A stretch of DNA of 64,000 nucleotides from Tetramitus jugosus (Eukaryota; Heterolobosea; Eutetramitea; Acrasida; Vahlkampfiidae). The stretch is taken from positions 1 through 64,000 of the forward strand of contig OW569370.1 of NCBI GenBank assembly GCA_937625935.1. The letters are read 5' to 3'. The position numbers and the translations under genes were made by a program. Below the pieces are notes generated by a model. That model saw only the letters and a program-made list of their open reading frames with translations. It did no database searches and was not told the origin of the DNA. Below are positions 1 through 64,000 of this stretch, one piece after another (the first letter of the stretch is position 1; each line of letters begins with the position of its first letter).

Positions 1-887
1 CCAAACCCAACCCAAACCCAAACCCAAACCCAAACCCAAACCCAAACCCAAACCCAAACCCAAACCCCAAACCCAAACCCAAACCCAAACCCAAACCCAA
101 ACCCAAACCCAAACCCAAACCCAAACCCAAACCCAAACCCAAACCCAAACCCAAACCCAAACCCAAACCCAAACCCAAACCCAAACCCAAACCCAAACCC
201 AAACCCAAACCCAAACCCAAACCCAAACCCAAACCCAAACCCAAACCCAAACCCAAACCCAAACCCAAACCCAAACCCAAACCCAAACCCAAACCCAAAC
301 CCAAACCCAAACCCAAACCCAAACCCAAACCCAAACCCAAACCCAAACCCAAACCCAAACCCAAACCCAAACCCAAACCCAAACCCAAACCCAAACCCAA
401 ACCCAAACCCAAACCCAAACCCAAACCCAAACCCAAACCCAAACCCAAACCCAAACCCAAACCCAAACCCAAACCCAAACCCAAACCCAAACCCAAACCC
501 AAACCCAAACCCAAACCCAAACCCAAACCCAAACCCAAACCCAAACCCAAACCCAAACCCAAACCCAAACCCAAACCCAAACCCAAACCCAAACCCAAAC
601 CCAAACCCAAACCCAAACCCAAACCCAAACCCAAACCCAAACCCAAACCCAAACCCAAACCCAAACCCAAACCCAAACCCAAACCCAAACCCAAACCCAA
701 ACCCAAACCCAAACCCAAACCCAAACCCAAACCCAAACCCAAACCCAAACCCAAACCCAAACCCAAACCCAAACCCAAACCCAAACCCAAACCCAAACCA
801 AAACCCAAACCCAAACCCAAACCCAAACCCAAACCCAAACCCAAACCAAAACCAAAACCAAAACCAAAACCCAAACCCAAACCCAAA
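1..887. repeat. Telomere, (CCCAAA)n array
   Basis: Near-perfect tandem CCCAAA units (TTTGGG on the other strand) run from the first base to 887 and then stop sharply. The C-rich strand reads 5' to 3' inward from the window start, the orientation expected at a left chromosome end. Most units are exact; a few irregular units lie near the outer end (a CCCAAC at about 7 and a CCCCAAA near 65). The inner edge has a cluster of CCAAAA variants at about 798-870, the pattern of older units no longer renewed by telomerase. Confidence 0.95.
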
Positions 888-1708
888 TTCACTTTCTTTT
901 CAAAAATCAAAAACTTCATCCAAATTCAAAACAAAATCGATCTATCATCTAAATTCTGATCAAACATGATTAATGAAAGCTCAAATCACTCATTCCATTT
1001 CTTTATCCATCTCTTGACTTTCGCTCCTTACTCTTTGTCGAAAACGGAAATTCTCTCATTCAATGCTCAACATCTGGATGTTTTTGAAGCAATATAGTGA
1101 GTCAATATATGTTGAATGAGTAATCATTCCTACTTCTCTTCAGTTATGATGGGTTGGGTCTGGGTATTCAACTCTGCATTCAAGAAAAACACAAAATTTG
1201 AGTTCTCATACTGTCAGAGTTCAAATCTCTTATAAGAAGAACTTTTGAAAAAGCTTTCCAGTCTATTACATCTATAAATCTGAATTGTCATTCAGAAAAG
1301 CTAGTAGTCTGTATTTCTGACCCTTTGGATCTTCAAGCTAGATTCAGATTTGAAACTTCACTATTTCACTGACTTACAGGATTTTAAAGCGAAAGGTCTC
1401 AATAATACATAGAATATCTGATTCTACTGTGATTCTATAATAAAAACTGCCGATTCTATTCCTAAAAACGCGAAATCAAGTCAGTCAAAATTTCAGAAAC
1501 ATCAAGTCATAAGACATCAAGTCAAAAAATAGAGTTAGTAGGAAATCATGTTAAAAATGATCAAATAATGTCCCAATACTCTGATCTAAAACAAAGAAAT
1601 CATTTGTCACTAGTACGTCTTATCTCCAGTACAGAATCAAAATCGTCTAAAATCTGTTGCAGTTTTACCACTGTTGCCGATAAAAATCTGTTAAATACAG
1701 CACAGATA

Positions 1709-1729
1709 TATCGGCTCTACGAGCCGATA
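1709..1729. repeat. Perfect 9-bp inverted repeat with 3-nt loop
   Basis: TATCGGCTC is followed by TAC and then GAGCCGATA, an exact inverted repeat that could form a 9-bp stem. It lies in otherwise unstructured AT-rich subtelomeric DNA. It could be a protein-binding palindrome, a hairpin in a transcript, or chance. No coding sequence flanks it. Confidence 0.5.
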
Positions 1730-1865
1730 AAGCTCAAATCGAGTTGAAAACCTCGCCAATCTCTTCACCTCAACCAGCTGAAGCTCCTAGAGTAATAAAA
1801 AATCTCAAAAAAAAAATTACTATATAAGGAAATCGTTTCCTTAGGTTGGGGAATCCAGGATGTAT

Positions 1866-1890
1866 CCCCAAACCCAAACCCAACCCAACC
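1866..1890. repeat. Interstitial telomere-like tract
   Basis: A short run of CCCAAA and CCCAA units in the same orientation as the terminal array, nearly 1 kb inside it. It may be a remnant of an earlier chromosome end, or a site of break healing or subtelomere exchange. Confidence 0.7.
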
Positions 1891-1934
1891 ACTTTCTAAC
1901 TAGAACAGATTCAACGACAGTCGAACTGTCTGAC

Positions 1935-2100
1935 TCACATGACGGTTGACCTTACGGACAAGGTTGTGAATGTTCTGGTCCTTGGCTCCTTTGCGAGAGG
2001 TGTGAAAGAGTTGGATGCTTTCAGTTGCCACAAAGACTGGCGCAACTGCTCTTGGTGATAAGCAGTGAAGCATACGGGCTTTTGCAAGTTCGGGTCAACG
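1935..2100 (-). CDS. Possible 3'-terminal exon, unknown protein
   Basis: The minus strand holds an open frame ending at a stop at 1935-1937. Its upstream edge at 2100/2101 is preceded by a pyrimidine-rich stretch ending CCACAG, a convincing splice acceptor, so this may be the last exon of a longer gene. The roughly 54 residues include the protein-like segment NLQKPVCFTAYHQEQL. I do not recognise the family and could not connect it confidently to an upstream exon. It may belong to a broken subtelomeric gene. Confidence 0.25.
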
Positions 2101-2674
2101 CTGTGGAAAGAAACATACTCATAAGTTAGTGCGCAAACAAAAAACAATGATGAAATTCAATGCAAAAGGTGTGATCTTGTTGGTGATACAAACATTCAGT
2201 TAAGTGAAATTTGATTCCAATGCATTGATCTTGGTCATTGAATCATTGTATTGTTTCTCGTTGTTCAATTCTCCCTTAATTGCTTGATTATTGAAGTCCT
2301 GATCATCTCGTCGATTTCTTCTCTTGTTGGGGCATTATCTTGTCGATTTGTCGTTTGCTGATGGGTAGTGCGTAGTGGTACTTTTGTCGAGTTAGTTCTT
2401 GGTCTGTGGAGCTTGATATAAACTAGCCTTCTATCCGTTGTCTGCATGGGTTGTTGTGTTGATAGATATTGTTTGCTTTCATTGCCTCGGAGTGATTATC
2501 GAAAATAAAGTTTGCTGCTCCAATAGCGTCTTCACCCTCTATTATTCTTGAATTGATGAGACTTAACTCTCTTGTTTCGTTTCTTTCCTTGTTGATTAAA
2601 TTTCAATTTTGAATTTTGTAGGACAATTTTCATAACTGTAATTCTCCTCCTTCGACTGACTTTGTTTGAGCAGT

Positions 2675-3082
2675 TCACGCTGAGTCGAGAGTAAGGACAG
2701 AGCACTCTTCTTCCAGAAGAATGGAGAGGTGTTTCTGAAAATTTGTAACTTTCTTTCGGTCAAAAAGGATGGAGCACGAAGTACGTTTTTCTGAAACTGG
2801 TGAACTCTCAGAAGAGTTGGACTGTTCACTCATTGGTTTCAACGATTCGATGATATCTTGCCGCAAGTTTTCAATCGAGTCCACGACAAAGTTACACGAA
2901 AAAGTTCGCTGAATGCAACCGTTAGTTACCACCACCTCAATTAGTAAGTCCGAGTACATCATGTTGCTTCGGTAGGTCCGAGGTTTCAATATCGAGAATC
3001 TCACACCCTTTAGTTTCGCAGCACGATGAAAGAGGAATCCATTAATATTCTGCACTAAACTCTCTGGAGGAGGGTCGCTCAA
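2675..3082 (-). CDS. Hypothetical protein or gene fragment, 135 aa
   Basis: The open frame has a normal amino-acid composition (hydrophobic segments, then a Ser-rich stretch near residues 85-95), but there is no ATG at its start: the frame is open from an upstream TAA at about 3125 and the first usable codon is TTG. A splice-acceptor-like ...CTATTGCAG lies just upstream (about 3087), so it may be an internal or terminal exon, or a gene truncated at its 5' end. I recognise no domain. It sits in the decaying subtelomere. Confidence 0.3.
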   Translation of the reverse strand: MSDPPPESLVQNINGFLFHRAAKLKGVRFSILKPRTYRSNMMYSDLLIEVVVTNGCIQRTFSCNFVVDSIENLRQDIIESLKPMSEQSNSSESSPVSEKRTSCSILFDRKKVTNFQKHLSILLEEECSVLTLDSA

Positions 3083-3411
3083 ACTGCTGCAATAGAGGAT
3101 AAATGGCTCTTCATTATGTTAATGCAGGTTATACAGAGCAAACCAAATCCAATGGGGATCAAAACAAAATGGAAGTAAAATTGGGATGTTAACAACAAAA
3201 TATCCCATTGTTCTCTAACTTATGTTCTTTGCATTTGCAATGTTCCATGTCTGAATCAAAGAATTATTTTCATCCATCGCTCTCAATTTATGTTGAGGAG
3301 TTGTTGAAAAGAGTAAGAATTATTCTTTTCCGTTTCTTAGGAGTAGTTGCTTCTGTCTGATTGTCATTGTTTTTATCCTCGTTCACTTCATCATCATCTG
3401 AACTGTGAAAT

Positions 3412-3899
3412 TTGTCCAATTCAGCTGTTGCTCCGGATTTTCAAGAGTTGAATCACTTGATTAAAACCGACCTTAAATTTAAGACATGGTTTCCTGTGGT
3501 CAGAAGACTCAGTCCTCCTAAGCAAATGAATCAACGTATCAGATTATCAAATCAACAATTAGACAAATCAATGACCAAGGAAGTTGAAGATCTCTCATTA
3601 GGGTTGCTTCGAAGAATATTGGTAATGCTTTCTCAAAGGTTTGGACAAAGATGATAAGAGACAATCGATTCCGAGTTGAATATAAGTTTAAAAAAGACCC
3701 TCAGTATCTGGATTTGGTCACTCAAAGGCAAGGTGAGAAGAATAGCAAGCTGAAAAAGACTCTTTATGAGAGAATCAGAAATATAGAGGGTATTCTGCCA
3801 CTCACTCACTGTGTTGAGAGATACTCTGAGGAAAATATGAAAAAATTATTGTCAAAACATCAAATGCATCAAAATTTGTATTTTGATGCACTTTGCTAA
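3412..3899 (+). pseudogene. Transposase-like fragment, frameshifted
   Basis: Two overlapping frames on the plus strand look like one broken gene. The first (to about 3610) carries HLIKTDLKFKTWFP followed by an R-rich region and NQRIRLSNQQL, resembling the linker between the helix-turn-helix and DDE domains of Tc1/mariner-type transposases. The second (about 3600-3899) continues with NIGNAFSKVWTKMIRDNRF and charged sequence ending in a stop at 3897. Neither has a credible ATG at its left edge. No full DDE triad or terminal inverted repeat was seen. The family assignment is inference from a short motif and could be wrong. Confidence 0.35.
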
Positions 3900-4054
3900 G
3901 AGACATCACCATTATGTCAAGCAGCCCAAAATCAAATCACACGAGAAGGCAACATCCATCGAGCGAACCAAAACAGACATTGATATCTTGACATGAGCAA
4001 CTAGGCTTGATGTGTGTCTCTGCTTGGTTAGAAAGGTCTAACAAGCGGGACTTG

Positions 4055-4672
4055 TCAGAATCGATGGCCCATATTTGCAATGTCCTGCTCAGCCAACTCA
4101 AACACCAAGTGCAAGCACTGAAACATGGTGTCTGCTCGACCGAGTCTCATAGCCATCCATCTTTGCATCGAGCACACCAATTCATGAGTGGGCGAAATGG
4201 TAGATCCAGAGTGCACTCCACAAGAAGGCACCCAAGTCGTCCAATGACACCACTCGGCCCAAACCACCGGCAATATGAACCAGCGCTTGAAGGGAACTGA
4301 TTACTTGGGTGATCGAATCATCAGGACAAGGGTTTCGTCAAGTGGTTGCACATCAGACAAACATTCGTCACTGAGTGTGCTCCTGATTGACAACAGGGTT
4401 TCAATCAAGTGATCAATCTGTTGCAAGTTGGTGACTCGAAGTGGGGGAATGCAGATGCTCTTGTGTTGAGTCGCCAATCGACAAAGATCAAGCTCGAGCA
4501 CTTGTCCCATGGCAATCGTTGTCTGCTCAATTCTTCCACAGTGAGTGCAGCTCAGGCACATGGACTTGCGAATGGTGGGATCACTGATTGCTTGTTCAAT
4601 GATTGGCAAAGTTGTTTCAAGCACAGTTGACTCGAGCATGGAACAAGGTTCAAAAGAGTGGGCTTCTATCAT
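4055..4672 (-). pseudogene. Eroded unknown gene
   Basis: On the minus strand a 123-codon frame (4672-4301) has plausible protein composition with a CLSCTHCG cysteine cluster and ends at MIRSPK. Protein-like sequence then continues in another frame (about 4310-4210; SSLQALVHIAGGLGRVVSL), and a third frame runs to about 4055. This pattern suggests one coding region split by frameshifts. An intron could explain one switch, but no good splice pair was found. I do not recognise the protein. The plus-strand frame at 4007-4300 looks like a shadow of it. Confidence 0.3.
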
Positions 4673-5041
4673 GTCTAACTCGGCACATTGTCATGCCACT
4701 CGTCACAACTGGTGGTGTCACTCGGGAGTGTAAACAGTGTTGGTGAGTGAGGATCCATTTGCCAACAACCATGTTTTCAAGTCATGACACTCGAAGGGTT
4801 TCGAAAAGATAGTTTTGGATTTTGATGATGATTGGCATTCAGGCACCCAAGTGAGCAACCGACCACTCGCTCACGCGACGATTGATGAAAGAGGGGACAA
4901 GAGAGAGGTCGTACCCATCTGTTACTAGCCAATCCAAAAGCTCCAAGTTTCCAGACTCGTTACTCAATTTTGAGTTCAATCATATTTTTTTTATTGTTTT
5001 TCTCTTTTTTTGCCCTTGTTCATAAACATAAATTCTAGACC
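4673..5041. other. Intergenic, nothing recognised
   Basis: The stretch between the eroded minus-strand frame and the OYE pseudogene. No open frame with coding character, repeat or RNA gene was seen. A T-rich run near 4985-5010 lies just downstream of the OYE stop on the minus strand. Confidence 0.5.
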
Positions 5042-5705
5042 TTAATTATTTATTAAGCCCTTAATAAAGTATCTATTGTATCCAAACTTGTACTGTGGAG
5101 CAGTAGGCACCTCGTATCCCAATTCTTTGGCAGCACGAATTGGCCAGTTAGGTTCTCTGAGCGATACACGACCAATGAGAACAAGATCAGCCCTCTTATC
5201 TTCAATAAATTTGTTTGCCTTCACTGGATCAGTAATCAAACCAACAGCTCCTGCCAGCACTCCTACTTCATTCACCACTCTCTCGGCGAATGGAACTTGA
5301 TAATTAACGAACTGAGCAAATGCTTTCACCCTGGTGTTAGCTCCAGAAGAGCAATCAATGAGATCAACACCGACATCTTTCAACAATTGAGAAAGCTTGA
5401 CGTGATCATCAACAGTCCAACCTTCTTCGACATAATCCGTAGCAGACAATCTTGTGAACAGTGGTAACTCATCAGGAATGGCAGCTCTAACTCTCTCACA
5501 AATTCGTACAATCAGTCTAGTTCTGTTCTCAAAGCTTCCTCCATACTCATCTGTCCTAAAGTTTGACAACGGGGAGTAAAAGTTGTGTAGCAAGTAACAT
5601 TGGTGCAATAGCAATTCTATTCTTTAGTGTGCGACCACGAATGGTCAATGGAGTGAATAGAGCAGGCACTTGTTTTTCTTGTTGAAGTTCTTGTTGTGCA
5701 GTCAT
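5042..5705 (-). pseudogene. Old Yellow Enzyme (YqjM-type) pseudogene with internal deletion
   Basis: Members of this family are FMN-dependent NAD(P)H:ene-reductases of about 340-370 residues forming a TIM barrel. An ATG at 5705 opens the expected N-terminus (residues such as VPALFTPLTIRGRTLKNRI, then APM). At about 5608 the sequence jumps to the later barrel, in another frame: LLHNFYSPLSN, RTDEYGGSFENR, then LIDCSSGA, GLI and the ADLVLIGR phosphate-binding segment, ending at a stop at 5042. About 130-140 residues in between are missing, including the substrate-binding His pair region. Deletion plus frame change leave no route to a full enzyme. No splice signals explain the junction. Confidence 0.85.
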
Positions 5706-6292
5706 TGTTGTTTTCTTGTGTTAGGGTTAAGTTTTTCTTTGTTGTTTTGTTGTTATTTGTTCTTGGACTATGCAAGAAGCAATTTTAAAGGTGGCAAATT
5801 GTGCGCAATCGACCACCTTTTGCCACCTTCTGGAAGTTAGGACATTCGCTGCGGAAGACAGAAGCCACGACATTCGTTCAAATGCGGGTATCGGTATTAA
5901 GTATTTAACACTCAGTTACCGGTCACTTACGGAAGCATGATTGCACACAATTGGGAGAGCTTCGATCACGCGTGACAATGGCCAAAAATACAACCGATCA
6001 TGATCCGAGTATGACAATAATTATTAATCGACAAATGAAAAGGAAAAGATCAAATATGTTGACAACGATGATGCGTCTTTCAATTCTTGCCCCATGAAAT
6101 TCGATGGAAATCTTCGACAGTCAATCGATTTGTGTACCAGCATTTTGCCTTTATTGAAATGATACATTGAACCTTTGGAAACAAATGGCACATTCCAACT
6201 AGTCTAGAGCCCCAGTAGGGTTAGACATATAATGCCGTAGGCTGGCAAGGGAATCTATTGACTTCCACTATTACACTTACAAAGGAACTTGA
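5706..6292. other. Intergenic, 3' flank of the Fanzor remnant
   Basis: It lies upstream of the OYE pseudogene start and downstream of the 3' end of the minus-strand nuclease remnant. No coding frame was found. In intact Fanzor and TnpB loci the guide (omega) RNA and right element lie in this position; no conserved structure could be identified here by eye. Confidence 0.4.
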
Positions 6293-7243
6293 TCAATATG
6301 TTTCTGGCAAGGCATCACATGGCGCAACAAAACAACCAATCCATGATCGATTCCATGATTTGTCGGAACCTGTAATGGGACCACGTGCACATCTGACTTG
6401 CAGTCTTGCTTCGAATTTTTCGCTCTCCTCTTGATCATCGTAATTCTCACACAAGTACTTACTGATCTTGTGATGGGCATCCTTGACTTCTTCAGCATCG
6501 CTTTCCTCATGTTCTGTCTCTTCTTATGATTGAACTCATAGGCTTGACTTTCCTTTTTCTGGTTCATTTAAATCTTGTCTGCCCGATACAGATGTTTGAA
6601 GATTCGATCCATTCCTTTACTGCCAAACTCGATGGAGGATCCATCGGTAGCATAACCAGTCATGAAGGCCCTCACTCCAGGATCTAAAGACATGACATTC
6701 TTAAAGGTGTTTGGCACTTCCTTCAGTTTGTCTAACGGCTTCAACATGATGACATAGAATCGACCAATGGAGTCCTTGATAATTCTAGTGTTATACTGGA
6801 TGTCAACTGGAAATTTGCTCTTGGTTTTGATCTCTCTGAGCCAAGAAGCACTTCCATCATCATTCCAGTGTCTGTAGCGAAGAAGGATTCTGTCAATTTC
6901 TTCTTTTTGCTCTTGAATTTCATTTGAAACATCGTCACCTCTGCAAACACCTTAGCCTTTAACGCCTTTCCTTTCAAGCCCTGAGCTCTCAGTCTGACCT
7001 CTGCTTTCTGTAACTTTTCCTTGTGGACTTTCAGTGCTTGTTGGGTTTCCACGTCTTGTCTTCCTGTTTTTTGAGCATAAACTTGTTATAAAAGTCAACA
7101 CATTGGTTATACACCCAACGATAAATTCCCATCCACTGATTCAATTTCTTCCTCTCTTCATTGTTGGGATACAATCTTATCTTCCAGGCTTTTACAACCT
7201 CAACTTTCTTACGAGCCTTGGTAGTGACCCTGTTCTTCTTCAT
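6293..7243 (-). pseudogene. Fanzor/TnpB-like RNA-guided nuclease, frameshifted and truncated
   Basis: Four minus-strand fragments follow each other in the order expected of a Fanzor. First, from an ATG at 7243 to about 7031: a basic N-terminus and KIRLYPNNEERKKLNQWMG...YNQCVDFYN, the OrfB/TnpB N-terminal domain. Second, about 7043-6885: a charged helical segment ending FKSKKKKLTESFF. Third, about 6887-6568: RYRHWNDDG through to MSLDPGVRAFMTGYATDG, the RuvC-I motif with its catalytic Asp, ending at a TAA. Fourth, about 6524-6293: VKDAHHKISKYLCENYD, the helix before RuvC-II, after which similarity fades. At least three frame changes separate them. The zinc ribbon and RuvC-III are absent, so it is almost certainly inactive. 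Just upstream another frame (7470-7240) ends in an Arg-rich NLS-like tail (NKRRRTRGSRR) that may be part of the ancestral N-terminus. Confidence 0.8.
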
Positions 7244-7873
7244 CGCCTCGAGCCTCTCGTTCTTCTTCTCTTATTTTCTGCAGCACGTCGTCCACTATTT
7301 CTTGCAACGAACACACTGATGACTGAGAGGGCTTTGGACAATTCATCTTCTGATGAAGTTTGCCCTGCTTCATCTTCACTGTGAATCAGCAATTTTGTTT
7401 GAAACTTTGGGTAGATTTGTTCAAGTAATTGGTATCCAAATCGACACAGTCTGTCTTTGCGCATGACCACAGTTTCTGAGACAAGCTTTTGAATCGTTGC
7501 GAATCATGCAAGAGAGGGTTGAGAAGCAAAAACTTAAAAGACAATTGAAGAGGAAAAGGGAGTTGGAAAAAATGTGGGAAAGCTATCAAACCACCTTCAG
7601 AGTAACAGGTTTTGGTTTTCCTTTCTGACAGTGTTTTGTCTAAGCTAAGATGGTTTTAAAGCATTTTACGATGTTGCAGAATCCGATTGTATGTAAAAGT
7701 AGCAGAGGACAATGTTGAAATTCCAACGAACTCAATCAATGCTGAATGATATCCCTTTGTTTGTTAAAGCTTCTTTGTTGAATGTGAATAAACAATGCTC
7801 AGCCACGGACTCAGTTTCGACTGTGTTTTTATCGTGAATTCACATACTCTACACACTGCTTTCTTGGCACATA
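7244..7873. other. 5' flank of the nuclease remnant
   Basis: Contains the minus-strand frame 7470-7240 described with the nuclease remnant, and a short basic plus-strand frame from an ATG at about 7510 (MQERVEKQKLKRQLKRKREL, about 40 codons) that may be an exon or chance. No terminal inverted repeat matching the other side was found by eye. The right edge adjoins the methyltransferase stop codon. Confidence 0.35.
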
Positions 7874-8722
7874 CTAGACCGTTTCCTTTTTTCCAACACC
7901 TACCACAATCGCCGCGTTGTTCTCTTTGCCGTTTTTCTCTGCCTGTCTGAAGAATTCTTCCTCTCCTAATTCAGAAAACTTCTGTGCTGGGTTGCTCAAC
8001 CACTTTTCCCAATGAGCTTGGACTCGAGAAACCTTGTATCCTGCTGCTGTCATTGTATTGCCTAGAAGCATTTCATTCCAAGTGTACAAATGGTTGTTCT
8101 TATCATGTGGAACCCATATCTGTGGGTTTGATTCATGTTTGACAGTAACCACAAGAGTTCCACCTTCTTTCAGTTTGTAATAGAGTCTTCTCAACTCTAG
8201 TACTGGATTTTCCACATGTTCAAGGACCGATGTTGTAACAACGATATCGATACTCTCATCTGGTAGATCTTGGCTATACTTTACGAAAGTGATATCTGGA
8301 TAAGTCTTCGCCGCTTCTTCACGAGCAATATCATTCAACTCCACACCATATTTTTGACTACATTTCTTCATGTTGGCTATGACAGCTCCAGACGAACTTC
8401 CGAACTCAGCACACACAGCTCCTTCCTCTACATAATCTCTCCAGTATCTTTGTTTGAATTTACCACCAAATACGTTCAAACTTCTCTGCCAAGCATAGTA
8501 TTTTGAATCATAATGAGTAACACTAGTCGATGTGTCGTCCCTTTGAGTGGCTGCAGCATCTTTCAGGTTGTTCAACTGCTTCTGTAGATGTCCAATTTCA
8601 TCCTTGAGGGAAACTGTTTGGTTTTTTCTCCAAAGAGAGATTGAGAAGAGCAAGAAGATTGTAATTAGAGCTGATGCTACAATGAGCAACACTGGTTGTC
8701 TTTTGAGGGTTAGATGGTTCAT
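7874..8722 (-). CDS. Membrane-anchored class I SAM methyltransferase, 282 aa
   Basis: An ATG at 8722 opens a short basic N-terminus and one hydrophobic segment (about residues 11-31, VLLIVASALITIFLLFSISL), typical of a type II Golgi or ER membrane protein. A short coiled stretch follows, then a class I methyltransferase core from about residue 95: motif I is CAEFGSSSGAV (a variant of the E/DxGxGxG SAM loop), motif II/III region FVKYSQDLPDESIDIVVTTSVLEH, then LKEGGTLVVTVKHES. The substrate is unknown; lumenal sugar or lipid methylation would fit the topology (inference). The next gene, also on the minus strand, is a type II glycosyltransferase-like protein, so the pair may act in one glycan pathway. 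It is the first intact gene inward from the telomere. Confidence 0.75.
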   Translation of the reverse strand: MNHLTLKRQPVLLIVASALITIFLLFSISLWRKNQTVSLKDEIGHLQKQLNNLKDAAATQRDDTSTSVTHYDSKYYAWQRSLNVFGGKFKQRYWRDYVEEGAVCAEFGSSSGAVIANMKKCSQKYGVELNDIAREEAAKTYPDITFVKYSQDLPDESIDIVVTTSVLEHVENPVLELRRLYYKLKEGGTLVVTVKHESNPQIWVPHDKNNHLYTWNEMLLGNTMTAAGYKVSRVQAHWEKWLSNPAQKFSELGEEEFFRQAEKNGKENNAAIVVGVGKKETV

Positions 8723-9261
8723 GGTTTGTTGGGAAGTGGTTTGTTTTCTATCGGGAGTGAACGAGTCCGAAGCCTTCCTCTTTTAAGGGGAAAGACAATT
8801 CTGACTGGACACCCCTTTCAGCCTCAAACAAGATATGATGTTTTCATGTCACTTGCTCTTTGTTTGTTCGTCGTCCAATCTATTTTACAACGCACAGAAC
8901 TTTCTAGGAGGTAGAAAACTCGTTCGCTGAAGGTTAAATACACATTCACTGTTGTTTTTGCGAAAGGGATTTGGGTTGTAAAATATTAGAAATACACGAA
9001 CATAAGAAACTAGAAAATGTCAGCTACGCAAGAAAGAAGCATAACAAGGTAAAAAGAACTAGGATAATACGTCATGATGGGGTTATGAACCTCGAATCAA
9101 ATTACAAAGCGCGAGCAAACCCTCCTGCAAAAATCGAAAAAAACTGGACACATCTTTCAAATGGTTATTGTAAGTTTGTCGAACAGAGTCTCCACCGTTA
9201 AATGATACCTCGTTGCATTGTCCATCATCAATGTATCTCGTCTACTAGAGTTGAGACTTTA
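8723..9261. other. Intergenic, presumed methyltransferase promoter
   Basis: 539 bp between two minus-strand genes. No coding frame, repeat or convincing regulatory motif was recognised. Confidence 0.5.
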
Positions 9262-10539
9262 CTAACGACATAATCTACAATCATCCATTTTGGTTGCCTC
9301 ACACAAACACGGAGGATCAGTTAGTCTAGGTCTTCTCTTCTGAACAAATCGATGCATGAGAACTTTCTTGCCACCTTGAAAGTGGAGCCCTAGTGCAGGA
9401 ATTAGAGGTAGTGTGTCAAATCTTCTAAAGTATGGAAAATGGTTGACCCAGAACACAACCTTAGTTCTATCCTCATTCATAGCATACTGTTGCTCTGGAT
9501 CTTGATTGAAGTTGTGATCAAACACTCCCAAATCTCTCCTATACTTGACTCCATTCACTGTTTCCTCTCCATACGTGGAATTAAATTGTTCGTCTTCATA
9601 TCGCATTACCGGCGCAAGATATGTTTCACTTCTTGCCAGAGAAACTGGCACATGTGATGTTTGTAGTTGACTCCAAGGAAACGCTGAACCAAAGCGAGAA
9701 TACTCCTGACAGTCCTGTTTCGACCCGACAACCCAGCATTGCTCATCATAGTCAAATGTTTCATTTCGCAGATGTAACCTGTCGTTTATCGCTTTGTATG
9801 AGTAGTATCTGAGAAACCACATGTCGTTGTACACTTGATTATCTCCAACTAATCTCAGTTTTGTCATCCCCACCCTGATAAACTGGTCAATCTCTTTGAG
9901 GGCTCTCTGGCTCATGATCGAACAATGGGCCGAGATCCTGGGTGGAAGGAACGACAAGTACAAATCAGTGTGAGTGGGATGTGCTTGGACATACTCAGTC
10001 ATGTTCGTAAACAATAGAAAATCATGATCTAAGGCTGCAATGAACTCAATGTGGTAATCTTCCATAAATCTCAACAACACAAGCCATCTCTGGAAACATA
10101 TGAATTCGAACTTCCATTTGGATTCTTTTGCCATATCTGGCTTCTGGGAAAAGTAAACATGTTTGAATTCTTCAGTATCACTCCTATTTAGATATGGAGC
10201 CAAGTCGACCACCTTAACATTTGTCCAAGGGAAACTTGCCCTATTCTCCTCGACAAAAGCTGCCAACAAGTCACAACCAAGAAGGATGATTCGATCATTG
10301 TACAGGGCTGCTTGAGTGACAGAAGTGAGTAAAACTGAATCGATGCCTTTGATGCATGGGTAAGCAAGGCTCTCAACATAGAAAACAATGGGTATATTGC
10401 CAAAGGAAGACGAAAGAGTGGGAAGCCCAACCAAGTCCGCTATTTTGTCGTCTTTCTGGAAGAACGCAATACCGAGCATCACCAGGAACACAACTCCCAT
10501 TACCAGAATAACAAGTTTAACAAGTACATGTTTCTTCAT
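9262..10539 (-). CDS. Type II membrane glycosyltransferase-like protein, 425 aa
   Basis: An ATG at 10539 starts a basic tip and a signal-anchor (about residues 8-26, VKLVILVMGVVFLVMLGIAF), predicting a lumenal Golgi/ER protein. The rest resembles a GT-A fold: an early strand IPIVFYVESL, then LLTSVTQAALYNDRIILLGCD, and FIAALDHDFLLF near residue 165 with a DHD that could be the metal-binding DxD equivalent. Several NxS/T sites (NRS, NMT, NET, NST) and many cysteines suit a secretory protein. The exact CAZy family is not clear, so donor and acceptor are unknown. Single uninterrupted frame. It is close to the membrane methyltransferase on the same strand. Confidence 0.55.
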   Translation of the reverse strand: MKKHVLVKLVILVMGVVFLVMLGIAFFQKDDKIADLVGLPTLSSSFGNIPIVFYVESLAYPCIKGIDSVLLTSVTQAALYNDRIILLGCDLLAAFVEENRASFPWTNVKVVDLAPYLNRSDTEEFKHVYFSQKPDMAKESKWKFEFICFQRWLVLLRFMEDYHIEFIAALDHDFLLFTNMTEYVQAHPTHTDLYLSFLPPRISAHCSIMSQRALKEIDQFIRVGMTKLRLVGDNQVYNDMWFLRYYSYKAINDRLHLRNETFDYDEQCWVVGSKQDCQEYSRFGSAFPWSQLQTSHVPVSLARSETYLAPVMRYEDEQFNSTYGEETVNGVKYRRDLGVFDHNFNQDPEQQYAMNEDRTKVVFWVNHFPYFRRFDTLPLIPALGLHFQGGKKVLMHRFVQKRRPRLTDPPCLCEATKMDDCRLCR

Positions 10540-10740
10540 TGTGCCCTACTTCGATCAGCGAAGCTAACTGTCCGCTGCTTCATGTAATCTTCAGGGACTT
10601 ACAACAATGACCCAAAGAAGATGTCTCGGATAGTATGTTTGGAAATGCGTGCCTATTTGGATTGGTCGGTCGATTCTTTCGTCTCTGTCACAATCGATTT
10701 GAGGGTGATTCGCTTTATTCTTTTTACATAGGCTCTCTGT

Positions 10741-13700
10741 TTACATGATGTGTTTCTTCTGTTCTCTTGTGATACGGTCGCCCAAAGAAAGAGCTATTCC
10801 TTGTGTTTTGCTCCTTATACGAACAAAGCCTTCGATTCCCTCTGGTCCCCTCTCGACACTCACACTGGCCAAAGCATCCTCGCCAAAAGCACTTCTAGCA
10901 TAGAGATTAGCACTGAGGAAAACATCACCAAGTGCTGATTCAGAGGTCAAACAATTCATATGTGTCACCTTGCATAGTTCTTGCAAATACTGCTTGAGTG
11001 AATCGTGAACATTGGTCTTAACAGGAATCTTGTTCTCCCACTCAAATTCAAACCACATGGATCGGAATGCAGTCTCATCACAAGTAGCTGGAGAAATGTA
11101 ATCCATAATGTCGATATTAACATCGTTCAAAATAACACATTGGGACTGCTGATGGGCATCATAAACAATATTTCCGAATATAATTCCTGTTTCAGTTGAG
11201 CTCACCTTGATATTGGCTTTAACACGTTGTTGAGCGAACGGACCCATGGTGTAACTCACGGGTCGTTCACACAGTCTCAAATCACCAATAGTAGCCAACT
11301 CAAGTGTCAAGTTAGTCAAGGTATCACCTGTTTGATTGACTAGCAGCACATCCAACAGAACATCGAAATGTTGAATAGTAATCTTTGCTTCAGCGTATAC
11401 AGGATCAGAGAAACCAGTAAGTTGAATCACGCGAGAAAGTTCAGAAGTACCATTCTTTGTTGCTTTGTCAGTAACTGTTTCATCTTCATCAACAAATTCT
11501 GAATCAGGCTCCTTGGCATGTAAAATGGAAAGAGAGAGGACAGAGTCAGCGCTCACTTGAGTTCTCTTCTTCTCCTCCTCAGCAGAGACTTGCTTAACAC
11601 GTCTTGTGCGCTCCTTCAAAATCTCTTCAAATGCATTGGCGGACTCTCTGATCAAAATATCCTCTCCCTTCTTTGTTAAGATAATCTTAACGCATCTCTG
11701 GACGTGCTCAATTGAATCTTGATCCATTTTAGTAGTGTACTTTCGGAGAATGGCAGCCAAACCCAACAAAACATTAGCACTAATCTTTCTAGTATCGGCA
11801 TTAAGTGCTCTCAACTTAGCAATACACTTGACATAGGTCGTTGCGAGAACGCTGGCCAAATAATAATTTCCAAACGCAATGAGTGTGTCAATATTGGATT
11901 TAACCTTTGGCAAAGATTGAACACTATCCACTTGATATGTTCTATAGCTTCCGTCCTTTCCAATCTGAGTTTTCGTTTGAGCAGCCTCAGGGTGAACAAC
12001 ATTGGCTTCTTCAGTTTGGGACTGCTCGCCAAGGAACGTAGCAATTATAGATCGAATCTCGTCTTCTGTCTGTGCGTATTCACCTAGCATCCACACAACG
12101 GCTCTCTTAACACGTGTGTCACTGACAAAGGCCATCTCGATACGCACCTTCTCCAATATATCGCTTCTCAATGAAAGTTTGTGAGATGTACATAAAGCGA
12201 GAGCTTCACGCAATAGGAGTGCTACTTCAAAACCGGAATTATCACGCAACATTGGAACAAAGCTTTGAACAATAGAAATTTGCTTTGGATGATCAGGAAT
12301 CAGCTTGTGAACAGCAAGTACGAGTACTTTGCGGTATTCGACCTCATTTGCTTTTGCGTATTCTACATCAACTTCCTGCGATTTTTGAGCCTCGTTCCTT
12401 AGTACGTCAAGGACAGACAAAACGTTTCTATCGTTTACAAGATCCATAATTAATTGAAGAATCTTTTTCTTAATATCTAAATCAGTGCTTGACTTCAAAA
12501 CCCGTAATAATTCTGCAACAATTGATTCAAGGACAGATGGGAATTTCTCTCTCAATTCATTCAATCTGTCCAACACAATCAGTTTCACATTACTGTCAGA
12601 GTTCTATATAGATGAAAATTAGTGACTGAATTCTACCTCTTTTTCACATAAAAGCTATCATAAAACACAAAAAAACATACTGTTGATAATAGCTTGATGT
12701 AACAACCAGCAGCAATCTTGATAGCAGCTTGGCTGGTAGTCAAAGACACTAATGTTCCAGCACATTGATAAAGTACAGCCGGAGAAGGGGATTCGATCAG
12801 ATTGGTAATCACTCTCAGGTATTTTCCCTTTTCTCTTGGATTATTTCTGGCCATCTTGCGCAACAAGTTCAAAATTGCAAGTTGGAAAGTATCTCCAATA
12901 GTTTGAATATTGTTCATAATTCCTCTCAAATAGCGCACAGCTCTCTCTTGATCGCATGAAAATAGCATCAAGAAAGCGTTTCTCTTACTGCTCATCTCCG
13001 TTTCCTAGAAAACACAAGTGTAATGGTCAATAAACAAAAGTCATAAACAGTCATGCACAATAAAAACCAATAATTATTGTGAATACATACAGAGTTCAAA
13101 AAATTTTCAACCATTTCAGGCGCATCAGGAATCAACGATGGGTGTTCAGTGTAGACAGAAAAGACGGCCAATACAGCATTTCTTCTGACATAAGAGTGGC
13201 GATGTTCCAAATTCTGACAAATTGGATCAACGAGAGGACCCAACAACTCTGCTTCCTTCAACTTACAAACAAAGCGCAATGTTACACCACGAACATACTC
13301 ATTCGGGTGCAGTAAGTCATTTCTCAAATGAGAGCAAACAAGAATGAGTTCTTCTCTCAGTTGACCATTCGCTTGGTATTTGTTAATATTCTCGAGATAA
13401 TAAAGACCCAATTTCTTCAATTTTTTGTCATTGCTTGGCAGAACAAAACGGATCACTGACATGAGCAATCTGTCAATCGGTTCGCCTATTGATAGGATCA
13501 TCACAATTGAAAATGAACGACGTCGATCAAAAAATATTTTTCATGGTGCGTGTGAGTGTTGGTGAGTTTGATACCCGTGACAAAAATTATTTTCTATGTG
13601 ATCAAAAGGATGAGCATTACATACCATTTAAATGCATAGAAATAACACTCTTCAATGCATCAATTTTCTCTTCATCTGATCCATTTGTAATCTTTTCGGT

Positions 13701-13799
13701 TAATTCTTTCAATGTAGGTGATGAAGTCTGACGACTGGGTAGCGAAATGAGTTGGGTACAGTGTTGCTCAATCTCTTGCGTGGCACTAACAGCGCTCAT
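10741..13799 (-). CDS. COPB1: Coatomer subunit beta (beta-COP), 918 aa
   Basis: Beta-COP is the HEAT-repeat scaffold of the COPI coat driving Golgi-to-ER and intra-Golgi transport. Four exons on the minus strand: 13799-13625, 13485-13091, 13004-12681 and 12603-10741; introns of 139, 86 and 77 nt with GTATGT donors, and all phases join. Diagnostic segments include HPNEYVRGVTLRFVCKLKEA, LEHRHSYVRRNAVLAV, IPDAPE, SPAVLYQCAGTLVSLT, NVKLIVLDRLNEL and RVKRAVVWMLGEY, all in family order. The C-terminal appendage-like part (from about residue 690) has GFSDPVYAEAKITI. Length is close to the usual 950. ATG 13799 (MSAVSATQ) was preferred over an upstream in-frame ATG at 13889 because it matches the family's N-terminal spacing. 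Confidence 0.95.
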
Positions 13800-13990
13800 T
13801 GTTCTGTAACTGGGTTCTTGATGTGCTGGGGCGATTTTTGGTGCCAAAAAGCGGACTGAAAACTTTTTGTTTGTGATTGCCAGAATCACAAAAATTTTTC
13901 TTCGACAAGATAAATTTAGAAATTTGTAACAGCAGTTTACAAAGCTGATGTGTCAATGTCGCACTAGAAAAACAAGTGTCCGATTTGTTT

Positions 13991-15667
13991 TTATTGTTCT
14001 GTGTTTGATTGGCAATTGGTCAGCTCTTCTTCGGATGTTACTGACTCTTCTTGGTCGCTTGTATCATCTCTGGACTCTTCATCATCTTCTGACCGTGGTG
14101 AACTTGCTGGAATTTGGTTGAGTCGTTCTTCGAGACAAAGTATTGACATTTGCGATATCCGCTCCTCTTGGACAAATTCATGTTGAAGACACTGTTTTGC
14201 TGTTGCTCTTCTTGCTGGATCAAACTGAAGCATTGGATTGAGGAAACTGGCAAACATTGCTGCATCCTCCTTCTCAAATCGATACTTGTCCATTAAAACA
14301 GATTCGAGGTTCCAGAATTTTAAATCTCGAATGTTAGCCAAGGCACCATGCTTTGTAAAAAACTTGTGACTATTTTTCCCCTTAAATTGTAGGTGCTTAG
14401 GCATCTCACCTAGTAGTTCAATCATTTGTGCTAAGTGATCTTCATCTCTCGAGTATCTGACAGATCCATGGTCCTTGTGCTTCGGATCGAATAAGAAATC
14501 TCCTGTGGCCAACTCAAAGAACACACAGGCCAAACTCCAAATATCAGCAGGTGTTGAATAACCAGCGCCAGTGATCACCTCTGGGCATCGGTACTGTCTC
14601 GTCTGGATATCGGTAGTGAAATGTTTTTTCACCCAGCACGAGTTTCCAAAGTCAGCAATCTTAACTCGATACGGATCATGAGTGAACTCTAGTTCAACAA
14701 TTTTTTCTGAACTACTGACATCTTCTGACTGTGATTCTTTCTCTGATTCATTCGTGGCGTTACTTGATTCTTCTGACTGAGTGCTTTGAGTTTCATTTGT
14801 TGTTTCTTGGTCCTCGCTCTCTTCCAGTTTTTGAGGTTCTTGTTGTTGCATTTTCCGCTTCAATTTTTTCAGTTGCTTCTTATTAAGAGTCGAAACATCT
14901 CTCTCGGCCAATGGTACTCCACACTTGGGAGGTATTTTATATTTTTTCATCGTTTCCAAGACTGACACCGTTGGTCTTTCAAATAAAATGTTCTCTGGTT
15001 TTAAATCAGTGTGTATAATTTTACACTGTTCGTGCATGTATTGAGCTCCCATTAGAATATCTCTGCAAATCACTGGTAACAACTTGTTCTTCAATCCTAG
15101 TCCCTTGTAATCGTATGATCTAATGAGTGCCAACATGTTATCACCAATAACTTGCATCACAAGACAGAAATGCTTTCCATTCGGTCCTAAAAATGTGAAT
15201 TGATCCAGCAATTGAACAATACGATCCTTTCCTTCTCCCTCACCATTTGCTAAATCAGTTAGCAGAGAACATTCATCTCTCGCAGCATCCAAATATTCCA
15301 ATTTACTCTTTGTAATCTTCAGAGCAACAAATTTTTGTAGGTCATGATCAAAAGCGAGCCAAACGGTTGAAAAATAACCCCAACCGAGCTTTGAAACCAC
15401 ATGATAGCGATTATTCTTCAGCGTATCACCAATTTTGACTCTGTGGTAGCCCCCACGACCATACTCTTCCTGTGGTTCCTCTTCCACATCAGAGTAATCA
15501 TTGTTGTCCACTTGGCTTGTTGTGGATGCAGTTGTTGTGCCTTGTTGTCTTGATTTTAATTTTTTGCTGCCAGAGATACCCTGTGCACCTTTCTTTGCTC
15601 TTTCCTTTAGCTTTGAAACAACGAGCGCTCGTTTGTTTTTATCGATTCCATATTGACTGGTGGACAT
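13991..15667 (-). CDS. SRPK-type serine/arginine protein kinase, 558 aa
   Basis: SRPKs phosphorylate RS domains of splicing factors. After a basic N-terminus the kinase begins near residue 80 with KIGDTLKNNRYHVVSKLGWG and FSTVWLAFDH, then ALKITKS (catalytic Lys), the catalytic loop IIHTDLKPENILF, and after a Ser/Glu-rich spacer of about 110 residues, VKIADFGNSCW (DFG) and RQYRCPEVITGAGYSTPADIW. The SRPK signatures are all present: the split kinase lobes with a disordered spacer and the GNSCW and YSTPADIWSLAC segments. The tail (about 525-558) is acidic and Ser-rich. Single exon. It is divergent from the F-box gene at 15822, with about 150 bp between the starts serving as shared promoter. Likely targets include SR proteins; the Y14-like protein 5 kb away has an RS-like tail (speculative link). 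Confidence 0.9.
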   Translation of the reverse strand: MSTSQYGIDKNKRALVVSKLKERAKKGAQGISGSKKLKSRQQGTTTASTTSQVDNNDYSDVEEEPQEEYGRGGYHRVKIGDTLKNNRYHVVSKLGWGYFSTVWLAFDHDLQKFVALKITKSKLEYLDAARDECSLLTDLANGEGEGKDRIVQLLDQFTFLGPNGKHFCLVMQVIGDNMLALIRSYDYKGLGLKNKLLPVICRDILMGAQYMHEQCKIIHTDLKPENILFERPTVSVLETMKKYKIPPKCGVPLAERDVSTLNKKQLKKLKRKMQQQEPQKLEESEDQETTNETQSTQSEESSNATNESEKESQSEDVSSSEKIVELEFTHDPYRVKIADFGNSCWVKKHFTTDIQTRQYRCPEVITGAGYSTPADIWSLACVFFELATGDFLFDPKHKDHGSVRYSRDEDHLAQMIELLGEMPKHLQFKGKNSHKFFTKHGALANIRDLKFWNLESVLMDKYRFEKEDAAMFASFLNPMLQFDPARRATAKQCLQHEFVQEERISQMSILCLEERLNQIPASSPRSEDDEESRDDTSDQEESVTSEEELTNCQSNTEQ

Positions 15668-15821
15668 GCTTTCGCGCGTTTTGATGAGTGTTGGTTTTTT
15701 GCGTTGTTTTCATAATTGTCCGCTCCTTTTTCACTTCCTGTGTTTTCTGGAAGGAGAGAAACAGAAGCACGAAATTATCCTTCATTCGCGAAAAAAGCGA
15801 CATCCAAGGCAGAACTCACTC

Positions 15822-17219
15822 ATGGCTACACCAAGAAGACGAAGAGCACGAACCAACAGTACCTCATCTACCAGTTCTTCCAAGCGCCAAAAGATCAGTG
15901 AATCATCATCAGAGACCACTGATGAGCCGGCTCATTCTCAAGATACTCATACTTCACTCTCGCAACATGGTAATAATATTCCGGTCTATTTCCCTGATTT
16001 ACCATCAGACTCCATCTGCCATATCCTCAGTTTCCTCGAGCCTGTCAAAGTAGCCATTGTTCAGAACAAGTTACAAAGAAGATCCAATGCAAGAAAAAAC
16101 GTTGAGAGGAACAAGTACATTGCTACTTTTCCCAATCAATCAAGGGCCATGACCAACGACTGCCTACATATCAAGTGGTGGTTTGGTAGATTCCGTAATG
16201 GTGCCATCGATTGTCTCTATCGAAACATGGAGTTGGATGCCTCAGAGACATCTCCTGATTCAACTCCAGACATGTTGACTTGCATTTTGAAGCATGTGAG
16301 ATTTTTGCATTTTAGAGCCAAGACTATCGATCAAGCAACAGAGTGCTTGAATTCATGGCAGAAATACCTTACATATCTCAGTGATATCTACCTGCATATC
16401 AAGGAGAATAACCATTGGTGGGCAACTGTATCACAACGGGAGCAGGAAATCATAAAAACATTGCCCAATTTGGATCAAGCACTAAAACTCAAGATCAAAG
16501 ATTTTCGATTGTCGTTCAAGTTGTCAGTTGAAGTGATTGCACAATTGTTGGAACATGTTCCCAATGTGAAGCGTTATCATTTCGCTTATTGTCATGAAGA
16601 CTGTGAACTGTTGTTCAGGAATTATGACTTTGAGTACTTCAGGTTTTTGGGTGGGGATACCTTGGATATGCGCAATTTGGGACATTGTTTGACTTCATCG
16701 AGCTTGAGAACCTTGTGTTTTGATGATATTGTCATGAATCAGTACCAATTAGATCTGTATTTGAAATCAAGAACAACTGTGAACAGAGGTATTCGTCGAT
16801 TGGACTTATTACCTATTATCCCCATTCGGCCACAAACACATTACCATGAACTGCTACATAGATTTTCATCGTTGGAGGTACTTTCGTGTCTCATGCAGTT
16901 TGGCAACCAATTCTTCGAGAAGTTGACCAAAACAAATGTAATCAATTTAATCTTATCTAGCTGTGCGAGCTCTGTCAATGAACTGTCAACTAAACTAGCC
17001 TTTATTGCTAAGATGCCGAGGTTGGAACATCTGGAGGTTAATCTGAAGAATCCTTTGAATGTGATGGAGGAATTTCATCTGTTGAAGGAGTCAACTACGT
17101 TGCGAACAATAACCATTGGAACCTGCAAAACCTACTACAAGAGAGCCAACCAGACAGCCGCTGATCTCAAAGAAGTACTTCCAAATGTTGCTTTCCACAT
17201 TGTACAAATCGTAATTTAA
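15822..17219 (+). CDS. F-box protein, 465 aa
   Basis: The start was set at ATG 15822 (MATPRRRRARTN) because upstream in-frame codons overlap the divergent kinase start. A basic, Ser/Thr-rich leader is followed by a likely F-box at about residues 48-85 (VYFPDLPSDSICHILSFLEP), which would bind Skp1 in an SCF ubiquitin ligase. The remainder has irregular leucine-rich segments (FRLSFKLSVEVIAQLLEH, LGHCLTSSSLRTLCF, MPRLEHLEVNL, STTLRTITI) typical of divergent LRR substrate-binding domains in amoeba F-box families. No introns. Substrate unknown. The related gene at 19476 has a similar layout, suggesting members of one expanded family. Confidence 0.75.
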   Translation: MATPRRRRARTNSTSSTSSSKRQKISESSSETTDEPAHSQDTHTSLSQHGNNIPVYFPDLPSDSICHILSFLEPVKVAIVQNKLQRRSNARKNVERNKYIATFPNQSRAMTNDCLHIKWWFGRFRNGAIDCLYRNMELDASETSPDSTPDMLTCILKHVRFLHFRAKTIDQATECLNSWQKYLTYLSDIYLHIKENNHWWATVSQREQEIIKTLPNLDQALKLKIKDFRLSFKLSVEVIAQLLEHVPNVKRYHFAYCHEDCELLFRNYDFEYFRFLGGDTLDMRNLGHCLTSSSLRTLCFDDIVMNQYQLDLYLKSRTTVNRGIRRLDLLPIIPIRPQTHYHELLHRFSSLEVLSCLMQFGNQFFEKLTKTNVINLILSSCASSVNELSTKLAFIAKMPRLEHLEVNLKNPLNVMEEFHLLKESTTLRTITIGTCKTYYKRANQTAADLKEVLPNVAFHIVQIVI

Positions 17220-17242
17220 GTTATTGTAAAATGTATATTATT

Positions 17243-19254
17243 TTACTTTGAAATTGGCTTTGTATTCTTCAACAACCAACGGGATGCGAGCTCATCCTGC
17301 TGGACAAGATCCTTCAATGTTTCGTAGCATTTGTGATTGTAGGTATTGACCCAATCTACTTCGTCCTGTGTCATAGAAGACGTGCTGATAAGTTTTGTTT
17401 GAATAGGACAAACGGTCAAAGGTTCTAGCCCCAGGAATTTCTTTCCACCAAAGTTGTGAGCAGTTTTCTTCTCCACAATCAACTCAATGTTTTCAATGCG
17501 AATACCAAACTCACCACTCTCATAATATCCTGGTTCGTTTGTAATGGTCATGCCTGGTTTCAGAGCAAAGTCATCAGTTGAGCGAGCTCTTGTTCCAATT
17601 CCCTGAGGTCCCTCATGCACACCGAGGAAGTGACCCACACCATGACCTGTTCCATGATTATAATCAAGTCCAAGTTGCCACAGAGGCATGCGCGCAACAA
17701 CATCCAATTTGTAACCGGTAGTTCCCTCTGGGAAAATAATTGTATCAAGGGCAATATGGCCTCTCAATACACGAGTATAACACTCCTTTTGATAGCTTGT
17801 TGGTTCTCCGAAATGAACAGTTCTTGTTACATCTGTTGTGCCGTCCTTGTACTGAGCTCCGGAGTCTAACAGATAGACACCTTCTTTTGTAATTGCGGAA
17901 CAAGTCTCTGGTTGAGGCGAGTAGTGGATGATGGCACCGTTAGGACCAAATCCAGAAATAGTACCAAAGCTCAAACTAACAAAGTGATCCTTCTCCTTTC
18001 TGAACTGCTCCAACTTGTCAGCTGCAGCACACTCCGTAATCACTTGATCGCTATGATTGTTGAGAGCATCTTCGATCCATGCAAAGAATCGAACAAGCGC
18101 TGCACCATCTCTGATGTGTGCATTCTTGAATCCCTGTATCTCGGTCTCATTCTTAATCGACTTGGCCATTTTCACAGGTGAAGTTTTGGCGAATACACGA
18201 TCTTTTGGCAATTGTTCATAAACTCCCATACTGCAAGAATTGGTATCGACCCAAATCTTGTTGTTACTCTTTTGATCCTCCACGTGTGACGTGAAATATT
18301 GGCTCAGGTCACTCATGAATGAGTCATAGGGTTTGACAGAAATCTGTGATTGATCCAAGTGATCAGACAATACGTCAGATTCCAATTTTGCAGGATCAAT
18401 ATAGAGATATGCATGATCCATGGTCAATAAAAGATAGCTCATAAAAAATGGATTGAATTGAATGTCTGATCCTCTCAAATTGGTTAACCATGCAATCTCG
18501 TCCAGAGCAGTCAACACCAAATGAGAACAATTCTCTTTTTCCATGTCCTTTCTGATCAATTCAAACTTTTCACTCATATCCATACCAGAGAATTGCTTTG
18601 GGAGTGCAAAGATACGACCATGAGGTGCACTTGGTCTCTCACTACCCCACACTTCATCCACCAAATTGTTGGCCAATGGAACAAGCTCAATACTACTACT
18701 ACTGTTCTGAACACTTGATTTTTCATGAATCTTCAACTCCTTTGCCAATGATTCATACTCTTGAACAGAATAGAGTTTTGGATCCACTCCAATCTTTGTG
18801 TTCTGAGCTTGAGTATAGTGCTTGCACAACCATGCACTCATTGTTACATCTTGACCAGATTTCATCAATTGCCAATACTCTGGATCCAATTGCTTTTCTG
18901 CTTGCAAGAAATAGCGGCCATCTGTCCACAAATAGGCTCTGTCATCCAGAGTGATGAGAGCAGTGCCTGCCGAACCAGTGAATCCAGAGATGAAAGATCG
19001 TCTCTCATCACAAGCTGCCACATACTCACTCTATAATAATTAATCAATAGATGGTAGAGCGATGATCATACGAGCACACAAACAATAGAATCTCAAGGAG
19101 GATTTCCAAAAAAAATGATCTCTCATTGGAAAGCATCATCAAAACAACTTACTTGATGGGAGTCAGCAGATGGAACAATGTAAGCATTCAGTGCATGTTT
19201 TTGCATAAGCTCTCTGAGCTTGAATAATTTGGAAGCGGTCGATCTGTTGATCAT
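17243..19254 (-). CDS. XPNPEP1: Xaa-Pro aminopeptidase 1 (aminopeptidase P), 629 aa
   Basis: A cytosolic metallopeptidase that removes the N-terminal residue when proline is second. Two exons: 19254-19153 (34 codons, MINRSTASK...) and 19030-17243, joined in phase 0 across a 122-nt GTAAGT...TATAG intron. N-terminal creatinase-like domains carry FISGFTGSAGTALITLD and AYLWTDGRYFLQAE. The C-terminal pita-bread domain carries every metal ligand: two Asp in LLDSGAQYKDGTTDVTR (about residues 420 and 431), His in HGTGHGVGHFLGVHEGP, Glu in TNEPGYYESGEFGIR and Glu in RIENIEL. Spacing and length match the human cytosolic enzyme (623 aa), so it is predicted active. It is convergent with the F-box gene, only about 23 bp apart. 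Confidence 0.95.
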
Positions 19255-19475
19255 TTTGTTTCTTGTTGGTTTTCTCGGGTTGGAGTTTTTTCGATTGTTC
19301 CAAAACGGTGGATTCTTTCGTAATGACATCGAGAAAGATTACTAAGAATGAGACTAATAGTCACTACGACAAAAGAACCAGTTTATAACGATTTATTGCC
19401 ATCTGTTCTGTGTCGTTGTTATGATTGCTCTTGTTTTGGTCCAAATGGGAAAACTACTTCAACATTGCTGTGGAG

Positions 19476-20723
19476 TTAAATAGCGAATACAAAATATTCT
19501 TTCTTGGGGACAGCTTGAGGTGGCAATAGTTGGTTACTAATCATCATATTGTACAATGCGAAATCGACAAAAAAGTTACGAAGCTTTCTAAAACCAGAGT
19601 GTTCGTTACCTTTGAAAAGAACAGGTTGATGAACCATGGCATGGTCAACTCCACGGAATCGACCTAGATTACTGCGCGCGGACGTAAGTCTAATACTCAG
19701 CTCCTGCAACGATCCCAAAATGCTATCATGTGAGATGTGATTCAAAATGTTTGTCGTGAGCTTCGGGCAGAGGAATATGCTCAATACTCTCAGGTTCTTA
19801 CAATTTTTCATCTGAGTGAAGAAGGAATCTTCCACCATCTCCATGTTGCAAATGTGAAACTCCTCCAATAAAGGACACTTGTTCCATAGTATGTTTGCAA
19901 CTTCATCGTCCAACTGCGTAGATTTTGACTCACGCGACAAATCCAACACTCTTAAATTGGGAGCATTCTGGATAATAGGAATCAACACTCTCGGGATAAA
20001 AAGCCTTGACTCTTGTTGTGACACTCGTGCAAAAGTGTATAATCTAGATACTCTTAAATAGTGTAACTTTGAAAATGGTTGACTGAGCTCAAATGGCTCA
20101 CTTTCATCCGCATCTCTCAATATCAAAAACAAAAAGGTTAAGCGCTCAAGTGACGCAGCACTATCATTCAATAGTCGATTAAACGATGATAACTTCATTT
20201 TTCGATTGCTCGCAATCTGTAAATCAATCATATTGTTCATATCCGTCAACTGACAGTCACTCTCCTCTTGCTCTTCGCGCCAACTGTTCGGAATGAACGA
20301 AATGGAAACGTTTCTGAACTGGCACTGATTCCAAATGTTTTGAATCATCAACTGTTTCATATCTTTCAGTGTGAGATAAATCTTTGCATGAAGCCATGTT
20401 TCCCTACTCAAAATCATATCGTAATGAGACTTGTTCAACAGTGCAATCTTTGAAAAGAGTTCACTCGGTGTGAGAAAGGAACAAATCTGTTGTTGAAATA
20501 CATCTGTTGAGATCAATGACCAATTATCAAAGTTCTGCACTTGTTGCTGCTCCTGTGCAACTACCACCACCTCTAACGTGTCACCATTATCACTAGATGA
20601 TGTGAATGATGAGGATGACGAGGATGAGGATGATGCAAGAGTTGCATATGTGTCTTCCCGAAGCTTCTTTGCACTTGTTGCAGGTAAAAGTTCAGAATCG
20701 TTGTCTCTTGCTCTCTTTGTCAT
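19476..20723 (-). CDS. F-box/LRR-like protein, 415 aa
   Basis: ATG at 20723. The N-terminus is basic then Ser-rich (a run of serines near residues 31-45). An F-box-like segment lies at about 67-105 (WSLISTDVFQQQICSFLTPSELFSKIALLNKSHYDMI). Leucine-rich segments follow: SLERLTFLFLIL, FSKLHYLRVSRLYTF, APNLRVLDLSRES, CPLLEEFHICNMEMV, CKNLRVLSIFLCPKL and SLQELSIRL. It is therefore a probable substrate receptor of an SCF-type E3 ligase. No introns. Substrate unknown. The poly-Ser tract on this strand creates the acidic antisense frame at 20578-20808, which is a shadow. Confidence 0.7.
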   Translation of the reverse strand: MTKRARDNDSELLPATSAKKLREDTYATLASSSSSSSSSFTSSSDNGDTLEVVVVAQEQQQVQNFDNWSLISTDVFQQQICSFLTPSELFSKIALLNKSHYDMILSRETWLHAKIYLTLKDMKQLMIQNIWNQCQFRNVSISFIPNSWREEQEESDCQLTDMNNMIDLQIASNRKMKLSSFNRLLNDSAASLERLTFLFLILRDADESEPFELSQPFSKLHYLRVSRLYTFARVSQQESRLFIPRVLIPIIQNAPNLRVLDLSRESKSTQLDDEVANILWNKCPLLEEFHICNMEMVEDSFFTQMKNCKNLRVLSIFLCPKLTTNILNHISHDSILGSLQELSIRLTSARSNLGRFRGVDHAMVHQPVLFKGNEHSGFRKLRNFFVDFALYNMMISNQLLPPQAVPKKEYFVFAI

Positions 20724-20858
20724 CTGGCGGTGTCACCGAGTTTCTGGTGTTTGTTGGTTTCTCTGGGAACCTTTTTGTTTTGGGACTTCCAGTTTGGTCT
20801 CGAAATGAAATTCCACGACAAAAAAAACATGCAAAGGAACCTCTCGAGATCAACGACA

Positions 20859-21804
20859 ATGAATGTCAATGACAAGCAACAGCAACAAGCACAACCCATA
20901 CCATGTAAGTCACACTTGATCACTCTTTATTGTTGAAAAATCACCAACCAACCAACCACTCACTCAATCTCTCTTTCACTCTACTCATTTTACGACAACA
21001 AAACGAATCCTGATTGCACATTTAGCAAACGATGGAAGTTGGACCATTATCATTCGCTTCTTCATCACCGATTCTTCATCTTCTAATGCTCAAATTTCTC
21101 GTGACGAAATCATGGATCATTTCTCAATGTTCGGATCGATTCAAAACATTACGATTCACTCACCTTCATCGACCTCTCCATCCATTACTTCTCAGTGTGT
21201 ATTTGTGCAGTACGAAGAACGTCAGAGTGCTCAATTGGCAATTGATCAAATGAATGAGCAACCACTGTGGAATCAACAAAAGAATAATATGAGTAGCGGC
21301 AGTGATGGAGGAGGAGACAGCAGACGGATCAAATTAGAGGTCAATTGGGTGTTCATGGATGGACCATTGGAGAATCATTATACTCGATATTGTTCATCGT
21401 CGCGTCACCGGAGAGATCGAAACAGAGAACAGAGTCGCCGTCACGTCTATCTTGATCATCATCAGCAGAATCGTGAACGATCGGCATCATCATCGTACAA
21501 CAGAACACAAGATGACTCACATCGGCGGTCTCACCATCAAAAACGACACCGAAAGAACAATGAAGATGATGTGACGACAACTGCCAACGATAAAAAGAAG
21601 CAGAAGATACATAACGATGATGATCACGAGCTAGAGAAACATGATATGCAGACAGAAACTATAGCAGATACAGCGACGACAACAATAGAGCGAACAAAGG
21701 ATGATCACATGGACAGCAACGTGACGAACGATAGCAGAGACAATAATCATTGCTTAAAACAACAACCAACAGACAGTGACAATATCGAACGATCAAATGA
21801 ATAA
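20859..21804 (+). CDS. Y14/RBM8A-like RRM protein with long RS-like tail, 274 aa
   Basis: Two exons: 20859-20904 (MNVNDKQQQQAQPIP) and 21026-21804, joined in phase across an intron with a GTAAGT donor and a TTTAG acceptor. One RRM spans about residues 20-115: WTIIIRFFITD in the RNP2 position, DHFSMFGSIQNITIH, VFVQYEERQSAQLAIDQMN in the RNP1 position, and then VNWVFMDGP, which matches the VxWxFxxGP signature after the RRM of Y14/RBM8A. Y14 is a core exon-junction-complex protein that pairs with Mago. The rest is a long charged tail with SSRHRRDRNREQSRR, longer than usual. The loop between RRM strands holds a Gly/Ser/Asp-rich insert (SSGSDGGGDSRR). It could alternatively be a diverged RRM paralogue; no search was possible. 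Confidence 0.65.
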
Positions 21805-21866
21805 ACGAACCTTAAGAAGTAATACAGGAGAAGAATAATTGTTGTTGGTTCATATTTTTTCACACT

Positions 21867-23283
21867 TTAACAGACACCATTTTGTTGTTGTTTGTCTTGG
21901 TTGTTGATGGATTGAATCTTTTGCAAGACAACTTGCTCCTCGGCCTTCATGTGACTCAATTCTTGATTGAGCTTTTGTATGCGAGAGTCTCCGTCAGCCT
22001 TGTATGTCTGCTCAGCATTCAACTTTGTGGTCAGTGCTTGCTCCTCTTCTCTCACTCTGCTCAACTCTGTGCTCAAACGAACAATTCTGTTATCTCTCTC
22101 CTTGGCTCTCTTTCTCTCGGCATCAACCTCATTGGCCACATGTGACTGTTGATTTTGAAGATAATTTAATTCCTCAGTCAACTTGGCCATCTCTGCTTGA
22201 CGTTGCAAGTCACGTGCGACTTGTTGCTTTGGAGGCGCAACAGTTTGAGAGCTTGTTGCTTGTTGCTTTGACTTGTTGTTGTTGGTGGCAGTAGACTTGC
22301 CTGCTTGCTTGTTAGCAGAGGCTGTTGTTGTTGCTGGTTCTTCACCAGAAACAGCAGCAGCAATGGCAGCAGCTGTAGTTTGCTTTGCCTTCTTGGTTGC
22401 CTTCTTTGACTTTTTGGCTTCGGCAGAGTCGGCTTGAGAGCTCGATTCAGCAGCGGCAGCAGATTGACCTGCAACCACATTCTTTGGTCCTGCATTCTTC
22501 TTGTTGCCACTAGTGATGGACTTTGCTGGTTTGTCGGACCAGTCATATCTGTACTTGAACAATTCTGGGCAGACATTTGGTGGGAATTGCTTTTGTTGAG
22601 AGAGTTTGGCCTTGATCTTGTCCATCTCTTCACTCAGCCTCTCCTTGTTTCTCAAGTAGAGCATAACATTCTTTGCAGCCTCTCTGTTGACATAGGTGAT
22701 CAACATGTGACCCACTTCGTCTTCCACGTGAGTCTCAATGGCTTCTACTTCACCCAAACTGGTAAACAAGTCTCTCAGCATTCTCACTCTTTGATCCTTG
22801 AGCTTTTCTGCCAATCCAGAAATATTACTATGATCGTTATTGTTGTTATTGTATTTGTCAATGTTTTGATCATTATTTTTTGTCACGAGTTTGTATCAGT
22901 TCGCACAATTGATTCAGTTATTGTATTTGAGTTAGCTATGCGACAAAGTAATACAAAAAAAAAGTGATCAACAACTGAATAATTGGTGATGATCATCAAA
23001 ACAAGAAAAATAAACACACTTACGAAGCCAGCAAATCATCAAAGAAAATTCTGCCGACAAAAACAGTTCTAGAGCTTTGCTTTGGTGCACCAGTAGTAGT
23101 TGTAGTTCTAGGCTTTTGAACACCTCCTGCTCTAGCACCTCCTCTAGCTCCACCACGGGTTGATGGTGCACCAGTAGTAGGTTTAGTGTTGGTGTTGCTA
23201 GTGGTTGGCTTATTCTTGTTGAATGGTTGTTTTTGTTGAGTTGTTGTTGATTGTGTGGATGGCTTTTGTTGTTGTTGAGACAT
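21867..23283 (-). CDS. RRM and coiled-coil protein, 406 aa
   Basis: Two exons are inferred: 23283-23024 and 22827-21867, with donor GTAAGTG and acceptor CATAG; the phase joins and completes an RRM. Exon 1 is Gln/Thr-rich with RGGARGGARAG (RGG-like) and ends with TVFVGRIFFDDLL, an RNP2 strand. Exon 2 continues LRDLFTSLGEVEAIETHVEDEVGHMLITYVNREAAKNVMLYLRN, completing the fold. This is followed by FPPNVCPELFKYRYDW, an Ala/Lys/Thr-rich linker and a heptad-rich coiled coil (about 300-400) ending QQNGVC. It is likely an RNA-binding protein that oligomerises. An alternative upstream start in exon 2 would lose RNP2, so the spliced model is preferred. Confidence 0.6.
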
Positions 23284-23662
23284 GATGATTACAGTAGTTG
23301 TTGTTTTGATCGTTTTTTTCTTGTACAAAAATGAGTTGTTGATATGTTGTTGGTGGTGGGTGGGGCCTATATATGTGTAGTTGTTGAGTGTGTTCGTTTG
23401 TTGTTGGGAAGCTTTCTTCTTGTGTCGCAGCACAAAAAAAGTGATTGCGAATGGGCTGGAACTCAGAATCAATGTGAAAATGAAACTCGAGTGGATCGAT
23501 CGGAAGAAATTACAAGTTTTTACAATCATTTTTTCCATGAAGCTGACGAACAAAACAAATACAAGTGAAGATCTGGAATTGCACCGAGTAGCAGATTGAA
23601 CAAGCCACGAGAACACAACAAATCAAAAGAAGGTAACAATTAGGAGCAATATTAGGAAGTCA
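23284..23662. other. Divergent promoter region
   Basis: 379 bp between the starts of the minus-strand RRM gene and the plus-strand hypothetical gene. TTGTT-rich near the left side. No coding evidence and no specific element recognised. Confidence 0.5.
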
Positions 23663-24769
23663 ATGACTCTGCATATCAAACAACAAATCTATCGTTCGCT
23701 AAACGCACTCTTCCACGACTCAGCTGCATCGCCGTCATCATCCATCAGACTGTCCACAGTGTTCAATCTTGGTGGTGAAACTAACCTTGTCGTTGTACCA
23801 AAGTGGGTAGTGTCTAACACTGATGAAACATTGACCATGTCGAGTGGTTGTCACGTGGAGTATCTCGTTCGTTGCATGACTCATCGAGACCATTCTGTCG
23901 ATGAACAAAAACAACAAGTTGACAATGATGAGATTGAAAATAACGAAATGAGGGAAATGAAAGATAATGTCAACAATGACCATGTCAGTAACGATGAGAC
24001 TAGTAATGATAACAACAATGATGATGAGATTATATGTGGTTATCCCGAAGCGCCCTATTTGATGACTGTCGCCCATCATTTGACTCAATGGATGCATCAC
24101 AAGCAATTCCCCATTCAATTTCAACAATTTAAGCACATGGATGAAGATTTTGAGTATTATCAGCATTTGAGGAGCATGCCAATGCATCTGTGGGTCGGTG
24201 ATTTTGGATTGGATCACTTGTTAGGAGGTAGCAGTACAAGTGCAGCGATCGATGATAGTGCAATGGATCAGTTTGTGAGTCATGTGTTGAGTCGAGTGGG
24301 CATACGAGGTCTCTTAACGCTGTTACATCTGAGGAAGACTGCTGGATCGATCGACTATTTTCCACCGACGAAATCTCAGCTCTATGACTCATTTAATCAA
24401 ATACATGGTGGTAAAAGTGATTTGACAGTTGGAGCAAGGGCATTAGCAAAACACTGTCACCGAAGTGTAACGGACAATTGGTGGGGTGCTGTGAAAGGTT
24501 CCAGTAGGATGAAGAATGCGCATGCCCAAGAGGTATTGGATCGTATATTGTCCACGTGCACCTTCTTAAATTGTCATTTATTGCCGCATGATATTCCATG
24601 TTTTGAAGCTCGAAACAAGGATGGTTATGGTGCGAGGTGGGTGTTTGCTCGCATGAATCCAAAACCTGACGCAAACATGGACACGAGCGAGAACAGCAAT
24701 CAGATTGTATTCCGAGGATTTTTGGAGCCGCATGATCCGACCGGTCACGAAAAAGGATGGAAGCACTGA
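23663..24769 (+). CDS. Conserved-looking protein of unknown function, 368 aa
   Basis: ATG at 23663, no introns. The first 80 residues look globular (LGGETNLVVVPKWVV). An acidic, Asn-rich, low-complexity stretch (about 85-125) is followed by a second globular part with MHLWVGDFGLDHLLGG, VGIRGLLTLLHLRKTAGSID, GARALAKHCHRS and, near the end, CFEARNKDGYGARWVF and FRGFLEPHDPTGHEKGWKH. The dense, ungapped C-terminal motif GYGARW...FRGFLEP...GHEKGW.H suggests a conserved domain; I believe similar motifs occur in uncharacterised eukaryotic proteins but cannot name a family. No signal peptide or membrane segment. Confidence 0.7.
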   Translation: MTLHIKQQIYRSLNALFHDSAASPSSSIRLSTVFNLGGETNLVVVPKWVVSNTDETLTMSSGCHVEYLVRCMTHRDHSVDEQKQQVDNDEIENNEMREMKDNVNNDHVSNDETSNDNNNDDEIICGYPEAPYLMTVAHHLTQWMHHKQFPIQFQQFKHMDEDFEYYQHLRSMPMHLWVGDFGLDHLLGGSSTSAAIDDSAMDQFVSHVLSRVGIRGLLTLLHLRKTAGSIDYFPPTKSQLYDSFNQIHGGKSDLTVGARALAKHCHRSVTDNWWGAVKGSSRMKNAHAQEVLDRILSTCTFLNCHLLPHDIPCFEARNKDGYGARWVFARMNPKPDANMDTSENSNQIVFRGFLEPHDPTGHEKGWKH

Positions 24770-24870
24770 AGATGTCAGGTACTACCACTGTAAGCAGTCG
24801 ACTTCTCAATAGGTTTTGTTTTTTATTTACACATTCGATCCGTGATGTGATAGAGCACAATCGCTTGAAT

Positions 24871-26670
24871 TCAAAAGTATATCCTACAGACACCGAACAG
24901 TGGCATCCCAGATTGTTGTTGGTCAAAGAAGAAGCTCATGACAGCCTTTTTCGCCAACAAGAACTGGTCTTGTTCCTTCTTCTTCACCATGACATTCTCC
25001 ACCGTAAACCCACTGAGTCTGTTCTGGAATGCGTCTTGAATCTTGGTCACAATCACATCCCAGTACAATGGATGCACCACCTCATGCCAATATCGATTCT
25101 GGTCAAAAAATGTGGAATCATAGCCCAGTTTGTTCAGAATAAATGGATTACAGGAAACAATCTTTCCTGGTTTCACTGTCACAATCATACCGACATCAGG
25201 ATCGTTTTGATCGGCCAACACATCCAACACAGAGTTACCCGTTGGCTTCTTCTGCAACTGTTCCTTCAGCAGTTGGTTCTCTCGTTGTAAATGATTGACC
25301 GCTTCATTTAATTTTTGAATGTGTTGAGCAGTTCTTGGTGGCGCTGATTGATCAGTCGTCGTCGTTAGCATGAGACTACTTGAGTCAATCACAGGAGATG
25401 ATTGATTGAAGGATGATACTTGATCCGGTGTGTACCAGAATCCATTGTCCATGATGGACTGTGGTGAATCAATCATATTACTATTACTACTAATCGTCTT
25501 ATTACTACTACTAGTACTACCACTATTACTCAATGCAACAACAGAAGGTGGTAGATTGAGAGTCGCACTCGCATCTTCAATCATCATCATTGATGTTGCC
25601 GAGGAAGAAGAGGCAGAAGGAGTAGAGACATCATCTGAAGTTGTTTGTTGCTGTTGTTGCAACTGCTGCTGATAGAGGTGATGATGCTCCGTATCATGCA
25701 TAATCTCACCCAGCAAGTGCTCAAAGGACAATGGCTGTCCACTTGCATTTGTTGTTGTAGCTGACGTTGTCGTTGGTGATGTCGAGTATTGATCATCCAA
25801 CTGATTCCCACTTCCACCACCACCAATCGATGATGACAATTTTGTTTTCTTTCTCCCTCGTTTTTGACTGGGTGCCGGAGTGCACGAGTCGGAGATTTTC
25901 ATTCGGACACAGCGACCACACGGTAACTGTTCATCGCACTTTGCGTGGGCTTTTCTACAATTGGTACAGGCATTTCTCACAAATTTACGCTTTTTGCCGT
26001 GAGGGTCATTGGGATCATCAAAATCAATATCATTTGCACCACCCATACCACCATTGTTATTATTGTCATTTGTGTTATTCGTATTGTTATTGTTATTATG
26101 GTTCAATCCACCACCACCACCACTACCACTACCACCCATATTGTTGTTGTCCATCATCATCATCATGACCATGGACATGGGTGATGGACTGGTGGATGAT
26201 TGTTGTTGTAGTGGAGAGAAGGGTAGTGATGACGCTGATGATGTCAGGAGACTGGGTGTGAGCAATGGAGGTGCACCACCACCACCATCGATACTAGATG
26301 ATGACAAGGAATCATCACTCGATGGAATATGTTGATTATGATTGTTGATGTGAATATCATTGTTATTCATATTGATGCTATTGTTGTTGTTGTTAGCTCT
26401 CTTGCTGTGAATAAATGACTGGACCATTGAACTCAATAGTTCTGATTGTTTTTGATTTTCACTACTGTTGCGATTGGATGTGTTGTTCGTCGACGAATTG
26501 ATATTGTTGTTGTTGTTGTTATTCATTGTGAACCAGTCTTCATTTAATAAATTAGGAGTTTGCAGTTGTTGCTGTTGGTGTTGGTGGTGAAGAAAATGTT
26601 GTTGTTGTGAAATTTCTTTCTTTGATTGCTGTTGATTCTCGATACCTTGTTGTTGTTGATGTAAACTCAT
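24871..26670 (-). CDS. Zn2Cys6-PAS transcription factor (ERT1/RDS2-like), 599 aa
   Basis: The start is ATG 26670 (MSLHQQQQGIENQQ); the upstream TTG in frame is not needed. Long Gln/Asn/Ser/Gly homopolymer tracts fill residues 1-220. A binuclear zinc cluster follows near residues 233-263 (NACTNCRKAHAKC, then DEQLPCGRC), with spacing Cx2Cx6Cx5Cx2Cx8C. Basic RGRKKTK lies after it. A short leucine heptad (HIQKLNEAVNHLQRENQLLKEQL) precedes a C-terminal PAS domain (about 475-599: VGMIVTVKPGKIVSCNPFIL, WHEVVHPLYWDVI). Zinc cluster with x8 last spacing plus a PAS domain is the layout of fungal ERT1/RDS2/AcuK gluconeogenesis regulators (family knowledge), so a metabolic-sensing regulator is plausible. 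Presumed nuclear. Its promoter carries CRE and C/EBP-type palindromes. Confidence 0.8.
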   Translation of the reverse strand: MSLHQQQQGIENQQQSKKEISQQQHFLHHQHQQQQLQTPNLLNEDWFTMNNNNNNNINSSTNNTSNRNSSENQKQSELLSSMVQSFIHSKRANNNNNSINMNNNDIHINNHNQHIPSSDDSLSSSSIDGGGGAPPLLTPSLLTSSASSLPFSPLQQQSSTSPSPMSMVMMMMMDNNNMGGSGSGGGGGLNHNNNNNTNNTNDNNNNGGMGGANDIDFDDPNDPHGKKRKFVRNACTNCRKAHAKCDEQLPCGRCVRMKISDSCTPAPSQKRGRKKTKLSSSIGGGGSGNQLDDQYSTSPTTTSATTTNASGQPLSFEHLLGEIMHDTEHHHLYQQQLQQQQQTTSDDVSTPSASSSSATSMMMIEDASATLNLPPSVVALSNSGSTSSSNKTISSNSNMIDSPQSIMDNGFWYTPDQVSSFNQSSPVIDSSSLMLTTTTDQSAPPRTAQHIQKLNEAVNHLQRENQLLKEQLQKKPTGNSVLDVLADQNDPDVGMIVTVKPGKIVSCNPFILNKLGYDSTFFDQNRYWHEVVHPLYWDVIVTKIQDAFQNRLSGFTVENVMVKKKEQDQFLLAKKAVMSFFFDQQQSGMPLFGVCRIYF

Positions 26671-26837
26671 TTTCTTCCTTTCTGCAACCAAGAAGTGATG
26701 ATGCGAAAAAGCTCCAAGATGAGAGGATCCAGATTTTTAGGGTAAAAACATAGGCGATGGAATTTTCCGGTGAGAACTTTTTTTTCCGCACAAAATCCGA
26801 CGTATCGCGAGGGAATAAGCCGCCGGACTATGCGTCA

Positions 26838-26872
26838 ATTGCGCAGCATCTGACGTCAGTTCATTGCGCAAT
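26838..26872. promoter_or_regulatory. CRE and C/EBP-type palindrome cluster in a divergent promoter
   Basis: The 443-bp gap 26671-27113 separates the zinc-cluster gene from the plus-strand gene at 27114. Within it lie, in 35 bp, ATTGCGCA (26838-26845), the perfect CREB/ATF palindrome TGACGTCA (26851-26858) and the perfect C/EBP palindrome ATTGCGCAAT (26863-26872). The two ATTGCGCA cores are exactly 25 bp apart, in the same orientation, flanking the CRE. Both motif types are bound by bZIP proteins in other eukaryotes. It could serve either or both genes. Function is inferred from motif identity. Confidence 0.5.
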
Positions 26873-27113
26873 AGGTCAACTGCAACATCGAGTCTACTCC
26901 AATTTCACTTGTGTGACAGGCTTAGACCATAGAAGTAGACTTGAATCTTCGGTTTGAGTGTGCAAGCTAAATTCCTCTGCATGTTCTAACTTTAGTCAAG
27001 GGTTGAATGAAAGGAAAACGATTCTTCAAAAATATCAACGCACAAAGCACCATTTAGCCACCTGGAGACACATTGAAAAAACAAAGCAACAGTCTGAGTT
27101 TCAAACACCAACA

Positions 27114-28145
27114 ATGGCCACTGCCATATCTTCCACTACTCCATCCACTGACAGCATGACTACCACAACACTACAACAAGCAACAGCTCAGAACGATCAA
27201 CAGGAGTCGTTCCAGTTCATCTACAATAAGCTCAGATCAGATCTTGATGTATTCAAACAGAACATTCAATCTGTTCTTCAACGCAATCAGAACCTGCAGC
27301 TTCAATTGAATCAGATGAGTAATCGCCTCGATTCAGTCATTGGCAATCAGACAGCGATCAGTCCTTTGGATACTCCTGGCAGTGAGAAAATTGGTGGTAT
27401 TCACTTATTGATGGGAAATTTGAGACAACGTATCAGCTCAACTGGAACTCCCAGTTCCACTCGAACAAATTCCAGGTCAGCGAGCAGCATTGTTTCCTCT
27501 CCAGCTCTCTCTGATGTCATATCCTCAGTTTCGTCTCCAGTGTCAGTGGCAAGCACTGAAGGGAACGATTTAAACATGGATGAAACGCCGATATCTTCTG
27601 CTCCAGTATCGCCTCAAGTTACTTCACCAACAATGCAACGACAACCACAACTCCAACAAGCAGAAGTAAAGATTCAACAAGGTGGTGAAGCAAATCCCTT
27701 GGTTGTGAGAGCGACTGAAAGGGATGAGTCGAGAGACGAACAGCAGACGACAGTGCCTAACATCACTCAAGAAAATCAACCAGCTAATGTCCCTGTGTCC
27801 AAGGGTATTGCAGCTAGAATTGCCCTATTGAACACGGGTAATTTGTTTCAACAGCCCAATCAACCCAATCCTCTGTTAGCACTCAAGAAGAAACGATTAT
27901 CGGCAGCTTCCAGCGCAAATGATGACTCTTCTTCTGTTAGTGAACAGCCTATTGGACCAGCGGCCACCACAGGGGTATCTTCTGGTAAAGTAGCAACCAT
28001 ACTTGTAGATAGCGACGACGCCATGAATACGTCCAAGCAGGAGAGAGTGAAGCATGAACAACTGGGACACCTTCGAAAACCAAAACAAGTCACTAACAGG
28101 AGAGCACCTTCCAAGCTTAACAAATCCCTCTTGGAATCCATATAG
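27114..28145 (+). CDS. Unknown coiled-coil and Ser-rich protein, 343 aa
   Basis: ATG 27114 (MATAISSTTPSTD) was chosen because it begins the compositionally consistent part; the frame is open further upstream without a good start. Residues about 30-85 form an amphipathic coiled coil (FIYNKLRSDLDVFKQNIQSV, QRNQNLQLQLNQMSNRLDSV). A Ser/Thr/Pro-rich disordered middle follows, then a short ordered motif near residue 230 (SKGIAARIALLNTGNLF, then NPLLALKKKRL) that resembles short linear interaction motifs of cytoskeletal adaptors, and a basic tail with a KQERVKHEQ segment. No catalytic domain is seen. No family recognised. Confidence 0.6.
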   Translation: MATAISSTTPSTDSMTTTTLQQATAQNDQQESFQFIYNKLRSDLDVFKQNIQSVLQRNQNLQLQLNQMSNRLDSVIGNQTAISPLDTPGSEKIGGIHLLMGNLRQRISSTGTPSSTRTNSRSASSIVSSPALSDVISSVSSPVSVASTEGNDLNMDETPISSAPVSPQVTSPTMQRQPQLQQAEVKIQQGGEANPLVVRATERDESRDEQQTTVPNITQENQPANVPVSKGIAARIALLNTGNLFQQPNQPNPLLALKKKRLSAASSANDDSSSVSEQPIGPAATTGVSSGKVATILVDSDDAMNTSKQERVKHEQLGHLRKPKQVTNRRAPSKLNKSLLESI

Positions 28146-28234
28146 GGATATCGAAGTTGTAAAATAAATACTTGAGTTAGATCACAACACGCAAGTTTTA
28201 CTCAAGGAAACCAACGTGTTAAACAACCCTCGTT

Positions 28235-29830
28235 CTATTGTTGTCGTCGCAATTGAAGAATAGTGTTTCCACTCCTTCTTCGAGGTAGAGTCTGACTCAT
28301 GCTTGATTGTTGTTTAGGAGATGGTTGATGGAGTGATCGATGAGAACCCAAGGGATCCAGAGATTTGGTTTCGACGGTCATATCGATCGGCAGGTCCAAA
28401 CGCGGCAATTGTTGAGCACCAGATATTGGCCTAGATGTTTCGGTATCATCCTTCTTCGAGGTGGAGTTGGTCGAGGAGTGAGACGACAGGGAAGCTTGCA
28501 ACGTTTCACCCATCTTTGTCACGATCATCATCGAGTGTTGTGTGCTGGGAGACAGGATTCTAGTAAGCGGGTTTCGATTAAACGATAGAGAGGACGGTGA
28601 AGAGGGAGATTTAGGAGATAGGGAGATCAACTTTGGAGAACCAGATGCTTCGTTGTTTGGTCGAACAAAGTTTCTCGGCGAGTGAAATGACCTCCTCGAG
28701 TTGAATTGATAATAGACATGTTGAAATGACTTACTGACGAGTGCATTGCTTGGTGGTAGTGTTTCAGGCAAAATTTTCGATGCAGTATGGTTGAATACAT
28801 GTAAGTCATCCACCGATGTTTGTTTTCTTAGTTTCTTGTAACAAAGTGATATGACTGTTTGTTCATAGAGAGAGCTTGCTGGATCTGACACCGTGTAAAT
28901 GTGAATCTTTGGTTTCTCTCTTCTGTCCTTGTACGCTTCAACATTATTCTTCAGTGTTTTCAAAGGATCGATTCTTCTTGATACTCGCTTCATTCCTTGA
29001 GGGTTCGTTGGATTATCTCCTATATCCAAATTAGAAACGATAGATATTCGATCATAGGCGTCATACACGAAAATACAATCAGCAATTTTTTGACTCTGAT
29101 TGACACCAAACGATTCTTGATCAGCCATGATAGTGACTCGGAACCGAGCTTCCAACAAGGCTCTTGGTTCCTTTTCCCAAGAGAATTGCTTAATGGCATC
29201 AAATATCAGACATCGTGGTTCTTCAAATACCATGAATCCCTCTGCATTGAGTTTCATATTTTCGAGGCAGAGTCTTACGTCTGACTCGGTGTCTGATAGA
29301 GAAGCTCCGATATACACAGAGTATGTAGTCTCCCAAGGATCAGTTCTATTGTTCAGTCTGAGACAGAATTGATAGAATTTTGGATCACACAGCTTTTCCA
29401 GCTCAAACTTTTTCATCTTGTCATACTTTTTCTGCCAGATCGAGTCCTCTTCAATCATAGAAGCATCCCCTGACGCGTTAATATCCTTTTCCGTGTCTGG
29501 AGCTCGAAGTCTTTCTGTACTCAGGATAATATTCTCCTGTTGATCATCCTGACTATCTTTTCGTACAGGAAGCAATGGACTATCTACAGTTCGAAACAAA
29601 CTTGTCGAATCATCATGATCCTTCACCTGTATCCTCATCATCACATCTCCCGCAATTTGCTTTCTTGACTTTGATTCAAACTTGGCTAGATGAGTGGATA
29701 ACTTGTTCCAATTGTGAGGTGTTTCGATGCTCAAGTTTCTCCTGAAAGAAGAAGAACGAGGTACGATAGCTGTATCTATGGGTTGATCTTGAAAGTAATG
29801 ACCAGAAGAGGTCGCAACATCCACATCCAT
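28235..29830 (-). CDS. Hypothetical protein with disordered tail, 531 aa
   Basis: ATG 29830 (MDVDVATSSGHYF) is the first ATG in the frame. Residues about 1-125 are polar. A globular part (about 135-375) has YDKMKKFELEKLCDPKFYQF, TTYSVYIGASLSD, ARFRVTIMADQES, DCIFVYDAYDRISIVSNL and KIHIYTVSDPASSLYEQTVI: alternating beta strands of mixed type, but no family I can name. The last 150 residues are Ser/Pro-rich with repeated SPKSPSSPSS-type phosphorylation-prone motifs. No membrane segment. It ends 90 bp downstream of the big RasGEF gene on the same strand. A signalling or cytoskeletal role is only a guess from neighbours. Confidence 0.65.
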   Translation of the reverse strand: MDVDVATSSGHYFQDQPIDTAIVPRSSSFRRNLSIETPHNWNKLSTHLAKFESKSRKQIAGDVMMRIQVKDHDDSTSLFRTVDSPLLPVRKDSQDDQQENIILSTERLRAPDTEKDINASGDASMIEEDSIWQKKYDKMKKFELEKLCDPKFYQFCLRLNNRTDPWETTYSVYIGASLSDTESDVRLCLENMKLNAEGFMVFEEPRCLIFDAIKQFSWEKEPRALLEARFRVTIMADQESFGVNQSQKIADCIFVYDAYDRISIVSNLDIGDNPTNPQGMKRVSRRIDPLKTLKNNVEAYKDRREKPKIHIYTVSDPASSLYEQTVISLCYKKLRKQTSVDDLHVFNHTASKILPETLPPSNALVSKSFQHVYYQFNSRRSFHSPRNFVRPNNEASGSPKLISLSPKSPSSPSSLSFNRNPLTRILSPSTQHSMMIVTKMGETLQASLSSHSSTNSTSKKDDTETSRPISGAQQLPRLDLPIDMTVETKSLDPLGSHRSLHQPSPKQQSSMSQTLPRRRSGNTILQLRRQQ

Positions 29831-29919
29831 GTTTGAAGACAAAGAGTCGAAAAATTGTGCTGACGAGATGATTGTAAATGTCGCAACGTTATTTTTTTTA
29901 TTGACTGCAAAGTATGAAA

Positions 29920-32900
29920 TTATTTACCTCTTGCTTCTCTCTGCAAACTCTTTTGATACAGAATCTTCTCATCAAATTCCAAGTTTGTGAACAAGTCCTC
30001 TGTCAATATGTACTGCAGATAAGGAAGCGGCTGATAGGTGTAGTTGGAAGATTGCTGCAACAGTTGAATACCACTGATGGTTGAACTGTAGTGCCTTCTC
30101 TTGACCAAGTTGATCAATGATTTGTCCTTGTGAGTGATTGTATTAGGATTTCCTTCCTCAATGAACATCAAATCTCTGAGATAGACTGCCTGAAGAGGCA
30201 CAGTGGGAAGACCAGCAGAGTATTTCAACTCGTTTCTCAACGACGTGTAATTGTTATCGAGCATTGATGAGGCCTCGTTCAAGAACTCTTCGTGCTTTTC
30301 GGTCAATGCCTTTCGAGTCAGTTTCAATCTGTTGAGTTCAGCGGAATTGAGAGCTGAAGTGATCTGGAACATTGTGGCATAATTCTTAATATCTCTCAAT
30401 TCTTTGGCAATATCAACAAACTTGAGCATCAATGCTTGTCTTCTCTTGATGTCACGCTCATTCACTATACAGTTTCTGATCCAGAAGGAGAAGTTGTTGA
30501 ATCTTTCAGCGACGGCTACAATGTTTGGTGAGAGGTCATACTTGTCACCATCTCTTGTCCATCCAAGGTCAAAACATTCCTTTGGTTCAATCTTCTTGAA
30601 CACTTCAGATTCAATCAATGTCAACTGTCGGGCAATTTCAACTGATGGCCACTCGAGAATATCGAACGCATAGTCGAATGGATTTGGAAGAGTTCTCTTT
30701 CTCAAGGAGCGCCAAATCTTAAAGTCAATCTTTGGTTCCTTGTAGAGCTCAGGGTCAAAGTTTGGTGGCACACGAGGAGCATTGTCCTGGTCAACACGGT
30801 TGTAGTAACTCGATGTGTTCATTCTAGATTCGAGCAACTGCTTCAACACAATCTTCTTCAACTTTTGCTTGGTTGTGTTTCTGTCTTCTCCGAGGGAGCA
30901 CAAGAAGTCAATGGTCAATGATGTTGTGATATTGTCAAAGTCGTGGAATCCGTTCTTGACCCACTCGGACAAGAAGTTCAAAATATTGAGTTGGCATTTG
31001 TCGCTGTAGGTTGGATATGACTGGACAATCTTGATCATCAACTCTGCAGGCGTAGTAAAGGAGTAGAAAGTCAACAAGAACACCTTCTTGAAGTTTGATG
31101 ATTCACTATCGACATAGGAGTGAGCTCCAATCAATCGCTCAATCAACTTGTCCAAAGAGCCAGCCCTGACAAGGCCATCTGCAATGACAATCTCATCATC
31201 TTGAACAGTCACGTCACTGCTACTTTCGTTTGATTGACTCTCTTCTTCGGATGGCTGGACTGGAGAAGACTCTTGCGTAACAGGTGGGACTGGTTGGCTG
31301 ACACGTTCTTGCTCAGTCTGCTCGGCCAAAATATCCTTAAATGGCTTTGATAACGCGTCATAGCAATCAGTGATGACAGGATGAACAATGTCACTGCGAG
31401 TGAGTTCCATATTCGCAAGAATACATCCCATTAACCATCTCCACTTTTGTTCAATACGTCTCTTTTCGACAGCTCTAATCTTGGCCTTTTTTCTCTTTCC
31501 ATTCTTGTCGAATTGGATCTGATAGAGTTCCTTGACCACAATCTCGTGGGCATAATTGTTGAGGAATGGTCTCATACAGTTATTGAAGAACAAGTGAATG
31601 AGCTCCTTGTCATCGTGCAAGCAAGTGAAGTAGCCAATATTGGTCAACATCTTGGAAATTCTTCTCAACAGCACACCAACGTATGGACTTTGTGATGTAT
31701 TGGTCGATTCGAACTCTTCTTCAAGTTCAATTTGTTGTTGAACAATCTGCTGTTGATCACTGGAGACATTAGTGAAGCTTTGAGACATAAATGGATCAAG
31801 ATTCCTTAACTTGTCCTTGACGCTGTCCAACGCTTCCTTCCTAATGAGGATGGATATGACATGGTAGACAGCAGCAACACCTTGTCTCGTTGATTCCGAT
31901 GTTCTCCTTGGTGCCTGACAAACAAAGAACGTAGCTGCAGCACTCTCCAAGAAGTTCATCAAATTGGTCAAGCTGAAAATGTCTTGGTGATTCACCCAAC
32001 GGACAAAGGAGGATGAATCCATGTTACGCAAGAGCCACAGGAAGCTTACAGTAATTGCAGCCAATTCACCATCATTCTTGATCATTTTGAGATTGTTTTT
32101 GTTGCTGAACATGGCATCAACGAATGGCATCAAGATTCGTGACACAATTTGTCTTGCACGCTTGGATTGCAATCGAGCATCATGATCCAACTTTGTGAAA
32201 AACTGCATGATGATACGACATCCACGATCGAGAAGCATTCCAGACTTGTCGGCGCTCGATACTTGATTCAACACGAAGAATGTATCAACTAGCATTTGAA
32301 TCATCTTGTTTCCTTGTGGGGATGTCAAGTTGTTCAAGGCCAAGATGTTCTCGTTGTCGAAAAGAATGGAGAAGAACTCCATTCTCAACTCGATGATTCT
32401 AGGATCCATGCCTTGCAAGTGATTATTGTACTCTGAAACAAGTTCAAATACTTGTTCACGAGATAGGATCGGTATCAGATCGCATATGAACAGTGCCAAA
32501 CTTCTGTTACCTGAGAGACCAATGTATGTGTGTTGGCCACTAGGTGAGTTAAGGACACGAACAATCGATTTGACAAGTTCTCGAATGACACATCGAGCAT
32601 TCATGACGAAATGAGAGTAGGTTCCCTCTGTGTTTGGATTCTCATCAGGTGATGTCCAACCATTTGCATCTACTCTATGCTTTGGCAAAGATTCCAACCT
32701 TTGTGCCAATTCACTGTCTGTTTCAATCTCATGCTTTCGATTCATGACCATACTCTTGATGATAATATCGAAGAAGAACCAACAGAAACGAATGATGTCT
32801 CGCTCAGAGAAGGATTTTGCGGTCGAGGTAGGTGTCATCTCCTTGAATTGCTTCTTTCTGATTGTTGCAAAGCGACTCTTCTTTGCCTTCTCAATCGGTT

Positions 32901-35900
32901 TGTTGTTGATGTTTGGCGAGTCCAGTACATCTCCGAGTGATCCACCGTCTTGATTTCTAACGAGTCCCTCGGATAGAATTCGAATCAATGGTACATAAAT
33001 TGGCAGCGATTCCTTATTATTCTCAAAGATGTGGGATACGAATGAGGACAAAAACTTGTTCTTGCGTGTGTCTTGAGTTGTTGGAACACCTCGCTCTCTC
33101 GCGGTTTCTGTCATGAGATACACCTGTCTAAGAATGATCATGATGGCATCGAACACCAGCTTCTCAATTCTCTGAGCAAGCAACAAATCATTCGAAATGG
33201 CAAATGCAGTGCTCAAGATGTCCAAGAACAGGTCGAATATCATGGGCAAGTAAGGCATCAGAATGTTGAAACGGCAGTGACCAATTTCTGACAATGCCAA
33301 AATAAGACTGTCAATATTCTCTCTCTTGTTCTCATATGTTTGTTGAATCTGGCTCGTGTAATGGAAGACTCTCTTCATGACTTCATCAGGCGGATAGATT
33401 GTCGACTTGGTCTTGAGCTCAACTGTCAAATTGACCTTGGATCCGTGGTCTTCCAATTTATCATTGCCCAAATAGAGGGAAGACAATGTCTTGTAGACAC
33501 CAATCTTGTACTCTCCACTGTCAATCAAATATGGCACAGTTCCGTCACTGATATTCTCAGAAGCAACTAGAGGCAGGAATGAGTAGCCGATGACAACCTT
33601 GGATGCTTTACCGAATCTCTCCTGATCGGTGTCACCTCCCTTGGCTTGCTTCACCTTGGCAGCCTTCTTCTCCGTTTGCAGTTCATAGAAAATGAACAAC
33701 AAGTGATGCTTTGGATGGAATGGAACAGGGAGCTCAATCTTGATCTCATCAAAGAACTGTGGGCTCTTCTCACCATAGGTGACACCCAACAATGCATAGT
33801 CAACCATCTTGTTACCATATTTGCCACAAATGAATGGCTTACCAACCAAGGTTTCAGCATTTGAATCTTCGTCCTTCAACAACACTTGAACAGCAATGTT
33901 CTTTGCTTTTCCAATGGCCAACTTGGCACAGATTGGCTTCACGAACAGAATGTTCTTGACAGATGTGTGAGGGTACTTGGTGTGATGGAATGGAAGTTCC
34001 TCAATGATTGGAACAGTGGTTGGTGTTGATGGCTCAGAATCGTTTTCAATAAACTCGCTGTTGTCCTCGGAAACGGTACTTCTGCGCTCCTTGTGCGTCA
34101 AATCATTAAATCCGTCTGTTGGACTGTTGCTGTTCATTGTGAACGATGATCCCTTCTCATGATATGATCCAGTATCATCGGTCACCTCGTCTCTACTCGG
34201 TCGAGGTGAGCTCAAGTTCGTTGATGTGTCACAGTCCAATGAGGAAGAAAGCTGGAGGCGAGAGACAGGAGGTACCATACGTGCATGAGTTGCACTAATG
34301 ATATTCAATTGGAATTGAGCATTACCGTTGATAATTGTCTTTGTCTTTCCAGCTCTAATGTTGGAGATGATTTCAAAAATGTTGAACATGTCTTTGGCGT
34401 CACCTTCAACCTTGTAGAAGGGCTTCACTTCGATCATGTCCTTTCGCAAACTAATCGTCTGTTGCGCATCACTGGCTTCGAATATAGGAGCTGCACCCCA
34501 AACAAATGGCTGCCTGAACCGTTCGAACACGTCAATGTTCTGATTGTTGAGTTCAATAGCCTTTGCACGATTCTTGTCACCAGTATCCTTCAAATATGGC
34601 TTCAGTACATCTTCGTAGGCACCGGTGAGAACACGGTCAACGAACAAAATGACATAAATATCAGTCGATGGATATGTTACAGTCATGAGACACTTGGACA
34701 CGGCAGATTCCAACTCGCGTTGCAATGCATCAGACAACACTGACAGTGATTCTGCACTGTTCAAATGGAAATGGAAATCCTCTGAAATCTTGACTTGTTG
34801 TTTCAAGTCGTACAGTGCGATGCGACAGAAGAGTGGTTCGGGTATTCCAAAGTCAAATGATAGACTCTTTGGCTCCACAATGAACTTTGTCTTCCTACGG
34901 ATTGGGAAATATGGATTCTTGTTTCTGAAACACTTTGCTTGCTCCAATGGAGTCCATCGGTAAGTCTGATTGAACACACTGAGCAGTCGCTTAGTCGGCT
35001 TAAAGTTGGTGTCAAAGTCCTCGTTTCTGCCCAGAATGGTATTGTTCTTGGCAATGGCCTCCAATTGCTCCGTAGTCTTCTCACTGCACAATTGCTTGGT
35101 CTTTGAGAGAATCGATGTTTGTTCATGCATCTTATCCTCTGGCACGTCCGTAGAATCGTTGAGCGACATGTTAAGAGCAGAGTTGGAATGAACGGGTGAT
35201 TTCTTGGAAAACACTGTTCTTGTTCGACCGAGCTTCAACCGATTGGAACTTCTCTTCTCTTCGCCCATCAGCTTCTCGAACAACGTGGATGAAGTTCGTG
35301 TGTTTGGACTCCGCATCGACATTCTGTACTGTGCCGAGTTGGCAACAGATGGCGAATCAGGTGATGAAGAAAGGACTCTGGGCGAAGGAGGAGCAAGACT
35401 AGTGGTGGATGACGTAGGAGACACACTATCGAGTGGCAGACTATACTGGTACTCTACCGTAGGTGATGCCGTGCCAACAACAGGAGACACAGCAACAGAG
35501 AAGCTGTGTCTGTCACCACCCATCTCACTTAGGTCCTCTGCGAGAACGCTCTGTGCTTCCACATTCATCAAACTGCTGAGTGCCATGTTGACACCGTCAG
35601 TGTTGCTGTTGGCAGCGTCGAACACTTCCTCAAACATGACATCTTCCTCTTCGTTGCCCGTTCCAGTGCTCTGACCATTGAGTGGCAGTGTAGGCACAGG
35701 CCGTCTCAACAACACGTTCAATGGGCTGCTCAATCCCTGAGATTGGAACAGTGCGCCTCTGTATGGTACACAGTTGTATCTTGACTCGATCTTACGAATG
35801 ACTTGGAAAGGTTCCTTGTATGCATGGACAGCAGACTTTAGATATGGATTCGTAGCGGCCTTTCTCTTGTGAATCTCCTGTTCGTACCTCTTTTCCTTCA

Positions 35901-36954
35901 TGAGATATTCCTTGTTGTCTTGAGCAATGTAGAACGATTCGTACACATTGAGAAAATCCAAGTCTTGAGCATTGATTTCCTCTTCTTCAACGACTTGTTG
36001 TTGTTGATGTTGTTGATCTTGGTCTTGGTCTTGGTTGTCAATGGATGAATCATCCTTGTGATCCTCTACTTCTTCAGTGACGACATCATCGTCCACAAGC
36101 GAAACATGTTCTTCAGTACTAGTGGATGATAATATCACAGTTTCCTGCTCAACAATATCTACTACTTCTGTTGTGCTTGTTTCTTCGTCTGTCGTGGTAG
36201 CAGCGACTTCAACAATAGACACGAGAACTGTTTCACTGTCTTCAGGTAGTTCGGCAAATGTAACTCTTAGTTCCTTGGTCTTTTCTTCATTCGCTGCAAT
36301 TTCCGTAGTCGTTTCTTCTTCAACTGCTGTGATTGTTGACGTTGATGGTTGTTGTTGCTCTTCTGATACTACTGCTTCTACTTCTACTTCGTCTATTGGT
36401 ACATTTTCTTCAATAGTAGTAGTTGTTGTAGGTGTAGTAGTTTCTGTTGTTGTTGTTGTTGCTTCTTCTATGACAATTGATGTCTCCTCTTCTATAACGG
36501 TAATTGTGGTGGATGTCGTAGTAGGAGTGTTCGGTGACAGAGTGACACATATGCGAGAAGAATCATGTTGTACAAGAGTAGACAGAGATATCATCTTTTC
36601 TAAATGTTGTTCTTGTTCTGTCGTATTAGAGTTATTGTCGTTGTTGTTGGTACTATTAAAATGGTTGTTATGGTTGTTATGGTTGTTGTTGTTGTTCATG
36701 TGTGACTCTGTTGGAGTCATCAAATTTTCCGTGTGATCATCAGTCTCCGTTGTTTCCATCATTGAATAATTGGAGAGTTCATCCGATGAGGCTGCTGACA
36801 ATGCATGATGTGAATGTTCAGTTACAGGGGTTCCACTGCTACTATTGTGACTCAACAAATCATGATGATTGTTTTTGTTCTTGTTGTTTTTACTTTTGTT
36901 GTTGTTGTTGTTGGAGCTCTTTTTAGAGTGATTATTCTTTTTTGACTTGCCCAT
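29920..36954 (-). CDS. DOCK-like (DHR1/C2) protein fused to RasGEF, 2344 aa
   Basis: A single uninterrupted frame from ATG 36954. Residues 1-60 are Lys/Asn-rich and about 65-350 Thr/Glu-rich. Around 380-420, EPFQVIRKIESRYNCVPY resembles the N-terminus of DOCK-C/D proteins. A DHR1/C2 domain spans about 1000-1155 (VKNILFVKPICAKLAIGKAK to TVPYLIDSGEYKIGVY), followed by the helical DOCK middle with IIRFCWFFFDIIIKSM. In place of the DHR2 GEF domain, the C-terminus has a RasGEF N-terminal domain (about 1925-2050, GSLDKLIERLIGAHSYVD, VFLLTFYSFTTPAELM) and a CDC25-type catalytic domain (about 2095-2320, DILEWPSVEIARQLTLIE, FNNFSFWIRNCIV, TMFQITSALNSAELNRL, VPLQAVYLRDLMFIEEGNPN). DHR1 domains bind phosphoinositides; RasGEFs load GTP on Ras/Rap. 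It probably links membrane lipid signals to Ras in motility or macropinocytosis (inference). Confidence 0.85.
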   Translation of the reverse strand: MGKSKKNNHSKKSSNNNNNKSKNNKNKNNHHDLLSHNSSSGTPVTEHSHHALSAASSDELSNYSMMETTETDDHTENLMTPTESHMNNNNNHNNHNNHFNSTNNNDNNSNTTEQEQHLEKMISLSTLVQHDSSRICVTLSPNTPTTTSTTITVIEEETSIVIEEATTTTTETTTPTTTTTIEENVPIDEVEVEAVVSEEQQQPSTSTITAVEEETTTEIAANEEKTKELRVTFAELPEDSETVLVSIVEVAATTTDEETSTTEVVDIVEQETVILSSTSTEEHVSLVDDDVVTEEVEDHKDDSSIDNQDQDQDQQHQQQQVVEEEEINAQDLDFLNVYESFYIAQDNKEYLMKEKRYEQEIHKRKAATNPYLKSAVHAYKEPFQVIRKIESRYNCVPYRGALFQSQGLSSPLNVLLRRPVPTLPLNGQSTGTGNEEEDVMFEEVFDAANSNTDGVNMALSSLMNVEAQSVLAEDLSEMGGDRHSFSVAVSPVVGTASPTVEYQYSLPLDSVSPTSSTTSLAPPSPRVLSSSPDSPSVANSAQYRMSMRSPNTRTSSTLFEKLMGEEKRSSNRLKLGRTRTVFSKKSPVHSNSALNMSLNDSTDVPEDKMHEQTSILSKTKQLCSEKTTEQLEAIAKNNTILGRNEDFDTNFKPTKRLLSVFNQTYRWTPLEQAKCFRNKNPYFPIRRKTKFIVEPKSLSFDFGIPEPLFCRIALYDLKQQVKISEDFHFHLNSAESLSVLSDALQRELESAVSKCLMTVTYPSTDIYVILFVDRVLTGAYEDVLKPYLKDTGDKNRAKAIELNNQNIDVFERFRQPFVWGAAPIFEASDAQQTISLRKDMIEVKPFYKVEGDAKDMFNIFEIISNIRAGKTKTIINGNAQFQLNIISATHARMVPPVSRLQLSSSLDCDTSTNLSSPRPSRDEVTDDTGSYHEKGSSFTMNSNSPTDGFNDLTHKERRSTVSEDNSEFIENDSEPSTPTTVPIIEELPFHHTKYPHTSVKNILFVKPICAKLAIGKAKNIAVQVLLKDEDSNAETLVGKPFICGKYGNKMVDYALLGVTYGEKSPQFFDEIKIELPVPFHPKHHLLFIFYELQTEKKAAKVKQAKGGDTDQERFGKASKVVIGYSFLPLVASENISDGTVPYLIDSGEYKIGVYKTLSSLYLGNDKLEDHGSKVNLTVELKTKSTIYPPDEVMKRVFHYTSQIQQTYENKRENIDSLILALSEIGHCRFNILMPYLPMIFDLFLDILSTAFAISNDLLLAQRIEKLVFDAIMIILRQVYLMTETARERGVPTTQDTRKNKFLSSFVSHIFENNKESLPIYVPLIRILSEGLVRNQDGGSLGDVLDSPNINNKPIEKAKKSRFATIRKKQFKEMTPTSTAKSFSERDIIRFCWFFFDIIIKSMVMNRKHEIETDSELAQRLESLPKHRVDANGWTSPDENPNTEGTYSHFVMNARCVIRELVKSIVRVLNSPSGQHTYIGLSGNRSLALFICDLIPILSREQVFELVSEYNNHLQGMDPRIIELRMEFFSILFDNENILALNNLTSPQGNKMIQMLVDTFFVLNQVSSADKSGMLLDRGCRIIMQFFTKLDHDARLQSKRARQIVSRILMPFVDAMFSNKNNLKMIKNDGELAAITVSFLWLLRNMDSSSFVRWVNHQDIFSLTNLMNFLESAAATFFVCQAPRRTSESTRQGVAAVYHVISILIRKEALDSVKDKLRNLDPFMSQSFTNVSSDQQQIVQQQIELEEEFESTNTSQSPYVGVLLRRISKMLTNIGYFTCLHDDKELIHLFFNNCMRPFLNNYAHEIVVKELYQIQFDKNGKRKKAKIRAVEKRRIEQKWRWLMGCILANMELTRSDIVHPVITDCYDALSKPFKDILAEQTEQERVSQPVPPVTQESSPVQPSEEESQSNESSSDVTVQDDEIVIADGLVRAGSLDKLIERLIGAHSYVDSESSNFKKVFLLTFYSFTTPAELMIKIVQSYPTYSDKCQLNILNFLSEWVKNGFHDFDNITTSLTIDFLCSLGEDRNTTKQKLKKIVLKQLLESRMNTSSYYNRVDQDNAPRVPPNFDPELYKEPKIDFKIWRSLRKRTLPNPFDYAFDILEWPSVEIARQLTLIESEVFKKIEPKECFDLGWTRDGDKYDLSPNIVAVAERFNNFSFWIRNCIVNERDIKRRQALMLKFVDIAKELRDIKNYATMFQITSALNSAELNRLKLTRKALTEKHEEFLNEASSMLDNNYTSLRNELKYSAGLPTVPLQAVYLRDLMFIEEGNPNTITHKDKSLINLVKRRHYSSTISGIQLLQQSSNYTYQPLPYLQYILTEDLFTNLEFDEKILYQKSLQREARGK

Positions 36955-37727
36955 TACTATGATTATTGTTTATACAAAATGTTGATGTTTGTTGTTTGTT
37001 TGTGCTTGGTCGAAAAAAAAAAGAATGTGAGTCGTGTGATGACTGTTTGTTTGTTTGTTTGTTGTTTGTTTGTCCTACTGTAGCGACTCAAATGCTGATG
37101 GATGATTCGATGTGTGTCTTGAGACAAGTAGAAGCTGGTGGTGTGATAGGTTGTTTGTTGTCCAATGGGAGGAGGAATGTGATGTGTGTGAGTGACCAAT
37201 AATAAGTTTTTGATGATGCAATTCACACTGAAAACACACTTGTTTTTTTTTCACTTGTTGGTGTTGATGATGGCAATGGATATGGTGTGGGTGTGTGTTT
37301 TAGGACTTTTGGGTGGTTGCAACAACAAAATTTGTTCTGCTGGGTGGGACAGTGACAATTTTTTCAAGTCGGGTTGTGTTGAGCGCTTCCCCTGTCGAAA
37401 TGTTACAACATGTCTTTTTTGACAGGAATGACGAGTGACAAGTGCCGTTGTAATAATGTGTGAGATTCACATCTCCAACCAACAGACATCCACCAAAAAG
37501 GAGGTGGTGTCGCGAGGATTGAACGAGTTTCTGAAGTTGATCACGAGGTGATGACGATCACACACCTTTCCACATAATGGGCCCACTCTTCACAAAATCC
37601 ACATGATAGCCAACATTCAGATGAGCTATTTGTCCGGAAACATTGATTTTTGGGTCGGACAATTCATCGTGTGATAGATTTCAAACTACGGTATTCTAGG
37701 TCTTGATTGTCTTCTTTTTCGTAGTAT
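36955..37727. other. Divergent intergenic region with TGTT repeat
   Basis: 773 bp between the RasGEF gene start (minus) and the ARM-repeat gene start (plus). It holds a TGTT microsatellite near 37044-37073 and T- and G-rich tracts, but no coding frame with support. It presumably contains both promoters and the 5' leader of the large gene. Confidence 0.5.
37044..37073. repeat. (TGTT)n microsatellite
   Basis: About seven TGTT units with one interruption, in the intergenic region upstream of the RasGEF gene. Confidence 0.7.
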
Positions 37728-38855
37728 ATGCCCAAGTTATCCGAAATTGGTAGCTATGAGGAACTCACGATGAAAATTCGGAGTCACGAGAGGAATGTAC
37801 TTCAGTTGACACAGGACTTGCGCAACTTTGTTCACATGAACCAAGATCCTAGACAATCGCCCAACTTTAATAGCTCTAAAGCGGATAACTTTGACATTTT
37901 GTTGCATGTGATTGATCTTTATTGTCATCACTGTGTCATTGTGTTGCTGGTGTTAAAAGTGTTGAAGATTTTATCCAGAAAGTCAATCAATCGCCAGAAT
38001 ATCAGTTCAAATGTGATTGATGCATTGCAGAGAGTCATCGGTACTTATAGTTCCGATTGTCAGATATGTGTAGAATTTTCCAATGGTATGTCTGTGATCT
38101 TCTGTTCATCCCCAAGTAGGAGTAGAGCTCTCACACAAACTTGGATTGTTATGGTGAAGTGGTGCTGAACATTTGTTACGAGCGAGAGAACGTATCGAAT
38201 ATCATTTCCAAAGGTTGTATCATACAATTAGTGAGACTCATGTCTGGTGAATATCAATCTGATTACAAGTTGCTAGCGGCCGTAGTCGGTGCCATACAAA
38301 GTATTGTAAGTAGTTGTTGATTCATGGTAACTCAGATAAAAAAGAGATTCACTAACTGTTGTATGAAAGAGTTTTCAGCCAGAGGGTAAGGAATGTGTCA
38401 AACAGAGCGGTGCGCTCAAGCCGGTGATCGAACTATTGACATGTAGTGATATCACTGTGCGGAGTCGAGCTGTTGGAGTTGTACACAATCTGAGCTCTGA
38501 TTTGGGTATCGTGGCAGACCTTCGCAGTTCCGGTGCCATTCCAGATCTGATAGCTCTGCTTAATGATCCCAACATATCGATTGCTGTTAGTGCTGCAGGT
38601 TGTATTCAAAACTTTTCTCGAGAAGATCAGTCGCGCAGAACGGTACGCGAGTGTGGCGGTGTTGTACCATTGACTCAGATGCTCTTCATGGATTACTTGC
38701 CGGCTCAAACTTGTGCTGCTGGAGCATTGCTCAACATACTGGGTCCAACGTTAGGTAGCGAAGACTGTCGCAATCCACAGAGAGTAGCATTGAAACGACT
38801 CATCTCAGATTGTATCTTCTTGGGTCAAATGAAAGACATCCTGGATCCAGAATAG
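37728..38855 (+). CDS. Armadillo-repeat protein, about 338 aa
   Basis: Three exons are proposed. Exon 1 runs from ATG 37728 to a GTATGT donor at 38086. Exon 2 runs from about 38126 to 38305 with a clear GTAAGT donor. Exon 3 runs 38379-38855. The last intron joins in phase; the first does not join cleanly (one base out) with the obvious donor, so its exact ends, or a frameshift there, are unresolved. ARM repeats are clear in exon 3: GALKPVIELLTCSDITVRSRAVGVVHNL, then GAIPDLIALLNDPNISIAVSAAGCIQNF, then GGVVPLTQMLF...AQTCAAGALLNIL. Exon 2 carries a weaker repeat (GCIIQLVRLMSGE). Such proteins are interaction scaffolds; no specific partner can be named. Confidence 0.7.
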
Positions 38856-39105
38856 CCCAGAACCATTGCACAACAGGAATGAAGACCACCAAATCTATCT
38901 GCACCTGGAAGTAAAAGGCTTGTCTTTTGTTCGCAGAGGTGTGACAAACTGCGGATCTAACCGAGCGTCCAGATAGAGTTTCAACAAAACAGAACCAGTG
39001 ACAGTTTACATAGAAAGATGGAATATAAATTTTACATGGAGGAAACAATGGTCCAATCTTCTTTCGCGACACACCACCTTGGCCACATGTGCCTCATTTG
39101 TTCAA

Positions 39106-40458
39106 TTACTTTGATGAGGAGGATGAGGAAGAACTCTCCTTTCGACGTCTACGTTCTCTCTTCTTTCTAATTTCAGCGTACAACTTCTCACGATACTCAT
39201 TAATCGAATACTTCTTGTTATCACTCAAATGCAATTTGATTTGTGTGGTACAGATTGGCTCATCAGCAGGATTATGGAACAGACTGACAAATGGATGCTT
39301 GAGTGCCTCTTCAGCGTCTATTCTCTTCTCTGGGTTGAATTGGAGCAGTTTTTGCATGAGATCAAGAGCCTCTGGCTTTGCAGTTGGGAACAACCTTGCC
39401 AATGATTTCTGTTCCGTTTCAGGAATGGATTCGAGCATGGATGAGGCAAAAGCGGATTGAATGGCTTCCAAGTCCTCAGTCTTTGGTGGTCCAGTCACTG
39501 CAATAATTCTCTGCAATTGATTCATGGTCGATGTTCCAGGGAACATGGGCTTACCGCACAGCAACTCTGCAAGAATACAGCCGACACTCCACATGTCAAC
39601 ACCCTTGGTGTACTTTGTGGATCCGAGGAGAATCTCAGGTGCACGATACCATCTCGTAGCGACATAATCAGTCAAAACAGGTCCATTTCCAACAGCAGTA
39701 ATGCTTCTAGCGAGACCAAAATCAGCCAATTTCATGTGACATTCGCTGTTCAACAAGAGATTACTTGGTTTGATATCTCTGTGAAGCAAGTCAGCACTGT
39801 GCAAGTACTTGATTGTCTTCAACAATTGATAGATAATGTATTGCTTGTGAATTTCTTCGAGAATGTTGGCTCTAATGACAGCATGCAAATCAGTGTCTAT
39901 AATATTATGATAATGATAACAAAAACATCAACCAAAAAAAATGATATCGTTTTTTTAAAAAAAATCAACACGTGTGAGTCACATGATCATCCATGATGAC
40001 AACAATCAAAATCACTATTGACAAAACATACCCATAAACTCAAAAACAAGATAGATATCATTGTCATTCTCAGCCTTCAACACGTTCAATAGCCTAACTA
40101 CATTGTCATGCTGAAGACCTTGCAACAACATGATTTCACGATAGGTTCTCTGTGCATCGGTCGCATTCTGAAAGGCATCAAAAATTTTCTTGAGAGCCAC
40201 AGTTTGTCGTGTCTTCTTATCCGTTGCCTTCCAAACGATACCATAGGCCTATTTATTGTATGACGATCCACGCATACATGATAACAATTTTCGAGCAGAA
40301 AAAAAAGAAGAGATGATAAATATCAAATGTCATGGAAAGAATAATATCACTCAAAATTGAGGTAATGTTGTGTCTTGTGTGCGATTACATACACCTTTGC
40401 CTAGCTTTGGTCCAATTTCGTACTTTCTGAGAACGTGCTTATCGATTTCGTCTGACAT
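39106..40458 (-). CDS. MAPK15/ERK7-type MAP kinase, 357 aa
   Basis: Three exons: 40458-40393, 40248-40032 and 39896-39106, with GTATGT donors; all phases join. Sequence in order: [10 protein letters not shown] then AYGIVWKA (Gly loop), [21 protein letters not shown] (the ERK7/MAPK15 hallmark around the catalytic Lys), [37 protein letters not shown], and the activation lip [17 protein letters not shown] with a TDY motif. ERK7-type kinases act at basal bodies and cilia and in autophagy and secretion. The protein ends in [10 protein letters not shown] and a poly-Ser tail shortly after the kinase domain, without the long C-terminal extension of animal forms. Cilium-linked neighbours (kinesin, CEP19-like) are consistent with an amoeboflagellate. 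Confidence 0.9.
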
Positions 40459-40738
40459 TTAATATAGTATGTTTGTTGGTGTTTTTGTTGTCGTTGTTTG
40501 TACAGTGCTTTTTCAGAAGGGAGAAAAAAAAAGTGATGGCTTGATTTGCGGTTGTCGAACAAAAATTTTGTTGTTTGCTAAAACGCCGACAAGCATGTCA
40601 CAAGCAACGATTTTTGATGCTTGGCGCCCTTTGACATTTCTACAGCGGTCTCTTCGCGAAGTTGTTGACGAGTGACATACATGAGTCACGTTCGCGCTGC
40701 GGAAGAGTTGAGATCATGTCTCAATTTCTACTAAGCGC

Positions 40739-41813
40739 TTAGAACTGAACATGCTTGCTCGATGTAGATGTCTTTGGTGCCGATTCAATAAAGAATTGTG
40801 CCATGGCCGCCTTGTTCACAAACGACTTCTGACTCGTCAAGTCCATCAAATAATTGTGCTTGTTTTGTCCAATGTTAAGGAACATGTAATCTCCAAAACT
40901 CTTTCTCTTACGCATCAAGCTCGGGTCCGTAATCTTCTCCACATCATTCAGCTTGAGCATGTGAAGCGATGGACTCGTGACTTCTTTGGCCGGATAAAAT
41001 TTTTCACGAGTTCCCCTCAAGGAGAGCATGTCGCCAAATACGACTCGCGCCTCCGTGAGTTGACCCTTGCCATTTCTGATCACACCAAACTCTAGCACAT
41101 TCTTCTTTGCATAAAAGGAGAAACCAATGACAATGACCAGTGAGATGGCAAACAGACTCGCAGCCATCTTCATCTTTGTATCAAATTGAACCCAGACGAC
41201 TCTCTTTTTCTGTTCTTCTTCTTCTTCCTTGCTGTTGTCGTTTTCATTTGCCACAACCATTGTAGTTTCTTCTTCGTCTTCTGCACTTTGACTGCTCTTT
41301 TCAATGGATGACATGGCCAACTGATAGGCTGCAAATGCCAACAACAGCGCATAAATGAGAGACGCCATGCACGTCACTCTCACAAATTTTGGATAAGGAT
41401 TACAGTACAGCACAGTGTAGTTCTTTGTCTAATAGGATCAACGATGAGTTTCACAAAATCATCATCAACAACAGATCAAAACAAGCTCCAGAGCTTCAAA
41501 ATGAAGAACGAAAAAACACAAAACATACATTGATGAATTGGGATCGATTTGCATCAGTGCTTGGATAGAATGGTGTTGGTTCTGGACGTGTGTTGAGCTC
41601 AGATCCCGTGATCATGTAACATCGAACTTGTTGTTGTAGTAGTCGCGAGTTTGAATGAATGGGTATTGTTGATCGAAGAGAATGATGACGGTTGTTGCTG
41701 GTAATGATGCCTCTGCATTGTGAGAAATGAAACCGTTGTGTTGCTTGGTTCGATCGCAACAATTGTTGGAGGTTTTTTGTTGTTGTGAAAAGGATTGTGC
41801 AATGTCGTTGCAT
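40739..41813 (-). CDS. TMEM223-like mitochondrial membrane protein, 324 aa
   Basis: Two exons: 41813-41529 and 41428-40739, joined in phase 0 across a 100-nt GTATGT...TTAG intron. The N-terminus (MQRHCTILFTTTKNLQQLLR and following) is Arg/Gln-rich without acids for about 60 residues, typical of a mitochondrial presequence. Two membrane segments follow: FVRVTCMASLIYALLLAFAAYQ (about 110-130) and MAASLFAISLVIVIGFSFYA (about 185-205), separated by an acidic loop. The C-terminal part ends with FLNIGQNKHNYLMDLTSQKSF and a short tail. Two close membrane spans then a soluble beta-rich domain fit TMEM223-type mitochondrial inner-membrane proteins, but identity is modest. Confidence 0.55.
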
Positions 41814-41905
41814 GATGATCAAAGATAAGCTTTTTTGGTTTGCTTTTTGTTTGTTGGAGGAAAAAATATTTTTGCATGACACGGGGAAATGCAGCTTTGG
41901 ATCGA

Positions 41906-44900
41906 TCAGAGCTCCACCTTGAGCTTGTGTTCAAACATGTTGCCACACAGTGGACACGGTAGGATGGATTGATGGTTTGTGAGCTGTGTCTTGCAACCAC
42001 ATCCCCTGCAGGTTGCTGCTCCAGGTTGTTGGATAATGGTGAATGTGAAGACGTCTCGGTTGAACTTGTGTCTTGGATGCTTTGGGCATTGGCTGGTCAG
42101 CACTTGTTCCAAACTCATTTTCAGAGTTTCGGAGCAGAATGGACATGAATCGCGACAAGGTAAGCAAGTTTTGATCTCTGACAGCACAGTGTCGACAGAG
42201 GAGGCATCAAAAGGAGTATCAGCCGATCTTTCTCCGCACAGTTCGATTAAGCGATCAATGAGGGCAACTAGTTGCTCTGATTTGTCGGAGCGAGTGTAAA
42301 CTGACTTTAGATGCCGAAGATCTTCGGCGATAAGACCTCCAATCTCATTCAATCCGGATAGAGCATCAGTTTTGATGCATTGAGCGATGGAGTGGCTCTG
42401 ATACAAGAGCAACCAATCGCACTTTAACAGCATTGAATCGGTAACGCTTGTAGGGGCACTTTCGAATGATCTAATCATTTGCATAATGTTTTGATAAAAC
42501 AACTTGTTCTGTGCCTGGAATTGTCGCTGGCCAATAGCCGAGTATTCTCGCTGGATCTGCTCTGTGTTGGCAGACGTACCCCCTACCATCAATGCCCTAA
42601 GTATCAGATTGAACTTGAATGTTAGATGAGCCAGCAGCAAATAGCATAACTGCAGCAGCATCTGGGCTGAGTTCAAATTGTTGATGATTTTGTCAACTAT
42701 AGTTATAACTTGGTCTGTTGAAAGATTCTCAATGTAGGCATCCACAATGTCGAATGGATTTAATCGACTGTCGATTCCTCGATTGACAATCTGTATCAGT
42801 GTTGCATAATAGTAGTCTATGATACGGTTGTCAGAGTCAGGTATAATTTTGTCCAGATGTTCAAACACAGGAAACACGAACAACTTTGTTTTGTGTCTGT
42901 CCTCAAGGTCAGCTCTATTTGCAATCTGAGGAGGCCTCTCTCTCAACAGAGCCACGTAGGTCTGGTTAGGTGACAGAGAGCAGCCCCATATTGGATACGC
43001 ACAATCCTGAGCAACGATGATATTCTTTTCAGAGCTTCCATCAGCGTCGTTCACATTCCACAGAACTAAGCTTCCATCATAAGAGGCGCTATAAATTAAA
43101 AGTAGAGGATCCTTATCTGGGTGATAGTGACACATTAATGGTGCTACACCCGTAATGATCGATGAGTGCCCCTCAAGAGCTTTCTTCCATGTTGGTGAAA
43201 GGTTGGTTGCTAGTTTGGAGATGTAGCTGCAACATCCTTTGACAATGCACAAATACGAGCTCCCGTTATATTCATAGCGCGTCATGAAATTGATTGGTAC
43301 GTGATCCGGTGTTATAAATGTGTTGGGTATGCTGTTGGGTAAATCGGCAAACGGGAACACACAGTCCAATGACAATAGAATATCTGAATCATCTCCTATG
43401 AGCAGTGGTACTGTCCAAAAGTTAACTGAACCATCACTCGATCCGGTAACTAGGCAGCATCCAGAGGGACCGGCTCTCAAGAAGCACATGGATGTGACAA
43501 ACGAGAAGTGAGCCTTAAAGTAGCACACTACTGTTAGTATTTGCTGTTTGTTTGGATTGAATCGCATGATTGCAATGTGACCTGTTTTGTTACCACATGC
43601 AAAATACAAATCGGATTCTGTGATTGGATGAGACCACGCAATGCACATGATGTCAGATATATGTTCAATGTGTACAAATTCTTCCGGTGTTTCAATATTA
43701 TCAACACTTGTAACAGGTGGTCGAATCACTCTCTTCCTGGATGTTGAAGGAGTGAATGCTGTCTTGTTGTTCTGAGATGGCCTTGGTGTCGATACGTCCA
43801 TCGTTTGTTGCTCACCTGTTTCTGCTGATTGAGTTGCAGTGTCGGGTGTTGTCACTACTACTGATTCTGCTTCTGTTTGGGATTGGGATTGGTTCAAGAT
43901 GTCAGTCATTTGAAAATTAACATCAGTTGTCGTCGCGGATGCAGTATCATCCCCATTCTCCAAATCTGACAGTGATTCACCATTACGCTTCTTATTCGCA
44001 ATTGTTCTCGTTCTTACTTTCATTCGTTTCAACAAATTTGCTTTCAAGGTTTTTGCGTTCAATTTGTACTTTTTCATCAATGCTTCATTCTCCTTGAACA
44101 GTTGATTCATCTTCTCATCTATAAACTTTGTTTCCTCTTCAGAGTACCTTCGTTTCTTCTTCTCCAACTCTTCCGGTTCTAAAAAATTGGATAATTTGAC
44201 GAATCCAGCGACAAGAACATTCAAGAATGAATCAGTCAATTTCCTAGAACCAGTGACATTGTCATCGGCTTCAGTTTGTTCAGCACTCTCGTTTTCTTCT
44301 GTCGCATTGCTACTGCTACCACCATTACTACCATCATTGGAAAACGATAGTTGCTGCGGCGGTAGACTGAGTTTCAATCTCTTTGTCTGTGGTTGAAACT
44401 GATTGTTCACACTGGACAGTTCACTCTCATAAAATTGTTGACATGCAGCCTTGAGCAACACGCGCACATCATACACTTCTTTCCACTTTCGATCATAACT
44501 CTTATCAGGTTCACTGTAGATGCGCAACAAGTGATCCGTGGAACACACTGCCAAGAAACATGTGGCAAACGTTCCCTTTCTACTATTACCACTCGATTTA
44601 TGATTATTGTTTTCATCATTACCATCATTACTTACAGTGGTATTTTCATCATCGAGTATAACAGTCATGGGTGACCACTCTGAACATCTACAATACCGTG
44701 TTTGATACCTAGCAAACATTCCCGGATGATAAATGTATCGATCTTTGAGATGATAATTCATCGTAGCATATGCTTCCTGAGTGTCCAACGGTTCCCATTG
44801 AACCACATCTCTCGAGTCACTGTGAACATTGACAACAAATGTGGAATCTGATATTTGAAGTGCAATCTTGTTGTTGTGAGAGTTCCATTTCACAGAGTTT

Positions 44901-45067
44901 GGAAATGCTGGAAGAGCATTGAACTCTACAATTTCACCTTTTTCTTTGTTTTTATTGTTGTTGTTGTTGGTGTTGCTAGTGTTGTCACCACCAACGTCTG
45001 TTGATGATGATGTTGGATCGTCAGTCATCATGGGTGATGATGATCGCTTGCGTGCAGCTGATGGCAT
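41906..45067 (-). CDS. TFIIIC90/GTF3C4-like transcription factor IIIC subunit, 1053 aa
   Basis: TFIIIC recruits TFIIIB and RNA polymerase III to tRNA genes. From ATG 45067: an acidic/Asn leader, then FNALPAFPNSVKWNSHNNKIALQISD, the start of a WD40 propeller of the TFIIIC delta type, continuing CSEWSPM and FLAVCSTDHLLRIYSEPD. After a charged insert (about 220-450) further WD repeats follow (HISDIMCIAWSHP, GHIAIMRF, GSSDGSVNFWTVP, YSASYDGSLVLWNV). The C-terminus (about 970-1053) carries paired zinc ribbons, CPFCSETLKM, CPKHPRHKFNRD, CRGCGCKT and CPLCGNMF, matching the TFIIIC zinc-finger domain. Length exceeds the human 822 because of low-complexity inserts. No introns. Confidence 0.85.
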   Translation of the reverse strand: MPSAARKRSSSPMMTDDPTSSSTDVGGDNTSNTNNNNNKNKEKGEIVEFNALPAFPNSVKWNSHNNKIALQISDSTFVVNVHSDSRDVVQWEPLDTQEAYATMNYHLKDRYIYHPGMFARYQTRYCRCSEWSPMTVILDDENTTVSNDGNDENNNHKSSGNSRKGTFATCFLAVCSTDHLLRIYSEPDKSYDRKWKEVYDVRVLLKAACQQFYESELSSVNNQFQPQTKRLKLSLPPQQLSFSNDGSNGGSSSNATEENESAEQTEADDNVTGSRKLTDSFLNVLVAGFVKLSNFLEPEELEKKKRRYSEEETKFIDEKMNQLFKENEALMKKYKLNAKTLKANLLKRMKVRTRTIANKKRNGESLSDLENGDDTASATTTDVNFQMTDILNQSQSQTEAESVVVTTPDTATQSAETGEQQTMDVSTPRPSQNNKTAFTPSTSRKRVIRPPVTSVDNIETPEEFVHIEHISDIMCIAWSHPITESDLYFACGNKTGHIAIMRFNPNKQQILTVVCYFKAHFSFVTSMCFLRAGPSGCCLVTGSSDGSVNFWTVPLLIGDDSDILLSLDCVFPFADLPNSIPNTFITPDHVPINFMTRYEYNGSSYLCIVKGCCSYISKLATNLSPTWKKALEGHSSIITGVAPLMCHYHPDKDPLLLIYSASYDGSLVLWNVNDADGSSEKNIIVAQDCAYPIWGCSLSPNQTYVALLRERPPQIANRADLEDRHKTKLFVFPVFEHLDKIIPDSDNRIIDYYYATLIQIVNRGIDSRLNPFDIVDAYIENLSTDQVITIVDKIINNLNSAQMLLQLCYLLLAHLTFKFNLILRALMVGGTSANTEQIQREYSAIGQRQFQAQNKLFYQNIMQMIRSFESAPTSVTDSMLLKCDWLLLYQSHSIAQCIKTDALSGLNEIGGLIAEDLRHLKSVYTRSDKSEQLVALIDRLIELCGERSADTPFDASSVDTVLSEIKTCLPCRDSCPFCSETLKMSLEQVLTSQCPKHPRHKFNRDVFTFTIIQQPGAATCRGCGCKTQLTNHQSILPCPLCGNMFEHKLKVEL

Positions 45068-45167
45068 CCTAATCTATCTATTCGAATTTGATGATGGTCG
45101 TAGTTTTTGAGTCGTCGGTTAAACAAAAACACCTACCAAAGAAAAAAGTTTCAAAAAGAAAAACAAA

Positions 45168-45515
45168 ATGAATCGATTGACACTAGAGGAAACAAAGCGC
45201 GCCACACTTGCAGCCTACGGTCTCTACCGCAGATATGCTGCAACAGTTAACCGAGCACCTCCTACCATTCAAAAAAAGTTGCGAACCAATGTCAAAAGTC
45301 TATTTGTGATTGTGAGACACGCTGAATTCACAAATGAACAATTGTGGGAGTTGATCGATCGAGGAGAAAAAGATTTATTGTTGTTGCAACGTGTCATTCT
45401 ATTGCCAGAGGAATTGTTGAGACCATTGAATTTTAGAGAGACGTCCGGTATGATGACAAACAACACGAATCAAAATACTAGTAATACGAATAGTAATCAG
45501 AATCATGAGGAATAA
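45168..45515 (+). CDS. LYR-motif (Complex1_LYR-like) protein, 115 aa
   Basis: ATG 45168. Residues 1-80 are helical, with LAAYGLYRRYA (LYR motif followed by aromatic/basic residues), then RTNVKSLFVIVRHAEFTNEQ and LWELIDRGEKDLLLLQRVI. That is the three-helix pattern of LYR proteins, mitochondrial adaptors that hold acyl-carrier protein and help assemble respiratory complexes or Fe-S clusters. The C-terminus is an Asn/Thr-rich tail. Which LYR subfamily is not clear. It is divergent from the TFIIIC90-like gene 100 bp away. Confidence 0.55.
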   Translation: MNRLTLEETKRATLAAYGLYRRYAATVNRAPPTIQKKLRTNVKSLFVIVRHAEFTNEQLWELIDRGEKDLLLLQRVILLPEELLRPLNFRETSGMMTNNTNQNTSNTNSNQNHEE

Positions 45516-45842
45516 GAGAGGAGTGAATCATTTTGTATCGATACAAGAAAGATGGGAGCACGAGGAACGAGTCAACATACACACTTTCCAATGGAAGAAG
45601 AAGAACAATTCTTGAAGTGCCAATGGTGAGCGAGATGTGTGTGAAGAGAAATAGTGCTGTCAAAGCAGGCAAATTACGGACTGCATTTCAGCACCCGAGA
45701 TGAAAAAAAAAGAGTTGTGGTGCTCTAGAGCAACAGACACACACACGATCATCAGATCTGAAGAAAACCCCCAACAACAAACAGATCAAGAAGAGAGAGT
45801 TAACAACACCAAAAAATAATAATAAAAGATTTAAAAACATAT
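45516..45842. other. Convergent intergenic region
   Basis: 327 bp between the 3' ends of the LYR gene (plus) and the coiled-coil membrane gene (minus). No feature seen beyond A-rich stretches that may hold polyadenylation signals (AATAAAA near 45821). Confidence 0.5.
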
Positions 45843-46361
45843 TCATTGTAACCATTGAGGTCCTTTTGCAATTTCTTCCTGTTGCTTTCTCATCATTTCT
45901 CTCACATAGTCTTCCTGATTCGTCGTACTCGATGCTGACAATGATGCATCAGTTGTTGATGATGATGTGAATGAATTGAGCCACTGATTGAGATCAATAA
46001 TCTGATGATAGTGAAGAGCAATCAGAATCACAAGTGTGATGACAAGTGAGAGAATCGTTGTTTTGATGCTCTCATATCGCAATGATCGAATCTTTTGTTG
46101 AACCGTGATCATTTCTTGCTTGGTTTGTGAAATGTTGAGTTTGAGATATTGTTTCCTGTCTTGTGACAATGGCACAATTGTTGCAGATGGTGTGCTATCA
46201 TCAGTGTTGTTATCATTGTCAATATGGTGGTGATTCTTTCTTTTTGGATGAATGTTTCGTTTACCATCAAAATTATAGAGTTCTTGTTCCCATTTCTCAA
46301 TCTTTGCTTGTAGTTTCTCTACCTGTTGGCTATAACTTTCAATTAGTGTTGATTGTCTCAT
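45843..46361 (-). CDS. Coiled-coil, tail-anchored-like membrane protein, 172 aa
   Basis: ATG 46361 (MRQSTLIESY) is preferred; an in-frame start at 46436 would overlap the region next to the kinesin stop. Two coiled-coil stretches (SQQVEKLQAKIEKWEQELYN and KLNISQTKQEMITVQQKIRS) surround a polar Asp/Asn insert. One membrane helix follows (about 108-128, IKTTILSLVITLVILIALHY), then a Ser-rich tail ending REMMRKQQEEIAKGPQWLQ. Coiled coil plus a single C-terminal span resembles CCDC167-type proteins, but similarity is only in layout. Location is probably ER or mitochondrial outer membrane (inference). Confidence 0.55.
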   Translation of the reverse strand: MRQSTLIESYSQQVEKLQAKIEKWEQELYNFDGKRNIHPKRKNHHHIDNDNNTDDSTPSATIVPLSQDRKQYLKLNISQTKQEMITVQQKIRSLRYESIKTTILSLVITLVILIALHYHQIIDLNQWLNSFTSSSTTDASLSASSTTNQEDYVREMMRKQQEEIAKGPQWLQ

Positions 46362-46439
46362 TGTTGTTGATGATTTTATGTTCGTTTGTTGTGTTGGTGG
46401 TGTAACTTGAATTTTCTTCGTGTTATGGGCACACAAAAC

Positions 46440-48460
46440 TTATGGTTTACGTTGTATGGCAAAACGGTCGAGTTGAGTCATTGAGGACTCATCCCCAAAC
46501 GAATGATCACAATCACTCAAGGTGTCATCGGATGAAAAACTAACATCAGTAATGGATTCATCATCTGTGGGTGGAGCAGGCGTCGTTGTTATTCCATTCA
46601 TTAGCGTGGTGTGGAGGACAGGAACAGAACAGGAAGCTGTAGTGTGAGTTCTTCTGCTTTTGTACCTTCGATAGAGTCTTTGAATCTTGGTAGCAGCACT
46701 CTGAAGGTATATTGCAATCTCAACATTGGACTGAGAGGTTCTTGGTGGACCTACTTTGAACTTGACTTTCGAATGTCCAGAGAATAGGAGATTTCGCTTT
46801 ACATCATCCATTTGACGATCCCTAACTTCTAAATTCTTACTTAGGCATAATATCTTGCTCACACAGTTCCGGTGAATAGAGGCTACGTGTTGGACAAACT
46901 GTTCCAAGTTTCCACTGTCAGATACTGGAGTCTTCCTAATGTGTTCCTTCTCCGTGGTGTTCCCAGAAGAATAATTACATGAATCATACTGTACAATATT
47001 TGGTGGATATAATTGATGAATCAGTCCAAGTTCTTCAGACAGCGTTATGTTCGAGATTTTTTCACTATCCATCATGTAATGCCAATTCTTTTCAATTTGT
47101 TCGGTTCTATCTCTAGATTCATTTACACTATACAACGACATTTCGTAGACTTCCCATAGAGTTTCATACAGGGCATCCACAAGACTCCATGCGATATCCT
47201 CCTGGGAATTTTTAGGACTATTATGCTGTGGTATGATAGATTGTCGTTCAGCGTCACGAATGTTTCTATCTTCGATTGTCTGATCCGGCTGCTTTTGGAG
47301 TACCATGATTTGATTCTGCAACTGTCGAGCTAGTGATTTATAGTTGATGGCATCAAATTTTTCATTGATTCGGGCACTCGTCTGCACCTTCATACACCTT
47401 TGAGCAAAGACTAGAGTACTCATGGTTTCATAGTAAGACGGCTTTGTTGGGGAAAGAGTTGCGATTAATGTGATATTGCTGTTTCCTCTCAGAACGTCCT
47501 TCAATAAACGCGTGAGTTTAGAGTCTCGATATGGAATATGTTCCCCACCACCTGGTCGTTTTATCAAACCTGAAATCACATTCCCTAGAACACTCAAGCT
47601 TTTGTTAATTTGCTTCGCTTCGTTGAGTCGAGCTCCACTAGATTGGGTTCTGTTGACACGCTCTGAACCTGCTAAATCTACCAATCGAAGTTTCGATGTT
47701 ATTGTTTTTCCCTGGTATCGTTTCGTAATTTCCAAGGCAAGGACTGTATGAGCTCTCGAAGAAGTAATGTTCATTAATGTGGGAGCCATGCTTCTATTCT
47801 TTAATCCTTCCATGACAAGACTCGCTGCCTGCTTTCCATTTTTCACTTCGATGGATGTCAGCAATGGAATGTTGGCCCCTTCTCTTGTCTCCTGTATCTT
47901 TAAATTGGTGGAGGAGGGACATAGGAGATCTTGAATCTATTAATAATAGACACGAGTTAACACTATCAAACTTTCTAACTCTTGGTCGATCGGATACTTA
48001 CCATTTCCATGTATATTTGAAGGAAACTCAGGTTACAAGACCAAGTGAATTCCTCCTCTTGACCTCTTTTCTTCTCCTCTTGCAATAAATGATAAAAAAC
48101 ATCGCTCAGACATCTGGGCACTAATCCCATTTGTTCATCGTCCACAACATTCAACATACCCATCGTATGAGTCTTTCCTGAACCCGTTTGACCATATGCC
48201 ATGATCGTTCCATTTATTCCACTCATTACATCTCGCACTATAGGTAATCCAACAGATTTGTACACTAACTCCTGAGTAACACTCGGCCCGAACACAGTAT
48301 CATAGTAAAAGGATCTGAATGAGTCCTTCCTGGGATCCAGAATGGTCACTCGCGGAACATTGTCGGTCACCGCTACGATGCTCTCAAAATGATTCTCTTC
48401 ATTGACTTCTGATTCGAATGGAGGTCTCACACGAACTGCAACCTTGATTCTTTCTTGCAT
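46440..48460 (-). CDS. Kinesin with C-terminal IQ motif, about 651 aa
   Basis: Two exons: 48460-48002 and 47936-46440, phase 0 across a 65-nt GTAAGT...AATAG intron that interrupts the motor after FLQIYMEM. The motor domain starts at the N-terminus (IKVAVRVRPP), with the P-loop AYGQTGSGKTHT, switch I region ITSSRAHTV (NxxSSR variant), switch II LVDLAGSERVNRT, and KLTRLLKDVLRGNSN. The tail (about 340-650) has a short coil and an IQ motif near 590 (AATKIQRLYRRYKSR), implying calmodulin binding. The subfamily could not be set by eye. An in-frame ATG at 48529 would add 23 residues; which start is used is unresolved. It is divergent from the UPF0390 gene. Confidence 0.9.
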
Positions 48461-48635
48461 TTTGTTCCGTTTCGTAGTTAAGTAAACTGATACTCCGACT
48501 TTGGCCATCCAATTCGACATTTCCAACATGAAAGCTTGGGCTGCACGATTTCGTTGAACAATTTGTTCATCGGACAAAAACCAAGAAAAGAAAAACAAAC
48601 CAAACAACACACGACAGATAGACTAAAGAACGACA

Positions 48636-49010
48636 ATGGCGCAAGGTGGATCCAAGAGCGGAGGTGCAAAGGTACCAGCATCATCCAAGAGCAACAACTC
48701 TTCAAAAATCAAGAAACAAAACAAAACAAGTGGACGTCCAACTCAAAAGAAAAAGACTGCAAAAGACGCATTGACTCGATCGACTCAGAACACAAAGAAC
48801 ACACTAGTCAAGAGTGTCGCTGCTTCAATTGAACAAGAAATGATGCAAAAGATGAGAAAGGAGGGAAAACCAATGTTAGTTCTCAATAAGACTCTCAAAA
48901 AGAACAGTACCAATAACAATAGCAATAGTGGCGGTAGCAAGAGCAGTAACAATAATAGCAAGAGCAGCAACAATAATAATAAGAACAATAATAAGAGCAA
49001 GAAAAAGTAA
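48636..49010 (+). CDS. UPF0390 family protein (C19orf53/Leydig tumour 10 kDa-like), 124 aa
   Basis: ATG 48636. The MAQGGSKSG start, Lys-rich middle with GRPTQKKKTAKDA, and the helical SVAASIEQEMMQKMRKEGKP follow the order of the small UPF0390 family (MAQG...K, Lys cluster, then IE..M..K helix), a poorly understood nucleolar or ribosome-associated group. The C-terminal 40 residues are a Ser/Asn/Lys repeat not found in animal members. No introns. Confidence 0.6.
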   Translation: MAQGGSKSGGAKVPASSKSNNSSKIKKQNKTSGRPTQKKKTAKDALTRSTQNTKNTLVKSVAASIEQEMMQKMRKEGKPMLVLNKTLKKNSTNNNSNSGGSKSSNNNSKSSNNNNKNNNKSKKK

Positions 49011-49158
49011 TCATGTGAACATTTGTAGTACGCATTGTGTTTGAGTTTTGCAATTTATGTTTAAGTTGTGCGCAATGTGTGTGAGATGTCGTGTGATTTT
49101 CTGGTGTTGTTGTGAGACGTGATTGATGATATGAGTCATTATGTTGGTTGGTTATTGT

Positions 49159-50688
49159 TTATTGATTGTTGTTGGTATTATTTTGAGAAATGTGATGAAT
49201 CATCTCATCAATTGATTGCATTTTGATTCGCTTCAATCCAACTGCTTCTCCTCTTCGCTCCTCCTCTTTATCAATGTTCATCCAATCAGGGAAGAAAACG
49301 ATGGGCACATGCTTCTCTTTTGCAATCTGAATTAAACCATTGTCACCTTGCTTCTCTTGTTCTGCTTCTGAGCTCTTGTCGGATGACGACAACTTGTTTT
49401 CAACATTGTTCACAATCGTTTCGACTGTTTCTTTTGCATCGACAATGTTGGATAGAATCACACCGGATGCACCTCTCTTGAGCCATCCACTCACATATAA
49501 ATTGTCACTACCTTGAACTTTACCTCCCTCATTCAATACTCGACCCTGTCGATCATAAGGTACTCCTTCGATGCTTGTGTCCGACTTGTAACCAATGCTC
49601 CGTATCACAAGATCCGTGTCAACAACATCAAATTCACCTGTGCTCACCACGGAGCACTGAGAAAAGTCATCTGTGCTATCTTCCTTCTTCACCAGTTCCA
49701 TAATCTCGCATTTGATGCCTCCCACTTTGCTCTTGTCCTTCTTGGATGGAAGGAAAGCCACAGGCTTCTTACAAAAGTCGAATTCAACCTTTGGATAGGG
49801 ATTGTTCGAGAGAACATCATCCGTCAGTGGTTTAGCTTGCTCGAACACTTGCAACAACCGTTTGACTGGACGAGACAAATCAGGTCGACTCAGCGCATCC
49901 TTCACTAGGCTCATATTTCTCTCATTCATGAACAGTGTGTCCCTGCCGCTATCCTTGTGCAGATTCAATAGCTCTCGCAGCTCTTTTGTCGTACAGGCTG
50001 CTTGTGCAGGACCTCGACGGCCAATGAGACTGATGAGACGCGAATGGTACACATCTTTCAACAACTCGTAGGCACGGTGCGATATGTCATACTCCTTGTT
50101 CAGGAATTCATCAGGAGTTCGAGCAAACACGCGTGCGACATCGAGTGCAACATTACCCTGTCCAATAATGGAAATGTGTTGACTCTCGTGCAACCATTGA
50201 GCAATCTTATCATGTGCTCCATTCATACTGGCATACGGCTCAGGCAACACATTGTACCAGTTGACCACATCTCTCGCACTAATAATTCCACTCAATCGAT
50301 CTTCATTCTCAATGTTCAACAAATGATCCGTGTGTGACGCACCGTACGACAACACTACAATATCATACAGGCTCTGTAGTTGCTTTAGCGACACTGTTTG
50401 TCCCAATTTGACATTACCAATGAATGAAAATGTCTTGTTCTTATCAGCATCATTGTTGCTGTTGTTCAATAGCATCTGATGGAATTCATGGCTCACATTC
50501 TTGACTTCTGGATGATCGGGCGCCACACCATATCTCACTAGGCCATAGGGAGTCGGCAATTGATCCATGAGAGTGAGATGCATGCGACCATTCTTCACCT
50601 TGTTCCATAGACTCTGTTTGAGGTATTTGGCAGTGTACAGACCCGCGGGCCCCGCTCCAATAATGCATACCTTGAGTTGATTGAGCAT
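49159..50688 (-). CDS. FDXR: NADPH:adrenodoxin reductase (ferredoxin reductase), 509 aa
   Basis: A mitochondrial FAD enzyme passing electrons from NADPH to [2Fe-2S] ferredoxin for Fe-S cluster and heme biosynthesis. ATG 50688 starts almost directly at the FAD-binding strand (VCIIGAGPAGLYTAKYL). TPYGLVRYGVAPDHPEVKNV is a hallmark, followed by ISIIGQGNVALDVARVFART (NADP-binding), LIGRRGPAQAACTTKELREL, RSIGYKSD and YVSGWLKRGASGVI. Length is typical. No clear mitochondrial presequence precedes the first ATG, so targeting may rely on an unseen upstream exon or an internal signal. The C-terminal about 60 residues contain a Ser/Glu linker and a short helix. Confidence 0.95.
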   Translation of the reverse strand: MLNQLKVCIIGAGPAGLYTAKYLKQSLWNKVKNGRMHLTLMDQLPTPYGLVRYGVAPDHPEVKNVSHEFHQMLLNNSNNDADKNKTFSFIGNVKLGQTVSLKQLQSLYDIVVLSYGASHTDHLLNIENEDRLSGIISARDVVNWYNVLPEPYASMNGAHDKIAQWLHESQHISIIGQGNVALDVARVFARTPDEFLNKEYDISHRAYELLKDVYHSRLISLIGRRGPAQAACTTKELRELLNLHKDSGRDTLFMNERNMSLVKDALSRPDLSRPVKRLLQVFEQAKPLTDDVLSNNPYPKVEFDFCKKPVAFLPSKKDKSKVGGIKCEIMELVKKEDSTDDFSQCSVVSTGEFDVVDTDLVIRSIGYKSDTSIEGVPYDRQGRVLNEGGKVQGSDNLYVSGWLKRGASGVILSNIVDAKETVETIVNNVENKLSSSDKSSEAEQEKQGDNGLIQIAKEKHVPIVFFPDWMNIDKEEERRGEAVGLKRIKMQSIDEMIHHISQNNTNNNQ

Positions 50689-50960
50689 GATCTAAAAACT
50701 GCGATGTGTTTTGTTTGTTGTTGTTTCTGCTTTTGATTTCATATGAAATATTTTCATTCTGGTTGGACCCTCGGAAGAACTACAGGTCCGCATGTGTTAC
50801 GCATTTACTTTATTGATATGTGAGCATAAAGGAGGTCTCTAAGGGAGGTTTTGAACTGTGAGTTTTCTTATCTCAGAAATGAACAGTGCTCATTGTTTTT
50901 CAGATCAACAGAAAACATCCGACAACCAGAAACAACTACAATATCACAAACTCCACCAAA

Positions 50961-51449
50961 ATGTACAGGCAAAGGCTTGTGGACTCCATGAGACAGGCAG
51001 AAGAGGATCTAGCTCAGAAAAAGATAATTATTAATTGTAAAACAACCAAGAATCAACGAGAAACATGCATCAAACAAGAGACAGAGAGAACCATTGTGAA
51101 ACGAGGAGAGAGAATTGTGACAAAGGACTTGTACGAGCGGTCACTAATTAGTCAAGTGAAGCTCGGAAAAGGTCCCATTTACGAACAATTCAAAGATCGA
51201 ATCGAATCAACATATGTAGTGGATAGGAGTGATCCTGACCGAGACAAGAAGAAATTGAACAAACGTAGTGCAGCCATCGACAATCGACCAAAATTCAAGA
51301 AATGGACAGCCATGAAGATTGAAAAACGAACCAAAGAAAAGGATCTGGAAGATCAGGTGGCCTATTGGAGACGCATGAGCAACTCAGATGGTATCGAGAA
51401 CACCAAACCAACCTTGCTCGAACAAAGTTGCTACCATTCCTCAAAATGA
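50961..51449 (+). CDS. Unknown charged protein, 162 aa
   Basis: ATG 50961 (MYRQRLVDSMRQAEED). Highly charged and helical throughout: EEDLAQKKIIINCKTTKNQR, RTIVKRGERIVTKDLYERSL, VKLGKGPIYEQFKDRI, PKFKKWTAMKIEKRTKEK and DQVAYWRRM. Composition resembles small spliceosomal or ciliary accessory proteins, but no family is recognised. It is divergent from FDXR and lies 102 bp before the importin start, on the same strand. Confidence 0.6.
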   Translation: MYRQRLVDSMRQAEEDLAQKKIIINCKTTKNQRETCIKQETERTIVKRGERIVTKDLYERSLISQVKLGKGPIYEQFKDRIESTYVVDRSDPDRDKKKLNKRSAAIDNRPKFKKWTAMKIEKRTKEKDLEDQVAYWRRMSNSDGIENTKPTLLEQSCYHSSK

Positions 51450-51551
51450 AACTTCAATTTTTTCTTTCACACCGGCAAAATGTCGTCGTGAAATTAAAAA
51501 AAAACGAAACCTCACATTTTTCACAACAACAAACACGAACAACAATAAACA

Positions 51552-54500
51552 ATGAACAACACCAACAACATCAACCCAGTGACAATTAAAGATGCCAAGG
51601 ACCTAGAAAATGTACTGCAACAATTACTCGTTCCAGACAATACCATCATCAAATTGGCCGAATTATCACTCAAACAATTCACTCAGAATTCTCAGTGCAT
51701 AACTGCATTTGTTCAACAGATTCAATCATCCGCAAATTTTGGTGTTCGACAGATTGCTGCTGTCATTCTCAGAGCAAAGATAAAAGTTCATTGGGAACAA
51801 TTGGATCACAATTCAAAAGAATTCATCAAGAGTTCACTGTTGGACGTTTTGATTAAGGAAGTAGAGTATGTTGTTGTCCACTTCACTTGTTGTTTTTCTA
51901 AGAATGAACATTTTTGTTGTGTGTACGTCCATTTATTTTTAACACACACACACATATAGTCCAAGAGTGAGATCATCTGTAGTGTCTGTAGTAGGTGAAG
52001 TCGCATCATATGAAGTGCCATTCAAGAGATGGGATCAATTGGCTGTTTTTATGACACAGTGCGTCAAGATGGCACAATCAGCATACAGAGAAGTAGGCAT
52101 GTTTCTCTTGTCTGCACTGGTTGATTCCTGCGGTGATCAAATGAAGGAAAATATTCATTCAGTAGTTCAAATGATGCAAGCCGGTTTGGCCGATGAGTCC
52201 TTTACTGTCAAGATGGCTTCACTCAAGGCTGTACAATCATTTGTTTTGTCATGTGAAGATGAGAGTCAAATGGATGTCATTATACCCATGATTCCACTCA
52301 TTATTGAAGTCATTAAGCAGTGTTTGACTGCCAATCAAGATGCTGTTGCACTCAGCGCATTTGAAATTTTTGATGAATTGGTGGAGAAGAAGAGCACATC
52401 GCTCGATGCCTCCATTCCACCAATGATGCAATTCATGTTGGAAATTGCAGTCAATACTCGATTGGATATGGAAGTGAGAGAGCGTGCCACTACTTTTATC
52501 GGATGGGTCATTGCTTTCAAGCCAAAGATTGTGATCAAACAAAAGATGGTTCCTACGCTGATCAATGTTGCATTCAAGATGCTTGTCGAACCAGAGGACG
52601 ACGATGCAGATGAGTCTGATTTGACCGGTTATCGCACCGGATCGAGTCTATTGGACGAGTTGGCTGTCGGTGTTCCAAGCAAGCACGTTTTCCAATCTGT
52701 TGTGACGATTGCTGCGCCATTGACCTCGAGTCAGAATCATTTTGAGCGCAAAGCTGGTGTCACGGCTTTTGGCTTGATTGCAGAAGGTTGCCATCAACCA
52801 ATGAGAGTCAACTTGGCTCAAGCTGTTCCTATTGTGGTCAAAGCATGTCACGATCAACACAGACAAGTGAGAGAAGCTGCTAGTTTGGCACTTGCCAGCT
52901 TTTCAGAGTATTTGCGACCTGAAATCATGGACTATTATCAACAAATTGTGCCAGTGTTGATCGAGAAGTTGGATGATCCGACATTTGAGGTGAGAGAGAA
53001 GGCTGGCTATACTTTGGACTTGTTCTGTCAGAACCTTGGTGAACGAGTGGCACCATTTTTGCAGGACATTATGAACAAACTGATGAAGCTTCTGACTGGC
53101 GGAGACATTAGAACACAAGAAGTTGTGTTGCCTGTGATTGCTGGTGCTGCCGTAGCCTCCAAACAACACTTTTTACCATACTACACTCATTTGCTGCCTC
53201 TGATGAAGCAAATTCTGGAGGACAAGAGAGTGGGCGATGAGTTGCTCTTGTTGAGAGGCAATGCCATTGAGTGTGTTGGTCTGATTGCGCTCGCTGTTGG
53301 CAAGAACAACTTTGCTCCATACATTGAAGCATTCATGTCTCTTGCATTGAACAATATGCAACAGATTGACAAGGCTGAAATGAGAGAGTACACCTATCGT
53401 TTCTTTGAGAATATTGCCAGTACTTTGCAAGCAGATTTCTCTCACTTCTTATCCGCTGTTGTGCCAGCCATTATTACCACCATTGAGAATGATGAAGTGT
53501 TGCAGAGAGTTGCAGTCAACGACCAAGCACAATTCAACTTTGAGGATGAGGAAGATGAAGAAGATGATGAAGACAGTGGCTTCCGAGGTCATTTCACTGT
53601 TAGAACTTCTCAATTGGAAGAGAAGGCTGCTGCTATTTCATCGTTGGCAGCAATTGCACTGGCCACGAAGCAAAACTTCTTGCCATTCTTGGAGAAAGCA
53701 ATTGAAATATTTGTTAATGATAGCACCTACTTCCATTACACTGTTCGTAGAAATGCGATCCTCGGTTTGAAGAATGTGCTTTATGTTGTCATTCCAACAA
53801 CAATCAAGACCTCTGAAACTTTGAACGAGAATCAACTCGCATTGCTCAATAAGGTCATGCTCATCTTCACCACGACATTGCTCGAGGATGATGACAAGGA
53901 GACTGTAGCTGTTGTTTGTGAGTCCATCTCTCAACTATGTGTAGACTTTGGTAGAAAGATTGTTGATGGAAACATTGACACTCTCTGCTCTGCTCTAACG
54001 GCATTGATTGCTCAAAAATGCCCATGCAACAACAATAACTTGGATGAAGAAGATGGTGCTGACCACGATATCTTGTTAATTGATGCCGTGTCAGACGCAA
54101 TTGATGATATCGCCAGAGTTGTTGGTCCTGAGTTTGCCAATCAATTCAGATACATTCTACCAGAGTTACTCAAGTACGTTGGTCCAAACAGAGATGCCGG
54201 AGATAAGATGATGGGTCTTGGAACAATGGCTGAGTGCTCGAACGCCATGGCTTCTGGAGCAGCTCCGTTCTTGAAGGACATGCTTCCGTTTGCTTTTGCT
54301 GGCATCAAGGACGCCAACATGGATGTCAAGCGTAATGCCATTTTTATGCTCGGTGTGCTAGCATATCATCTGAAACCTCACTTTGAGGCTAGTGTGATGC
54401 AACTCTTGGGTCTACTCCATCCAATATTTAGCAATATTGACAAGTATTCCAATGTAGTTGTCGATAATGCGTGTGGTGCAATTGCAAGAATAATCAAGGC

Positions 54501-54819
54501 TCAATATCAAATCCCCCTCGAGCAGGTACTTCCCGTATTTATTCAGTCATTGCCTCTGAGGGAGGATTTTGACGAAAATGAGGTTGTTTACTCAAGCATT
54601 CTCAGTTTGTTGCAGTCTGGAAATCCAGCTATTGCCCAATGCATGAAAGAAACACTAACAATGTTTGCCAAAGTGATCTCTGCGGACACCACTCAACTCG
54701 ACGTGAAGAACAATATTATTCAAGTGTTGCGACAGTTCAAGCAGCAGTTTGGAGCACAAGTGGCACAGGTTCTGTCTCAGTGTGACGCCCAAACACAACA
54801 AATCATGGGTAATTTGTAA
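51552..54819 (+). CDS. IPO4: Importin-4/Kap123-type karyopherin, 1057 aa
   Basis: Two exons: 51552-51865 and 51960-54819, joined in phase across a 94-nt GTATGT...TATAG intron. HEAT repeats run throughout. The N-terminal part has the importin-beta pattern (SLKQFTQNSQCITAFVQQIQ, VRQIAAVILRAKIKVHWEQL). The middle is closest to IPO4/Kap123: HFERKAGVTAFGLIAEGCHQ, VREAASLALASFSEYL, EKLDDPTFEVREKAGYTLDL and LLLLRGNAIECVGLIALAVG. An acidic loop (FNFEDEEDEEDDEDSGF, about residue 625) lies where RanGTP-binding acidic loops occur. It imports ribosomal proteins and histones in other eukaryotes. Length is normal. Confidence 0.9.
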
Positions 54820-54837
54820 ACACTTTTGGTTGGACTT

Positions 54838-57455
54838 CTACTTCTTTATTTTTTTATCGATGATGGGGCCAGGTGTCCGCCTCGACCCGGCCGTACCTGG
54901 CACGTTCGAAATACTGGATTTGGTTTCATTCGGGACAAGTATGCGTGTTTGGCTCTTTGAACGTTGAGTACTCCTTAATGTTGGTCGATTCGCTGTCGAG
55001 GGAGGAGATATTCCCTTGGACAATAATGACGGGTCAGATTTCTTCCTCGTTGGAGGTTTCTCAGGTTGAGTTGCATACCTATCAAGTGCGCCCCAATCCT
55101 CCTCTTCCTTCTGCTTTTGCTTGTCGAAGAGATCTGCCCGAGAAAGAAGATTTAGTTTGTGACCTCTCATGATTTCGTTGTCTATCGTCGTAATTTCTTC
55201 ATGAGCATATTTGGCAGCCTCTGATACATCTCTGTCCTTGTCTAGTGTCAGAAACGAGATTGTTTCTTTGATGTCAGCCAATAGTTGAACATCGGCTGGT
55301 AGCTCTAATACAAGTTTGATATGCGGTAGCAGGAAGCAGAATTTTCTGCGAACATTTGGTACCGGATCCTTCGCCAAGTTCATAACATCGACATAGAAGT
55401 TATCCTTGAAAAATTGTCTGCTAAAGTACTTCATGATCGAAAAGCTTAAGTCGAGAAACGTGGTTCTGTTCCAATAGCTTTTGTCTCGAGCCAGCAAGTT
55501 GTTCATTGTCTTAAATAGTTCGATTTGTGTTGAATAATTTTTCAGGGAGCGAGTACAACTTACAAATGATTCTATGGCCTTAGCTTTCACGGGTACCACA
55601 CCTCTCACAATTTGAGTTTTCAACAAGGGTAAGAACGATGATTGTAACTCCTCGGAGGAGAAGAATTCATCAAAGCATTTGAAGTTACTATAAAATACTT
55701 CTTGGGTTCTCCAATCTCGCCCAATCGTATAAGAATGCTTAACCAAACAGGCTACTAGTTGTGAAAAGAAATCATTCTCGCTTCTACTGTCGGCTCCCTG
55801 AAAACTTCGTAGAATTTCGCTGATGTTACTTAGGGCTTTGTTTCTGATTGTGACTTGAGAGTCTTTCATCAGATACAAGAATATTGGTTTGATGTGTTCG
55901 ATTGACTTGTCTCCAGTTAATAATTTCGCTATTTCGTGAATGCTCGAAGCAATTTTCTCTCGAACTTGAGTATGAGGGTCATGAGCCAACGATGAATATA
56001 TCGAATGAAGTTGGTTCATGTACTTCTTGGCTCCAATTGTTTTAAGTACGGCCGGGACGTTGTATGCACACACAATCCTATATCGGAGTATGGGACTGTT
56101 AGCGTGTTCCCTGAAAAATCTCATGAAGGCCGATAGGGTTTCTTCGTCATGTTTATCATCTGAATATGTGTGAGAATGGAATAAGAACAGTAATTGAACA
56201 AATTATATGCACTTACGAGCTAATTTGTGGAAATATTCACCGAACTTTGTCACAAGAATGGGTTTGGAGTCCTCTGGCGGTTGTGTCATCCAAAACATAA
56301 ATCTAGGTAAAACTTCTCTCAAACGGTATTTGTGTTCAAAGAAACTGAGAAGAGATATGATAGTTGTGATCGCTGTACTCTTAACGACATTTGTTTCGTC
56401 ATCAGATAATTGAAATAATTCAGGTAGTAATTCTGCCTTGGCCCTTTCGAATCCCAATCCAATGGCAAGAAAGAAAAGTTGTTCCGCCATGTTAGTTCGA
56501 ACATTGAACGACGTATCCTGACAAAGAGTGATGGCCCCAGGAAGAATATGTTGTTCTATGCATTGTCTGGCGAATATTGAGGTTAGTTTTTTCAAGATGG
56601 GGCCTTGCACAACGGTAATGAAGGTCTAGTACTTACGAATTGAATCTTGTGGATAAAGCTCCATATAATTTACAGCAGAATACTCTATTCTTCTCAGGTT
56701 CGTACAAGTTTCCTTTTGACTTTACGTATTGAAGAACTTCTCTTTCTAACAAATCCAAGTTCATATGTTCGATGATCTTTATCAAGGAGTCCTGCCAAAC
56801 TGTCGCTATCTCTTCATCTTTCAATCCAGCCATGGACTGAATAAATTGGAAGAGATTGCTCATGAACTTTTGAGAGATGAAAGAGAAAGAATCTGGGAGT
56901 AGCTCGCCCACAACAATTTGAACTTCTTCATTCTCTCGCCACGTGTTATCCTTTTTAAATTGTCAGAATACTCGTTGTCATCCCTAAAAGCGCCAATCAA
57001 CATAATAGACAAAACGGAGATGTTGTACTTACGATGATGTGTTTGAGTAGAGTAGAGATTGATTTTTCGTTACTTCTCTTGAATATCGAAGGTAAATTCT
57101 CCATGACGCAAACCTTCTGGACATGGGAGCCATTCTTCAAGAGAAACAGAGCTCTCTCAGTGTCGTCCAGTGATTCGTCAACTAAGTATCTCTCGTAGGT
57201 TTTTCCCTTTTTCTGAACAAAATCAAGTGAAAGTTAGTATCAGCATATGGTGTCCAAGAGAACAAGGAGGATAAGGTAAAAGAATGATCATACTTTGGCA
57301 TTTTTTGAAATTTCTTTAAAAGAGTCTTCATTGATACTTGTTATGGGCACGGTGTACTCTTCTTGAACAAAATTGTGATGGTGTTTGTGATTGATGTCGC
57401 TCTTGGGTTCTTCGAATCCAAAACTTGACATTATGGAGGAACTAGTGAAACTCAT
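54838..57455 (-). CDS. PP4 regulatory subunit 4-like HEAT protein, 775 aa
   Basis: Five exons: 57455-57294, 57212-57033, 56950-56637, 56566-56217 and 56159-54838; introns 57-82 nt and all phases join. The third intron uses the acceptor CGCCAG at 56567, giving 70 nt; an earlier CAAG would break the frame. HEAT repeats run from about residue 55: DDTERALFLLKNGSHVQKVC, CIEQHILPGAITLCQDTSFN, AITTIISLLSFFE, LRYRIVCAYNVPAVLKTIGA, PHTQVREKIASSIHEIAKLL and QVTIRNKALSNISEILRSF. The C-terminal about 110 residues are basic, Ser/Pro-rich and disordered. The layout matches PPP4R4-type proteins, which bind PP4 catalytic subunits. It is convergent with importin-4, 18 bp apart. Confidence 0.7.
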
Positions 57456-57463
57456 TTGATTTC

Positions 57464-57694
57464 TTAGCTTAAGTTGTTGGTTATGGTGCAGCGGAAAAAC
57501 CAATTGAAAATGTGTGATGATGATATTATGTTGACGTCGACACGGACATAATCCAAAGGAGTGGGAATTAAAGTACTCTCAGAAACAGAAAGGAATAGAA
57601 TAGGAGAACTGCCTTGAAATTTTACTTTCAGCAGCAGTTTGTGCTCGTCGGAGTCTTCTTGTAAACTGAGTTCTGTTCCGTCATTGAGCGCCAA
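57464..57694 (-). CDS. Possible small protein or exon, 76 aa
   Basis: A minus-strand frame between CEP19-like and PPP4R4-like genes, with protein-like sequence (LNDGTELSLQEDSDEHKLLL, FQGSSPILFLSVSESTLIPT). The first codon is not ATG; the frame opens upstream after an ACAATAG acceptor-like site at about 57728, so it could be an exon. Splicing it to the CEP19-like gene makes a stop, and no other donor was found. It overlaps the presumed PPP4R4 promoter. It may be chance. Confidence 0.25.
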   Translation of the reverse strand: MALNDGTELSLQEDSDEHKLLLKVKFQGSSPILFLSVSESTLIPTPLDYVRVDVNIISSSHIFNWFFRCTITNNLS

Positions 57695-57759
57695 ATGTGT
57701 TTTCGCGAATTGTTTACAGTGTCTATTGTTGATATGGTCTCCAAATTAGGATATGCTCA

Positions 57760-58629
57760 CTAGTCGTCACTATCCCAACCACTTGATTCCTTTGGATTGA
57801 AATCTCGCTGTACGTCATATTCATACTGAGGATCATCTGTGTTGATTCGGTTCTTCTCAAACTCGATGTTCATTCTTGACTTTGCTGCTCCTAGTTCAGA
57901 CTCTGAAACGCGATTCAAATCTTCATCTGTTGGATCGCCACTCTCTCCTGCGTCTTGTTCATTGCTGTCTGGTTGTTCTTCTCCATCATAGGTTGCTCCC
58001 TGTTCAAATTCGTCATCATATACGTCTTCTCCGAGGTCTCCTCCATCATCATCAAGATAATCCTCATCAAACTCTTCATCAAAATTGTCGTAACCACCTT
58101 GAAATTCTTCTTCGCCATCATAATTGTATTCGTCGTTGTATTCATGATGATGATGATATGAATCTTCATAATCTGCATAAGTATCCCCAAACTCATCGTC
58201 CTTGTTTCTTGTCGTCCTTTTCTCACCAGATTCTTCTTCAGGAATGCTCGAGGGTAGGTCGGCTTTTTCTGAATGCATCATTTGAGTGCTAGGCTGAACT
58301 AGTTCTCCTGAAGACTCTCCTACCTCTGTTGTTTGTTTGTTATCAGTTGCAAGGATCGGCTCACCCGTTTCACTATCGATTAAGCAACTTATCAACATTT
58401 CAAAGACTGGCTTATCCACATTCCGAACATATCTCTTGTGAAATTTTTCGATGATTCCGTGAATTATCTTGTCGATAGCTTCCATCTTACTCACGATCGA
58501 CATGTACTTTGATATTGCTTCACGCAAGTATATTCTTCTGTGTCTCTTCTTACCTGTGTCCGTGTCAGCGTACTCTACTATAATACAGCAATCCTTTGGT
58601 TTGATAGCTATTCCTTTAGTAATGATCAT
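57760..58629 (-). CDS. CEP19-like centriolar/ciliary protein with acidic insert, 289 aa
   Basis: CEP19 is a small basal-body protein that recruits RABL2 and IFT-B for ciliary entry. ATG 58629 (MIITKGIAIKPKDCC) aligns with the short family N-terminus; an in-frame start at 58701 would add 24 residues of poor fit. The N-terminal domain (IAIKPKDCCIIVEYAD, RRIYLREAISKYMSIV) and the C-terminal signature are clear: DLNRVSESELGAAKSRMNIE, then DDPQYEYDVQRDFNPKE and SSGWDSDD. In between, about 120-250, is an acidic and Tyr/Gly/Asp/His-rich insert absent from animal CEP19 (163 aa), which accounts for the extra length. Single exon. Confidence 0.75.
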   Translation of the reverse strand: MIITKGIAIKPKDCCIIVEYADTDTGKKRHRRIYLREAISKYMSIVSKMEAIDKIIHGIIEKFHKRYVRNVDKPVFEMLISCLIDSETGEPILATDNKQTTEVGESSGELVQPSTQMMHSEKADLPSSIPEEESGEKRTTRNKDDEFGDTYADYEDSYHHHHEYNDEYNYDGEEEFQGGYDNFDEEFDEDYLDDDGGDLGEDVYDDEFEQGATYDGEEQPDSNEQDAGESGDPTDEDLNRVSESELGAAKSRMNIEFEKNRINTDDPQYEYDVQRDFNPKESSGWDSDD

Positions 58630-58746
58630 GATATTGATGTTGTTTTTATTCGTCGGAGAACTAACTTGAAGAAAAATCTCCCATCCAATAATATACGGCA
58701 TGTTTTGTGTTGTGTTGGTAGGTTCCAGAGATTCAACACCAATAGA

Positions 58747-61110
58747 TTAGATAGGCGATCGAAATGTTGGAGATTTTGGTTTCGAACTGGGAGAAGCAGG
58801 ACTATTGATAGACGTTAGAGACAAGTCAGATGTCAAGTTCATGGAAGCTCGTTTGTTGACTGGTGAAGCCCAATAGCGAGAGTGACCCGTGCCTCCATTC
58901 ATAGATGACAACTTGACTGTTTCCCATTCGGCTGGTGAAATTCCCTCCTTCTCGAGCTGAGTAAGAACCAATTGTTTCATCTGGGCTTCGTCAATAACAT
59001 CAAAATTCAATGAATCAATAATCTTCTTCGCTCTTTGTACGAGAAGCTTATGACTCATTCTTCGTTCATACAATACACTTCGATCTTGTTTTTGATCTTC
59101 TCTATTAACTTTTTCTTCTATTTCACTCATCAACTGAAGTCTCTTAAATGTTTCTACTCGCTTTAATCGCTCAATATTCTCCAAGCGATCAGATTTCTTA
59201 AGTTTTTGTTCCTCCATTCTCTTTTCGAAAGCCTTTTGCTTCTGGAACAGGAGTTCTTGACAGATTTTGTCATTGGTTTCCCTCTTGTTTCTTATTTCCT
59301 CAATCCGTTTCTCTTGTTCCACCTGAGCTTTTTGAATACTAATCTTCCTACGCGACTCTTTAATTTGTTCCTGTGCTTTTTGTTTTGCAGCTTCATCCCT
59401 TTTCTTTTCTTCCAATTCTCTCTTCTTTCTCTCTAACTCCTCATGGCTATCCAAAATTCGGTTTACTTTCTCCTGTACATGACTTTCAGCTTTCCTCTTT
59501 GCCGCTAACAATCTCTCTTCTTTGATTTGAGATCTGGTCTGGATTGATTCCCTTAACATCTTCTTCCTATTTTCCTCAAACTCTAACTTCTTTTGCTCCA
59601 CTTCCTTAAGCTTCTGTTTTAGGGCGAGTGACTTCTGTTTCTTCATCTCTTCGGCTTGAAAGAATTGTCTTGACTTCTCTTCGTTATTCTTTTTTAATTC
59701 TTCAATGAATTGTTGTTGTCTCTCTTGAGTTGCTCTAATCTTCTGTTCAACATACTGATCTTTCATTTCGAGCTCGGCTTTTCTTTTCTCAATATCTGAT
59801 TGATGATTCTCTTTTAGCCTCTTTTGTAATTCTAACGTCTCCATATGTCGTTTATGTCTCACGTATTCAATTTTCTTGGCTTCCTGTTCCTTCTCGTTTC
59901 TCAACCTTTCTTCTCTTTTTTGAGCCTCTTCTAACTTCTTCTGTCCCTCCAGCTCCTTTTTCTTTTTCAATATCTCTGCATTTAGGAGTGCTTCGAAAGA
60001 GGACACCGATTGCTGAAGAGACTTATCTAAGCGAGATATCTCTTCCAATTCTCGAGCAATAGACGTTGAATTATCTTTAGTATCCATAAATGTATTATTC
60101 TCTTGGTCATCCATCAACCTCTGACGTTCTTTTCGAACTGAGAGCAGCTTCTCCTTTCTCTTCTGCTCGTTGTGCGCCCATCTCATTTTTACGATATTGT
60201 CTGCAACTCCTCTCGCACAAAAATTCTCCTCAGGTCTATATATTAATTCTTTAGCAGATACTCCTAAATTCATACAAGCTTCAATAGATCTAGGACTTGT
60301 TAAAACAATCCGTTGATTTTGATTAAATTGATTAAAGTTGTCCAAGTTCAAGTTAGGATCGTCTAGTTGTAGCTTCATACCCTGAGCTTCGAGGCTCTCT
60401 TTGAGAGATACTGAAGGCTTCGAAGGACTCTGTACTGAACGAGAAAGAGGAGCAGAGAGCGGCCTACTGGGACTCTTTCTCAAGAACTTATTCTCAGCTG
60501 TAGCAGTATTGATCGTTTTTGTTGGAGTCGCATCGAAGCTCTCTCTTCTTTTTGGTGTTCTGATGCTTTCACCCGGAGTTTTACTTCGTTCACTTCTTTG
60601 TTGGATCGTACTCGATGGTCGTGTAACAAACGAAGAAGTTTTTGGTTGTTTGATGGAATTCTTTTGATGAACGAGAGATATTCGACTGGGAGGTCTTCTC
60701 ACATTCGAAACTGGTTTTGTGTGATTCTCACTTTTGAGATTATGAGTAGTTACATTCTTCCCTCCCGTAGAATCTCTACCAGAGAGAAAGCCAAAATTTA
60801 AGCGAGGAACAACTAGTTTCTGTTTCTCGATTGCCTTTGATGTATTGATTCGTTGCACTTCCTCGTCGACATCTGAATCGTTATCAGACTTGGAAGAATA
60901 CCGTTCCCCATCATCATCAGAGTTTTCTTCTTCATCATTCTCTTCTAAGGAGGGAATCTTCTCTTCTTCTTCATGTGTATGAGTGCAACTGTATCGTAGG
61001 TTGTTCACATCATTCTTCATTTGATTGAATTGTCCCATTGGCATAAAATTGTTATCTGCTCCTTCCACAGAACTAACAGAGTCTATCATCAAGGAATTGT
61101 GGGAGCTCAT
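58747..61110 (-). CDS. CCDC177-like coiled-coil protein, 787 aa
   Basis: ATG 61110, no introns. Residues 1-250 are mixed polar with Ser/Pro/Arg-rich segments (RRPPSRISLV, RPSSTIQQRSER). Near 270-330 a conserved-looking block appears: LTSPRSIEACMNLGVSAKEL, RPEENFCARGVADNIVKMRW, AHNEQKRKEKLLSVRKERQR. The order SPRS..AC...G....EL..R followed by a charged Y/H-E..R helix resembles CCDC177-type proteins. Residues 350-720 form a continuous Glu/Lys/Arg/Gln coiled coil (single-alpha-helix-like), and the C-terminus is Ser-rich. It probably forms a long rod; ciliary or cytoskeletal location is plausible. An E2F-like site lies about 80 bp upstream. Confidence 0.55.
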   Translation of the reverse strand: MSSHNSLMIDSVSSVEGADNNFMPMGQFNQMKNDVNNLRYSCTHTHEEEEKIPSLEENDEEENSDDDGERYSSKSDNDSDVDEEVQRINTSKAIEKQKLVVPRLNFGFLSGRDSTGGKNVTTHNLKSENHTKPVSNVRRPPSRISLVHQKNSIKQPKTSSFVTRPSSTIQQRSERSKTPGESIRTPKRRESFDATPTKTINTATAENKFLRKSPSRPLSAPLSRSVQSPSKPSVSLKESLEAQGMKLQLDDPNLNLDNFNQFNQNQRIVLTSPRSIEACMNLGVSAKELIYRPEENFCARGVADNIVKMRWAHNEQKRKEKLLSVRKERQRLMDDQENNTFMDTKDNSTSIARELEEISRLDKSLQQSVSSFEALLNAEILKKKKELEGQKKLEEAQKREERLRNEKEQEAKKIEYVRHKRHMETLELQKRLKENHQSDIEKRKAELEMKDQYVEQKIRATQERQQQFIEELKKNNEEKSRQFFQAEEMKKQKSLALKQKLKEVEQKKLEFEENRKKMLRESIQTRSQIKEERLLAAKRKAESHVQEKVNRILDSHEELERKKRELEEKKRDEAAKQKAQEQIKESRRKISIQKAQVEQEKRIEEIRNKRETNDKICQELLFQKQKAFEKRMEEQKLKKSDRLENIERLKRVETFKRLQLMSEIEEKVNREDQKQDRSVLYERRMSHKLLVQRAKKIIDSLNFDVIDEAQMKQLVLTQLEKEGISPAEWETVKLSSMNGGTGHSRYWASPVNKRASMNLTSDLSLTSINSPASPSSKPKSPTFRSPI

Positions 61111-61188
61111 TCATCGACGAACGACTATTGCTCTCTGGAGATCAAATTTTTGATGAATCGCGAGGAGAATAAAGATTGTAAAAGTGGA

Positions 61189-61196
61189 AGGCGCCA
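61189..61196 (-). promoter_or_regulatory. E2F-like site upstream of the CCDC177-like gene
   Basis: TTTTGGCGC on the minus strand, a match to the E2F consensus TTTSSCGC, about 80 bp upstream of ATG 61110. It lies in the 270-bp divergent promoter shared with the plus-strand membrane protein gene. An 8-mer match is expected about twice by chance in a window of this size, so support is weak. Confidence 0.25.
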
Positions 61197-61380
61197 AAAA
61201 ACGCTACGCTGTCTGACATTTTCAATGACATTGAATCCAGGGATAACTCAGTTGCATCATCATCGACAAGGAAACACCATGTGAGCACATCATCCAGTAA
61301 TTTCTGAGCCAATCAGTGAATCCTCGCGGTTTTTATTTGTCCGACGTGAATCGTTGCTGTCAAAATACATTATTCGAAAG

Positions 61381-62616
61381 ATGACATCGCCCAAGTCCAA
61401 CTACCAAACAAGAATCACAACAACCATGACAATTCACAGATCTCCCACGACGACTACTTGTAGAAAGTCACATGTGCTTATAAGTCTCTTGTTTCTATGC
61501 TTGTTGATCATGATCAGTGATAGCAGTAGCAGCATCACATCACCATCACCAGCATCATTCTTCCAAACAGAAAACTACAATAACAACTATGAAGACGACA
61601 CATATTACACAATAAATGTACCACAAATGGGCTATGTTCCCAGAATGAACTTTGGAACAGAGGATATTGTGAGAGGCAGTCACGTTTTGATTCAGATGGG
61701 AAACACGAGTCGAATCGTGGAGATTTTAGCAGAGAGTAAATCAGCGACGATTGTCACTCTCGATTCCACATCATTGGCTCAGATAGAAGCGTATTATGTG
61801 AACCCGAATAATAATAGTAGTTCGATTTTGGTTGAACCATTGTTGATTGACGAAGAAACATATAGCCAAGAGGGAATGGTACTGTACAGATTCAATTTGA
61901 CAAGTGGAAGCGCACAGGAGGATGCCTATGATCGAATCATTCGGCTCAATACGACTCAGAAGCTCACGTGGTTCGAATTGGGCACCGCATACTCCAATGA
62001 TCGCTTCTATGTGAGTAAGCCAAACAATGTCATCACATCAATGCAATTCTTCCTGGGTGCCATTACCTATCCTGCATTTTTCGTCTGGGCCGTTTTGTTG
62101 TTGCTCGTCAGTGTCATCTACTGGTTCATAAAGGAGAAGGGCAAGAAGAATATGGCCGTGATGAGCGAAGTGGAAAAGAAACGTTTTAGACAAATTGTAC
62201 TGATCGTGTTTGGTTCGGTACTGTGTGCGTTTGGTGTGGCCTTTGCGATCGTGGTACCATTTTTCACAAGGCGTGAGACAAATGATGTGTGCTGTGTGTA
62301 CTTTACGAGACGATTCAACTCGAATCAAACACCTGTGCAAAACTATGGTAACAATTGCAAGTACGTGTCATTCCTCAACGAAAAACAAAAGCTGCAAGAT
62401 TATAAGAACAACTGTTTTGCTCAAGAGTCATACACAATCAAGTACAAGGCTCATATCTGGTGGTGGCTATTGCTCTGTGGAACCATACCTGGTCTCATAC
62501 TGTACACTGTCGGTCACATATGCATCACAGTCGGTGTGTACAAGTTGCTCAGATTAGTCAAGAAGCAACACGTGGCACAAGGCGTCACAAAATTCCAAGT
62601 AGGTTTCAATCACTAG
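61381..62616 (+). CDS. Secretory multi-pass membrane protein of unknown function, 411 aa
   Basis: ATG 61381 (MTSPKSNYQTRITTTMTIHR); a later in-frame ATG at 61426 is also possible. A hydrophobic signal sequence (HVLISLLFLCLLIMISD) is followed by an extracellular or lumenal region to about 215 with several NxS/T sites. Three further hydrophobic segments follow: TYPAFFVWAVLLLLVSVIYW (about 230-250), IVLIVFGSVLCAFGVAFAIV (about 270-290) and IWWWLLLCGTIPGLILYTVG (about 365-385). Between the last two lies a cysteine-containing loop (NDVCCVYFTRRF, NNCKYVSF, NNCFAQ). The layout is channel- or receptor-subunit-like, but no family is recognised. Confidence 0.65.
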   Translation: MTSPKSNYQTRITTTMTIHRSPTTTTCRKSHVLISLLFLCLLIMISDSSSSITSPSPASFFQTENYNNNYEDDTYYTINVPQMGYVPRMNFGTEDIVRGSHVLIQMGNTSRIVEILAESKSATIVTLDSTSLAQIEAYYVNPNNNSSSILVEPLLIDEETYSQEGMVLYRFNLTSGSAQEDAYDRIIRLNTTQKLTWFELGTAYSNDRFYVSKPNNVITSMQFFLGAITYPAFFVWAVLLLLVSVIYWFIKEKGKKNMAVMSEVEKKRFRQIVLIVFGSVLCAFGVAFAIVVPFFTRRETNDVCCVYFTRRFNSNQTPVQNYGNNCKYVSFLNEKQKLQDYKNNCFAQESYTIKYKAHIWWWLLLCGTIPGLILYTVGHICITVGVYKLLRLVKKQHVAQGVTKFQVGFNH

Positions 62617-62682
62617 AATTCACCTCGAACAACGAATAAACAAGTAAAACAGATCTAACAATTGACACAATAAGTTGTTTGA

Positions 62683-63054
62683 TTATATATCATCCTTGTC
62701 CACTGGTTCAAACAATCCAATCATGTGCCCGTCAGGTGCTCTAAGTGATGCAATCTTTCCATGCGAAGGATACTTGATTGGTCCGTCCAATGAAGCTCCC
62801 AGCTCTATGCACTTGTAGATGACTCGATCCATCTGTTCGACATTGAAGCACAAGAATGGTGAGTATCCGGTCGTTGCAGGTGCTTCTCCCTCGACCTTGT
62901 TCAGCGCAATTTTAATTTGACCTGATTCAAGCTCTGCCCAGTGATCATTCACGAAATTTACTTTGCATCCAAGTGCTTCCTTGTAGAATGTAACAGATTT
63001 GGGAACATCCTTGATCAGGAGCATGACATTCTTGAGAGCAATTCGTCCACTCAT
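62683..63054 (-). CDS. Glyoxalase/VOC-fold protein, 123 aa
   Basis: ATG 63054. One vicinal-oxygen-chelate module: ALKNVMLLIKDVPKSVTFYK and EALGCKVNFVNDHWAELESG at the start, PFLCFNVEQMDRVIYKCIEL in the middle, and ASLRAPDGHMIGLFEP at the end, the usual VOC strand pattern. Single-module members act as dimers and include glyoxalase I-like, bleomycin-resistance-like and dioxygenase-like proteins. His and Glu metal ligands typical of glyoxalase I are not all evident, so reaction and substrate are unknown. It is divergent from the KEN-box gene, with an E2F-type palindrome in between. Confidence 0.8.
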   Translation of the reverse strand: MSGRIALKNVMLLIKDVPKSVTFYKEALGCKVNFVNDHWAELESGQIKIALNKVEGEAPATTGYSPFLCFNVEQMDRVIYKCIELGASLDGPIKYPSHGKIASLRAPDGHMIGLFEPVDKDDI

Positions 63055-63115
63055 GTTTTTAGTTTGGTTTGGTCGGCGAAAAAAGAATTTGATTTGTTGA
63101 TCCTTCAGTCAAGTG

Positions 63116-63127
63116 TTTGGCGCCAAA
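63116..63127. promoter_or_regulatory. E2F-type palindrome TTTGGCGCCAAA
   Basis: A perfect 12-bp palindrome containing the E2F consensus TTTGGCGC on both strands. It lies about 62 bp upstream of the VOC protein start (minus) and about 96 bp upstream of the KEN-box protein start (plus). A 12-bp perfect match is not expected by chance in 64 kb, and E2F control of a cell-cycle gene would fit the adjacent coding region. Function is inferred. Confidence 0.5.
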
Positions 63128-63222
63128 AAGTCCAAATTTTTTATCGTTAGCCACACCATAACTCTTCTGGGAATTCACAAAACAGAACAAGCAGCAAGAA
63201 GTTCATCACTGTTATTTCAATA

Positions 63223-64000
63223 ATGATTGTCATATCAAGAGCAAATGTTATCAGGAGGAGAAGGAAGCCTCTGGTGCTACCAGAGCAACACAACAAGGAG
63301 AATGAACCCAAAACAACAGTTGATCTTAAAAATTCTTCTTCTTTAGTTAGCAAACAGCCGCAACAACCATCGATGGACAGTGTAGTGGGAACACCTAGGA
63401 GAGGTCTTCAAGATCGTAAAGCATTGGGTACTCTGACTCCTACTGCGAAAATCAATAACCCAACAACAACTGTTGTCACTTCATTGGTTTGGTCAACACA
63501 TACCGAACAACAACCAACAAAAACAAACGCTGACGATGATAAAGAAGGACCATTGAAACGCAGACGAAACAAACGGAAAAGAAACTACACTATTCTTCAA
63601 AGTGCACCTGAAGAGACATGTGACATTAGTGCAGCAGCTGTACTTGTAGTTTCAAATGAAAACAAAAGCAGTTCCGCAAGCAACGAAACAGAAGTCACTG
63701 AGATACAGCCTTCTATGGAGTGTATAGAAATGGAGGAGGCGACCCAGGAACCACAAACAAAAGTTATCTCTAGAAAGAATGTCAAACGAAGACGCAGAGT
63801 ACAGTTAGCAGAGGAAAGAAACGAACAATTCTCGGTGGAGGCAAGAGACGTACATAATCAAATTGATCACTCTAGAGCAAATCAAGCCTGTAATGATGCT
63901 GACGATGAGAGAACTCCAGTCACTCCAGTCGCGCCCAAGGATTCCTCCATTTTTGTTGCTGTGGGCAAGTCACCAAGAACGCCCTGTCGTCTCACACCAA
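63223..64000 (+). CDS. Putative APC/C-regulated cell-cycle protein, 5' part
   Basis: ATG 63223 opens a frame that runs off the window end without a stop. The about 259 residues visible are disordered, basic and Ser/Thr/Glu-rich. Near the start is HNKENEP (KEN box) and then VGTPRRGLQDRKALGTLTP, a D-box-like RxxL stretch. Many SP/TP sites (RTPVTPVAP, SPRTPCRLTP) are likely CDK targets. KEN and D boxes are APC/C recognition motifs found in cyclins, securin, shugoshin, sororin and similar proteins; which of these it is cannot be told from this part. The E2F-type palindrome upstream agrees with S-phase expression (inference). Confidence 0.6.
   Translation, partial: MIVISRANVIRRRRKPLVLPEQHNKENEPKTTVDLKNSSSLVSKQPQQPSMDSVVGTPRRGLQDRKALGTLTPTAKINNPTTTVVTSLVWSTHTEQQPTKTNADDDKEGPLKRRRNKRKRNYTILQSAPEETCDISAAAVLVVSNENKSSSASNETEVTEIQPSMECIEMEEATQEPQTKVISRKNVKRRRRVQLAEERNEQFSVEARDVHNQIDHSRANQACNDADDERTPVTPVAPKDSSIFVAVGKSPRTPCRLTP

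Follow-up and report, generated by a model that had tools for sequence, protein, structure and literature searches.

The first 64 kb of contig C27 in the Tetramitus jugosus assembly (26.35 Mb, 56 contigs), which we analyzed as a whole and call the window, carry scattered pieces of a TnpB/Fanzor nuclease gene beside a telomere array. This locus raises the question of what kind of element the pieces came from, whether any function is left in it, and how it relates to the intact Fanzors of the same genome. An earlier note, made from the letters alone, had proposed a disabled TnpB/Fanzor relic next to a telomere, and this reading was borne out by an HTH_OrfB_IS605 domain, the DPG motif at RuvC-I, (CCCAAA)n at 1-887, frame changes and a stop codon. 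The window was searched with a TnpB profile made from 90 TnpB ORFs from outside the genome, which covered every stop-to-stop ORF of the window from 20 aa upward (1,889 in all), and with a profile of 46 outside TnpAs. Three relatives, P0001, P0003 and P0078, are used below for comparison. The features found were the following.

1-887, no strand: array of telomere repeats, (CCCAAA)n, which starts the contig with its C-rich strand (6-base unit in 147.8 copies with 99% matches by Tandem Repeats Finder).
7243-7503, minus strand: C-terminal half of an IS607-family TnpA serine recombinase (NCBIfam NF033518, E 3e-10, 40 bits, model positions 116-187 of 187; outside TnpA profile, E 2.3e-14, positions 113-187 of 197).
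7031-7270, minus strand: TnpB/Fanzor N-terminal region with HTH_OrfB_IS605 (PF12323, 43.9 bits, E 1.7e-11, cut-off 21; TnpB profile positions 157-198, E 2.6e-10, in ORF 7034-7270).
6741-7085, minus strand: next stretch of TnpB, in another frame (38 aligned residues, 58% identical to P0001 residues 1-38, E 8.5e-11).
6568-6951, minus strand: RuvC-I stretch of TnpB with DPG (LDPGVRAF), ending at an in-frame TAA (68% identical to P0001 over 109 residues; TnpB profile positions 281-362, E 1.9e-14, in ORF 6571-6951).
6466-6567, minus strand: TnpB helix after RuvC-I, in the frame of the RuvC-I piece and past its stop (58% identical to P0001 residues 147-170, E 1.6e-7; 62% to P0003 residues 96-121).
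6437-6523, minus strand: TnpB stretch before RuvC-II, in another frame, weak alone and supported by its place in the series (TnpB profile positions 394-410, E 0.13, in ORF 6296-6523; P0078 residues 452-468, E 0.003).
6348-6434, minus strand: TnpB helix after RuvC-II, in the third frame, the last recognisable nuclease piece (TnpB profile positions 425-452, E 1.3e-10, in ORF 6318-6434; 61% identical to P0078 residues 480-507).

The two dead genes were thus read as seven ordered pieces in three frames of the minus strand (approximately 6348-7503), and the nuclease pieces at 6348-7270 occupied all three frames in the order of a TnpB/Fanzor protein. Strong E-values of the TnpB and TnpA profiles in the window were confined to the relic. 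The only other TnpB-profile match below 0.1 (7389-7655, E 0.0039) aligned to the variable upstream part of the stop-to-stop ORFs and was set aside. The ordered N-terminal and RuvC-I fragments described earlier were recovered with PF12323 and the TnpB profile, and the OrfB-family check that had been proposed came out positive through PF12323. LDPGVRAF of the relic aligned to LDPGVRTF of the TnpB profile. On the RuvC-I piece, NCBIfam guided_TnpB gave a weak match (E 0.014) and Pfam PF01385 gave no score. A helix had also been claimed before RuvC-II; a weak stretch does lie there, whereas the strong piece lies after RuvC-II.

P0001 is a 173-aa protein encoded in one open frame on an 814-base public contig, and it matched three successive pieces of the relic, at 6741-7085 (residues 1-38), 6568-6951 (residues 29-143) and 6277-6567 (residues 147-170). 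The TnpB-like reading of the first of these was limited to the part down to approximately 6879. In the relic, the stretch spanned by this open frame is divided between two frames with a stop between, and since a single frame of P0001 covers all three pieces, they represent one broken gene. As judged from the protein alignment, this match is direct evidence of the breakage. The match to P0078 likewise extended to 6466 across one internal TAA.

Directly upstream of the nuclease remnant, on the same strand, lies the recombinase remnant. The interval given earlier, 6293-7243, was too short because this remnant runs on to 7503; the nuclease had been seen and the adjoining IS607 serine recombinase missed. 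The NF033518 cut-off of 110 bits applies to the whole protein, and the 40 bits of the relic are far below it because only half remains. The N-terminal half of TnpA (first 112 profile positions) was not found in any frame, and no Pfam family, Resolvase (PF00239) included, scored on the TnpA piece. Pfam and NCBIfam scans of the relic and upstream pieces gave no match to an HUH/Y1 transposase of the IS200/IS605 type. We compared the arrangement with 115 outside loci, which comprised 98 retrieved through TnpB relatives and 17 through the TnpA piece and were no random sample; 50 of the 115 matched all four pieces compared (TnpA, N-terminal, RuvC-I and post-RuvC-II), and 49 of these 50 had the piece order of the relic on one strand. 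A serine recombinase adjoining the nuclease indicates an IS607-type tnpA-tnpB element, and at this locus the two remnants, each of them broken, follow one another on a single strand as in IS607. Very probably, a single IS607-type transposon, whose lineage is most likely DPG (Fanzor2/pro-Fanzor), inserted into the subtelomere, lost its function and decayed to the present locus.

From what is known of the family, the intact TnpA would have moved the element as a serine recombinase, joining it at a GG dinucleotide without target duplication. The intact TnpB, guided by RNA from the right end of the element, would have cut site copies that did not carry the element, and repair after the cut would have copied the element back. 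A search for target-site duplications, suggested earlier as a test, does not apply here, since IS607 elements make none according to PMC6188088. The ends of an IS607 element also have no inverted repeats, and at the relic the ends were not found.

The nuclease gene showed at least four frame changes (one somewhere between approximately 7080 and 7000, the others near 6880, 6490 and 6436), one in-frame TAA and internal deletions. The "at least three frameshifts" counted earlier are real and were an undercount. Approximately 7 residues were missing at the junction near 6490 compared to P0003, and approximately 13 around the RuvC-II strand compared to P0078, an intact protein of 586 aa. The loss of the zinc ribbon and RuvC-III was confirmed: approximately 80 C-terminal TnpB residues, which include the shifted glutamate, the zinc finger and RuvC-III, were not found by the TnpB profile or in the three frames read down to 5720, and none of the at least 30 places in the genome matching the zinc ribbon PF07282 was at the relic. 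The end of 6293-6523 may hold a trace of the region that immediately precedes the zinc finger, but the signal was too weak to claim. Because the zinc finger and RuvC-III are absent, the locus is a truncated relic and no working Fanzor2/pro-Fanzor member. The predicted product, which has lost two of the three catalytic stretches as well as the zinc finger, would no longer be capable of RNA-guided cutting. The catalytic serine of IS607-family TnpA lies in the N-terminal half. This half also holds the DNA-binding domain (PMC6188088), and the TnpA relic, reduced to the other half, would no longer support recombinase-driven movement.

The relic carries DPG at RuvC-I, a mark of Fanzor2/pro-Fanzor proteins, and an N-terminal HTH_OrfB_IS605 domain, a feature of some Fanzor2 proteins. 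Under the definitions given in PMC10711439 and PMC3627910, the combination of DPG at RuvC-I and an IS607 TnpA indicates the Fanzor2/pro-Fanzor lineage. Fanzors and pro-Fanzors differ from other TnpBs in a shifted RuvC-II glutamate, which lies six residues ahead of the zinc finger. The zinc-finger motif was readable in 70 of the 90 outside ORFs, all 70 of which had DPG and the shifted glutamate; among the 13 other full-length relatives whose motif could be read, 11 had both and two were without the pair. The relic most likely belongs to the Fanzor2/pro-Fanzor lineage, an assignment in which the class-separating glutamate itself falls in the missing stretch.

In trees of approximately 95 aligned residues, the relic grouped with P0001 and P0002 (support of 0.99 in both trees), and the identity of the RuvC-I piece to P0001 in the tree alignment was 70%. 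P0078 came next in the larger tree of 217 sequences (0.92), whereas in the smaller tree, which was made without P0078, P0003 came next (0.37), followed by virus-contig proteins (0.83). The placement beyond P0001 and P0002 differed between the two trees, and the wider placement is therefore unsettled. P0078 was the closest intact relative among those listed (best 120 of 2083, with candidates limited by length), and its best match among solved structures was the TnpB-like protein L79 (PDB 9b0l, E 3.2e-29, residues 173-568); the RuvC-I piece of the relic itself gave no match to 9b0l. P0003 is a public protein on a 2529-base contig that is itself read out of frame in part, as its first part matches an off-frame part of the relic, and in which DPG is lost, which suggests an independently decayed copy in another genome. 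The closest full-length kin of the relic were metagenomic proteins. Confirmed relatives in prokaryote genomes numbered 165, of which the 80 listed all carry cyanobacterial names, and 18 relatives were present in IMG/VR contigs. Single nuclease pieces gave no match against IMG/VR, whereas alignments led by the relatives did.

Intact relatives of the relic had been suggested as possible elsewhere in the genome. Searches of the genome with the RuvC-I piece, the N-terminal piece, the DNA at 6000-7700, the IS607 family and P0078 returned only the relic locus, with the sensitivity limit that P0078 missed the distant Fanzor1-like copies and that a strongly diverged second relic could escape. A candidate second relic on contig C40 (PF12323, 19.5 bits, below the cut-off) looked unrelated on reading, and a further candidate at C39:13354-14037 read as a disrupted member of the Fanzor1-like family and not of the relic's lineage. 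With one copy found and many lesions in it, the insertion looks old, or at least abandoned, and the recent mobility proposed earlier for this relic is not supported.

The intact Fanzors that the genome does contain are assigned by sequence comparison to a different, SpuFz1-like family. Of the at least 30 PF07282 places, 27 were over the cut-off and some were broken. Among the Fanzor1-like copies fetched (loci L144-L163, for example L145, L146, L150, L153 and L155), 19 of 20 were open, with 628-649 aa from the first Met, and all 19 retained the zinc finger's first CxxC together with DPG and the shifted glutamate. The one copy compared with solved structures matched SpuFz1 (E 3.8e-13). Five copies lay in shared 2.7-kb elements that were 96.9-98.5% identical and had TTAA and inverted repeats at their borders, the repeats measuring 18 bases in L145; TTAA is also the target motif predicted from the flanks. 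Both end motifs were present in 6 of the 19 oriented loci, and the rest had one motif or a variant right end. The closest copies were up to 99.4% identical over 3 kb. From these sequences, the Fanzor1-like family looks recently mobile. One further Fanzor1-like copy near a contig end (L004/L025, approximately 1.6-4.8 kb from the start of contig C32) was split over two overlapping frames.

We considered whether the frame changes of the relic are sequencing or assembly errors in an intact copy. The relic strand has runs of at least five equal bases at 7072 (six A) and at 6908, 6558 and 6420 (five A each), and the range of the first frame change, from approximately 7080 to 7000, includes the six-A run, so that an error is possible there. 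The frame changes near 6880, 6490 and 6436 are outside such runs, however, and two of them coincide with missing residues; sequencing error accordingly does not explain the damage as a whole. The losses at the TnpB C-terminus and the TnpA N-terminus extended over every frame, and the window is not generally broken, as seen from 25 other open frames of at least 200 aa outside the telomere array. This explanation is highly improbable. The pieces could instead be exons of a working, intron-containing gene, as the host is eukaryotic and the pieces are in order. At three junctions, however, only 0 to 2 bases separate the matched stretches, too few for an intron; one junction is an in-frame stop, P0001 reads through two junctions in one open frame, and the zinc finger and RuvC-III are absent. 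We regard a spliced gene as very unlikely indeed.

A Fanzor1-type relic, derived from the Fanzor family already present in the genome, would fit a genome with so many PF07282 places, some of them broken, and yet is hardly credible. The RuvC-I piece showed 15-19% identity to five own-genome Fanzor1-like proteins compared to the 70% with P0001, and the best match of any relic piece to the genome's own Fanzor loci had an E-value of 0.004 over 42 residues. An IS607 TnpA remnant is attached to the relic, and in PMC10711439 no Fanzor1 was found in IS607 elements. A separate question, compatible with the IS607-type reading, is whether the element arrived through a giant virus or straight from ingested cyanobacteria and not by descent within amoebae. 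Such an arrival is plausible, if short of probable. The metagenomic kin, the cyanobacterial names and the IMG/VR relatives agree with it, as does a relationship of Acanthamoeba IS607 elements to cyanobacterial and giant-virus ones stated in PMC4053784. On the other side, the trees disagree beyond P0001 and P0002, the relic matches the window in GC content (0.418 vs. 0.414), and the giant-virus marker DNA polymerase B was found in 1 of 16 virus records. A search for the capsid marker gave 0 of 16 with its controls equally silent and is uninformative.

The decayed IS607-type element can be set beside known systems. ACa-1 and ACa-2 of Acanthamoeba castellanii and ISvMimi of mimivirus are described in PMC3627910 as IS607-type elements with Fanzor2, and share with the relic an adjoining TnpA_IS607 and, in some Fanzor2 proteins, HTH_OrfB_IS605; DPG at RuvC-I is likewise a Fanzor2 feature in PMC10711439. 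Unlike these elements, the relic has both genes broken and is without the zinc finger, RuvC-III and the TnpA N-terminus. Fanzor2 in Naegleria, mentioned in the earlier note, is documented in PMC10432273, with four Fz2 loci in N. lovaniensis; NlovFz2 is, unlike the relic, intact and an active nuclease that cuts DNA with the TAM CCG. Cyanobacterial pro-Fanzor TnpBs in IS607 elements resemble the relic in DPG and the order tnpA-tnpB, and four relic pieces match them independently, whereas they are bacterial, have largely open frames and are approximately 30-37% identical at best in the RuvC-I stretch. Fanzor1 proteins are carried by eukaryotic transposon types other than IS607, in contrast to the relic with its IS607 TnpA.

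No description of an IS607 relic in Naegleria was found in the literature searched, where the sole paper joining both terms was that on the Acanthamoeba genome (PMC4053784). The relic is a real and fairly ordinary fossil, given that IS607-borne Fanzor2 in amoebae and a functional Fz2 already appear in PMC3627910, PMC4053784 and PMC10432273. One more eukaryotic genome is thereby added to those that once housed an IS607 element together with its recombinase, here alongside unrelated intact Fanzors, and this is a small data point on the passage of RNA-guided nucleases from bacteria to eukaryotes. More speculatively, and we think it rather unlikely, the genome may hold both ends of a proposed route from TnpB to Fanzor1, namely a dead, once self-mobile IS607 element of the Fanzor2/pro-Fanzor type and a recently active Fanzor1-like family in TTAA-flanked inverted-repeat elements. 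If true, the capture of Fanzors by eukaryotic transposons would be traceable within one lineage. For experiments, the intact TTAA-flanked Fanzor1-like family is more useful material than the relic.

The surroundings of the relic are those of a eukaryotic subtelomere. A search of the assembly with a 42-base telomere pattern gave 5948 forward and 5797 reverse matches; the places listed were at the start of contig C1 only, and the backward control was equally frequent because it represents the same repeat. Eukaryotic genes in the window near the relic encode, for example, coatomer beta, a protein kinase, an M24 peptidase and an importin-like protein, and the relic is flanked by a flavin-oxidoreductase remnant and a methyltransferase. 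The FMN-oxidoreductase gene (5042-5720, minus strand) matched its profile in two pieces, at positions 2-23 (weak, below the cut-off) and 175-339, and its middle seems to be missing, which suggests that the subtelomere around the relic may be decaying more widely. A short stretch of interstitial telomere-like repeats was also observed at 1866-1890, approximately 1 kb inside the main array.
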